A stretch of DNA of 64,000 bases from Polytrichum commune (lineage: Eukaryota > Streptophyta > Polytrichopsida > Polytrichales > Polytrichaceae), in assembly GCA_950295325.1 (NCBI GenBank), contig OX485808.1:26990527-27054526 (forward strand), written 5' to 3'. How positions within the stretch are numbered: position 1 is the stretch's first letter; each line of letters begins with the position of its first letter. This document shows, piece by piece, positions 1-64,000 of the stretch. The notes beneath the pieces were generated by a model. It was given only the letters and a program-made list of their open reading frames with translations, made no database searches and was not told where the DNA came from. The position numbers were made by a program, and so were the translations under genes.

Positions 1-245
1 GATTACTCATAGACTGATAAGAGGGATGTTATTCGCTGCAAGAAAATCATCTACTGTTAAGTGTTGGTGATGTTTTGTAGAAAATCTTGTAGATTGTGAG
101 TCCAAATTTTAAGAGTAAGGCATCTGGCTTGTGACAGCTTGGTGTATTTCCATGGCCTCATAAGGTATTTCTCATCACTTTGAGTTGGATTCATGAGTTG
201 GCTTCAAATAATTCTCCGAAGTGCTCAGAAAATTCAACTTCTGTA
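1..245 (+). repeat. Inverted copy of the uS14 3' flank (left arm)
   Basis: These bases match the reverse complement of 9722-9966 at high identity with only small gaps; for example the reverse complement of 9961-9966 is the GATTAC that opens the window. The 9722-9966 copy begins about 36 bp past the stop codon of the minus-strand uS14 gene, so it is probably that gene's 3' UTR or 3' flank. This copy reads in the sense orientation on the plus strand. The repeat may continue beyond the left edge, which is not visible. Confidence 0.85.
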
Positions 246-2179
246 GTTGGATTCATGGAGAATAACTCAAAACATTCCATTGTTATGAGTCTCGTTATGA
301 AGAGCTATGTAAAGTGTGCTTGATATTTGAGAAATTGTTGAGCAAGGCAGCCACGATCGTTCTTCCCAGTCGATACACACATTTGAAGGATTCTGCTGTA
401 TGGTTTAGGATTTAATAGTGTTTTCTTTTTTCCACCTTTATTTTTTTCACTTCTGCTTCCAATAGTGGACTCCCTTCACTAATATTTTGGCAAATTGAAT
501 TCTATGGAGGAAAGATGATTGCACATAGATAAAGAAAAACAGGTGTTTCTCCCATCCGCCCTTCCTTGGGATCCTCTCCTCTGGCTTCCTAATGTGTATA
601 CATTTGTCTGGCCCTGTTCTCATATACGCTGTGTCCATCAAATCTCCAAATAACTATGTGTTTGTCGGAAAAACAGAGGCATGCAAGAAACAACGAAATA
701 ATCAAGGAAACTAACATATGTAAAACTACTTCAACTCAAAGTTGATTGTCTTGATTGTCAAAGGCATCTTATGATTATGAGACATGTGAATTGTGGTCCT
801 ACATTCTTACAATCATGAGGTTTAAGCAATGCTGTGGTCAGTTTTTTTAAGAAGCATTTATCCCACACTACAGGTGGGGGATACGTAGGTGGGTGGCACA
901 AACTTGCCAAGCAGGGCCGCAAATGCAGTTAAAATCCATCATACAAATCAATGTACAGTTCTTAGCAATATTTACAGTACTTTTAGCCACCAATGTGTAC
1001 ATGATTGTATCTTCTATATGGTTTGATATATGTTCTATATAATTAGGGTTTACAGCCCCAAATTTTACAAGTGGGACACAAATTCATATAAATAACGATT
1101 GGTCAATGTAATTGTACCTATTCCATAGTGATTTCAGTGTTAACTATTGCCTTTGTGAAGTTACCCTTCTTCATCATAAATAGAGTGATATGTATAAGGT
1201 GGATGTTATTTGTGGTTACTTTCTGCTGTTTGCTACCTTGCACTACTTGGATTTGTTGATTGAATTTTCTAGTTTGGGCCCGTGCCATCTTGACCCATTG
1301 CACTTGTGGATGTGAATTATTATTCTGGACGAACCCAACCCCATATACCCATGCATGTGCGCCCCCATCTTATGCATGTATGCCCATGCCTGTGTTCTTA
1401 GGCACTTCATCACATGCCCCCATGAAGCGCTTTAAGGAAGAAAAAAAATGATTTTTTTCCTTTTCTTTTCAATCAAACTGTACCACTTTTCTTTAGTTCC
1501 ATGCATGTCACCTCCCCCTAGCTTCCCCCACCATGCCCGCCTTTTGCACTTGTAATCCCCACCTTTCCACATTTGTTTCTTCTTTCTTTTGTCATGTATT
1601 TGTTATAAGGAATAATGTTTGGCATGTAACCCTTTTTTTTGGAAAGCTAGTTGGACATATGTCCATCTTTCGTAGACTCCCACCACCACCATCTCTGTTG
1701 TATATAAACAAGAGTCCACAAATATATATGAGGAAGCCTAAAGTCAATTTCCAAATTGGTTTGGGAGCAAAGGCTTACATTTTTACGAATTGTCAAACTC
1801 CATTGACAATGTGACATAAGAAGTTGTTGAGTGTTGCGTCTAGAATGGTTAACAATTTCTAAGCACATAATCCAATCTTTATTAAACATCTAGAATGGAC
1901 ATTAATAACGAAGTTGGTTTGGACAACTACGATGATCTAAATAAACACGATCGACAAGGAGTGAGAGGCCAAATACAATCATGGATTCATTATCAAAGTA
2001 ACACCAACAAAAAGGAACCATATTCACATGCAAGAGTTCTTAACAATTGCATGATATTATTCTGCTAGTACATAGGGGTGACGATTTCCCAAATAACCGT
2101 CCACCCAACTTTATTTAACGGTGAATTAGGTTGCCACTCATTTGGGATACACTCTGTTATGCGTGCTTGTGATTAGTGC
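246..2179. other. Intergenic, no gene recognised
   Basis: AT-rich sequence with short ORFs only. None shows a recognisable domain, and those around 1260-1890 lie in pyrimidine-rich, low-complexity sequence. No tRNA or rRNA gene was seen. Confidence 0.5.
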
Positions 2180-2410
2180 ATGCCACATGCTTGTCAGTGA
2201 ATAGCGCCAAGTGCTTATACATTTAGTGATTAGTGCCAAGTGCCGGTACTTTAAGTGAACAGTGCCAAGTGCTGAGATTCACAATGCTTTCTAGTCTTAG
2301 ACCTAAGAATCTTTTGGTGGCACTAATTCCTAGTGTAAGGGAATTCAGTATCACCTTCACTAATTTCCCACCCTGATTAATTGGTATATTTAGTGTAGTA
2401 AGCACAATTG
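2180..2410 (+). repeat. Dispersed repeat, copy 1 (partner at 62.0 kb)
   Basis: This segment aligns in direct orientation with about 62005-62225. Shared blocks include AGTGCCAAGTGCCGGTACTT, ATCTTTTGGTGGCACT and TATCACCTTCACTAATTT, in the same order and spacing. It also has internal near-tandem motifs (AGTGCCAAGTGC three times). No ORF is conserved between the copies, so it looks like a non-coding mobile element or a solo terminal fragment. Confidence 0.75.
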
Positions 2411-3228
2411 AATGCCTAGTGTCATGAGGTGACAATTACGGTGAAGTTGTTAATTATCAATGTAACGTAGCATAGTCCTCAAAATAGGGTAAGTGACACT
2501 ATTACACATATGACACTATAAAAGGTGTAGTGGACCCCCTTGCTCCAATTCTTTATCTACCAAGCAATGAATGTTGGGTAGTTTTTGTCCCATCTCCAAA
2601 TGCCTTATTACTCACCTATCTTACCATTGGTTTTTGTTAATGCAGCTCCTCATGCCCTCATAGTTGAGACTAAAAAGCAACCAATCACAAGGGTGGGAGG
2701 CGACACTTTTGAAGCTCCTATATTCTTGCCTCATGTTTAGGTACCGATGGGAGGGTCAGTGGTTGAGGCATAAAACCTCCACTTTTAAGCCATGCCACAT
2801 CATTTGCCAACTAGGCTCGGCACTAGATAATGTCGATGGTGTGAAGGCCGGTTTGTTAGAACCAACTTTTAGTCTTAGCTAAAGTCAGGTGGGAAGGGGG
2901 CATAAGCATACAAGATTAAACAAGAACTTCATTCATTCATTCATTGAGAATCTCAGTCAAAGGCGTTGACTCACTGGTGATCCTTCATTGAGTGTGCGGA
3001 GAATGCTTCCTGATGCTTCAACAGTCTGTAGCTATGGCGAGGCCGACGCATCCATCTGGCCATGGCCAATTGGGGTTTGCTCTTGCGTACGACGATCGGC
3101 TGAGCTAACTCAACTTAACTTAATTTAGGTCACAATCGCCATGCCAAATGTTTTTGCTAACCTCATAAATGGCGTGAGCAACATTCGTTATTGAAGCGGT
3201 AACTTAGTTTTAGTGGAATTTGGAAGCG
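2411..3228. other. Intergenic and probable IRX10 promoter/5' UTR
   Basis: No gene is recognisable. A short ATTC tandem run sits near 2930-2947. The last few hundred bases must hold the promoter and leader of the IRX10-type gene that starts at 3229, but no core element stands out. Confidence 0.4.
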
Positions 3229-6099
3229 ATGAGGTTCATCGGAAGCTTGCCGATGCTGCTGCTGATCTCGTCCTTCGGTGCGAGCTTAGTCGGTGCCGTG
3301 AAGCATCAACAGATTTCAGGTGCTTGTTTTTGGTTATGTTTTGGTTGTTGTCGATGCTGCTGCTGCTGCTCCTGGGGTCTCGTTTGTTGGAGCTAGGGTT
3401 TGGAGTGTGAGAACAGATTGTTGTAGTGGATCTTGAACTAGAGCTGGATCTGAAGCTGAAGATGGAACGATGTCCGCCGGACTCTTTGAGTTGCGGCACA
3501 GAGTTGCTGAGTTCGAGATCCTCAAAAATGAAGACTCCAAATGAAGATTGGCATGTTCCAGGGTTTCCTTGATTCTAATTCTCCAGATCATCACAATACA
3601 AGCTAGTCTCATGATGAGAGTGCAGAAAGAGAGTACGAGTAGTAGTACTCAATTGTTGCTTCTACTAAACCACAAATGGCCACTTCTATTTCTCACACTA
3701 GGACTAATATCAGAGTTTAAGCTGATCCATTTCTGGGGCTTTATCTTAGTACCGTTCATATGTATAGGGGAAACATCTAATAATAAGTAGGAACGAAGTG
3801 CCACACTCACTTAAGCAGCTGGGAGAATAGAAAGTGCAGCTTCGGGGGTTATTATTGTTTTTTTTGCCGATAAATATTATGCTCTGAAGTTATTCGGTAC
3901 AAGGTCTAGGGATGGTTTTCAAATCTGACCATGCAGATCAAAAACATTTGAAAGATTTTGATGTACCCTGTCTATCTCTTTCAGGAAGTGCTGGGGATGT
4001 GCTCGAAGACAATCCTGTTGGTCGTCTCAAAGTGTTTATGTACGACATCCCAAGGTCAGTGTATTTAGCTGGATGGTGTATATATGTGCCACCATCTGTG
4101 AGCATCTGTATGATGATTCTTTTTCAGTGGAGACATTATTCTGACTCAAAATATGGGGTTGGTTGTTTCAGCAAATACAACAGAAGATGGATAGAGAAGG
4201 ATCCCCGCTGCCTCACGCATATGTTTGCTGCAGAGGTGCTGATTCAATATTTTTTACTTGAAAGTGCTGTTCGCACCTTGAACCCTGAGGAGGCGGACTG
4301 GTTCTACACTCCTGTGTTCACAACATGTGATCTCATGTTGAATGGACTTCCTTTACCTTTTAAGGCACCTCGTGTAATGCGAAGTGCTATTTCCTACATC
4401 TCCAGGAATTGGCCCTACTGGAACAGGACAGAGGGTGCAGATCACTTCTTTGTTGTACCACATGATTTCGGTGCCTGCTTTCATTATCAGGTACGAGGAC
4501 AGTCTTCTCAGACCGCATTCAAGAACAAAGATAATTAAATGTCACCTTTTATGTCTTCTTTATTTTTTTGAATATTACTTCCTCGATTATTGTTGTAATA
4601 TCTACTATCCCCCTTATCATTGACTTAACATGACTTCAGGGTTGTTCTTTCTTCTCTTACCCTTGCTCTCTTTCAGATTTTGACGTCTAGCAAATCGTTT
4701 TATGTGTTCTGAGGTTCATACATTTATCTATTCCTCTGCCCCTCGATCCTGGAATTCTACTATTATAACACTTGGTAAAACAGGACACTGCTGCTTAAGA
4801 ACGTGGAGGATTATGGTTTTCTGGTCTTGTACATCTTGATTTATTGGTATCTGTTGTTCGAGGACAGGAAGAAGAAGCGATTGAGAGGGGCATTCTTCAT
4901 GTTTTGAAGCGTGCAACACTAGTGCAAACCTTTGGGCAAGACCATCATGTGTGTCTGAAGGAGGGTTCCATAGTGATACCTCCATACGCTCCACCTGAAA
5001 AAATGCAAACCCGTTTTATTCCTCCAAATATTCCACGATCTATTTTTGCGTACTTTAGGGGCCTTTTCTATGATGATGGGAATGACCCTGAAGGAGGATA
5101 TTATGCCCGGTAAGCAAACTAATATTCTTTTCTTGGCATGCATGCTCCCAGGATATTCCAAAACTCTTCCATAAGCTCTCGTGTGTTACTCCATGATTAC
5201 TTAATGAGAAGACAAAAGCCTATCATGTGGATGTATGTCTGTGGTGATCAATTGATTGTTTTTTTAGACCAATAGTTTATGTCTGCTAATTACCACAAGG
5301 AAGAACATTATTTGCAGTATCTCAAATCTTCAGACCCAGCAGGTTCTTGGTCTGGAACCCATAACTTAGTTCTCTTGGGGTCCCCCGTAATGACTTGTCA
5401 GCCGTTGTCTCCATAGTTGAACATGGTCTTCTTTGGGTCGCTTCCAGGGCAGTAGGGTGGTCTGGATCTCAATCAAAGAACTTTGTTTGGTATGTAATCC
5501 ATCATTTATGGTGTCAGACCAACCGTTAAGAGCATCCATCATCTGAAATGATGTTGTGTTGGTTACGCAGGGGTGCAAGGGCAGCCATTTGGGAGAATTT
5601 CAAAGACAACCCATTATTTGACATCTCCAAAGAGCATCCAACGACCTACTATGAGGATATGCAACGGGCTATATTCTGCCTTTGTCCACTTGGGTGGGCA
5701 CCCTGGAGTCCTCGACTTGTTGAAGGGGTGATTTTTGGTTGCATCCCTGTTATCATTGCAGATGATATTATTCTCCCCTTTGCGGATGCCATTCCATGGG
5801 AAAAGATTGCGGTGTTTGTGGCTGAGAAAGATGTTCCTATACTCGACAAAATCCTGTGTACCATCAGTCCTGAAGAGATTCTAAAGAAACAAAGGCTGCT
5901 GGCCAATCCTGCCATGAAGCAAGCTATGCTTTTTCCACAGCCTGCACAACCTGGGGATGCCTTTCATCAGATTCTTAATGGGTTGGCACGTAAGCTACCT
6001 CACGATCCAAGTATTTATCAACCTCTAGGGAAGCCTTCCTTGAATTGGACTGAAGGTCCTCCTGGGGATTTGAAGCCCTGGGGTAATGAGGCTTCATAA
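3229..6099 (+). CDS. IRX10: IRX10-type beta-1,4-xylosyltransferase (GT47)
   Basis: Five exons give a 416-residue protein: 3229-3319, 3985-4054, 4172-4490, 4868-5109 and 5571-6099 (TAA). All introns are GT/AG and all phases agree. Exon 1 encodes a hydrophobic signal/anchor (MRFIGSLPMLLLISSFGASL), and its last base completes the ISGSAGDVLEDNPVG block typical of IRX10. The exostosin/GT47 domain fills the rest: DPRCLTHMFAAE, NWPYWNRTEGADHFFVVPHD, YFRGLFYD, GNDPEGGYYARGAR, IFCLCPLGWAPWSPRLVE, GCIPVIIADDIILPFADAIP and a C-terminal QPAQPGDAFHQILNGLARKL. Length and order match plant IRX10/IRX10L, which elongate the xylan backbone in the Golgi. The start is the first ATG that gives a signal peptide in phase with exon 2. 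No frameshift or missing core motif was seen, so the copy looks functional. Product assignment is very sure; exact membership (IRX10 or IRX10-like) is not. Confidence 0.95.
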
Positions 6100-6717
6100 T
6101 CACACATTTATTCTTTGTTCCGGCCAATTTATTCCACAAGCCTCTGAGCTACCAAGTGGACCAAAAGAGAGCCTTTTGCTTCTCAGAACTAGCTTAACAT
6201 TGGAGCAAATAGCAACTATGAAGGGCTAGTGACTTCAAGCCCTCCTTGGAGTCTTTATAGCACCAGCCACGTGTTTTGCGGGAATCAACAAGGTCTCACA
6301 AGGTCACTTACAGGTACAAAAATTTGTTGAGGCTCTGTAAAGCTTGGTTGCAACCCTGTGGGAGGTTTTCCATTGGTTCCTTGGTAGTGACATTAAAATC
6401 GGAACCCATATGTAATTTACAAATTGCAACTAATACCTTACTGAATATGATAAGCACATCCTGTCATTGTTGCAGATAAATCTTAGACTCATACTATCTG
6501 CTGAGATTGTTGAGAAGCCTCATCTGGTGGGTCTATTGGTACTGGTCAGTCCAGTTGTTTTACATGCATTTGGCAGGTTCTGGTTCTCCAGGAGGTGTAT
6601 TGAAACTGTACTGTGGCCCTCATGTCAGGCTGCGAAACTTGGAGCTGGGAAAACTCTTGACTGTCCACACTCTTTGCTGATCATGCTGTGGATTCTCCTT
6701 TGAGTTCTTGTCAATGT
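6100..6717 (+). other. Probable 3' UTR/flank of the IRX10 gene
   Basis: Non-coding sequence directly after the IRX10 stop. It contains a plausible acceptor near 6475 (a pyrimidine run ending TTGCAG), so a 3' UTR intron is possible. Open frames here show no known domain. Confidence 0.4.
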
Positions 6718-6912
6718 TTATGGTATTTAGTGTCGCTTACTATTTGGAAATACAGCTATAACTTCTTACTGTAGAATTACTTTCTTACTAGCAAAGCTTA
6801 AAGAGGTTGTTTGGACATTGTAGAACATAAATGACTTGGTATAATCCTACATTCTTCATAAAATGTTATACCACTGATTAAGTATGAATAGTAAGTGACA
6901 CTAAATATCATG
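6718..6912. mobile_element. Short TIR element (MITE) downstream of IRX10
   Basis: The left end ATGGTATTTAGTGTCGCTTA (about 6720) is repeated inverted at the right end (about 6888-6911, reverse complement TGATATTTAGTGTCACTTAC), about 195 bp apart, with no coding capacity between. The termini resemble those of the larger elements at 36.3-37.1 and 39.9-40.4 kb (ATATTTAGTGTCA), so it may be a short relative. Confidence 0.65.
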
Positions 6913-9721
6913 AACGGTTTAGTAGTGGCAAATAGTGGTACTTCGTTGTGCACAACACGTGCAGGTGTGCATCTCTTGGCAAGTCAGCACAAATAAAAAG
7001 TAGTTATCTTGTGGCTGCAAATACTATTTTAAAGTTGTCGTTTGCAGTTGTGATTTCAATCATGTTGTTAGTCCATTTATCCATACCTGCATACTATTTT
7101 GAATGCGAATATCTGAAGAGCTAAGAGCATCAAAGCGAGAGTTCAACCATAAATAATCCACTTCAAAACTCTTGCTCAGGATAAAATCCACACTGAATAA
7201 ATTGGCCAAAATGAAACCAAATGGCAGTTAAGATAAAAAAGCATCATCTCTCTTGTGACAAGATTATTGACAGAAGCATCCTAAAATTTACTCTATCCTG
7301 TCATTCCTACCAATGCCCCAAGTGCACAACTTCTCTATCTATGTGCATGACACTGATTTTGGAGACACATTTTTGAGATTGGTGTGGTCCACACTAATAT
7401 GAACTCATCGTGATACAATGTTAATTAATGTTTATGTATGTCCGTTGTCCAATGTATTAGTATTATTGTATCTAAAATAATCTGTATTGTAAAGTAATGT
7501 GATGTCACATATATATTGAGTATATTTGAAACAACTACAAAGAGAAATAATAACATGGTGATACGTGACAATGATGACAAGGTATATGTGATGTTTATTT
7601 GAATCTAAGTAATTTGTTTAAGGCCAATTCTTCATATGTTTTGTGTGTGTGTAGAAGTGTATTAGAAAAAAGACTCCATTCCAAATAGGGTCATGTTTTG
7701 CATGATTAGCTAACATTACCAATTATTAATCTCAAACACCTTTGTATGACTTCTTGAGGCCCAAAGTTAGCCTATGGAAGCTAAATCCACTCTAATTGAA
7801 CAAGATAATGGATTACTCAAAGTACCCAAACTTGCAAAAGTGTCCACAGTAGGTGCGGTTACCTTAGTCATGATTTTGGAACGTATTGGAGCTTCATTTA
7901 GCACAATGTAAAGTAGAGAGTGTTCATCCTGTCCCCATCCCCATAACACATCCTATGCATGCCCTATAGACCCCTAACTGGAGCACAACTAAAACTGTCC
8001 AAACTTATATGGTGCAAAATGGGGGCAAATTTGGGTGAAAAGTAGGGTTGGTTTTAAGAAAGTGTTGAAACGTAGCTAAGGGTGGATTATTTCTATGTTT
8101 TGTTTGAAGAGGGAATTACCGCCTACAAATACACCTCTCTATCTTTTAATGAAGAAGCCTTGAAACAATATGGCTTGGAGGTTACCTTCTGTAGTTCAAT
8201 TGACACTGGAGGTAGTCTTAAACCCTAAACCCTAAACCTAATTTAGTCTAGTCCAAGTCATTCGAGATGAATTGGCCATATAGGGGGAGGGGGTCAAGTT
8301 AGTAAAATAGATGGTGCTTAAACCAACACTTTAAGCTATTGCACATACATATGGCTATGTGGTTGGTATAAAATATAGATGCATATTAGTGTTTGGGCTA
8401 AACATAGGTGTAAAGAAAGAAAAAATATTTTTAGCCTCAATTGAATATTTGATGAATATTCAAAATCAAAACCACTAGCTTCCTTTAACCAATCCATAGG
8501 CACTATGATGACCTTGCATATGATGAGGACCCCCACCTTCATTGCCTAATACGAACACAACATAATTGGGTACTAGACTCAAGCTAGATCAAAGCCCAAC
8601 TAATAGCGGTGCACGAAGTCACATGGCCACCTCCATGATCCCATCCGGTTCACTTGCAAAACCATCACCTTGCATCTTGTGTACCGACCCCCTTGCATCC
8701 TGAGAACTGACCTCCTTTGTGCTTTGTGGGCCTACCTCCTTGGCTTTGTAAATAGAATGGCTAGAACCATTCCCCTCTGTGTATAGAATGGCTAGAATAG
8801 GCATTGACAAGCCACTGTATACCCACCTGGAACCAACCCAAGATAGAGCAGAGCCCGTTACCTACCCTACACGGAGGTTGTGGAGGCTACTCTGAGGTGC
8901 TGTCACTAATCTCAGCTAAAACCATCGCTCCATGGGCCTGGACACTCCTACACCATACAAAATGGTTCAAGATAGTAGAGCGTTGGCAATTGGGAGGCAT
9001 TTACAGGTGTTGGTTTTGGGTAGAGTGTTGGTTTTAACACCCTCTATGTGACATTGAATGCATGAAAGATAATAATCCCCTCTCTGTCTTGTTTGGATCC
9101 TGTGTGCAGAGGTTATATAGGCTCAATATTTCGTTGGATGGAGTGTTGGTTTTGGTGTGGGGCTGGTTGCAAGAGAAAGTGGGACTACTTTAAAGCCACA
9201 AATGTGGGTGGTTTTGGTAGAGTATCAGGACGGTTCAGGAAACCATTTACATTGGAAAAAGTGTGGGGCTCAGGAGGAATTTAAGTAGCTAGGGATGGGT
9301 TACTTTAAATTTTTTTGTAGTATATTGTGCGTTTTGTTCCGTTTCATGTCCACCGTGTCTAAGCTAATTTGCTACTTTGATTTTGCAAACCACTAATCCA
9401 TATGGACTCCAAACATAGGGTAACACTCTCAAAGGGTTGGTTTGAAGCACCAAAAGGATTTAGAGGTTTAGGGTTGGGGTAAGCACGGGGACTAGAGGTT
9501 TAGGGTTGGTTTAAGCACAATTTCTCAACAATTCCTAAAGGTCTAGGCACAGATCAGACAACACTTGATGAAGGTTGAGCGAACAACAAGTGAAAGCAAA
9601 TTCAATTAGACCAACTGCAGGACAACAAACAAGACTCATGACGATTAAACAATTGACTTATGCTTCATGTGCACAATCCAGAGACTAGAATGCATGAGAC
9701 GCATACACGATACCCCACGTT
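6913..9721. other. Intergenic, no gene recognised
   Basis: About 2.8 kb of AT-rich sequence with scattered short ORFs and no domain. It contains a telomere-like run at 8219-8241 and repeats of a GAGGTTTAGGGTTGG motif near 9463-9510. Short local duplications occur at 8740-8800 (GTATAGAATGGCTAGAA twice). Confidence 0.5.
8219..8241 (+). repeat. Interstitial telomere-like run
   Basis: Two full CCCTAAA units plus a degenerate third (TTAAACCCTAAACCCTAAAC). This is the Arabidopsis-type plant telomere repeat. It is isolated from any gene recognised here, unlike the telobox copies at 11.4 and 35.2 kb. Confidence 0.7.
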
Positions 9722-9966
9722 CAGAAATGGAATCTGCTGGGCACTCACTTGGAAGAATTATTTGAGGCCAACTCATGAATTCAACGAGTGATTTGAGAAA
9801 TACCTTATGAGGCCATGGAAGTACACCAGGCTGTCACAAGCCAGATGCCTTACTCTTAAAATTTGGAGTCACAATCTACAAGAATTTTACAAAGCATCAC
9901 CAACACCTGACAGTAGATGATTTTCTTGCAGTAAACAAAATCCCTCTTATCAATCTATGAGTAATC
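9722..9966 (-). repeat. Inverted copy, right arm (uS14 3' flank)
   Basis: Reverse-complement partner of bases 1-245. On the minus strand it starts about 36 nt after the uS14 stop codon, so it is probably transcribed as that gene's 3' UTR. The two arms lie about 9.5 kb apart and flank the IRX10 gene. Confidence 0.85.
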
Positions 9967-10001
9967 TGTCGGAGGCCGGCTTGTACTTGAGCTCCGTCCA
10001 T

Positions 10002-11301
10002 TTAGCGGTACTGCAAAACAGATTGACAAACAATATGACAACTTTCAGATTACAAAAGAGCAATGCAATATAGAACTGTAAGGTACTAATAAAAATTCCT
10101 CTTATGAACATGAAGAAGATTGATCTGCAAAAACTAGTCACCTGACATTTCTCAAAACATTACAGGAGTTCTCTACATCCTTGCCCAGGCATTTCGATAA
10201 GTTCTTTCTTGATGATCGTTATCAGGAGACAGAAGGATTTAATTTCATAGAGGAAGTAGCAATGCTGCAGCAATTATGTACACCAAGCAGTATAATATTG
10301 TATCCTAAAAAAATTCGAGCCTCAAAGGACCAAATATATTGAGTTTCTCTGATGAGCTTGACGAATGTTCAGTTGGTGTAGGAGTACAGTCTGCTAAACC
10401 TAAACTCGAAATACTTAAGCAAAATATCACAGTGGTTCTCTACATAGTTGTCCCGGCGTTGGTTCTTGATGGCCGTGTGTTACAGCACTTAGAAACACCG
10501 AGCTGTATAATCCCCCTATATTTAACATATCAAGCCTCATGGAACCAAATTTGGCAATTGATTTTATGAGCTTGAAAAATGTGCTGTTGGGGTAGAAGAT
10601 TGATCTGCTAAATCTAAACTCATTTCTAGCCACAAGATCACAAGAGTGTTCTACCCAGTTCCCCTGGTATTTCGTTAAGAAAGACAGAAGGACTTCATTT
10701 AATAGAGAAAGTGGCAATGCTACGGCAATTTCAAACACCAAGCTGTGTAATCTCCTATCCTGGACAATTCGAGCCTCATGGAACCAACCGTATTCAACTA
10801 TCTATTCTCCACACAATCCAGCTTTTAAAACAACATCGGAACTACAAGACTTATACGAGGATCAAAGTAACGGCAGGGCAGTGAACAATTTTAGTCTCGA
10901 AATGTCCACACAGTTCTGAGGATAAAAATCCTAACCCAAAAAGCATTGTTTCTCTTCGTTATGACAAGCGACAACAGTAATAGCACATCGAAAAAAATTC
11001 TGGAAGAGATGCAGGCGGAAGCTGGCACCTTGACAAAGCCAATATCCTTGGAGTATATGCGGAAGCACTGCCGGCAGGTGTTGATGCCGTACTTCCTGAT
11101 CATTCCGTGCCCGTTTCCACACACCCGGCTGCTCAACAATTCCCCAAATACAGATATGAGGATCTACAAGAATGCATCTAGGTCAAGAAAACAAGAAATA
11201 TCGAACAATCGTGTGTCTTTAGAGAGGAGCAGAACCTACCAGGTGCGGGAACCTGGGCCGTAATTCTTGGGGTGAGAGTTCCACACTGCCGCATGACCCA
11301 T
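10002..11301 (-). CDS. RPS29: 40S ribosomal protein uS14 (RPS29)
   Basis: Minus-strand gene of three exons in transcript order: 11301-11240, 11128-11029 and 10010-10002. Together they encode 56 residues, the normal length of eukaryotic uS14. Exon 1 gives [20 protein letters not shown] and ends in phase 2 before GTAGGT. Exon 2 carries the zinc-binding cysteines in CRVCGNGHG and CRQCF (CxxC...CxxC). Exon 3 is only TAC CGC TAA, the conserved C-terminal YR and stop, preceded by a good TTTTGCAG acceptor. The protein is a small zinc-ribbon component of the 40S head. The second half ([20 protein letters not shown]) differs from the usual angiosperm form. The gene is divergent from the DHX29-like gene and has a telobox upstream. 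Confidence 0.93.
10105..10797 (-). repeat. Three imperfect tandem units in uS14 intron 2
   Basis: Three units of about 230 bp (roughly 10105-10330, 10331-10560 and 10561-10797) share landmarks in the same order: a GTTCTCTAC/GTTCTACCC block, an AGTGGCAATGCTACGGCAATT block, an ACACCAAGCTGTGTAAT block and GCCTCATGGAACCAA. They lie wholly inside the second intron of the minus-strand uS14 gene. No known protein domain was seen in any frame, although a 104-codon frame runs through two units on the minus strand. Confidence 0.75.
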
Positions 11302-11426
11302 CTTTGCCGCCTTGGAAACTTCACAACAGTAGCATCAAACTTGCGCTCCCTCGCAGCTGAAGACGCGAAGGCGAAAGAGTTTGGACGAAGGTAAGAGTCT
11401 GGACATAAAGGACAGCCAAGCGAATA

Positions 11427-11484
11427 TTTAGGGTTAGGGTTTCCGTGGAAAGCGGTATCGGAATTTGGTTTGAAATTAGGGTTT
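11427..11484 (-). promoter_or_regulatory. Telobox motifs upstream of uS14
   Basis: TTTAGGGTTAGGGTTT at 11427-11442 and TTAGGGTTT at 11476-11484 read AAACCCTAACCCTAAA-like on the minus strand, 125-180 bp upstream of the uS14 ATG. Telo-boxes are a known feature of plant ribosomal protein and translation-factor promoters. The same region lies between two divergent genes and could serve both. Confidence 0.7.
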
Positions 11485-11902
11485 AACATCACATGTTCCT
11501 GGAAACCAATCATACCGGAATGAAGTAATCTTTTGAGCACCTGATCTTACATGTCTGATTCATCCATTTGTCCAAAGTAATTGCCGAATCATTAAAGCCA
11601 GATTGGAATCGAATTTTGAAAGAGTAGAATTCTCTTCCATTGTTGGAGTTTCCAGCAAGGCTGTTCGCAGTTGGTGAGTCTTCATTCAGGTCCATTTTTA
11701 GCTCACCAACATTGAAATCGGCAGAATACAAAGTTCTGACGAAACTGTGCTTCCTCTTCTTCTTCTTCCTCCTCCTATCAGGGCGCCAAATTCACCTGCG
11801 ATTATATACGGAACTTGCCCTTGGGGATTATGGCAAGACTTCTGAATTGAATTGAGTAAGAGCCCGGAGGGGGCAGATGCTGAATTGAGCAAATTGGACA
11901 AG

Positions 11903-14900
11903 ATGCCTCCGAAGAAACAAAAGGCAAAAAGCTCAGGTGGTCAAGGTGAGTCCAGCAGCAGCAAGGGGGCAAAAGCCAGTAGCAGTAGTAGCAATAGCAG
12001 GGCATCTCGTGGAGCTGCGCAGGTGAATCTTTCTTCAGAAAATGAAGTTCGGTTACGTCGATTGCTCCAGAATACCGGCGGGTTGAATCAACCTGCTCCT
12101 CTAGTTCAGGAATCTCTTACTGAAGGGCAGCGGAAGCAAGCCGGGAAGCGCCTCAAGAACATCTACGACAACCTTGTAGCTGAAGGATTCACTTCCAATC
12201 AAATTGAAGCTGCCCTCGCCACGCTTCCCCTGGTATGAATTCAATTGTTTTCTGATGGCTGTAATTATCATTTTGGAGATTAAGGTGTCGACCATCCAAT
12301 TTTGAGTGGTCTTTGTAATTGGGCTAGGCTTAGGTCGGCAATGCAGAGTCCACTAACGGATGTATTTCATGAAAGAATTCACCTATGCACGTAAACAAGA
12401 AGCAAATCCGCGCCGAGTCTTAATTGGAAGGAACAGAAGCACAATGGGTTTGCATTGCAAGTCTGCTGAAAGATAATTATTAGAGTTATCGTGTAACTCA
12501 ATGGGGACTTTTTTGTCAGGTCCCCAATGAATTTCCATTGGTTGTTTTCCATACATGTTCAATAATCTCATTCCACTTGTGATGGTGCATGCTCGGAGAT
12601 AGTGTTTCGATTTGAATGCGGAGCAAGCTATTTCAGTTCATTGAGGGCCGAACTCATTTTAGCACCTGTTGGCATCCCAAAATGAATTCAAACCCGAATG
12701 AACCGATATAGAGTGTTCTTCGCTCAGATCTCCACACTACCTCCAAGCATGCACCGAGAATCTACCAAACATGGAAGGTGGTGTATGCAAACAACCAACT
12801 CATTACCAAAAGTTATGTTGAGTTGAAGGATAACTCTAATATCAAAGAATATTAGATGCTTCTAACATCAAAGCAGTAACTTGATTTCATTTAGTAAATA
12901 AGGACTTTATTCTTGATGTGCATGGAACTATCTCGGAGTTGTAGATTGTCTTTGTCCATGGGACTCAGAATGCAGACACCTATGTGCCAAGCCGATTAGA
13001 TGATCTTGACCTCAGAAGGGGAAGATTCATTTTTGCACAAACTAATTTTAGGGCTGTTTGGTTGGTAGGGTGGTGCAACATTGGAGGCCGCCCTTGACTG
13101 GCTGTGCCTGAATCTTCCCCAGAATGAGTTGCCCATAAAATTCTCCAGCGGTGTGCAAATTGCAAACCCCGAAGGTAACTTAATAACTGCACCTCCACCT
13201 TGATTTCATCATAGTAGGCCCAGTTGCCATAGCATCACTCTATTCTTTCACGCACTTGGATTCTGGCCTATTCTTTTGAGTACTGGAACTTTGTTGTTAC
13301 GTTATCCTTTGTTTCTATCGTGAAATATGCAACTCTGGAGTACAAATTACTCAGGCATGCTTCTTTTGTTAGATTAGGTATGACCTACATTGATGTAAGC
13401 AGATATAGATTAGTGTTGTGTGGGTACCACTTTTTTCATATATCAGTTGGTAATATTGATAGAGAATTTAGAATTTGATACATGGTGGGTCATGGTATTG
13501 AAAATATTCATTAAATGGCCAAGGGTATAGAGGTGATAACTGGGATTTTGCAACAGTATGTCTGCAAATCTCAAGTGGGTATCAATACTGGTATGATGTG
13601 ATACCAGCTGGGTCAGGTATTTTATACCCTCAATATTGATACCCAGTTTGAACCTACATATCTGCACAACATTTGGCATAGATCACTCATCTTTTAACTT
13701 GACCAGTGAGATTGTGGGATGTCAAATTTTAGGGGGTCAGGCACAAGTGTTGGCTGTTGCACGACCGAATTGGAAACCTACCGAAAAGAAGTCGTCTGCA
13801 GTTGACAGCTCAAAGGAGCTGCCGCTGGTCCACAAGGTTCAGAAACCAAAAAAGTCTGAGACTGATGTGAAAGCAGAGCAGGCAGATTGGATTAAGAAGT
13901 ACATGGCCCAGCAGGCTGAGGTATTTTCCCTTGATTTGGTCAACAGGTTTGATATTCATATTTGTCATGTCTTGGAATCAACAAGGTCTTCCAATTCTAT
14001 TTTTTCACAGCATCTTATTATAATATTGACACTGGACAAACTCTCTGGTCCACTTCCTTGCACTAACATTTTGTCTGGATGTGCAGGAGGATTCAGATGA
14101 TGTGGAAGAGAGTGACGGTGATGATTCTGATTGGGAGGTATGAAGAAGTTATCTACTCTTTTTCAAATTTTTATGATCACTTAGAGAACTGGCACCCATG
14201 GGTTTTGGTGGTTGACAGGATTACTGGTTAGGAAGAAGATCATCTGGAACTATATGTGTTTGTAAATTGTTGCACAAGTTCCTTTCTTTCCTCTCAAAGG
14301 TCACTTATTTGAGTGCTTTTGGTTTTCATGCTTTAGGTGTGGGCAGATCCTAGTGAGCAGCAACGGCGTAAGGAGCAGCGGGCTGTAAGTGAACTTGATT
14401 TTTTTGGTCAAATAACATCTCAATGTGCATAGCTTTGTCTCACTTGCATTATAAGCTATCTGAAATGGTGCTTTTAAAGATGATCTTATGTGCACTGGAA
14501 TAGAGTGAAGTTAAATGTTCCCTAATAAATCCCCACATTGTCTACCTGCCCTGTGAAAACAATCAGGTACAGTGGCCCGCATTGCAGGCTGTGGATCCTG
14601 CAGCAAGGGCTCGGGCTGCTGTATCAGAATATCAAGCTGCAAAGCAAGCAGCTGCAAAAGCCAAAGAGAAAGGCGATAAGCAGAAGCAAGCAGCTGCTGG
14701 CCGTCTCATCCGTGAACTTAAAGATGAACTCACTGCCTTGGGTTTGTCCTTAATTGTAACATTTTTGTTGTAGCTTAAATCAGCGTTTCTTTCATCATAT
14801 ATTGATTATGATCAGCCAGTAAAGTATTTCTAGTGTATTTATACCCCTGTTGTGGGCATCTTTAAAGACCATATATAGGCTGCTTTAGTGGTTTAACTTC

Positions 14901-17900
14901 CTAACTTGTAACCTTTGGCGGTTATGGATATTGGAGTTCATGGAGGCTAGGTTACTTGTGACTTAATCAGGCATTGAAATGTGACTAATAGTCAAGTGTG
15001 ATTTGCCCATATTTTGAGTCAGTACAAGAATCCCAAATTGAAAGTTGTGTTGTTAATTTTTGCTGTGGTCCCACAGGTTTGTCAGAGAGAGATTATAATA
15101 TCCCAGAGCAGCAAAAGCTGAGGAGCTATGCAGATGCAGCACATGCCCGCAATCAAACTGCCCCTGCACAATGGGATGTTAATGAAATTAGCGGTTTGAC
15201 TTTGCATGACACAGATGACTATTCTGATGAAGAGAATGCAGATGAAAATCTCCAGCAGGGGGCGATTCATGTGACAGGTATACATGCATATTACTTGGAT
15301 TTTGCAATTTGCATGAGGATTCTTGTTTCAAAATTTTCAAGGTGCATATTCTTGTACCATGTTATTCTCAATGGTTGATGGTTGTTGTTTACTAAGGGAT
15401 TAGGAGGGATAAGGTGCATAGATGACAACTACAACCACAATGATACAAGGTGTAGTTGTGAGTAGTTGCAACAGTTGTAGTTTACTTTGGTTCTGTTTTG
15501 TAGTTTACTTCAAGGCCGAAGCATGGGCAAGGATTTGTAGGAGTCAGCTACTCATAGACAAACATTCCACTATAATCCATAACATACAGGATTGCACCAA
15601 TGGGAGGGATGATCATTGAGGTTGAATCCACTTTTCAACTACAAGAGTGGTTGTGTGTAAACAAAGAATTGTAGTTGTGGTTGAAAGTGGGCCCATACCA
15701 CAATCACAACCACTCAAGTAGTTCTGTGTAAATGCACCTTCAGATTCCTTCGTGATACAGTTTTAGTTTGTTCTGTTGCCAGTGGGAAGTTTGTTAGATA
15801 GAACAATAGGAAACAACAAAATCTGTGTTACATGATGGCTTTGATGGTTGTTTATGAAGCTGCTGGTGAGGATGCGAAAGTGCAAATGTTGAGTCATGTC
15901 GAGGATATGAGCATTGTTCAGCCGGACAACAAGAACAAGGATAAGGTTTGTGAGCCAATTGAAGAAGATGAGGGAATTTTAGGGATGTTTGACGAAGATG
16001 GCCCTTCAGATCAAAGTCTGCCTGATAGTGTGGTGCAAATACAAAAGCGAGAGAAGATCACTGCCTGGGGAAGCTATGGTGATGCCCCAAGCACTAAGAA
16101 AGCTACCTCGACTAAGAAAGGCAGCAAATTGGTGCCTCAGGTAGTTCCTGCACCTTACAGTGCAAATCCTTGTATTCATACTGTTCTTTTCCTCTACAAA
16201 TATATCATCTGTAAGCTCATAAAGAGTTGCTTTTGGTCTTGTGGTATAATGTCAGCTTGAATATCATTCAACCTTTAAAGCTCTTATTTGTTGGAGTTGG
16301 AGCAATTTCTGCACTGGAGCATGACCATTGAAATGATCTGGAACCGTTGAAATTTACAAACTAGATTCCTATCTTTTGATGTGCGTATATATCATATTTG
16401 AATATATGTGATGCTCATGAACGTGTGGTTCTGTTGAGAGTTTCAGGAAGAAATGCAGAGACTGCCAAAAGCAGTGTTGCAGCAGCACTGTCAAAAGAAT
16501 GGGTGGCCATCTCCTAAGTATGAAAAATTCCCTGGTCGATTTTCACAATTTTGTTACTCAGTCACTGTTGTCCAACCCACAACAGGTCGGGGAAAGAGCA
16601 AGAAAGTAGGAGGCCCTGTCACCATTAGGTTGCCAGAAGAAGAAGACCGTTTCAATTCTATTGCTGTACGTATTTCACACATTGACTTGAATTTCCCTTG
16701 TACTTGGGAGCCCGCTCCTGAGAGACTGCATGCATGAAATCTGTACTCAACTAACTTCCCAAATAAAAGCTGTTTCATTTGGGAACTTAGTGTGTAAACC
16801 AGAAAAGTGGCTATCTGTACGCATGATTTCACTTTGGAAAACTTTTCTGTATTATTCAATACCTTCAATTTCCATCCTCTCTTAAGTCTTGTACTGCAGA
16901 CTAAGCAATATGTAACCGGTTCTATAGGGATAAAATTTCTCTTGATATCTATTTCAAATATATGCATAACTGCAATTGCAAATATTCAACTGAATGGCAT
17001 GAAGCTGGTTGATTATCAGAAGCAGTAGATAGGGCTCTAGAGTGTATTCTTGGGTTTATGTCTTATAATTGGTTAGGTACCTTGTATGCCTCTAGTTCAT
17101 TTGAGCTTTTTGTGGGAGCATTAACAACAGCATCACTGATGTAAAACAGGAGGCACAAAATGCAGTTGCGGCGCGTGCATTATTTTGGCTCTTTCCCGAG
17201 CTGCCATTATACCGCACCTTGCCAGAGCCTTATCGTGCCATGTGCATTCAGTGGCATGCAGAAGGTTTGGAAAATTGGACACTGCACTTGATATTATGCT
17301 AATAGGACACTTTCATTATATATGTAAATAGATATGTGTACATTTTTTTTGGTCTTGCCTTATATGTATTATGCCAGTTCTAACAGCCACAAGCCATTCT
17401 ATGTTGGTTGTGGAAATTTTTGAAGGTCAAAAGGCAATGAATCAAGAAGCAGAAGAGGAAGTAGGTAGGAGGAGTGCCTTTGTGGAATCTTTAGTAAATT
17501 CAAGAAAGTCCCGAGAATCTCCTTCACAATCTGCCAGCAGGGTGGCTGAAATGGTGGTTGAAGAAACAGATAGCCAACCAGCAGCGAAAACACCAGTTAA
17601 GACACAGAGAAATGACAGTAAGTGCACAACTGTAAATCTGCTAGCTATATAAGATGGCCTATTTGCCGAATGTTACTATGAGTTGATCTACTTGTTTTGG
17701 TATTATATTTTGCATCTAGGGTATGTGGCCACTGGATCAGCTCGGGAATTGTCTCATCGGCTTATCAATTGTGGACCACAAGGATTGTCATTTAAGATGC
17801 AAAAGTTATAGGAGGCCAACTGAAGATTCTCTCTCTTTAAGTGCTCACATAGGCCCTCCCAATTTTGTTCACAATTGAACCTAGAATGGTGGGTTTGTTT

Positions 17901-20900
17901 TGAGCACAAAGTCCAGTTTCATTGAAACACATGTCTTTATTGGTGTCTGTCCTTAATAACAAGCCTTGCCAAATAGCACTTAAATATTAGTTGTCTAATT
18001 AAGAAGAATGACCACATAAGGCACATACCTTATGTTGTTCCAGTGCAGGAGCTAACCTTTTTATACAGTGAAGGCTCTTCTCTTCTAGATGGGAGATTTT
18101 CGTACGTTGCTGATGAGATGATTTTGATTGCTTTCTTTGCACAGAGCATAGGGTACAGAAAGAGGCAGATAGTCGTCGTCTGCTACATGTGAGAGAGCAG
18201 ATGCTTCAAACTAATAAGTATCAGGTAAGTGTTGAAAGTACCCTTAGAAATTACTATTCGTGGTTATCATGCCAACAATCTGCTTAGGCCAGTAGAATGT
18301 CTGTGACGTGGGACAACAGTTCTTCGAAAATAAATACTTGATCTGGAAGCATCAAGCCAATATCTTTAGTGGTTGGAACTCATCTCTGCCTTGAAAGTGG
18401 GGCGGGTTCCATTCTCCACAAGCCATGCTACTGTTACCCACTATAATCCACCTAGTCAATGTGCGGCTCACCAGGTCAACTGGTCAATTTAAAAGTTGTG
18501 GATACCGAGGGGCTTGGCGAGCCTTGTAGGGGAGGAACAATAGGCAATCAAGTTGCCCCAGGTATGGCTATTAGCAAAAGTCCACCTCTTAGTTGAGGCA
18601 AAGATACTCGAGAATTCATGCTAGTGTTGCAAACATGGGCGTTATACTTTTCTTTCTTGATTTAGATGAACTAATGTGAGTTAATTAACCCTTAAAGGAC
18701 CAAGGGCTCAATATACGACCTATACACACATTTTCTACAGGCCTTGCCCAGTCTTAACAACATTTATTCATATATTCATGGGTTTGAACCTCTAATTCGT
18801 ACACTATCCTATCTCAAGTAGAAAATAAATATGTACTTTTACCTGACATTGATTGTTGAAATACTAAATATGTATTTGCATCTAAGGGTATTCAATCTGT
18901 GCATTTGAACCTAATCCTTCATTACCATTGAGGTATTCAACCGATTTGAAAATTGATTGAAGAATGGGTTAATTTGGATAGGGTAACTTTTGACACTTTA
19001 ACCAAATATGGAAGCATGTAGCTCAGATGCATTTTTTATGCATAGGGTTTTAATCTTACCAGAGGAGGTAAGCACTCATAGAAAAAATGCTATGGATAGG
19101 CAATGCTGGAAGCTCGTCAGGGGCTTCCCATGGCAGCAGTCAAGGATGAGCTGCTTGCCAAAGTGAGGGAGAATGAAGTTGTGGTGGTGGGAGGTGAAAC
19201 AGGGTGTGGAAAGACGACCCAGGTATATGTTTTCTGATTTATCGAATGGATTTGTCACATAGATCACCAAGCTTTCTTTGTTGCAGGCTAAGCATATGAG
19301 CTTCCTTCCTGACAATTTTTTGGTGAGTGGACCAGGTGCCACAATATATACTCGATGAAATGATAGCTGCTGGACAAGGAGGGTTTTGCAACATTGTTTG
19401 CACTCAGCCTCGTCGAATTGCTGTAAGTTTGCAAAGCTCACTCCTTCACATCTGATTTGTCCCAGAATTTGACTGATGTAGTTGTCAGAGGAATATTTTA
19501 TCAGTGCTAAGTTCTGATAGTCCTGGAACACAATTTTAGTTTCACAATCTAGGATGATTTGGGATGCTGTCAATTTTCAGGATTTAAAAGGGATGTCAAA
19601 TGTCATTCTGATTTCTTTCCTGAAATCATGTGCACTGTCACAAGAAAGAAAGAAAGATACATGTTTGTGGTACTAGATTCTTCATGTGTATAGCAGTTCT
19701 TCAGAAATTGGTTCAACAAAAGTATAGAACCCCTAGTGTGTGTAGAAATCAGTTTTCCAGGTGCAGTGTCCTACCTTTTATACTTCTGATGGCTCGCGGA
19801 ATGGGTGTTGGTCAGGCAATTTCAGTGGCTGAGAGGGTGGCAGTGGAACGATGTGAGCCACCACCTGGCAACAATGGCTCATTAGTAGGCTACCAAGTGC
19901 GCCTGGACACTGCCTGGTTATTTTCCACCTCATCCCAGATTGCAAGCACATTTGTTATCATAGTTTTCAGTCACTTTAGGGGCACAGTACACCTGAGCTT
20001 GAGAGTCCATGAGCATTGAAATCTAAAATCTCTCATTGATTGAAAACCCTGAGACTATTCCACTTCACTTTACACTACAGCTTGCGGGCCTAAGGGACCA
20101 AGGATGTTCAAATGGATGATCAATGTCCATGGAGTCCTACATGGCATGCAATGGATAATGTTTCATGGGCTACTAGATTTTGCGTCAAGACCACCTCAAA
20201 GAGGTGGATTTTAACACGAAACCTGGAGGCCATGACACTTCAAAATCTCACAACCCTTGATGTAATGTAACTTATTGTGTAGAACAGCCCACATGAATAT
20301 GATGGTAATGAAACAACATTCAGTTGAGAGCTTGGTCATGTTTGTCTTTACACAACACTTGAAGGCCCATGACCACACAAAATCCAATTTCAATTCTCCA
20401 TGGTACAGCCTTTGGATGAATTTCAAGGGCCCTCACAATTTCATGGTCACAGCCCTTGGCCATAGTGTAAAGTGGCCCTTAGACTTATATTTTTCTAATA
20501 TTACGTTACTCTCATTTGTGATATCCTCAACCTTTCAATCTACAAAACCTTGTGAAGTCAGTGCTCTGACACACACACCTGCTTTACAAACCATAGTGTG
20601 GAGGAGTGAAGTTGAAGTGAAGTTTAATAACTTCTAACTGGAAAAATACCTTGGTCGTAAGACATTGTTTGAATAACTTTATGTCTGCAAAACGCAAGTG
20701 AACTTTATGTCTGCATTTGTGAGTAGAGAGTTTTGACACTGGCAAACCCAAGTGGTATCAAGTACTGGAACTTCTTGACAAGTTGTTATTTCTTTGTGTT
20801 TAGGAACCAAGGCACCAAACTTTTATTTTGCACAACGGGTATCTTGCTTCGAAGGCTTGCTGTAAGTTTACTTGTCAATTCTCATCATTACAGCATATCC

Positions 20901-23900
20901 ATGTAATGCTGTATGCTTGCAAACTTCAAACTGTAATGCTTGCATCCCTAATGACGCATATGTTTTCAAGTGTATGTTAACCTTGTGCTCATCCAGAATT
21001 ATCTTGAGCATAACTTGGTCTTTTATTTTGGTAGCTTTCACCTAGTAACGCCTTCTCCTTGTAATTGTGTTCTGTGATTTTGCTAGGTGTGTCTACAAGG
21101 CTTTCACCACTTGGACGTGTATCAATTTATGACCCCACTTGTTTTTGTTTTGGTATATTACAGGGGGATCGAGATTTAAGTGACATTTCTCATATTGTTG
21201 TGGATGAGGTTCACGAGCGCACAGTTTTGGTATGTTCTCCAACCTTGTCAATTTGTCATGTCAAGTCCCAGTGATGCAGTCTGGAATGCAGATTCTTAAT
21301 GGGTAGAACTTTATTCTTTACGAAGTGTTATCGAATGAGTATGAAGTCTTTTGCTTTATACTGATCTATAATTCTGGTGTGCTGCAGGGTGATTTCTTAT
21401 TAGTTATATTGAAAGATCTCTTGGAGAGGAGACGTGAGAGCGGCAGTCCTTTGAAACTCATACTCATGTGGGTGTCCAGCAGTTTTTTTGTGATGAAAGT
21501 TCTTGCTACAATAGAGTCATTCTGTAACTCAATAGGACTTTGCTTTGGGAGTCGGTCCCCTATAATTTTTCATTGGTTGTGTTGCATACAAAATCATAAT
21601 CTCTTTCCACTTTTGGTGCATGCTCGGAGGTGTTTGAATTTGAATGAAGAGCAACCTATTTCAGTTCTTTGAGGGCCAAATACCTTTTAGCACCTCTTGG
21701 CATGCTAAAATGACATGAATCGTTATAGAATGTTCTACGTTCAAACCTCCACACTACCTCCAAGCATGCACACAAACTTACTGAACATGGATGTATTGTA
21801 AGCAGAACAACCAACTCCCGACACAAAATCATGTTGAGTTAGAGAATAACTCTAATGCAAAGACTCTTATGTTGCTTAAGTTGTTAAATCATCTGTGAAC
21901 AGGAAATTCTAGTGCATTAGCATCTTGTGTGTGTGTCCTACATTGAAGCCATTGGTAGTATGAGCTCAGTCTACAAGAAATTTAGAAGACACTTGGACTT
22001 GTTGTCTGTTCAATTTAAACAGGTCGGCAACATTGGACTCCAACTTATTCTCAAATTACTTCGGATCATGTCCTGTCATATCAGCAAAGGGGCGCACATT
22101 CCCTGTGACGACATTTTTTGTAGAGGATGTTTATGAGCAAATTCCAAATTATCGCCTGGCCACAGATTCTCCAGCAGCAGTGGGTAATAACTATAGAGGG
22201 AATAAAAAAAAGGTACTCTACAAAGTGATGCACTAGGTTCTGGACTAACTGGTTGTATGGAGTAATGAACCTCTGAATGTTTTCAACGACACAGAAATGT
22301 GTTGCCAGCTTCATTCAGGGAATAGTCACTTGCAATGGACTCATTGATGATAAACTTGCATACTGACCAGATTGTGCTACTTTGAAGAGATTGTCTTAAA
22401 TGCAGGAACAAAGGGACAAATAGACACATTCAATTTATTCTCTCTGTCCTCTTTTACAACCATATTAGGACTATACTTGTATTCTCATTTTTAGGTTTGT
22501 GTGTGCCAGGCATCAAAGAATGTGGTGGGCAGCAGCAGGGGTAGACAGGACTTGGTGCATTCTGGCTTTGGAGATGAATCAAAACTGGAGGATGAACTTG
22601 TAAACCCCCTCTTTGACATAGATCTCTATCGCACCTACAGCGAACGTACTCGTACAAACTTGGTACATATCTTCTTTTCATCTTTGTCCTGTATGGAATC
22701 TTTTCTTCAATCTTGTAAATATTGAAGTTTCCATGCAATCTGATGCAACTGAATGAGACAATTTTTTAATCTAGTGGCCAATATGATCTTCACTTTATAT
22801 ACTTCAGGAAGTGCTCAGTATTGACAGTTTGCTTATACTTGTACAGGAGAAGCTGAATGAAGATGTAATAGACTATGATCTACTTGAGGACTTGATCATT
22901 CATATTGATGAGGAGGGTGAAGCGGGTGCAGTTCTTGTATTCTTACCGGTAAGATTCGAGTGTTTACTGGTTATTAGAATTATTTGCAAAGTCCCTCAAA
23001 ATGGAACTGAACTTGGGGTTTGGTGCCTCTTGAAGGTCCTATTAAAAGCTTGTTGTAGCATCTTTGTGTGGGAGCCCAATTTTGAAGTTAGGTGGAACTC
23101 CTTGGACCTCCTCTTTCAATCCAAAGACTATGAAGATCTAATTCATAGGGCAGGCCACCCTAAATTCTGGATTCGCCTATGCAAGATAGCTTTGCCCACT
23201 GATCCTAATATGGCAAGCTAGATTGCCATTTTGCAATCCAGCCCCACTCTCTTAGCATATCAACTTAATAAGCCTTAAGAAGACTTGAGTGACTTTATTC
23301 ATAAGCTCCCAAACTCTCTTTTAGCCAACTCACCCAAAGTGTGACTCAGAGGCTTCATACTAACTCTATTGTTTGGAGCCTGCAATGAAGTAAAGCCATT
23401 ACCAAGGCCTTAGCTAATTTTTAAGAAGGTAGTGTTATGCCATGTATTTATTATCCATGTCTTCTCAAATAGTTAGTTACACTCAAATTTTTTCAGGATT
23501 TCAGACCTACTAAGCTACTTTGGCCAAAATGACTGAATACTTTTAATGGATGTCATTGTGGGTGCACAGGGAATGGCTGAGATACAGTTAATATGGGAAC
23601 GGCTCTCTGTTTCCCGAAGGTTTAGTGGGTCGGCATCACAATGGCTCCTCCCTTTGCACTCTTCTGTTGCTCCTGCTGACCAGCGACGTGTATTCCAGAG
23701 CCCTCCCAAGGGCATCCGTAAGGTGGGGATTTTTGTCTTCCAACATTACAAGCATAGAATCAACAAAAGAGTTGTGCTTGTTATAGTTTCTAGTTCAAAG
23801 AGCATCGAGTCAATCGCTTGAGTGGTTGGGACTCATCCCCACCTGGCAAGTGGTGTGGGTTCCATTCACCACAGAGCCATGCTTAGGTAGATGTGTGTTA

Positions 23901-26900
23901 ATCCAACATAGCAATAATCTGGACACTTATATTTGAGTTGTATGTGGTTAGGTGCACATCTAAACCAGACACCAAAAACACACATGCTCAAAAGAAATTG
24001 GACTATGTGCTCAAAATATGCTCACCATTATGGGCTCAATAGTCAGCATGATTGGGGGGGACCTATATGACCACTTAATGAGCACAAGAATTTTCACATG
24101 ATAAGATATTCATATGAGCTCCAAAATTCATGAGGCAAATGGCTGCGGGCATGATTGGATTTACTACTCATCTTGCACTAATTGCATGTTTCATAACCTA
24201 TGAGAAAGTGGGTGCAAAAAGAAAAGTGTCTGAATAACATACGTCTACCTTAGTGTTACCCGCTGTGGTCCACCATATCATTGTGGGTGTCACTGTGTCA
24301 ACCAGCCTGCGTAAACTAGCCATCTTAAAAGTTGTGGGTACCAAGCCCAACACTGATGGGCTTGGCGAGCCTAGTAGGGGAGGAACAATGGGCGATCAAG
24401 TTGCCTTGGTTGTTGTTGTCAAAAACAATCCACCTCTTAATTGAGGCAATAGCCTATGGGCAAGGAGACTCTATAATCCATGCTAGTGTTGACAAACATG
24501 GGTATGATCCTTTTTTTCTTCAAGCTCAGAGCTGGGTTGAACTGCATGTCCTTGACTGACAAAATTAATAATTTTTGTGGGTGCAGATAGTTTTGGCCAC
24601 AAATATTGCAGAGACAAGTATCACAATTGATGATGTTGTACATGTTATAGACTGTGGGAAGCACAAAGAGAACCGCTTTGATCCTCGCAGGGTAGACCTT
24701 CTTGCTATTTCCATTCTACTATTGTACAAAGTAACTGATAATTGTGGTCCTTGTCCTCCATGTTTTGACTACAACATAATCTCCATATAAATTGTTGGGC
24801 TATCCCAGTTGTTAAGGATATTTCAAGGTAATTTCTACTGGTTTTCATAAAGAATGTAAATGTTACATTTATCTTTGTTTCAGTCCACTGCAACTTACAT
24901 GCAGTTGTCGTCATCATGTCATGTCATATGTTTCTTGGTTCTAAATGTGCGCTTTTTCTCTCAATACAGGGAATGTCAAGCATGGTAGAAGCCTGGATCT
25001 CTCAGGCTAATGCAAGGCAACGAAGTGGAAGAGCTGGGCGTGTGCGTTCAGGCAATTGCTTCTGTCTCTACACACGGAACCGTTTGGAGAAGTTGATGCG
25101 CCCTTTCCAAGTAATTTATTTTTCCCCCTTCAATGTGCTCCACTAAACAACCAACTCCTCACCAAAAGTCATGTTGAGTTAGAGAATAACTCTATAGTCA
25201 AAGTATGATGTATACCTAGTTATGATAAAATGGCAAATGAACTGGATCACAATTTGGTCTTTCCAATCTGTTTGTTTTACCACAGATATTTTTCTGCTGC
25301 ACATTATTGCTAAAATAAATAGTCACTTGATGTGATTCAATCACAATGTTGATTATGATTGTTACACACATGGTTGCTTGCAGCTGCCAGAAATGTTGCG
25401 GGTCCCATTAGTGGAGTTGTGCTTACAGATCAAGCTTCTTCGACTTGGCAGTATTGCTTCTTTCTTGGAACGGGTATGTGTAATAATAACAGTTATCATA
25501 GATCATGAGGATAAGATTATTTTTATTTTCCCTAAACAGAGAGAACTTACAAATGAATCCTACTTACTGGTCTTGATTTAACTTCAGGCATTGGAACCTC
25601 CAAAGGCAGAAGCTGTGGCGAGTGCAGTTTCAACTCTGCGTGAGGTATGTTTGATTTTAATCTTAACAAAATGTTTTAAACTTTAAGAGGAAAAAATATT
25701 GGTGTCTGTCTTTCTTGGAAAAAACTCAGCCATTTGGCTATTCTTGGAGCCTATGAGTGAGGATTGAAATCCATTGTACAGGTTGGAGCTCTAAATGATG
25801 AAGAGGGGATCACAGCCTTGGGCTTCCATTTGGCTGCTCTTCCTGTTGATGTGCGAATCGGCAAGGTGATCATCTCTCTTGCTCAAAATATTCATAATAT
25901 AAAATCTTGGTCAGAAATGTTTTAAAAGAAACCTAGATTAGAAATGCTGTTGTTATTTTACTTCGAATCAAACACACTTTTCTTGTGGTTATGATTATGT
26001 TGGCATGTTCCATTAATAAGCTTTCACATAATCAAATGATAGGTCATTTTGTATGTGTCCTCATCAATATTACATGCTTGTTCATTCTGCTTTATAGTTC
26101 AGCAGAGCAGGTTACAAATCTTACTTTGATTGTATGCTCAATAACTATATATTTCACTTTCTATTTTGCTTTGGCCTTTAGCTGTTCCAGTATGTCAGCA
26201 AATGTGGTGTGATTTGTGTGTTGTGCAGATGATGTTGTATGGGTCTGTCTTTGGATGCGTTAGTCCTGTGCTCACAGTAGCAGCATGCCTCAGCCACAAA
26301 TCCCCATTTGTTGCTCCACAAGATCAGGTATAAGATTTCTAGATGAAAGCACCTACCAGTATAAAATTCTGTTGTAAAATTTTTTGAACTTCCTCTTAAT
26401 TCCTACGACCTCTAGCTTTCATAGCTCTCTCTAACTGTTTTCAAGACTTCAGCGAAGTCTTGTGGCATTGAACCCTTGTTTGCATCTGGGGTGATGCTTT
26501 CTGGTAGGCTGTCAGCATCTGTAGGGTCAACTGCAACTTGTGATATTCAAGATTAAATAGTCCATCAGTAAATAAGGAATTATCAGGAAGGACCTGAGTA
26601 TGAGAAGTGGTCACATATCCTGTAGAAAAAAAAATGTACACTGATCTAATTAGAAAGCTTGATGATTTCTAATTATTGAAAGCTTGAAGTGGTCACATAT
26701 TTCATGCAACCTAAAATGATGATTTCAGTATTCAGTACACTGATTACGGTAAATAGTATGTGCAGGTGTATAGTATGACTTACACTGGGCAGCCCTGGAA
26801 TGTAGCCCACAGTATACACCATCATGTAGGAAAATAGTGTGCAACCCTAGTTGCACTTGTCATGCCCCCGCGATATATCCACCTCCTTCCCCTAGGTTGA

Positions 26901-29900
26901 AAGTCTTCAATACTACTTTCAATCCAATAGAAATAATGTAACCTACAACATGGACCTCTCTTGTTAAAATATAGTGGCTTGGTAAGTAGTGTGCACCCAC
27001 AGTATTATCCCCATTATATAGTGTGGAAAAAATAACTTTCTAGTGTGGCCCACAGTATTTACCATAATCAGTGGAGTGAGAAATACAAGTATCTTTGGTA
27101 TCTGTGATTTTGAATAATAAGTTGATACCGTGTGTTGCAGAGAGAGGCTGCGGAGAGGGCGAAGCAGGCACTTGTAACCGAGAAGACCAAAGATGGTCTT
27201 CCTGCCAATATTGCCACTGCCCAGCAGTCAGATCACCTGGCTATGGTCGCAGCGTACAATACATGGACCCAGCTTGCCGCTGTGGTATAGACTCCACTGA
27301 TTGTATTTGTTGTTGGCTTCCTGTGGATTATGTTTTTTGTGTGGCTATCTTTGCTGGTTTTTGGTCATTCACTGAGTTTGAAAAATCCAAATCCTGCAAG
27401 TCTTTTTGGTGGTGTCTTCTTCCCAAAAGTATCATGTGAGTCAAAGAGTACTATTCTTATCCTTGAACTGAATGGGACTTCTCATTGGGAGTTGGTAACC
27501 TATGATTTTCCATGGGTTTTTTTTGCATACGAAATCAATAATATCCTTCCACTTGTGGTGCATGCTCAAAGGTAGTGTTTGAATTTGAATGAAAGAGCAA
27601 CCTGCTTTAGTTCATTGGGGCCAAACTCATTTTTAGCACCTCTTGGCAAAATGAGTTTGACCTTCAATGAACCAATATAGAATTTTTATGTTCAAACCTC
27701 CACACTACCTCCAAGCATGCACCAAAAACTTACCAAATATGGAAGTTCGGAGATTCACCACTTATCTCCCAGAGAATAGTGTGATGTGCACCGTAGAGCT
27801 CAGGTGTTCATACAATCAAGAAACTAGATTCTGACATGATGAGTCTTATATAATTTTCATTGGGTGCAGAAAGGTGCAAAAGCTGCACGTGAGTTTTGCC
27901 ATGCCAACTTTCTAAGTATTCCCACATTGATCATGCTGAGGTAAGATCAGTGAGTAGCCAATAGTCACCTATTTATTTTCCTGCCATATGCATTTGCTGC
28001 AAATATTACATTTCATCTCATTCTTTATGCACATAAATCTGTTGTACTTCCAGATGAAAATGCTCTGAATATGCTTCACAAACTGATCATGTAAGAGTAT
28101 GCATTCCTGAACAGGGACATGAGGACGCAGTTTGCAAGTCTCCTGGGAGACATTGGTTTTCTTACTTTCCCAGAGGTTCTAATCGTCTCTCTTTTCCAGC
28201 TGTCTTACCTAGAAATAGCCTATCCTACCACATATTTGAGAAATTAGTTAGGGATCACCAATTTCAGAAAGTCCTTAGACAAAGTGTTTATCAATATCAA
28301 CTGACATTAAGTGTTTTCCATTTAAGGTTCTGTGCCAAGGCCTTAACCTAGATTCATGTGAGCTCAGAGCTTAAACCGCTTAAGGCCAGAATAGTGCTCA
28401 GATGGGTGACCTACCTAGGACTTGATCTCCAATGCGCCCTACCACCTATGGTCCACCCAACCATACTGGGAGTATTCGGGTGAACCAGACATTTTCAACC
28501 AACCATGTGGGCACCCAGGGCTTGCCCTTAGGAAGCTAAGTGCAGGCTGGCTTGTCCGCACCCATTCAAGGTGTTCACCTTTGAAAGGAGGCAGTAGTCT
28601 TTGAGGTCCCTCTAATTGTTGTGATGCCCATTTCAGGTAGAGTTAGACCAAACACCATAAATCACGTCGGTGGTAATATCAGAGTCATCTCTTTCTCTTT
28701 TGTTTATCAACTGCTGCATGAGGTGATATATGTTGCCCATGATTTTAATGCTCCACTTTGTCATCAGAATGGGAAATCTCGGCATGGAAGCAATCTGGAG
28801 AGGTGGATTGATGACCTACAACAACCATTCAATTCAAATGCTCTGCAGGCATCGGTTGTAAAGGTGAACCATTCTAGTACTCCCAACCATGTACATGTGA
28901 TCTTCAAACTTTCAAAGAAAAAAATTGACAAGCCATAGAATTCTTGAAAGCCCAGTTACTTGGGACCCACAGATGGAGAGCTTGAACTCTTGACATTCCT
29001 AAGCTACCTCATGGAGGTAGCTTAGGATTTTGACCAAGAGACTGTCAAAAGTGACGGAGAGCTTGTCGTATCATTCCACATGCAATATGTTAAGGCGCCT
29101 TTCAAATATCATTACCCCAGTAAAACGTTCAAGCTCTTAAGTTGAAAACCCAAGTGTAAAGTGGATTTGAGTGAAGCATGTGTAAGAGGCTCCCTGCCTA
29201 TGAGAAGGCTCCTTACTTCGAGCTCTCAACCTCACTAGTTCAAAGGGGGCTTAGTATAATATTTTTGGTTCTAATTTTTCTGACTCAAAAGTATTACACA
29301 GGCGTCCATATGTGCTGGCTTATATCCAAACGTAGCTGCTATGAACAAGGATAGTGTAGAAGCTGGTCATGCAAGTGCTCTCAGCCGTAGGGCTGGCCTT
29401 TCATCCGGGCAACGACCGCAATGGACGGATGGGCGGAGGGAGGTTTTCATCCACCCTTCTTCGGTCAATCACATGATTCAGGAGTTTCGCCAACCGTTTC
29501 TCGTCTTCCATGAGAAGGTAACCACAATCAACAAAATCAACAGTCAACTGAAAATTTCATTGAGCTGTTCTGGGATGATTCAATTATGAATCCAAGAATG
29601 TAATCCAAGAATTTATGTTTGACAGGTGTAATGTATTCCAGTCTCCTTTATTTTGTACATACCCTCATCATAATAGAGTTGTTAAACCTATATTTATTTA
29701 TTTTTTGTTATTCTCATGAAAACTAGACTGGTGATAGACAGATAAGTCTGAATTTCAAGGACTGAATACAAACTTTGTAGCCTTGACATACACGTTGAAA
29801 TCAACTTTGTGTTGTGGAGGAGCACTGAGAGGAATGATTTTTTTATCTCAGGTTGAAACCAGCAAAGTATATCTTCGAGACACGACTGTTATTTCTCCAT

Positions 29901-31379
29901 ATGATCTACTTCTCTTTGGTGGCACCATCAACGTTCAACACCAGGCATGTACCCACCCTGGATCCAGAATCTCCATTGTGTTGCTTCTTCAGGACATGCA
30001 ACATGCACTAAAGGAGCCCTTTAAACTAGAGGTTGAGGGCACGTGATCATTGAAATCTAAAATCTTTCATTCGTGGAGAATTTTGAGACCATCCCACTTC
30101 ATGTCACACCAGAGCTGGTGGACCTAAGGAACCTAGGAAGTTTCAATGGATAAAAACCCACATGGAGTCTAACATGGCTGCAATGCATAATGTTTCATAC
30201 TCTTATCAAATTTAGTGTCAAGCCCACGTCAAAGAGGTGGGCTTAACACAAAATTGGGAGACACTTCAAAATTTCATAACCCTTGATTTATTTTAACTTG
30301 TTGTGTAATAGGCCCCATATGAAGAGGATAGTAAATGAAATAGCATTTAGTTGAGACCCCAGTGGTATATGTCTTACACTACACTTGGAGGCCCAGTGAC
30401 CACACAAAAGTCAATTTCAATTTTCAACTAGTATGGCCTTCAGATGAATTTCAACAGCCCTCACAATTTCATGGGTCACAGCCCTTGGCCACAGTGCGAA
30501 GTGGCCCTCATACTAGTTTAAAAAGCTCCAAATTACTACTGTGGTACAGAGCCTTCATCAGAAGAGCAAGATAACCTTTTGGAATGAGATTTTTAGGGTG
30601 CCATACATGGTGTGCTGAAGGTAAGTGAATGGTCGGGGGTGGGGTACAGACGGGCCGTGTTATTGTTGATGGATGGCTGGAAATGAATGCACCTGCTCAA
30701 ACCGCAGTTTTGTTCAAGGAGCTTCGTGGCGCACTCGACACTGTCTTGCAAGAACGGATTGGAATGCCTCAGGTACATGCTTTTGACAGCCTCATAATCA
30801 GGTTTTCATTTACATCAATTGAGTTATTTGCAAACTTCCTCAGAGGGACCAAACTACGAGTGGTGCCTTTTTGAGAATTTCTTCTATTAAGAGCCTGTTA
30901 GAGCGTCTAGTGTCGGATTCTAATTTTAAAACATGGGTGAAACTCCTTGGTCCTCCTCTTTCGATCCAAGAAACTTTGACAGAACTTCAAGATCTCAAAT
31001 AGGGTTTGTCCCAAAGGACCCGCCACCTTAATCTTGGCTCAGCCTATGCCTTAGCTTGGCCCACTGATCCTAGTATGACAAGCTAGAAAATCAAATCTAG
31101 CCTGACACACTCTTTTGTCATATTGATTTAAGCCCTGATAAAACTTGTGGCTTTGTGCATAAATCTCAAACTCACCAACTCACCTGGAGTGTCTACAAAT
31201 ATCTCTAATGACACTTTATGAATTTGAATGTCCTCAAGTACCCCTAAATTGCATGTGTCTTGTCTCTTGTTGCTCACCATCTCCATTGGTTGTAACAGGG
31301 AAGCATTTCGGAGGTGGCCAAGGATCTTATACCATCCATTGTTCACCTTCTCGTTGACGAAGAAAAACCAAAAGCTTAG
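11903..31379 (+). CDS. DHX29-like DExH-box RNA helicase (36 exons)
   Basis: Exons: 11903-12232, 13069-13174, 13733-13920, 14087-14137, 14337-14384, 14567-14741, 15077-15277, 15860-16140, 16447-16665, 17150-17264, 17426-17617, 18145-18224, 19100-19222, 19336-19422, 19816-19916, 20804-20861, 21164-21229, 21388-21467, 22023-22212, 22495-22662, 22847-22948, 23570-23722, 24587-24691, 24970-25110, 25384-25473, 25588-25644, 25782-25865, 26229-26327, 27141-27284, 27870-27940, 28115-28175, 28768-28854, 29302-29517, 29852-29944, 30650-30772 and 31299-31379. They sum to 4566 nt (1521 residues) with every phase consistent. In order: a Ser/Lys-rich N-terminus; a UBA-like segment (about 85-135, ending ALDWLCLNL); a charged linker; a dsRBD-like segment (about 460-570); helicase motif [11 protein letters not shown] (about 694-703), Ia [14 protein letters not shown] (about 799), III SAT (about 835), [10 protein letters not shown] (about 1090-1097); then HA2 and OB-fold regions. 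This is the DHX29 layout, a 40S-bound scanning factor in animals; plant homologues are DExH proteins. Least sure are the acceptors of exons 8 (15860) and 11 (17426). Confidence 0.93.
12466..12846. mobile_element. Foldback MITE family 1, copy a (helicase intron 1)
   Basis: The two halves are inverted copies over more than 100 bp. TTAGAGTTATCGTGTAACTC and the block GATGGTGCATGCTCGGAGAT on the left are answered on the right by TACCTCCAAGCATGCACCGA and AGTTGAAGGATAACTCTAAT. There is no coding capacity. Related copies are at 21512-21859, about 27440-27745 and (fragment) 25141-25205, all in introns of this gene. Confidence 0.8.
12847..13068 (+). other. Rest of helicase intron 1
   Basis: Intronic sequence between the MITE and the exon 2 acceptor at 13067-13068. 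No further element was recognised. Confidence 0.4.
15411..15740. mobile_element. TIR element (MITE) in helicase intron 7
   Basis: AAGGTGCATAGATGACAACT at the left is answered by a right end whose reverse complement begins AAGGTGCATTTACACAGAAC. The inner halves share inverted AACTACAACCACAA-type blocks. It is about 330 bp and non-coding, and lies just upstream of the weakly defined exon 8 acceptor. Confidence 0.7.
18340..18660 (+). mobile_element. tRNA-derived SINE-like repeat, copy a
   Basis: Direct copy of the repeat at 23801-24520. Its head resembles a degenerate tRNA: an A-box-like AGTGGTTGGAACTCATC and a B-box-like GGGTTCCATTCTCC about 40 bp later, as in SINEs with Ser/Leu-type tRNA heads. 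The body (GGGGCTTGGCGAGCC, AGGGGAGGAACAAT, TCCACCTCTTAGTTGAGGCA) is shared with the other copy. It sits in the intron between helicase exons 12 and 13. Retroposition and tRNA origin are inferred. Confidence 0.65.
19996..20475 (+). repeat. Interspersed repeat family 3, copy a
   Basis: Direct copy of about 30026-30515. Shared blocks in order: CATTGAAATCTAAAATCT, a TCAAAGAGGTGG-type block, TCACAACCCTTGAT, GGCCCATGACCACACAAAA and CCTCACAATTTCATGG followed by CACAGCCCTTGGCCA. About 480 bp, no conserved ORF, located in the intron between exons 15 and 16. Confidence 0.8.
21512..21859. mobile_element. Foldback MITE family 1, copy b
   Basis: Begins TAGAGTCATTCTGTAACTCA and ends AGAGAATAACTCTA before TGCAAAG. 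It has the internal TTTGGTGCATGCTCGGAGGT and its inverted partner ACACTACCTCCAAGCATGCA. Lies in the intron between exons 18 and 19, starting about 45 bp after the exon 18 donor. Confidence 0.8.
22980..23371 (+). repeat. Interspersed repeat family 2, copy a
   Basis: Direct copy of about 30823-31215. Shared blocks include TTATTTGCAAA, GTGAAACTCCTTGGACCTCC-like, CTCTTTCAATCCAA, CTTTGCCCACTGATCCTA and GGCAAGCTAGA-like. Located in the intron after exon 21. No ORF is conserved. Confidence 0.75.
23801..24520 (+). mobile_element. SINE-like repeat, copy b, split by a MITE
   Basis: Same family as 18340-18660. The A-box-like TGAGTGGTTGGGACTCATC and B-box-like GGGTTCCATTCACC are followed, after a 364-bp insertion at 23886-24249, by the shared body (GGGCTTGGCGAGCC, AGGGGAGGAACAATGGGCGA). 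The uninterrupted copy reads continuously across the insertion point, so the order of insertion is clear. Lies in the intron between exons 22 and 23. Confidence 0.7.
23886..24249. mobile_element. MITE with TTA target duplication nested in the SINE
   Basis: The 364-bp element begins GGTAGATGTGTGTTA and ends with the near-perfect inverse (reverse complement GGTAGACGTATGTTA, 13 of 15 identical). It is flanked by TTA on both sides (23883-23885 and 24250-24252). A 3-bp TWA duplication is typical of PIF/Harbinger (Tourist-like) elements; that class assignment is an inference. No coding capacity. Confidence 0.8.
25141..25205. mobile_element. Foldback MITE family 1, right-end fragment
   Basis: ACAACCAACTCCTCACCAAA followed by GTCATGTTGAGTTAGAGAATAACTCTA and a trailing TCAAAG matches the right end of copies a and b only. 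It lies just after exon 24. Confidence 0.7.
26738..27073. mobile_element. TIR element (MITE) in helicase intron 28
   Basis: Left end CACTGATTACGGTAAATAGT; the reverse complement of the right end is CACTGATTATGGTAAATACT, giving a TIR of about 22 bp. The interior repeats CCCACAGTATA-type motifs in both halves. The CACTG end recalls CACTA elements, but no target duplication is clear. Confidence 0.75.
27440..27745. mobile_element. Foldback MITE family 1, copy c
   Basis: Shares TCCACTTGTGGTGCATGCTC, GAGCAACCTGCTTTAGTTCA-like and CCACACTACCTCCAAGCATG with copies a and b. The right terminus is diverged or lost. Lies in the intron between exons 29 and 30. Confidence 0.75.
28350..28426 (+). repeat. 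5S-rRNA-like segment (possible 5S-derived SINE head)
   Basis: CAGAGCTTAAACCGCTTAAG, AGAATAGTGCTCAGATGGGT and GACCTACCTAGGAC follow the 3' half of plant 5S rRNA (GAAGTTAAGCGTGCTTGGGC, GAGAGTAGTACTAGGATGGG, GACCTCCTGGGAAG) in order and spacing, with mismatches. The 5' half of 5S is poorly preserved. It lies in the intron between helicase exons 31 and 32, so it is a pseudo-copy or a SINE3-type head, not a working rRNA gene. Confidence 0.65.
28998..29026. repeat. Perfect 13-bp-stem palindrome
   Basis: CCTAAGCTACCTC and GAGGTAGCTTAGG are separated by ATG. The palindrome is inside the intron between helicase exons 32 and 33 and is probably part of a degraded foldback element. Confidence 0.7.
29945..30649 (+). 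other. Probable GC-AG intron of the helicase gene
   Basis: The protein match requires exon 34 to end at CACCAG (29944), but the next bases are GCATGT, not GT. Joining at GC and the acceptor GGTACAG (30649) restores phase and the family sequence INVQHQ then [10 protein letters not shown]. The intron also carries repeat family 3 copy b. Confidence 0.75.
30026..30515 (+). repeat. Interspersed repeat family 3, copy b
   Basis: Direct copy of 19996-20475, with the same blocks in order (CATTGAAATCTAAAATCTTT, GTCAAAGAGGTGGGCTTAAC, ACCCTTGATTTATTTTAACT, CACAGCCCTTGGCCACAGTG). Confidence 0.8.
30823..31215 (+). repeat. Interspersed repeat family 2, copy b
   Basis: Direct copy of 22980-23371, lying in the last intron of the helicase gene. 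Shared blocks include GTGGTGCCTTTTTGAG-like, CTTGGTCCTCCTCTTTCGAT, TTGGCCCACTGATCCTAGTA and TGACAAGCTAGA. Confidence 0.75.
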
Positions 31380-34025
31380 GTCACGACCATCACTCTCGGG
31401 ATGTTCTTAAGTCACTGAATGCAACAGACACTCATCACTACTAGAATCTCATTTTTATTCGAGAAGGGTCAAGCCAGCACTGCCTCCTCGAAGTAAAATT
31501 TCTTTTATATGTCATCTGCACACTCACATAGGTTACAAGTGTCTTTGGCTTACCTCTGCGCAGACAATTAACTTCAGATGGAAATGGCCAGATTTAGCAT
31601 CTAATAGGCAGTCAAATTTGATACATTGTTGACCTGTCAGAATCAATGTATGTTGATGAATATTTTTGCACCATGCCTTTTGTCCATGAGAGTTCAAGGG
31701 CTCTGGCTTGATGCCACAAATGGGCGTATTTTAGTGAGCAATGAGCCCTAAGGTTTTGTTAAGTTAAGCAGTTAAGCATGGTTTCTACATTCACTGAAAG
31801 AATGTAGAGCTCATTAGGAGAGTAGACCTTCACCTTAAGGGTCAACCTCAATGTGTGAAGTTCGTGCTTATTATTGTAACCACTTAATTTGTATTGTATT
31901 TCCAAATATGTTGTGTACACAGTGGCCAGGGCTAGACACCCACCTCTTTTGAGCTGGGCCCCCACCACTGGTACCGAGGGTTCTGGGAAAAGTCCAGTGC
32001 CCATAGATTTTGGGGTTTATTCATCTCAAGTGGGTTGATCCAGACTAATTTTGGGGTCAAATTATCGAGAGAAGAAAAGAAAGGGCAAGCTATAATATAA
32101 ATGGTTGCATTTTTACCTTGGGTTATGTTTTATAGGGGACCACGTAAGAGCAAATGTTTTGTTGGGACTTCAAGGAGAGTTGGTTGTGAATGTAATTGCA
32201 ATTTATAACAAGATGACCATGATAGGCTCTATCCCAATTGATCTATTCAATTTAATAGAATTGTCAGAATGGTGATACAATACAATGATGTTGCAAATTG
32301 ACATTGCAATATCAATATAATATTGGCATAATATCTTACTTTAAAAGCAAGTTTAGCGCTTTCCTATCAAATAACTATCATAAATAAAAACATAATTCAA
32401 AAAATTGTAAATTTTCAAAACTTCAACTTTAAGAACATAAAAGTGCCAATAATAATGCCAGAAGGGTATGAATGAAAATCACTTGGGTTCCAAACATGCA
32501 TCTAGTAGAGTCTCTTCAGTTATAATCATAGCTTAAGCAAAACCTTAGCATCCCACATGCTTCATACCTACTATCCTTGGGTATTTACTAATTTTCCATA
32601 CTTTCAGAAATTTCGAAATCATTTTCAAGATAATTTGGCATGCTCATTAAGATTTATTAAAATCCAAACCTCCTATAAAACTAGAATACCGTGATATATA
32701 AACCTACATGTACTTTTCATGAAATCCTGGTAATTGTTGAATGGAACCCTGAACTTCCTAAGAAAATTTTGAGAATACAGATGAACATTTGATGAAACTC
32801 CCAAGGAACTTCTAAGATATTGGGTAACTTATGAGAATTTTGGAATTTTTCTGGACAAATGCTGAAAAAATGCTGGAAAATTTTTGAGAGACTCTGAACT
32901 GAGAACATAAGGATTTGGGCGAACCAACCCATACACTCGTTCCTTCATGGATGCCTCAACCCCTGCCTCCAAGGAACCAGTGTACGGGTTGGTTTGCCCC
33001 AGCCGAACATGAGCATATAATTCAATAATAAACACTTCAAAATTTGCCACTCCGTTTTACCTTGTTTAATTCTTTCAAGCATGCTTTTCACGTTCTTTTA
33101 CCTGCTAAGGACTTTGTCGTCTCAGAAAGCTTTCACACAGGCTCTGCCCCCAAGGGATCAGAGTCAACAAAAGGAGAATAGAAAAAACACTTCCAGTTGC
33201 GTGCAAAGTGACTTTCCTATCATTCAGTACGAGGTTAATGAGAATTTCCATAATCATTAACATTGAATGTCCAAACATTTGAATATATAAGTACCTGCTG
33301 AGCCATATGCATTCCAATAGTTCCCCTCTAAACGTATAGATCATATATCACAAATACTTGCAGAAGTAGAAAGTGCTACTTGCCGGTAACATAACCTAGA
33401 AGTGTGTGCATATTATAGAGTTGGATGCAACAAATGCTAGTATTTCCTTTCTTAGCATCGAGATGGGCGAAGATTAGTGAGGTACTAGTGTGGCCAGAAT
33501 TTTCTAAACTGTGCCCCTCTCTTCCTTTTAGAATACACTCGAGGAGTGCCGTTCCTTGATAACCTTTTAAGAAAAGCGTCCGTTCTTTACAAATGTAAGC
33601 AAATCTCTTCTAAATGTCACATCATACAGAAGAAAATAGGAAACCGGTACCAATTAACAAGCCTAAAACTGGACAACATACAGAAGGCTAATTGAAGTTA
33701 CATACATTTCATATTTCCTTTCAAGAGAAAACCCACATCTCATAAGCGCACCACTAAACGAACATTGTATCTCTCACGCCACAGTAATGATCATCAGGTA
33801 AATTACAATTGAATCCACAATTGAGCCACCGACTTTCATCATGAATTCAGGACACAAGAAAACTAGGGAGAAGGAAAACCGTGAAAGTAAATTGGTCCAA
33901 ATCAGACAGCCATCCAGAAATTTGTCTTCCTTTCAGCTGATTTGTATTATCACAAAGTAAAAACCGATCCAATACAAACAGTGCTAGATCAATATCATGG
34001 CAACTGGCCCATAATGAACTTCGAC
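31380..34025. other. Intergenic, no gene recognised
   Basis: Contains the 3' flanks of two convergent genes (the helicase on plus, eS21 on minus). Mostly AT-rich with short domain-free ORFs. A short inverted repeat at 32917-33000 (GGGCGAACCAACCCATACAC against GTGTACGGGTTGGTTTGCCC) is the only clear structure. Confidence 0.5.
32917..33000. repeat. Short inverted repeat
   Basis: Arms of about 28 bp (GGGCGAACCAACCCATACAC... and ...GTGTACGGGTTGGTTTGCCC) surround a 28-bp spacer. Probably a tiny foldback element. Confidence 0.6.
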
Positions 34026-35130
34026 TTACTGTCCAAGTTCAGCCTTCTTCTTTGCCCACAGACGGTCCAAGGCACTGTCGGCGTCTCCCTGCAGTAAATA
34101 GATTTCCGCACTCATCAATACAAAAGCTCATTGGAGACCTAATTCATAGAAACCTCAGAGTTGTATATTTTAACTTCTAGGTCAAGCGAATTAGATAAAA
34201 AAACCGGTTCAATTTGCGAAGGGGTTTTCGACCCACAAATAGGATTCGAGATCTAACAGATGGATTGACCAAAATACTCTTGCCCTAAACGGATGGTAAC
34301 AATGTAGACAATTCAGCAAAACGAGAAAACCCTGGGCATCGAGAAATAGGCGAGACTTCCTGCAAAGGTTTCTTTCCAGGCCAATGCGTACTACGGATAT
34401 CGCCTAGAACACAAAGGCAAGCCCCTGAGAGCACGAGGCGAAGGAGACATGGACTATAGGAAGTACCTGAGCGCGGACAAATCCACACAGAGCAAAGGTG
34501 GTGAACTGGCCGGTGTAAACACCATTCTCATCAACGTGACCAACATTCAGTTGTACCGATGCATGGTCCTTTGAAGTAATCAACCTATTGGTTGACGAGC
34601 TGCACAACCAAAACACGAGAGGTTCAATGAACGAATACAGCAATCATGTTACTGACATTTTCCTTACTAAAAAAAGTCGACCCGTACACTTTCCCTGAAG
34701 TATCAAGAGTAAACCACATGTCCTCCGCCATGTGAGGCGAGGGACTTCCATCAACCCTCACAACACTTTGCTCCTTTTTCATAGCAAGTGAGGATCAAAA
34801 TACAGGTCATAACACGCTTATGAACGAAGGCGCATTTCATTTGACATCTTCAACAATGTGGATAAGTGATAAAAACGAGAAAACCAAACCCTTGATTCCA
34901 GACTCGACTTGCAGTGGGCGAGAAATAAAATCGAGAAAGAACATAGTCGGTGGCCTAGAGGTTTTGGTAACCAAGTCAAAGGAACAAAAATAACACCCCA
35001 GCATGTGACTTGAAAGTCTGCAAAAATACGCGCCAACATCAGTTGACGTGGTGATAAAATGTGATGAAGCCGTGACTTACCACTTCCTGGGGATGTACAG
35101 ATCAACATTATCACCCTCCTCGTTCTGCAT
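34026..35130 (-). CDS. RPS21: 40S ribosomal protein eS21 (RPS21)
   Basis: Minus-strand gene of three exons in transcript order: 35130-35081, 34599-34467 and 34088-34026. The 246 nt encode 81 residues, the usual eS21 length. Exon 1 gives [16 protein letters not shown] and ends in phase 2. Exon 2 gives [20 protein letters not shown] and continues to [18 protein letters not shown]. Exon 3 gives [20 protein letters not shown] and stops. All splice sites are GT/AG. eS21 is a eukaryote-specific 40S protein, peripheral on the body near uS2. The gene is complete, with no odd residues, and has a telobox array about 110 bp upstream of the ATG. Confidence 0.95.
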
Positions 35131-35235
35131 GGTGGCGAATGGAGTTGCCTGCGACGCGAATGCGAAGAGCGTGAGGACGAGAAGGGAGAGAGAGAAAGGC
35201 TCTCGGCGTGCAAGGAGGTGGCAAAAGGAAAGAGC

Positions 35236-35257
35236 TAGGGTTTAGGGTTAGGGTTTA
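35236..35257 (-). promoter_or_regulatory. Telobox array upstream of eS21
   Basis: TAGGGTTTAGGGTTAGGGTT reads as tandem AACCCTAAACCCTA-type units on the minus strand, followed upstream by a long pyrimidine/purine-biased tract (35275-35330). Telo-boxes near the transcription start are characteristic of plant ribosomal protein genes. Confidence 0.8.
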
Positions 35258-35768
35258 TACAGCGCCTGTCACTCCTTCCCTTCTCTCTGTTGCTTTCTTT
35301 CCTTTTCTTTCCTCTCTTTTCTTGAGGGACTGTTTGCACATTCGTTTTGAGGGTCTCGGGACCAAGGGCCAAGTGGAAAAATGATTTAGGATTTCTCGTG
35401 GTCACGGTATTACCAAGATAAATCCACGTCATTTTTTAAAAATCACAAGACATAGTCTAAATAAAGAGTATTTGGATCAGATGTAGTTTTTTTAGTTTTA
35501 AAAGGAATTATTTGATAAATAAAATATTAATAAAAATGTAAGTTACTACAATTGATTTTTTTGCATGGTCACTTTTTAGTTAAGATAATTTATTTGGATT
35601 TTCTCGTTGTAAAATTTGAATGACCACCAGTCAATATCTACTCACAATTCCATTCATTCTCTAACACAGCTACTTTTATTCTTAGTGACCTTGCATAAAT
35701 CGAAGTGGGACCGCCACTTATTTTCAACTAATGAGAGAACTTAGACAACGGTGGTCATGGTCACTACA
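35258..35768. other. eS21 upstream region
   Basis: CT-rich leader-like tract, then AT-rich sequence up to the TIR element starting at 35769. No gene recognised. Confidence 0.4.
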
Positions 35769-36088
35769 CTAGAGTGGAGGCGCCCATAACCAATCACTTA
35801 AGAGATTTTGCGCCAAATGTGGAGAAGTATAAGGTGGTGCAAAATTTCCCCATGTAGGAAAGATAGAAGTCAAGAGTATTGCAAAAAAAATGGTAATTTT
35901 ATTCCTTAAATTTGAAATTATTGTGAATTTATGAAGCCAAAAGTTGGCCCGAACACGTTACTAATGTTTGGAGTTTGTCATAACCGGTCATTTTGAGAGA
36001 AATTCCTCCTCACTAGAACACTCAAAACCATAGACATGTGTCATGGGACTATTGATTCCATGGTGATACCATAACCGGAATTAAAGAC

Positions 36089-36190
36089 TTAGGGTTAGTT
36101 TCCATGTAGGTTGCTCGACCACCAAATTCATGGCTGCTTCGCCCACTAGAATTTGGTGGGCGAGTGGCCTACATGGAAAACTAACCTTAG
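36089..36190. mobile_element. Mini foldback of about 100 bp
   Basis: TTAGGGTTAGTTTCCATGTA followed by a CCACCAAATTC block is answered by GAATTTGGTGG and CTACATGGAAAACTAACCTT. The whole segment is one hairpin. It lies next to the end of the left arm of the 3.2-kb element. Confidence 0.75.
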
Positions 36191-36323
36191 AAACATTGAA
36201 ACGTGGAACCTTATTTTAACCACCTACAATTGAAATTACCGAAATCAATCCCAACCTTTTTGAAATTATGGCACCCTATAGATTCCCAATGAGGTCCTGA
36301 TCATGATTAGGCGCATCTACTCT

Positions 36324-37056
36324 AACTATAGATTTACTAATGTCATATGGTATTGTATGTCACTCGGGTAACTATTTTAATGTCACTTATTGCAAATAAG
36401 TTTACAACTATTGTCATCCCAACTTACTTTTAGTTCATCTACATGCCAAAATTTTGAAACAAAATTTGGTATATCTTGCATCCACTATGTAGTAGAAAGC
36501 TATGCCAAAAAAAACCGCAGATGAAATTGGCTACGGTTCTTTTGACCAACTTGGTATGCAGTCAATAAATGATTGCATACTTGTTTTTAAAAATTTAGAG
36601 ACTAAAATTTTAAACATTTTGGGGTGTGTAGTATACCGTTGGAAAGGTTTTCAAAATACGTTTCCAATGGTATATTACACACCCCAAATTGTTCAACATT
36701 GCAGTCACAAAACAAAAAACATCAACCCTACTGTCGTTCAGTGATTACATATTAGGTTGGTCAAAAGAATTGGAGCCAATTTCGGTTGCGATTTTTTTGG
36801 GCATAGTTTTCTACTAGTGATCCTAACGTTTATGTGATGATATATTTGTCAAGAATAATTGAAATCTAGATGAAAAAACAATTAGTAAGTGACAATAATT
36901 ACAACACTATAAATTTAGAATGCCCAAATTTTTTACAAGGAATGATGAATAATGTTAGTTTACATTTAGTGTTGGTGACACTACATGGGCGGTTTATAAT
37001 TAATATCGAGCACGACATTTAGAACTTTCGACACTACATACAATGTTTAGTGTAGT
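36324..37056. mobile_element. TIR element family B, copy a
   Basis: Shares both halves with 39871-40391: left TGTCATATGGTATTGTATGT then GGTAACTATTTTAATGTCAC; right TTTAGTGTTGGTGACACTAC and TTTAGTGTAGTT. The termini are inverted repeats of an ACTACACTAAAYATTGTA type. It carries the hairpin element at 36483-36819 inside it and is itself inside the 3.2-kb element. Confidence 0.75.
36483..36819. mobile_element. Foldback element with about 85-bp arms and an inner palindrome
   Basis: The arms GTAGTAGAAAGCTATGCCAA... and (reverse complement) CTAGTAGAAAACTATGCCCA... match for about 85 bp, including GAAATTGGCT and TTCTTTTGACCAAC. A second inverted repeat sits at the centre (36619-36688: TTGGGGTGTGTAGTATACCG against TGGTATATTACACACCCCAA). 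The whole 337 bp can fold into a nested hairpin. ORFs within it are read-through of the arms. Confidence 0.85.
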
Positions 37057-38320
37057 TTAAACATGCCTTGAGTCGAGTCCTCCTTGTTTCTATTTTTAAC
37101 CATTATAAACGGCCCTAAATGAGGAAGTCCAATTTCAAATGATAGGAAATTGCTCATAAATAAACAATTTTTTCTTCTGCAAATTATAGCAATTTCATGC
37201 AAGGACTCAACATAGAATATTTATTTTTCAATTGTTGAATCTCTCAAGAAAAGAAATGTGATTCGTAAGGCCACACGAGGGCCATGATCTTGGATTGTGA
37301 TGGTCTATGTAAATTTTAATCTCGGGGGGGGGGGGGGTCACTAGCGAAAATCGTAGAAACAATGTGTGATAAAAAAAATTAGGGTTTAATATATTCATTG
37401 TAGATAAATTTTGCAAAAAAAACGTGCATATAATAAAAGGGGTTTTTAAATAATGAAACATGTTTACATGTAAAATATCATCACATATAGTGGCCTCTCT
37501 TATCTCGTCAGTACATGTAAAATAGCGTGGAAACAATTACTAGGGGTAGTGGGTCTAGGATAGGGTTTGTGCTAGTGGATGAAAAAAGGTTTTTTTTTTT
37601 TTTTAATTTGAAAAAGCTTGAATGGATGATTTCGCATGTTGGTTGGGTTGAACGTTATTGTACCAACATCTCTAATGTGGAGTTAATGTGAGTTCATGTT
37701 TTGATGTGGTTCATGTGAGTTTAGCATTGTGGTTGAACTTCACAATTCATGGTTGTAAGAAGAGAAAAAAAATGTCGCTTACAAAACCAAAAAAAAATCG
37801 GTGTGAGAAAAAAATGGACAACAGTTGGGCTCCAAGAAAAAAATGGGGGTGTAGTCAAAAAAATTGGTTACTTGGAGTATAAGGGGAAAAAACAATATCA
37901 GTAAAATAGGGTATTTTAAAATGATTCCCCGATAAATTTATAATTAATGACACGGTGTATTAAAATACAAGCATTTACCTTTATTTTGAAAAATTCAATA
38001 CCTTATAATCTTTTATGCAAGGCAAATAGTGCCCCCCCCTCCCGATAAATAGGTTCTGAGTGCACGTGTATGCAAAATATAAGAGGGAGTGAACCCCCCG
38101 AGATTTTAATTTTGTGTAGTCACAAGCCTTCAAACATAACTATTTGCCTTGTGAGGTGGTGTTATGTGATTGGAGAAAAGGATGACTTCTCCAAACCATA
38201 ACCCTCTCCCTCTCCCACTCTCGGTCTACACTAGAGGTGCCCTATTCCCAACAAGGACTCCATCAACAATCTACAAGGTACTGGAATCAATTTCAATCAG
38301 GCTAGGACTGGATTTCAATC
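37057..38320. other. Interior of the 3.2-kb element
   Basis: AT-rich, with a 15-base G run near 37323, A/T homopolymers and no recognisable coding region. Likely decayed filler between nested elements. Confidence 0.45.
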
Positions 38321-38361
38321 ATGCCGGAACTAATAGTGTCGTAACACATGTCATGGTTTTG

Positions 38362-38757
38362 AGAGCATCCTCAGTCGGTCTAGGTAAAGCTCACTGCAAA
38401 CCAAAACCTATCTTCTGACTGACCTAAAATTAGAAACTGAAATTACCATCATTAGAAGCACACCTAAATAAATGTGAGATATTTCTCAAGAAAAAAGAAT
38501 TGTAAAAATTTGACGTAGGTGAAATCCCTCATTGAAAACACCACATTTTCAAAATTTAGAGGGAGTGCACCAAATCTTGCTTAAAAATGGAAAGATCCTC
38601 CCACACTCCCTCCAAATTTTTGACATTTAGAGGGAGTGTGGGAGGATCTGTCCATTTTAAGCAAGATTTGGTGCACTCCCTCTAAATTTTGAGCAATTTT
38701 AAGCAAGATAGGTCTTGGTTTGCAGTGAGCTTTACCTAGACCGACTGAGGATGCTCT
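38362..38757. mobile_element. MITE inserted in the right arm of the 3.2-kb element
   Basis: Terminal inverted repeat of about 50 bp, starting AGAGCATCCTCAGTCGGTCT and ending ACCGACTGAGGATGCTCT. A second inverted repeat of about 70 bp lies inside (38560-38695: TAGAGGGAGTGCACCAAATC against GATTTGGTGCACTCCCTCTA). The other arm of the host element lacks this insert and reads straight through the site. Confidence 0.88.
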
Positions 38758-38999
38758 GAGTGCTAAAGTGAGGAAGAATGAGCATTTAAAATGAGCGGTT
38801 ATGGCAGACTCTAGACATTGGTAATATGTTTGGGTTGACTTTTGGTTTCAAATATAGTTTAAGTAATATATAAAATTAACAAAATTGTCATTCCCCTTAT
38901 TTCTATCTTCATGCACGGAAAAATTTGCACCAACTTATACTTCTTGATATCTGGCGCAAAATCTCTTAAGTGATCGATTATGGAGACCTCTACTCTAGA

Positions 39000-39870
39000 T
39001 TGTTGACCTTTGGGATCAAAGGGTCTAGAGGGGAGGATACCTCCACTTAATGTTGTTTCATTGCCATCTTGTTCAAGTGGGGCATGCTATGCAATAAATT
39101 ATATAAATCAAGGGTTGTAAAACATGCTTTTATGTCATAATCTTAGAGAATTCCAAACGGTCCTAGCACTTAGAAAAATCTCATGGTTTCAAATTCTCAT
39201 AGTCATAAGAAACCAACAAGGATATTTTGGGGCATAGGCTAGTGACTAGCTCTAGCCATTAAATGCAAATTGAACTCATTTTTTTTGTGTCTATCTTATT
39301 CCTTAGATGTCCAACGTGTCATTTCCGAATTGATGGTATAGATGAAAGGCTAGATTATTATAATCACCAAATGAGATCATTGCAAATGACATGAAAATGG
39401 CATCCATGCGAATGGAAATTATATGGGTGAAAGTGATTGCACAATGGAGGTTGGTATGACTTAGGGGTTGTTTACACACCATAGACCATGAATTCGTCCC
39501 AAGGTCCTGTAAAATATGTGATTGGTTGTCGAACTCGTCCCAGGAACACTTCGGTTTAAACTAAGGAAAAAATGTCTGAGTGACCATGGAGTTCGAGATC
39601 TCTAAAAATACACATTTTAAAGGCCTACGTTATCCACTAACATGGTTCAATGGGTTTTGCAGTGGGACCCATGGCATATAAATGTTGTTATAATAAATTT
39701 GTAATGAATTTTATTTTTATTCTTTGGGGAAGAGAAGATGAAGACAAGAGAATGGCCAACAAGTCCCATAACATTGCTCAACTTGGGCCTAACAATCAAC
39801 CTAGGCTTAGGGAAGGAATCTTGGGAGACAAGCTACTGAACTCGGGATCCAACACCATCCGGCTATGAGG
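39000..39870. other. Intergenic, no gene recognised
   Basis: AT-rich sequence between two TIR elements. A 72-codon frame at 39650-39868 has no ATG context or domain that supports it. Confidence 0.45.
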
Positions 39871-40391
39871 CAACAACACTAAATACAATATTTAGTGTCA
39901 TATGGTATTTATTGTCACTATGGTAACTTTTTTTATGACACTTCTTATGAATAAGTGAACAAATATTGTCATGGATGATGGATGAATTCATCCATTGGCC
40001 AAAACCCCGCCTTCTCTTGTCAACAATAAAAGAAAAGAAAAAATAACGCCCGTATTATATACCAGCGTGAATGTGAGCCCGTTTACCACATGTCGATCAC
40101 AATAGTTCATGATGCAACATGGGGTGTTATGCCTCCTTTTTCTTGTCAACAACTTGTGATGAAATATTGTCATAAAAGATTGAAATTTGGGTGAAAAATC
40201 AGTTGATAAGTGACATTAATTGCAAGAATGTATATCTATACCCCCCTCCCCCGCAATTTTGTTTTTTTACAATGGATGACAAATACTTTGGGTTAACATT
40301 TAGTGTTGGTGACACTATATCACGGTTGACAATTAGTATTGAGCAAGACAATTAGAATCGGTGACATTAAATATCATACTTAGTGTAGTTG
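39871..40391. mobile_element. TIR element family B, copy b
   Basis: Starts CAACAACACTAAATACAATA and ends with the inverse (reverse complement GCAACTACACTAAGTATGAT). The 30-bp termini also share ATATTTARTGTCA. The interior matches 36324-37056 on both sides of unrelated middles, and its own middle carries a TTCTTGTCAACAA motif twice, about 130 bp apart. Confidence 0.8.
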
Positions 40392-40560
40392 CTTGACCAG
40401 GCTTAGGGAGGGCTCCTTTGCCTATATGAGAAGGACAACTTGACCCAGAATGGGGCCCAACATGGAGGCAAAGTCCTAGCTTTTTAAACTCAACAAACCA
40501 TTAAAATATGGGTTCTATTCATTATAGTCAAAATTCTTTATTATTTTATGCCAAAAATCT

Positions 40561-40623
40561 CGGGACTTGTGTTGAGGATCGGATCTAGCTTCTTGCTCGA
40601 CCCAACTCTCAACACAAGTCCCG
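40561..40623. repeat. Perfect 16-bp inverted repeat
   Basis: CGGGACTTGTGTTGAG at 40561-40576 and CTCAACACAAGTCCCG at 40608-40623 form a perfect 16-bp stem with a 31-base loop. A few flanking bases extend it imperfectly. It may be a small foldback or a hairpin RNA. Confidence 0.7.
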
Positions 40624-40779
40624 ATCCTCACCTCCAAAAAAACCATGTCACGTAGGCATCCGTGTCTTACTCTTATTACTTGGGAGCATGCGTGAACATG
40701 CCCTTATATATATATGCTTCAATCACAAATGAATAAAACCAAATTGAACTATGTGTAACTTTGAATATGACCATGATAT

Positions 40780-40780
<1 letters not shown>

Positions 40781-40811
<31 letters not shown>

Positions 40812-40834
40812 CATCATCATCATCATCATCATCA
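40781..40834 (+). repeat. Compound microsatellite (CAA)n(TCA)n
   Basis: About nine CAA units run directly into about eight TCA units. The open frame through it (poly-Asn/poly-His) is a by-product. Confidence 0.95.
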
Positions 40835-42525
40835 TTTGGAAATTTATTATATTTGCATGTATTCCTTTATTGTATATGGGATTAACCACCTTGATAGGAA
40901 TTATTCTAATTGTCATCTATACCTTTTTCAAGTCCTTGTACAATTTTTTTCATTAATTTTTTTTCATTAAAAAGTTATCCACATTGAAATTTATGTAGTT
41001 ATATTGTTGGCAGTTTTTGTTAACAAAATAACCAATAACACGCACTTGTTCTTTTATTGGGACAATCATGAACTCATTATGATGTATCTTTTCCCATGTT
41101 TTGTTTGTTTGTTGTCAAGCTCGTTCTAATCATAGCAAGATCTTTGTTGTTGATTTAAAGGTTGCTATTGGCCTTGGTTTTGGCATTACCCCACCTCCCT
41201 CATACGTGCCTTTATCATGACTCTAAAGTATGTATAACTAATTTTCTTCTCTTCAAAAAACAGAATCATGTAGACAACTTGGTTACCAAAAAATATGCCC
41301 AAATGTATAAAGACATATAGCATTATAAGAACTTTTGCAAGCTTTCTTTTCAAAATCAGTTTCTCAAAGTAAGGAATCCCAACAACGTCAATAAGAACAT
41401 AGATGCAATCTCTATTGGGAAGAAACTATGTAGGCCGTATACCCATAAAGTTTTTAGGGTGAATCACACATTCAAACCAATCCACCTTAAAAAGATATCA
41501 TATTGTCTAAAACATACTTACAAAAGTTTTCAATGATACATATATGCTACTACATACATACATACATATTCATTCAAAGTGACCTTCGTTTTCATAATCA
41601 ACTCATGTTGTTTGTTTATGTTTCAACATGCTCCCCACAGAGCATAATCCACTTACCACGTTGACAAGTGGATTTCACATAAACATGATCCATTCCCTTA
41701 TGCATTCTTCATGATGGACACGCCTTTACCATGCAAGCATTCCAAGTATAAGATCACTCAACACTCAAGCTACTGCCCTTAGGGTTCGTGACCTAATACA
41801 TGCAAATCACGTTTTGAGAAAAGACTCTCTCTCTACGCCTAGTTTTTCTCCAATGGCAAGCACATTGGTTGATGACCATTGAATCTACTCGGCTCACAAC
41901 CACTCGCCCCCTTTGAAAAACTATCCAAATGTGCAAAGAAAAGATAGCATCCTCAAGGTGTACGGTGCTTGTGCTTTGAGCTTTTCGAAAGACGGGAATT
42001 AAAAAGAAAATCCCAATGTACCATTGTAGACAAACAACTTGGTTACGTAGAGAACTTGGTGAAGAAAGATAACATCCCCATCATAAAAGGCTTCCTTGAG
42101 CTTTCCGTTTCAGGGACAGCGGTGCCAAGGAAATTCCCGAATCTTCCATCTATACCCTTCCGTATCTACCATTCTGTCATCTATCTACGAGATTTAAGAT
42201 GAAAAATCTACGATATCTTCACGAATCTTGCTCTCGGTAGATCTTCTCCTTTCTCGCTTCCTCCTGGCCGGCCCGCACTCTTGTTTTTGCTTCAGGAATT
42301 CCCGAGTCTTTCCACCCACATTTCCCCTCTGTATCTACCGGTTCCACCGCATATCTACCAACTGTTCAGAAATCTTCGGCCCTCGGTAACCCCGCCTTCT
42401 TCTGCGTCCCTCCCAGCCTCGAGCAGCGCACTCTGTTTTTGTTTCAGGGTTTCAACGCGAACTCGCAGGGACGCTTCTGTTTTTCCGGTGTTGCAAAGCG
42501 CAGATCTAAACAGCAGCTAATAAGT
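40835..42525. other. Intergenic and ACBP leader
   Basis: AT-rich to about 41.6 kb, with a CATA run near 41551-41569. From 42.1 kb the composition turns CT-rich and holds a partly duplicated leader (42105-42200 resembles 42285-42365; CGCACTCTTGTTTTTGCTTC resembles CGCACTCTGTTTTTGTTTCA). Each copy ends in a sequence like a splice acceptor (TTTCAG, GCTTCAG), so a 5' UTR intron is possible. Confidence 0.45.
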
Positions 42526-42783
42526 ATGGGTTTGCAGGAGGATTTTGACAAGGCGGCCGTCGACGCCAAGGCGCTGACGGTGAAGCCATCGGACGACGAT
42601 TTGCTCATCCTGTACGCCTTGTTCAAGGTGGCCACCGTGGGGAAGGTTGACACCGCCAGGCCGGGTATGTTCGACCTCAAGGGCAAAGCCAAGTGGGACG
42701 CGTGGAAGAAGGCGGAGGACAAGAGCCCCGATGAAGCCAAGCAGGAGTATATCCTCAAGGTGCAGCAGCTCCAGGAGTCTTGA
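42526..42783 (+). CDS. Acyl-CoA-binding protein, small cytosolic type
   Basis: A single uninterrupted frame of 85 residues covers the full ACB domain. It binds long-chain acyl-CoA esters in the cytosol. Visible: MGLQEDFDKAAVDAKALTVK, then LILYALFKVATVGKVDTARP, the signature GMFDLKGKAKWDAWKKAEDK and a C-terminal EYILKVQQL. The ligand-contacting Tyr, Lys, Lys and Tyr of the family (Y28, K32, K54 and Y73 in bovine numbering) are all present; the equivalent of Y31 is Phe. The length suits the 10-kDa class (Arabidopsis ACBP6-like). There are no introns and the frame is clearly richer in G+C than its surroundings. The frame stays open upstream for about 29 codons without an ATG, so 42526 is the first usable start. 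Confidence 0.93.
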   Translation: MGLQEDFDKAAVDAKALTVKPSDDDLLILYALFKVATVGKVDTARPGMFDLKGKAKWDAWKKAEDKSPDEAKQEYILKVQQLQES

Positions 42784-45700
42784 AACAACGGCGAGCATCG
42801 GGGGATTCAATTTGTGACGATGCGATGCGATGCGGCGGTGGTGATGCGATACGATTGTGGCAGGAATTGAAGTTGCTCCAAAGTTGACGTTACCTATTAG
42901 TTTGCGCCTTTCTGGAATCCAGAACCATTGGTTTGTATATCATTCGGGCAGTGATTGTACGGAGGATCGTTCCCTGGCCCTATTGTGAAACCGGACCGAC
43001 ATGTTGAAGTTCAATTTGTAATCGTAACGTGATATATTTTGTAAAGCGGTGATATTGTGGTCATTAATGATCTGCGCGCAGTTGGTGAAATTTGTGTGCG
43101 ATTTGATTTGTCTGGAGTGACGATCTCAGTTACTGTCGTTCTTTTATATGTCGTTCTGAAATTTTCTGCACAGACGGATTAATGTAATCTATCTTGTATG
43201 TTGGAGTCATATCTCAGAACTCTCACAGCTTGAGCGTCGATTCAGCTGGACAGCGATGCCGTGGTCTCAGATGTAGAACTATTTGAAGGAGTGTTTTTGA
43301 TATGCATCGCTGACATTGTGTCGGATGAATGTAGCACACGAGCCTGTGTTGACACAATAGCTTGTAGATGATGACGAAAGGAGTTCTGCGTATTCTTTAA
43401 TTGATACATTCCGGCTCTTTCAGATGTAGAGAGATAAAAGCAGAACTGATATGTATCCGTGGAGGAAGCATAAGGCACTCGCGACTTAATAATATATTCT
43501 GGTTCATTTTCATCGTAAGAAAGCCTACTTCACCGCAGGATTTGCATTGCTGGAATCCAAGATGTCCTGGTCGAGAGGAAACCGATTTACACGAGTAAAG
43601 GTAGCACTATGATGTTGTAGTTGTGTCGCGCTCGTGGAATGTGGCTAACAACAGAAATCAAAACGTTTCGTGCAAGCTCTCTACCTATTCACAACAAACT
43701 CAAACGTACAAATAGAGCTCAAATTCCTGAGAAAGCACGTTCAATGCATCCGGTCACTTTTTTCAATCTCCATTGCTTGAAAACTGTTAAAAGCCGATCT
43801 GGAAATGGTGGAATTACTTTGTGCTCGATATTCTCCAGAGGCTGCAAGTTCAATGAGGTTGGCAAATGATTTTTTGGATAAATCAGTTACGTAGACGCTT
43901 TTGTTGTTCCGGTAGCTCACTTCACAAATCTCCTGAGATCCCGTGAGTTGTGTATCTTCGAGTGCAAGTTGCGAATGTAAGTTAACTTACGTCTCATTTC
44001 GTGACTTAAAACTGGTGTACAAAGACGTATCGGCAGGAAGGATCGTATGATCCTGGAGATACCGTATTCCTTCGATACCCTAGATATCAAGGCAACATAC
44101 CGAACATGCTCTCTAGCCTGGCCCGCCATGTGAACATATGCTAAACAAGTGCGCGAAATAACACGTAATTTGCGGTGTTCTTTTAATAGATGGAATCTAA
44201 AGAAAGGGAAACCTGTCAACCTTCGGCCATTTGTCAAAGAGATTATGTACAGGTAGCAAATGCAACCTGTCCAAGTCCTACCACGCGTCCTTTTTTCTTT
44301 TGATGAAACCGGGTAACGACACTACGGTCGGCGGTAATTGGGAGAGTACGTGTCATGTAACCAATCCTCCCGCTCGGAAAACAAGAGGATGGATGAGTAA
44401 TGGCATGATTTGGTTGACGGTGGGCTCCATAGCGCAGTCTTCTCAGTGGAATTGGTGCCACCGTCACGATATGTAACTAAAAGCGTGCATTCCTCTAAGG
44501 ACTTTGTGCACATATTACTGCTTACTTAACAGGACATTGAATCTTAACTATGTTGACCATTCTCGGTGTCTACATGGGCTCGGTTAAATTAATAAGGAAG
44601 AAAACAGCCGAAAAGACCATGCCACTTGCTCATGCCGCAAAAGCTTAAGAGAATTTACTGCCCGTCTCATTCACGCTTATCAGAGATTTCAGGTTAGGAG
44701 TTGTAGATTTGGATTCCCCCCTAGATTAGATTAAGTCAGGTTACTATCGTTTGCGAGGATGATGCATACATTGTGTTCTTCAGATGGCTCCGAGTACCGG
44801 TTGGCTTGCTTTACTTTTTCACTTGCTTCCAGGAGTCATGAACTTCTTCAAGATGAGAATTTATCTCTTGCTTCGGTCATTCTCCTTTATCTGAATGGAT
44901 TTGAAGGCTCCTTCGTCTCTTATAGTTACATCTTTGTTTTAAATCTCAGTGAGAACAATGAGCAAGAAAACGGAGTACATACCTGAAAATAGATTTCAAG
45001 CTCCTGATTCTGACCTTCAAATCAGAATAGCTGACAAATGAAACAGGAGTGGGTGCGTATATAGTCTCTATGGCTCTTGGCGATCGTTGGCGAGAATTTG
45101 TTTGAGGACAGACAGAAAAGAGAAGATGAGCGATTCAGGATGAGGTTTTGTAGATGTTAGAATGACAAGGTTGTTTAAGGGTTCAGTTCCTTTCTTAGAT
45201 TAGTGAGTCTGATCCTCTAAGCAGTTTTTCAAGTCTGCGAGGCACCGGGCCTCATATTCAGGCAAGAACGTTGCCACAGCTGTCCTATAGTGATCTGCTG
45301 CAATCTTACCTGTATCGGGAAAGATCTCCAAAGCTCAATACAATTCCTGGTGGATGAAGCCAATTTATGGCAACTAGATTTGACGCGCTCACTGATCACG
45401 TTTCGGACTCGTTTCTTCATATAGCAGGTTTGATCAGCTAAATTTTATGCTCCTCCTTAAGCCAGAAAACAGTCGAGCTGCTACTAACGTTTGCGTTCTG
45501 TATGTCGAAAAGAAGTGGAAAGAAGTACGATATCTGAGTCTGGCAATTATTGACTTCTACATATTTCATAGGAACAACAAATGCTTGCAATAAATTTTTG
45601 CGGTGATAACTCGATGTTTTCAAGTGTTTCTATGTCGCTGTTTGGACCAACTCATTTGGATGCTTTAGAGGCTAGAGAATGAAGTTTCGGTACATTTCCT

Positions 45701-47050
45701 TAGACCAGCGTCGTGAAGTTGGAACCTACATTATAGTGGCCCAATCAGTCCACGTGTATCTCTTCCTGTTAAGCAAGCCTATCCTTCTACTGTGAACCTT
45801 TTCTAAGTAGGCCGGCTGCCACTTGTTCTAGCTGTAAAGTAGTTCGTCTGATAAACTTGTAAGGGAAAAGAAGCACTGGGAATCTTCCGAAGTTGTAATG
45901 ATCTAGTATTAGAACATAATAGCTGCTCGGTGTGCCGTATCGTCCGTTGATTAGGCCATTGAAACTCACGGTAATCAATCTCTGTTGGGGAAACTATCCA
46001 AACGAAAGAATATTTTCATCTTGCATGACTAAGTCACCTTCGTGAACTCGATACTCATTTGAGTTGCTTCGTCCTGCACCTCTAGGACTATATATGTGAT
46101 TATTTCGATTGCGTGAATTATCCTCTTTCAACACAATACAGACAAGGTTAACTTTCGTTCCGCTTCACCACCATGTCACGTAATTCCTTCCTCAATAATT
46201 GGATACAGGGTGTTGAATTGTAAGGGTAATTTCGTATCTTTGATGAAACTGTCAGAAGGATATGTCATCCTTTGTACAGCAGTATCCACTTCTGTTCCTG
46301 TGCACATGTACATTTAAATCATCCGCTGATAATTTTCTCTCGAAGAATATATAGTACATAGTGTAAGATTTATAACGACTGGAAACTTACCAGAGCTTTG
46401 CCGTTATCTGTGTTAAAGCTTCCGCTCCATATCGAAACGGCTACAGGCTCAGCTTCCTTGCAATATTTAAAAATAATTCTGATTCCTCAGCTTCTTATAT
46501 TTGCTCTATTCAAAAGGCTGAGGGAATTTATCAAGGTTAGCAACGGAGATTGAGTTTAAACCATGTTGTTTTTCATCATTTGCAGGAATGTCTGTGCCAG
46601 GTGATGGTCGTGCGGTCAAAGAAAAGGTTGCAATTAGGTTCATTCAAGAGCTGACGAGACACTTTCGGTGAATAGGGGCAGAGCCAAATCCTCTCAAAGA
46701 GAATGTAACCATATTAAAGAGCTTTAAATGCAATTTCCTCGGTGTGTGATTCCTATATCCTCGTCTTTCATCGATACCATCTTGTAGCTTTGTGGATGTC
46801 TCTTTCAAGAACACGGAAACTAAAGATTGGCTTTATTGATTTCTCGACCCTCTTCTCCATCTTCATGGAGCGTAGTTCAGACAGACAGCCAGATCAAGTA
46901 AAACATGTTGAAGTTTTGTAGATGACAGAGTTTGTGTGGATTCACAAAAGGATGTACCAAATGTCAAAGGTAGACAGTATTATCATCTCGTTGTAATTTT
47001 GTGTACATTGTACAGTATACGCGAAAACACAATCTAAAGAAAGAGAGAAA
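42784..47050. other. Long intergenic region, no gene recognised
   Basis: About 4.3 kb with more even base composition than the rest of the window but no domain-bearing frame on either strand. Short frames such as 44231-44476 and 45229-45420 match nothing known. Near 46560-46590 a good pyrimidine tract and TTTGCAG are followed at once by ATGTCTGTGCCAGGTGATGG, a possible 5' exon, but its 24-codon frame is unsupported. Confidence 0.45.
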
Positions 47051-50000
47051 ATGATGAAGGATAGAGACCTTGTTACAATGCGAATAAGATTTCACAATAT
47101 GGCGTGGACCTTACGCTCGACATTTTTTATTATGGTCATTCTTGTGGTGACATTGCTGATGGTTGATTGCTACAAATGGCATCGATTCACGCTTTCGTGG
47201 TATTCAACTCCATCTATAGAAGTTCTGGTTTCGGGGGCTGATGTGGCAGCAGCGACTGCCAAAAACTTCACAAATGGTGAGTGCCTTGCATTTGTGCCTG
47301 AAAATAGTTGAAGTTTTGAACATTGCTTGACTAACTTTCACTAAGTGGGAGTAAATTTTTTTCAGTTGGCTTCAAATTGTAGTCAGTTGTTCATGTAGGT
47401 CTGCAACAATATGCACGATGTATTTGACAAACAAATCAATATTTCTAGATGATATAAAGAAATCGAAATTTTATGGGATCACTGCGAATTTGAACGCGTA
47501 ATTCCTTTGTTGTGAGCAAAGCCAGTAAGCTCTTCATCCATACAGCAGTCAAGCGATTTAGTAGATGTTTCATTTTCATCTGCTTCTCACCGAACAAAAT
47601 CAACAGCAGATGCAATACTAAGCGCATCTGGAATATTTTTGAGTGCAGGTTCTTCTCAACCTTGTATGACAACAGAAAATGTCGACAGACAGTCAACAGA
47701 CGTTCCCCCACTTGCACCGAAAACGTCGTTGATGGGATTCAGTGATCCGGTTAGTCAATTCTGCGTTAAATTTTAAAGTGGATTTGTTACATTTAGGCAT
47801 ACTGAAAGCTTTCTGGAACGGTTCTCTTCACATGTGGAAGCTTAGAAATGAGTTTTCTGTAGCCCTGTCACTAATACTGAAACATTATATTATGAGGAAT
47901 CCTAAGAATGAGGCAAATAGGTGTCATTGACTCTCCAACGCAATCCACATCGTTTTGTAATTACTTCCTCACTTTCTTTGCTCTTTATGATGTCTTGGTC
48001 CTGTTGTGATGCCCTCAAATTCCAACCATGTTTGAGACGAATCAAAGTAGTTGCGTATTGGGGGCTCTTGGAAGATGCTCACAACGGTAAAGTGGTGCAG
48101 CTTGCAGGATCGCCAGTTACAAGTGTCCAGAAGATAGAAGCAGGTCTTCAGCATGCCAGACTGAATGTAAGAAAAGCATTTGCGTTAGGGAACAGAAAGA
48201 TGGAAGTATCTCCAAAGAACTTATTAGAGGGCGAGCCAAGTGGAGATGTCTACATAAATGCTGTCACATTTCGTCAGTAAGTGCCTCATATTAAGTGATG
48301 TAGGTTCTGGAATTTAACATTGATCGCTGTGACCTACATAACCAATCCCAACAATTTCGCACACAGATTTTGTGTTTCTTTTAGTTTCAAATTTGTGCTT
48401 GCACAACTCGTGAGCAACCTCTGTGTGAATTGTACTAAGAAATTAACATTGGCATATAGGAGTTATATGGAGATGGAGAAGAGATTCAAGATATTTGCAT
48501 ATCCGGAGGGAGAGGACCCATTGGTACACAATGCCCCATGCAAAGAAATTTATGCAGTTGAGGGCCGATTCATCCAAGAGTTACAAGGGGACAACCCCTT
48601 TGTAACCACAGATCCAGAGGAGGCCCATTTGTTTTTCATGCCATTTAGTGTATCTATGATGGTTGCTTACCTGTACGATACAAGCTCAAAAGACTGGTTA
48701 AGAGACATAATCCCCCTCCAAGACTTTGTCAATGACTACATTGACGTGATTGCCCACAAGTATCGGTATTGGAATCGAAGCCGTGGTATGGACCACTTTA
48801 TGTTATCTTGTCATGATTGGGTAAGTTTCTGTTGCTCTTTTCTGCATAGAGCTGTATAGTCAAACTAAGAAGGCAAAGTTTAACTACTATCAGTTCCCTA
48901 ACTAGGATCGGCTTTCTTAACCTTGCCACCATTTGGCTCTGAACGTTCTTTGTGACCAAATCTTCCATCAGATTTTCAAAAGGATCGCATTGTACCTCAC
49001 AATGCGAGAAGTAAAATTTTGCCAGAAGAATACTGACATGAGCTAGTATGTGAAACTTCCTGGTTATTATAGTGCAAAGTGCTCATTTACATCATCACCT
49101 TTTTTTTCTGTGATATTTTCAATCCAAGTATCACTTTGGATATGTTACGAAACTCTTTTGTTACTGCCTTGGTTCTTATTATAAAGCATTGCAGCTCCCT
49201 CAACTACGTATTAATGCTCTGGTTTTGCCTCTCTCAACGTCAGAAGAACGTTTATTTCTGTGAAAATTGATGATTAACTCGACTGCACATGGTGAAGTTT
49301 TTTTTGATGTAACGTTTGGTATGAACCAAGAAGGGTGTCGGATGTCCCAGTCTGGCGGTGAGGCGTATTAGGATTCGGGAGTCCGCACTTCACCGCCATT
49401 GTTCCTGGAGTAATCATAATTAATTGTGGTCTTCATGCGCGTGTAGGGTCCGGCAATGACACTATCAAACCATGACCTGGAGAGACATAGTATTCGAGTA
49501 CTTTGTAATGCAAACACTTCAGAAGGGTATGTTCCATACAAAGATGTCAGTCTACCTGAGATCCATTTACCAGGAGGTCATATGCCTGCTGCGCTTGGCG
49601 GTCCCCCAGTGGACAATCGGCCGCACTTGGCATTCTTTGCAGGTGGTGATCATGGTCCGGTGCGGCCTCAGTTGTTCAAATATTGGGAGGGAAAAGATCA
49701 GGACGTAATTGTATATAAACAGCTGCCAAAGGAGCTCAACTATCAAGACCTAATGAAAAACAGCAGGTCAGTTCCCTTAGGGCTACTACGCGTAATCACG
49801 TTACTCAGCTCTTGCCTTCAACAGGTAGGGATTACCGAGCAGATAGAAATATTTTTGTGAGGGTTAGGGTTTAGTTTGACAGGCAGATTGCCACGTGCGA
49901 TTGTCATGCGTACCCTCTGTGCAGATATTAGCTTTGGACAAGCATGGATACTTCTTTTTATTCGAGTCGACGGATAATGGGAGTAAATTTGTGCACAGAA

Positions 50001-50648
50001 ACCTGACTTAGGCGGTCACTGGTATTTGGTCATCATGGCAGGTTTTGTCTATGTCCCGGTGGGTACGAGGTTAACAGCCCTCGAATTGTAGAAGCCATTT
50101 ACAACGATTGTATACCTGTAGTTCTTGCGGACGCATTTGTGCTACCGTTCAGTGACGTGCTAAACTGGAGCGCATTTTCGCTCCATATCAAAGAGAGTGA
50201 CATCCCCAAGCTTAAACAAATTTTGCAGTCCATCCCCATGGATATATGCATATCCATGCAGGTACACCTGATCTTTTGTTTCCTTTAGCATGCTTATCCG
50301 AGACCTAGACTTACTGGACATTATGAGAGAATTAGTGATGATTGTCAAAACATCTACAATTGTTAACATTAGCTCCTCGTATTTGTAAACGTCTGGTCAT
50401 TTCACGGTTTGTACGGTTCCTGTCCAGAAAATTTGCACCTCACCTTTAGGTCAGTGTCGACACAGATACCAGATTATGGACTTCGGCTCTCAGACGTGTA
50501 CATTTTTGTTTTGGGCGTGCAGGAAAAGGTGAAACAAGTTCAACATCATTTTTTGCTGAATCAACCGATAAAACGTTATGATGCCTTCCACATGATTCTC
50601 CACTCTGTATGGTTGAGGCGTTTGAATATCCGCCTAAATTCAATGTAG
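47051..50648 (+). CDS. GT47 exostosin-family glycosyltransferase (At5g03795-like clade)
   Basis: Seven exons: 47051-47276, 47649-47749, about 48101-48276, 48460-48820, 49447-49766, 50042-50261 and 50523-50648, giving about 509 residues. It is a predicted type II Golgi protein: residues about 22-40 ([19 protein letters not shown]) form the anchor, followed by a variable stem. The catalytic region starts at [20 protein letters not shown] and runs through [94 protein letters not shown] and the C-terminal [20 protein letters not shown]. These match the plant GT47 clade of uncharacterised At5g03795/At3g07620-type enzymes, not IRX10. The acceptor polysaccharide is unknown. The start of exon 3 is uncertain (47921 is also in phase); the other junctions are firm. 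There is a telomere-like AGGGTTAGGGTTTAG at about 49860 inside an intron. Confidence 0.9.
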
Positions 50649-52814
50649 TTCGTGTGCAATACCATCTTTAGTTTTAGAACCCATCATCTTCGTCCTTGTG
50701 ACACGTCCACTTTTAAAAATGAAAAGATGTGTGCATCATGAATCATTTTTCCAATTTTTGAGCAATTCATTTGCAATCATCTTTATAGCCTTTTCGAAGC
50801 TTGGTCATGTCCAATTTCTTTCTGCTTCTGGGAGATTTGAGATTATCTCTTGCGATGTGCCCCCGGGACTCTTTATGAAAGGAACGAGGTTTTGTGGGTC
50901 TAATTTTGTAGTTTCACTAAATGGTTTGTTCTACACTGTATTTTGGAAGTTCATTTCACGTTACTTGTTGGCCTACGTGTTTATGGCGAGCCCAGTAACT
51001 CAATAGACCCGACCTTTTCACTTGAATGCTCGAAGAGACTACACATTCGTTAAAGCATCAAGGGATTGAAATCCTGAATTGACCATTTGATTTCGGAATA
51101 CGTGAAACCAGTTCGGAAATTGCCCTTGCTTGCGTTTAGAAGTAATGGGTCATCTGAAGCAACTGGAACAGGTTCAGAACTAGACTATTAAAGGTTTGAG
51201 CGTTTGCAAGTATCTCTTGCTAGTCAAATTTGTGACGTCACGAGGTTTGCACTGATGAAAGGGCTAGAAAACTGAAGCAAAGTGGACGGCGAAAGGACAC
51301 TTGGGGATCCTTGTAACTTGCTGGTAAACCGTGAGAACCGAAAGGTCGCACCAAGGCATTGTCGCTTGGATGACAAAAGAAGTATTCTGAGAGGTGAATA
51401 CCACCCCCTCCTGTAATATTTCTGCATCTGTTGCTTGATGCAATTGTGAAAGCAATTAGATCAGTTTGAGAAAAAAATTCCAGCTAAAAGTTGGGGACTT
51501 CTAGTTTACCGGTGCATATTAAACACAGAATATCGATTTCATGCTGGAAATTATTTTCGTGGAGAGCGGCCAAAGGTAATATACATTTTCGGTCCGTGTA
51601 GAGTTGATGATGAAGAGGCACACTGTTCTGAATTAGTGTCTTTCAACAATTCTCAATATGTGATCATAGCAATCACGTGATTAGTGTATTCAAGTTCCGT
51701 ATGTAATATGTTACTGAAATGAATAGGATTACCCTTTAATTAATTACCATCACCTCAAATAGATTTTGCAAATTCAATCAGCTTATGAGGATACACTTCC
51801 CTTTTTTGACAAAATGTCCTTGATGTTCGAATTCTCAACTCCCTCTGTACATGAGCGCAACATGAGCAACATGAGCGCCGATGAAATTCATAAAGGTTAT
51901 TCCAGTTATGACGTTATCAACGGTTGTATTCTTGCTCTGTACTTACTGACACACTTGTACTTCTTCACGAAGGGCTACTACATCTGAAGAAACGGACGCA
52001 GCCTGTTGATTTATAGAACTTAAGAGCCTGAAACTTGGCGTACATCATTTCCTGCATGTCCCTTCGGAAAGTAATAATTCGAGGGGCAAGCCTGATAGAA
52101 CTGTGAAGTACTCAGTTCCAGGATTATGTGTGCATGGAGCACTAAGATTTTGAAGACCAATGCTTAGGAGGTGCATTCATGTTCAGACTCTGTAAGGTAA
52201 ATTCACTGCTTCCTGGAAACCCAGCATTGAGCCTTGTACTTCAGAGCATATTCACGACCTCTGAATTTGGGTCTCTGGTATATTCGAAGTATGAATATCA
52301 TCAACATCGCTGCGTTTACAATCTGATGATGTGCCACTTCCTGACTGGACTATCTGCATGGTCATGACAGGGAGGTGGCATACGTGTCAGGCTGATTTGA
52401 AATTCTTCGTGAGGCACCTCGGAATGTATTACAAGAATGCGAAAGCCCAAGAGCTTTGTATGGACAGGGGAGCCGTTTTAACCAGCTTCAGTAACGAATT
52501 CCTGCTTGTTATCGAGATTCGTCGAAGGAGTTGCGATCAACCCAATTTGTCAATCAAGTATACAATCCTCACCAATTGCGAAGTCTTGGAAAAATGAATG
52601 TCATCTTTATGTTTACTGAGGAGGATCTTGAATCGTATGTTTCCTTCCATGAAGCCATCATCAACTGCAACCCTGAGCCTGGCCCTTACTTAGATGTGTT
52701 CATTCTTGACGTTTGCAAAAGCATGTGGAAAGCACAGGCTCTTGTGTTTGAGCACCTTTATCCGCATACAATGTAGCCATAGTCACTATTATCAAATAAC
52801 GGGATACTCTCAGT
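50649..52814. other. Region without a recognised gene
   Basis: Several ATG-started short frames (51796-51987, 52594-52776) lack known domains. Some could be upstream exons of the gag-like gene at 52815, but no splice model is compelling. Confidence 0.4.
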
Positions 52815-55493
52815 ATGATAAGTGATTTCTCAACGCTGGTCAATGAGTCGAGCTGCTGGAAGCCAATGCGGTCGTGGACAGCAGGGAATATGTCTCGTAG
52901 ATACCACCCACTCAAGGAGAAGGGCCAACAGAGCCATATTGCTGCTGCTGCTTCCACAAGCAACAGGATTAGTGGAAAGACATATGCATTAAGCTTTCAA
53001 CTACGGTCTCTCTTCAAAGCTTGCATCAAGGCCGTGTTTCACGAACCTGCCCTAGGTGACATTATCATTTTCCCTTTCTTTGGAGAAGAGAACCCAAAAG
53101 TGGCTGCGAAATGGATCTCAAGTTTTGTCAAGTGGGCTTTATCAGAGAAACTAAATGCGGAGCAGCAGCATTTGTGTGCATCTGCTGCCTTGTTTGGTTC
53201 TGCCTCCAACTGGTGCACGAAGATGCACCTCGAGCGGGCGACGTGGGAGGAGTTCTACTTCCTCTTCAGGGAGAAATACGTAAACAAGATACTCGAATGG
53301 CCAGGTATTCTTCTGCTGCAGAATGATTTGGATTTGCCAATTTTAAAGTTCAGGAAGCCAAAAGACTTATGGGACTAGAAGTACATCAAGGTGGGGTCAA
53401 AGAGGCCAATTCCCTGGAGTAACGGAGTGTAGTGGCCTCTAATGATCCAGCTGGAACAAAGACTGGAGACTACCTAGCGGTACATTTTGAAACAGGAAAG
53501 GAAATCCATCTCTAATGGAGTTGTAGAGGAGACATCTCAACACAAAATGTGATCAACTATATTATAAGAGAAAAAATGGCATGAGATGTTATCTCTAAGG
53601 ATTTGGAATAGTCAGTCACCAGCCAATTTCAGTGGCGAGTCTATGGTTTGAGGTGCAGTAAGCAACAATGGTTTTGCGTTCGGGTGGTGACAAGGGTTGC
53701 TTGAAGTACGCTTCAAATTCATAGTTGAGAAAGTCCTCGAGGTAGTCTAGTCTAGAATTGGGGTTCGATGGTCTGTTCCATAAGGTTTTGGTTGATCACC
53801 AAGCAGCCCATGTGAAATGTTCTGCTATGGTAGACTTTGTATCTATTGCATAATGGTGTTCTGACAAATTCTTGTAATACTCGGTGAAGCCTTGTGAGGA
53901 AAACAACCAGTATATTTTATTTAAGTTTCTATAGATTCACTTATGGGAGGCTCGAGCAGAATAGTGGTGTCTCCTGTAAATATATGTATTATCCGGTTGC
54001 CAGCAATTTTACTCGTAAATATCTTCTGAAATTTATAATTCCATCATCTACTTGTCATTAACTTGGAGCTTGTCCCACAGGATCGCATTTATATCCTTAT
54101 TTTTTATACTGCAATGGCGAGATAAAGGACGATGGCACAGGACAAGCTGCAATCCAAGCAGTGCTAACAACCCCATCCCTTGAACATGACTTTGGTCATT
54201 TGAGCAGGAGGCTTGACTTTGAAGAACACTTCAAAATTTTGGTGGAGTTTGAGGCTCTCTCCGAGGGACTCCGAGTTGCACAGCAATATGGAGTAAAACA
54301 CATCCTGGCTTGGGGAATTTCCCGCAAAGTTCACGAACGTGTAAGTGACTATTCCTCCCCCATCCTTTGTAAGAGATGATTAACGTGGATGTAATTATAA
54401 TTTTTGGTTTTTCAGATTTACTGTTGCTTTCTAACACATTACTGCAGACCTCCAAATTCAACTGTGGTGAGGAATATTTCTCATGGAGATCAAAGGAGAG
54501 ACCAGAGAAATCCAAGTATATGTAGGTGACGTTCTGGTGTTATCAGGGTCGGGTTTCATGTAGGACCATTCACACATTACCCCCATGGCACCCACTTGAA
54601 TGTTGGGGGTTTTCATGTGAGCATTAATTTTACTTGCCCGTAATTATAGTGTGATCCACCTATGAATCCCAGTAGTTGCTCTACCCACCCTTTAGACTTA
54701 GACTTGCACGTGGCGGTTGAAGGCTTTTCCACCTTGAGTAAATTCATGACTCAAGGGAGGGTTGCAGTACATTCTTAACTCCACTTCATGGATAGGATTT
54801 TCTACTCCGCTATTTGAGAGACATAGAGACGATTTCCCATTACTTTGACCACATTTACGAAGCCTGAATAAAAACTGACCCTGAAAAGTTTCACACAATG
54901 GCCACGATCATCATCCACTGAATGACGTTGCATTACGGACTAGTTAAACAGGGAGAGGAGAGTGGATGACGAGCTGCGCGAGTCATCTAAGTTGTTTATT
55001 GGACATAACCATTCAGCTTGTAGACAAAATATGGGATTTGTGGATAATACTGCATCTCCCATGGATGAGACATTTTAACCGTCTTGGTCTTGGATGAGCA
55101 ATCTGCTATGGAATCTGAACATCATTCGTGTTTGCTTGGCAGGTGAGGAAAAGAGCATGGAGCTCTGCGCACAGAGCTCTCCACGAGGCCCTGCTCAAAT
55201 TGCAAGCACTTGTCAACCAGTTTGAAACGTTTGAAGTTCGGTATTGCGATTTAGAACAAAACCACTTGGTAGCAGAGGTTGCACACCAAACTATCACTAC
55301 AATCCTTGATGGCAAGGAAGCGGTCTGTTTGTACCCTCGATCAAAGTTCCACCAATCTCAATCTCCGGAAAGGAGCAAAACAACAATATGTCCGCAAGAC
55401 TTAGTAGCTGCGGACACTTGGGACACTGAAGAGATCCCTGGTCGACCTCAGACAAACCCACAAAGAAGTCAATGTGGCCTACTCCACCGCTGA
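52815..55493 (+). CDS. Putative gag-like plus RNase H-like gene (retroelement-derived)
   Basis: Proposed exons 52815-53304, 54081-54340 and 55143-55493 total 1101 nt (366 residues), with GT/AG junctions and consistent phases (1, then 0). Residues about 87-157 fit the Retrotrans_gag pattern: FFGEENPKVAAKW, then LFGSASNWCTKMHLERATWE with following F and Y (W100, G128, A130, W133, W144, F147, F151, Y155). Residues about 165-305 fit an RNase H-like fold of the RVT_3 kind: EFEALSEGLRVAQQYGVKHI, a C-terminal FETFEVRYCDLEQNH then VAEVA. The usual catalytic DG is NG, the DS after the fourth strand is IS, and the last D is E, so nuclease activity is unlikely. No reverse transcriptase, protease or integrase was seen. 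Alternatives: a decayed Ty3-type element with chance phase agreement (gag alone stays open to 53378), or a domesticated host gene. The two domain matches are firm; the splicing is inferred. Confidence 0.55.
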
Positions 55494-58400
55494 CCAAACC
55501 CGAAATTTATCTACACTACGTTGTAGATTTGCCATCCCCTTACCTTGAGTGAGAAATTAGTGGGGCTCAATTGCTACCCCTGCGGCTCTGGGTCTCATCG
55601 CTCTCAAAGGGGCCTCCAAGGGTTTTGAATCCGGGCCTTCAAGCAAAAGCGAAAGCGTAGGCATCCACCAACCGAACGACACAACTCCAAGGTGAAAACG
55701 TCGCAACCCACTTTCATACTTCAACAAAAATAATCCTTTTATAACACCACACTACCATAATTACTTCGGTTACCTCTTACACGAGTACCTTGGATAGAGC
55801 CCGCCTCTAAAAGAAGGAAGCGGCTTGCGGGTGAAGAGTCTCTTCATTCATGCTTGCTCCATCTAGAGCCGACGTTTATATCTATCTATCTAGTTGACGA
55901 GTCGTTGCAGCCTATAATATTGTCATTGCTAACCAAAATGTGACAAGGTTGGAAGTAGCATGAATAATTCTCAAATGGTTTGGTTTGGTTTGGTTCACAA
56001 TGATTCCACTTTTTGTAGGTGTGAGGATAATATTCCACAACGTTAGTAAACCACTTGGCTTTCCCTTCCCCCTCCTCCCATGAGCTTGGTTATATCAAAT
56101 GAATATTTGACAAATACCCTACCCATTCCCTCTATAGGTTCTCAACTTTGTGAGCTCATCTATATCAAACACAATTTTAGATGCAAAAATTGTGAGATGA
56201 CATGAGTGGATAGAAAGTTGTCACCAAAGCATCTCAGGACTAAAAATAATCCTTGAAATGTGTGTTGATTCACAACATACATGGAATTGGTATAGCTTTC
56301 ACGACAATTTTTGAACTTGCAATTGACAACAAGCAATTGCAGGTTGCCCTATAAATGTCATTTCTCCAAAAGACCTTTCTTACATTTGTGGGGACACTAT
56401 CAGGTATGAATTGGTGTATAATCCAATATCCTCTCGTTATTTCATGGGTTAGGTATGGTATGTCTTTCAATTAATTGGCTAGTTATAAGAGGAGATGGGT
56501 GTTTGGGACTAAAAGATCCGAGGGTTTCTCACAAGCCTGAGTATTTAAAATTTTCAACCTCACCATCTAAATACTACTCGTTGATAACTACTCGAATAAA
56601 TGACACAACTTTGAGTTTTGCCAATACAACCACCCAGCAATGGTCATGAGTCTATGAGTCCTAGGCTAACTCCTTGGCTTGGCCTTTGTGTTTGTGAGGT
56701 ATTGTGGCTTTACTTGTTACTCATGGCAATGAACTTTCTGTCCTCAGATTTTGTTTACACCATGGGCAAAATTTGCTACATATGACCTAAAAGATTACAT
56801 CCACAAGAGATTTTATAGATTTGCATCTTGATTCTTTCACGTACTTGACCTTATTTTCACCCAACTTCCTTCAATCAAAGAACCTTGCAAAACGAATACA
56901 ATTTTTTTTATATGAACTAAATAAAGATGGAGTTTACAACAACAAATATCAATTTATTTGTTTTAGTCCCCAAAGCCATTTCAAGGCTTTGTAAATTTGC
57001 AAGTTTATGCATTGAACAATCAAAATGAATTGCAATCCAATGATATGGATATATGGCAAAGTACATCTTATTAAACTCATACTAAAGTAAAATTGCACAA
57101 CTAATTCTATATATTTGGGGTATGGGAGAGAAGAGCAATTCTACCATTCTTTGATCATTTCCATGATAGAAATGTGCATATCTAGAAGAAGAAGAAGAAC
57201 TCCGGTCTCCGGAGGAGGCCGGAGTGAATAAAGTGTCTGTTCTCCGTTCCTAAGCTCCAAAACAGTTAGCCATCAATGTTGACATGTTGAGCAGATGCCA
57301 CAAGAATTGTCTGGAACATTATACCGATTTGTGCAACGATCTAAGACAACACAAGCCCAAAGTAAATCTATCTACATCAATACCGGAGTCTCATGTAACA
57401 TTTTTTCACCTACTATTTGGCAACACATCATGGTTGGATTAAATACTCTAGTCACTCTAATTTTTGCATTTTCACACCGATAGCTTGGAAATATTTTGGT
57501 AGAAATCATGCAACATTGTAGAAAAGGGTGCAACCATCCCCCTAGTCAATACAAAAAATTGGCCCTCCAAACATGTTGGAACTATTTTATTCCACAATTG
57601 GACAAGTATGGAATAAAATGGCCTAACTACAATGTTCTCTCTAGTGCACCATATCCCAACAGTACTCCGCATATTCCATGACACACATATTTAGAAGACC
57701 TTAAGTCCACTCAAATGTGTTTCATTCTAAAACATACTCAAAGAAACTTCTCTATGGCTAATGTATTTTAAAGTAATTCTAGCATGTTTTATTTTTATTT
57801 TTATGATTTATGTAATAAATATTGGCCATTAGGTGGGCCCAACCAAGTGACAAGTGACAACAACCCATTCCTACCCAATCATGGCTATCAGCTAATGTAC
57901 TTTTCCCTTGGGGAGGTTACATAACATTACTCAACGATGTGGGCCCTTAGAATAGAACAGTGGGATGTTGGGAGCTCATGCCCCGATCGATCACACCAAC
58001 CTTTCTGTATGCTCCGAGCTGCGAATTTGTTGGGGATTCTGTTGAGAAATAGATGTTGGCCTGCCACACTTCACATTATTAAACCAAAGATGTCGACGGA
58101 GGGTGCCAGAAGTGACCAGTGTGATGAACTCCTCAGTGTTATGAATCTGAGCCTCCATGTGCAGCTTTTCGAGCATCGCATGTTGTATTATGAGGGCCCA
58201 CAAAACGAGAGTTGGACGTTGAATAATAATGTTATGTGTGCACATCATTGAAAAACTTTGTAAACAACGTTAGATCCGAATGCACGAGGTGGGTGTTTTC
58301 GAATGTGTGGTTCGATCGAATGGGCTTGGGGTGAGAGGGCACAATCTCTTCCCCATGGAAATTATGTGACCGAATCCGCATATATGACAATTGTGGAACG

Positions 58401-59280
58401 GAATACCCCGACTCCACAATTGATTGCACCAGATGCAACTCACAAAGCACTCCACAATTTTCAGCGGACATGTAAATCGAAAGGCAACACTCAACCTAGA
58501 AGTATTTGCAAGTGACGAGCAATCTTGATGACAAAGTAACTTATCTTTGAATCCAATGTCAGTTGGTCGTCCACTAAGCTCCAACAATCTCTAGACAGAA
58601 CAGCAATCACGAGCGTATGACGCATCCGTCGCACTCCTTTGGATCTGCGAGACCACAAAAGGCACCATCTCCTTTATTATCTCAATCAAGGTCTCTTAGA
58701 CGTGTTTGGGATTTGCTTAGACTGTTGACGTAGCTAGCTCAATCTCTTCAAACTTCGTGCATGTTTCAAATTGGGTCGTCTCTCTCTGTCTCTCTCTCTC
58801 TGTCGTCGCCGCTTATATTGGTTATTTAGTGGCCGTGGCGCCTTGAATTTTAATCTTCCTCTAAGCGTTTTACTAAAGGGCTCCTAATTTGGTGTCATTT
58901 CTATTCACAACACGTCCTGGGTTTACCTATGAGACAAGGTTGTGACAAAGGGCGAAGCGTCTTGCATTTCAATCCACAAAATACAGTCCAGCAAAATGTT
59001 GTAGCTTAAATTCACCACCCACAGGTGAAAGTAGCCCGCTGGACGAGGAGATCCTGCATCTAAGCTTGCTTCCTCAGAAAACCGACATTTCTATCCATCC
59101 TATCTTGGAGTAGATTAAGAGAAGCAGCTTTATGGTTCAATTTTACGAACGAGGCTTTTTTTGGCTATGGAAGTAGCCTTGCAAACCTGTCAATTGTTTC
59201 AGAAATAATTTGTAGAAATCAATCAAGAAATCTTTCTATCTCTCTCTCTCTCACTCTCTCACTCTCTCTCACTCCCCGAA
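55494..59280. other. Intergenic, no gene recognised
   Basis: AT-rich with CT-rich stretches (58777-58803, 59237-59276). An ATG-started frame of 104 codons at 57937-58251 has no known domain. Frames at 57295-57681 look like fragments of unrelated sequence. No tRNA gene was seen. Confidence 0.45.
59237..59276 (+). repeat. CT microsatellite
   Basis: A run of CT and CACTCT units directly upstream of the ATG at 59281. CT-rich leaders are common in plant 5' UTRs, so it may belong to a transcript starting here. Confidence 0.8.
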
Positions 59281-59382
59281 ATGGATTCGCTGTCGTCTCT
59301 TTGGCCGTATTTAACCATTCCACTCCTGGTTGTCGAGGCCCGCCCCTCATCAGGGTCTACATCCACATCGTTGTCTGCCCCT
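59281..59382 (+). CDS. Possible first exon, unknown protein
   Basis: An ATG follows the CT-rich leader and opens a 34-codon stretch (MDSLSSLWPYLTIPLLVVEA and so on) with a hydrophobic, signal-like start. It ends at a consensus-like donor (CCT then GTGAGT). A phase-compatible acceptor lies at about 59495 (TACCAG) and would continue into an open frame to a GTAAGC donor near 59619. Neither segment matches a family I know. It could be a small secreted protein gene or chance. Confidence 0.25.
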
Positions 59383-59619
59383 GTGAGTAGTCTATATTAC
59401 TTTCCTCTCTACCTCAACCACTTCTGGTATAGCTTGAGTGAGAATGTCGTGAAGAGTTTCCATACCTTTTTAGGTAGAAGACCTTGGGGTACCAGGTTCT
59501 TCATCATTGTGAGGCTGTACTCGTTCGTTCAGTTCTGCCATATCCTTTGAATCTCATGGAACTGGGGCATTCAGCTGTATCACACGGCACATCATCCTAT
59601 CCGCTCAGCTCCACTCAAG

Positions 59620-62004
59620 TAAGCACTCATCCAGAATCCAGATTCTCACTCGGGCTGCTATTCATGTCGGGTTTAAGTGGAGGAGGTTGTGAATCCTGGA
59701 GAACTCTGCATCTTTCATTGTGGAGTCATCAATGGCTGAAACCGAAATGTATCTCAGAGTTGATTCCTCCGTGCATGCATCGGAGCAGGCAAGATTTTAT
59801 ATTCTCCTTTCTTCAACAGCACACCAGATTGTGAAGCGGTCTTGACATGTGGCTATGAGTCCAGGTGAATTTGATATATGTAATATACAAGATACAACAT
59901 GGATGGCGGTCAGGCGGTCGCCTCACCATTACTTGGCCATTATGTTCCAATTAATGCTACTTATAAAAGAATAGAGTAGGAGAAGAGAAAGGAAGGACCG
60001 TGATGTTAAAGCGATTCATAATTCATAGGCACATGACCCATGCTATGGAAAGAGGTGGGTTGCCGATCACTGGGCCACCGTTCCGGAAACGATTGGCCTT
60101 TGACGGCAACGTGTTGAACGGAGGATGTGCAGGACATCAATTCATGTGCACAGATCAGGTCGGAACAAGAGTACAGAAGATATTAATTCAGTCTTCTGCG
60201 GTCAAGGAAAGACAAGGCCATTTATGTGTCCTGCTTTACATTCGAGAGGCACCTCCAACCATTAATTCCAGTTGTACTTACATATATCTGCAAGCTGGAC
60301 ACGAAGTATTTCATGTTCTGGAGTTCTAGTGGAGGAATGGAAGAATTAGCGAAGGGATTTAATTCAGAAACACTGACAACAATGGCAGTGAAGAGACATA
60401 CATCCAAACCTTACGAATGCAGATCACTCTTCCACAATACACAGCAATTCCAGATGTAGCTGGTACAAATATGAAACAGGAGGAGCAACTGTTAACAGCA
60501 TTGAGTTTATTGGAAACCCTTTGATCATGTGGCTTGACAGACCCACCTTCAGATGGATGCAGAAATAAGTCAGGGAATCTGCTCTCTGTTACACAGAGCT
60601 TTTGAGAGCCACCGCAATATCTGTTGTAGCTCTGTTCGTGCACTGCCGTGGTCTTTGGCATTTGCTCTGTATTTCAGACTGCAATCCAACGTTGAGAATA
60701 ATTGCGGTTTTGATCATGTTCGTCTTGAGTCTCCCTGCTGATGTGGATAGGTTCAATTATTCCTGTCAAAGTGTGTACCTATTCTGGAGAAATTCCAGGT
60801 CGGACTAACTTTTCTTTGAAGCTGCATTTCAAGTGAATTTACTTCGGAATTGATGTCCATTACATTAAATTTGTACTCTGTTACGTATCTGCATTTCTGA
60901 ATGAGATCTTCCAGGAAATTTCCAACATCCTCTGCCTAACTAAATTCCGAAATACTCTGAATAAGTTATGACAACTTCACTACTGAGGGCATCGACTGTA
61001 TGCAGCCATCGAGCATGCATTACCAACACGTGATTAAGAAACACTGAGTTGTCATGTAATTTGTAAGAGAGACTTTCTATTTCTACGTTTCGCTGCCATA
61101 AAGCCCTCATAAACTCGCATCATACTTTTCGTCTTCCTCTGCTACTTCACAACTACCTCACGTGTAAGGCGGGCTTCCATGCAACTGCACCTTGTGATAT
61201 ATATATATATATACTTCAAAATGCTTCTGCATGCATGTGATCGCCATCAACTTACCTGCCCCTTCAGTCGTCTGAGGTAATCTGCTGCTCCGGACTCCGC
61301 AAATTGATTGTCGTCTTGCATCATTGAGGGTGGTGATGTGCTACGTACAGCAGACTTGCAAACAGAACTCACGTGCTCCACTTCAAACACTTGTTGTCAG
61401 TAAATTTCCATCAGAGCTCTCCACGTTCCGATTCAGTCCTTTCTACACAGTGGAGAACTTGCTAAGGTAAATCCCTGCTCAGGTCATCATCACCATGTCC
61501 ATCGTTTACTAGCTTCAATCAAATTCAGGTTACTTTTCTTTCCGCCGTTTACTTGGTATTATTGCAGAGCAGTGTCTGGGGAGATTTCTAGGCATAATTG
61601 GTCATGATCCTAGTGTTTCCAAGTGCATCCAGTTACATGTTGACATCTATTGGTTTTTCTTGATGAATTCTTCGAGGTATATTCTATAGATTCCTCTAAA
61701 ATGACGGGTAATTTTCTTGGAGTCTTGAACCTCAACCAGTTATTTCTCAAACTCAACCAATTCATGTGTAACTAGCAGTCGGTTCTTGATAAAGCTTCAC
61801 TACACTGATTATCCCAATTAATGACAGTGGTCAAAATCTTGAAGCATGCACTATTTAGCCAAATCTCAAAGTTATCGAGGGCTAAAATTGTTACCAAGTG
61901 ATGTTAAATTCATGAATACATGCTCATTTACCATAGATTTTGAGAAACTTAGTGCATGTTCCAAGGTGTTTGTAGATTAATTAAAAATACATATATGGAA
62001 AGAC
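59620..62004. other. Region without a recognised gene
   Basis: Contains short frames (60003-60329 from an ATG, and others) with no domain, and a short AT run at 61199-61214. No repeats were matched to elsewhere in the window. Confidence 0.4.
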
Positions 62005-62225
62005 ATGTGCTTGTCAATGAGTAGTGCCAAGTGCCGGTACTTTCAGCGAATAATGTTGCTATGAATAGTATTTTTAGTGACTCGTGTTGGGATGAACAAT
62101 GCATCCTAGATCTTTTGGTGGCACTGATTTCATAGCATAAAGAAATTTAATATCACCTTCACTAATTTTCCACACTCACTATTAGCCCCTCCCTTACTAA
62201 CTGGGATAATCAGTGTAGTACCTAT
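62005..62225 (+). repeat. Dispersed repeat, copy 2 (partner at 2.2 kb)
   Basis: Direct-orientation copy of 2180-2410, sharing AGTGCCAAGTGCCGGTACTT, CTAGATCTTTTGGTGGCACT-like and AATATCACCTTCACTAATTT. The copies are about 60 kb apart. Confidence 0.75.
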
Positions 62226-64000
62226 GGCCCCAATTCCCAATTACAATGCTCTCTTATGACCCATTGTTGGAGGATTCTAAACACATGCATTTGGATGTTC
62301 CAGGGTTGTGAGACTTCATATTCTATCACATACCGTAGAGGGTTCACTGTTTTGACAAAAGATAATTATACTTCCCTTGAGTTTTGCCACATGTCAAACT
62401 TAGATTGGTTGAGACCTTTTGAATCCCACATGGAAACTACATTTTGGCATTAGTAAAGATGAAATAGCACCCTCTATGGTGTAATAACACTTATTAAATT
62501 AATGATTATTTAATTGACATGTGATAATAAAGACCATAGTTGGGAAGATTAGAAAATAGAAGGATTTGAAGGGACTATGCTATCATTGAAGAAGGTGTAG
62601 CCGTAGGAAGAGCACATGTTCATATATATGGTCTATACATTTGAGAAGGAAGGAGGAGAGACAAATTTTGATGAATCTCCTCAAACTTATGTGGGAGTGT
62701 CAATAGTCTTTGGGAGTTAGTTCTTGTTAACTTTACCTCAAAAACTTTGTTGATTTTTTTACTAGAAATAGACTTTAAAGTCATTCTTTACATTAATAGA
62801 GGATTAGTTATTGATCCTTGTAAATCGAATTCATCCCAATATGTGATTGTTGGTAGTACTTTTAAAAATATGGTTGAGGAGTGATTTCTCAAACCATCAT
62901 CTAGTCTCATTTGTATTTGCTTGTGAGGACAAGATGTGATTGAATTTGTTTCTATCTATGAGTCAAGATCTACACTTAAAGTCAGTAGTTTTGGAACTTC
63001 TATAAAAAGATGTTTGCATTTAAACTCAAGGAGGTGTGGGGTAGAGATTGCAAACTTACATTGTGTACGTTCAAGGGCTTTGTACCAGTTGCAAGTCTAA
63101 TTGTGGATTACTTGGGGGTGCAACCATTCTTGATTTATGTGTGTATATATCCAAAGTTATATGGGATTTGCAAGGGAAATTTATCGATTGTCGAGTATGA
63201 GAGTTTGTGGACTAAGTGTTACTGGGGCTGGAGCGTTCAGTTGTATCAATTCAATCTATTGTCTGTGAGAAGTCTTGCGAGAGGCACGAGACATGAATTC
63301 ATGAAGAAAGTTATCTTAAACGTTGGTGATTGATAGGGTGTTTGAGTCCTTAATAGCTAGAGTGATTGGGTTGGCATGTTAAGCTTCTCATTAATACAGA
63401 GAGTGAGATTAAGGCTTGATTAAGAATTAAGTTTAAGATGACCATGAGATTGAGTGTCATTCCACTAAAGAGTTCAATCAAGAGAGAAGAATGTAGGGGT
63501 CTGGAATGATCGAGTGAAGATTTTATCTCCATTACTATTCATGAACTCGTGAGGTTGGATGGTTATATTATGTGTAAATCAATAATGGAATTTTTGCAAA
63601 GGCAATGGTCTCCTAGTAAAGAAGAAGAAGTCGGCCATAGAGAAACTAACAGAAGGAAGAGAAGGTTGTTGTTGTAGTATATAGGGATCCCAATTGAATA
63701 TATGTATGTATGAAACCTTGGGAGCAGGAAGTTGAAGTTGAACATACCGTAGTTTTAATTAAAAGAATAAGCTCAGTAGGAAATCCGCAACCCTTGGTAT
63801 AATAGGGAGATGAAAGGTTAAAAGTGGAAAGACTATCGGTTGCCAAGGCAAAACAATTTATGGACAAAAATTTGAGGAAAATCACCACTACTGGTACCTT
63901 GAGGGAGGTAGTTGCCTAAAGGTTAATGGTTGAAATTGCAACATATGTTGTTAACTATTTCAATCTTGTTCATCCAAGCTAATAATTTGATTGGGGAGTT
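62226..64000. other. Right-edge region, no gene recognised
   Basis: AT-rich sequence. One ATG-started frame of 107 codons (63010-63333) has no known domain. The composition and phrase-like structure resemble LTR or other transposon flank, but no duplicate LTR is visible in the window. Confidence 0.4.

Follow-up and report, generated by a model that had tools for sequence, protein, structure and literature searches.

A moss gene model combining Ty3-type capsid and RNase H-like domains is probably a domesticated host gene and not a decayed element

Animals have domesticated capsid genes of Ty3 origin, with mammalian Arc, PNMA and RTL among them, and capsid assembly occurs in this group, though not in all members. 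Fv1 is a capsid-targeting defence. Tat LTR retrotransposons with an additional RNase H include a structure, numbered 4, in which an RVT_3 frame stands before gag; the available text of PMC10508981 places it in four mosses and one clubmoss. The Ty1 restriction factor p22 is made by the element itself and comprises the C-terminal half of Ty1 Gag, according to the available text of PMC4599808, which mentions no RNase H for p22.

We analysed a 64,000-nucleotide stretch of the Polytrichum commune genome (the window) and found a gene in which a gag-like exon is joined to an RNase H-like domain. Like domesticated Ty3/Metaviridae capsid genes such as Drosophila Arc1, it has a Ty3-type capsid domain, is present in low copy and is without reverse transcriptase (RT) or integrase, but only the N-terminal domain of the capsid is seen here, with an RNase H-like domain joined to it across an intron. 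With cellular RVT_3-type RNase H genes (loci L013-L018 of this genome; PDB 3hst, the RNase H domain of Rv2228c) it shares the fold family, and with L013-L018 also the position of an internal intron, whereas the fusion adds a capsid domain and has two to four of its four catalytic columns changed. It resembles Tat structure 4 in having gag near an RVT_3-type RNase H, but as far as the available text of PMC10508981 describes that structure, RNase H precedes gag, without introns and within a larger element, whereas in the fusion gag precedes RNase H and introns are present. With Ty1 p22, as portrayed in the available text of PMC4599808, only the proposed action is alike, a piece of Gag acting on Gag. 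The sequence marks of a domesticated Ty3 capsid gene are found here, namely capsid homology, selection at the level of the family, and, in the frames and flanks covered, the absence of RT, integrase and repeats of 40 bp or more. A non-exhaustive literature search of titles and abstract openings found no report of a plant domesticated Ty3 capsid gene fused to RNase H. Read from sequence, the locus is probably an intron-bearing host gene with three dispersed paralogues, in which a Ty3-type capsid N-terminal domain is combined with a duplicate of an RVT_3-type RNase H of the cell. Its intron record would trace the two halves to different sources, so that the joining of exons from a transposable element and from an enzyme of the host becomes readable, and the presence of only four copies makes loss-of-function tests on element activity feasible.

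The three exons of the window copy (490, 260 and 351 nt; Table 1) join in frame to 1101 nt, that is, 366 codons with a single terminal stop. The earlier note had proposed one spliced model of three segments, and the continuous frame, the GT..AG introns and their phases of 1 and 0 agree with it; we infer that the gene is transcribed and spliced as drawn. The start codon was placed by analogy with the copies on contigs C1 and C5. That the gene model lacks RT, as also noted before, was borne out by the window introns and open frames, which held no RT-sized frame between the gag and RNase H domains. No repeats of at least 40 bp were found around the window copy (50500-57500). The genome searched comprises 408 Mb, with its seven largest known contigs at 42-78 Mb. 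In it the gag-exon DNA of the window copy had one match (very common words skipped), and at the protein level there were only four diverged loci. Repeated-element status was rejected on these two counts, and in these searches the many similar copies that the earlier note had named as contrary evidence did not appear. A bacterial promoter scan is uninformative for a plant. Upstream, a 93-aa open frame on the plus strand (52495-52776) stops just short of the proposed start codon; its matches to families stayed within noise, and a search of nine loci returned nothing for it. The closest recognisable upstream gene shows the end of an Exostosin GT47 domain, in an exon at 50007-50288 (+).

Table 1. 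Features of the fusion gene, in window coordinates
Feature	Position	Strand	Basis
Exon 1, with proposed start codon, an N-terminal stretch and the N-terminal domain of a Ty3-type capsid	52815..53304	+	open frame
Capsid N-terminal domain core	53067..53288	+	PF19259 residues 85-158, weak
Intron 1 (phase 1, 776 bp), within W-x-G	53305..54080	+	GT..AG
Exon 2, in which the RNase H domain (RVT_3 type) begins	54081..54340	+	RVT_3 17.1 bits alone
Asn at first catalytic Asp column	54113..54115	+	RNase H alignment
Glu retained at catalytic Glu column	54245..54247	+	RNase H alignment
Ile at second catalytic Asp column	54317..54319	+	RNase H alignment
Intron 2, 802 bp, phase 0, GT..AG, 8 residues past second catalytic Asp column	54341..55142	+	
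Exon 3: C-terminal RNase H part, variable tail and stop	55143..55493	+	RVT_3 after joining exon 2
Ala at last catalytic Asp column, Glu next	55272..55274	+	RNase H alignment

The gag-type core previously read in exon 1 is weak singly, the exon alone giving E values of 0.056 and 0.043 against PF19259, both below the cut-off. Support comes from a profile built on all four loci, for which the top PDB match was the Drosophila Arc1 capsid (E 4.2e-6). This match spans residues 10-81 of 170, in the leading half of the chain; only the N-terminal domain is seen, and the C-terminal domain is absent from the match. Element gags extend past the N-terminal domain, where the fusion gene has intron 1 and RNase H. 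A single-sequence structure model of exon 1 had a mean pLDDT of 40.7, too poor for a structure search. Ty3-type gags are numerous in the genome, some of them within open frames >1000 aa. The search for a donor gag covered 20 gag pieces, taken from two 150-row lists of scored matches, together with the gags of loci L022-L024. Against these 23 element gags the family profile reached a top score of 12.8 bits (L040), and 7 scored above 6.7 bits, the highest value among 460 shuffled sequences. By these scores the element gags compared appear related to the family, none of them closely. A gag profile, A3, was built from 11 of the 23, and in hhalign the family profile aligned with a mixed gag profile of the genome's elements at a probability of 57.3 (E 1e-4).

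The fusion is found at four loci, one each on the large contigs C6 (the window), C1, C2 and C5. In a protein search the window gag exon was 31-37% identical to its paralogues on C5, C1 and C2, and each of the remaining gag exons, used as a query, recovered the identical four loci and no others below E 0.3. At each of the four, the gag exon is followed on the same strand by RNase H exons 184-776 bp away; this exceeds chance, which would put an RVT_3-like exon in such a place at roughly 7e-5 per locus. These downstream exons were located with window exon 2 at C1 and C2 and with PF13456 at C1, C2 and C5, and the window RNase H exon, missing from the PF13456 genome list, rests on direct domain and spliced-domain matches. 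Intron 1 is in phase 1 and lies inside the same W-x-G in all copies (776, 662, 184 and 570 bp), and exon 2 of the window is 37-38% identical to those of the C1 and C2 copies (tblastn). Each half is weak when scored alone, as would be expected of a gag remnant lying by chance beside an unrelated RNase H gene, but pairing, order, strand and intron phase are repeated at four diverged loci, and we regard such an artefact as very improbable. Ten chosen frames of L010-L012 gave no match to RT or integrase. In C2 and C5 the final RNase H exon was no part of the model, and profile search found it at E 1e-4 and 0.004, respectively; Pfam placed RVT_3 on the final exon of C5 (3e-4) and gave no match at E 0.1 on those of C1 and C2. 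Reading by eye, there is an apparent additional intron in the gag part of the C2 copy and another in the RNase H part of the C5 copy. The latter (L012, minus strand, near 2694/1836) has an intron of L017 at a distance of 2 codons. Sliding of an ancestral intron common to both might explain this, which is suggestive only and was not counted.

Once spliced, exons 2 and 3 matched RVT_3 with 35.4 bits (E 1.1e-8), above the curated cut-off of 21.6 bits, and the RNase H-like two-exon domain proposed earlier is thereby upheld. Singly, exon 2 stayed below this cut-off and exon 3 gave no RVT_3 match. Where the alignment has D-E-D-D, the window copy shows N-E-I-A, the C1 copy D-K-E-S, the C2 copy S-T-Q-S and the C5 copy S-E-D-Q, so that two to four of the four columns are changed in every fusion copy, differently from copy to copy. 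The earlier note had the changes of Asp to Asn and of Asp to Ile right; its third, a final Asp to Glu, is instead an Ala with Glu one column on, and the retained catalytic Glu is a point absent from it. By its residues the domain does not match an active RNase H type 1, D-E-D-D not being retained in any fusion copy, and the RNase H domain of the fusion is apparently non-catalytic. Changes that differ between copies fit a fold kept without its chemistry. Among gag-less loci, L014 has D-E-D-D intact and L013, L015 and L016 carry changes of their own; because of these three, loss of catalysis is not peculiar to the fusion.

The source of the RNase H half can be read from its introns. At a threshold of E 1, a PF13456 search yielded 30 stretches, with both exons of a single locus counted separately in some cases. 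Its weak tail holds 11 rows, in frames of 273 to 1501 aa, and five of these places (L045-L049) are copia-type on our reading. Six gag-less loci with a donor in the RVT_3 domain (L013-L018) served for comparison; L017 we take, by its likeness, to be a canonical RNase H1. Here 'gag-less' means no family-type gag within 3-5 kb upstream, and its meaning is limited in that the family profile missed the Tat gags of L022-L024. The intron 2 donor lies 8 residues past the second catalytic Asp column, in phase 0, in nine of the ten loci, that is, in three of the four family loci (including the window) and in all six gag-less ones; in the C2 copy it follows after 11 residues, 3 codons on. Acceptors were read in nine of the ten, L018 by its donor only. 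The RVT_3 frames of L022-L024 cross this position without an intron. Because the intron is common to the gag-less RVT_3 loci and absent in L022-L024, a cellular gene is the simplest source of the RNase H. This half therefore probably did not come from a Ty3 element: the match is of RVT_3 type and the intron position is that of gag-less RVT_3 genes, and on these two grounds a Ty3 RNase H was disfavoured as donor of exons 2-3. The origin of this half from a Ty3-type element, as given in the earlier note, is not supported. Of its domesticated, non-catalytic protein, the spliced, gag-derived, host-type model with an apparently dead RNase H remains, and a Ty3 source for that RNase H looks improbable.

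We also considered that both halves came from one moss-type Tat LTR retrotransposon, domesticated and reordered, with introns gained later. In the elements L022, L023 and L024 gag is immediately preceded by an RVT_3 frame, as in the moss Tat elements of PMC10508981 (available text), and constraining the family to group with the Tat additional RNase H (aRH) was not quite rejected at 0.05 (p-AU 0.0565). The RNase H tree of 12 rows, in which no branch is starred and three end branches are long, grouped the fusion family together (90/88) and placed it with L013-L016, separate from L017 and Tat aRH (93/93). That tree excludes L018-L021, the PF13456 place C3:5946351 and the one copia fragment of the alignment, and includes L015 and L017 as partial domains. 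The element RVT_3 is intronless and stands before gag, not after, and a later gain of an intron exactly at the boundary of the cellular genes would need coincidence. The Tat gag profile, moreover, fits the family worse than the mixed one does (hhalign probability 4.7, E 0.0086). Order and lack of introns, tree and gag-profile alignment together disfavour Tat aRH as donor, and a single Tat source seems quite improbable. On the favoured reading of two sources, a gag exon would have been recruited upstream of a duplicated, intron-bearing RNase H gene.

The family as a whole points to long maintenance as protein. Pairwise identity among the four loci is 30-33% over the compared parts, with dN of 0.68-0.82 and a dS of about 2.5-2.8 in three pairs, the other three not being computable. 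When the C1 copy was evolved neutrally to 35% identity, by substitutions only, a stop arose in 500 of 500 runs (mean 9.8); because the loci diverged without stops, past selection on the protein is indicated. Codon positions 1 and 2 are more similar than position 3 in all six pairs, and the 95% interval of this difference lies above zero in five of six pairs for gag, five of six for exon 2 and two of six for exon 3. For exon 3, no pair with the window is clear of zero, and window and C1 are not clear of zero in any of the three segments. The last point would suit a window copy that is a decaying paralogue, no longer selected, within a family that is itself real. It has three of four catalytic columns changed, and its final exon is the most altered (12-24% identity), with identities of 24% to C1 (shuffle maximum 20%), 12% to C2 (19%) and 23% to C5 (20%), so that with C2 it is no better than shuffled. 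But all 366 of its 366 codons are open and its splice sites are intact, and identity over gag and exon 2 is 34-38% against shuffle maxima of 13-17%. We consider decay of this copy improbable.

How such a protein would act is more tentative. The RNase H fold may have lost cutting and still hold RNA or an RNA/DNA hybrid, and the capsid domain may dock onto Gag from Ty3 elements of the same genome; the resulting protein would be an adaptor or a trans-inhibitor of retrotransposition. A non-cutting, nucleic-acid-binding adaptor or inhibitor acting on Gag is our first specific choice, and a tentative one. About as likely is a protein-binding scaffold, in which the capsid domain binds peptides and the RNase H fold is structural, with no role towards retroelements; the family match falls on the Arc1 capsid N-terminal region, and altered RVT_3 domains without gag (L013, L015, L016 and L018) suggest that the fold is kept for other uses. 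For the adaptor or inhibitor, a narrower version would be a factor that restricts or senses retrotransposons, the capsid N-terminal domain finding Gag particles and the dead RNase H holding the RNA/DNA hybrid. This version is rather unlikely, as is, by analogy, the parallel it would offer: a plant counterpart, probably in mosses, of defence of the Fv1 kind.

Two further groups of loci were seen elsewhere in the genome. Dispersed gag-like frames (L035, L036, L044 and about three dozen others), many of them 240-460 aa and stop-free, match only the middle of PF19259, at about 74-153. At L018 (C2:37452000-37460000, minus strand 3773-2847) there is a degenerate RVT_3 domain with DS changed to SS, which at 21.1 bits falls just under the cut-off and has the same Q|GT donor. 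The N-terminal stretch before this domain resembles plant RBR-type E3 ligases.
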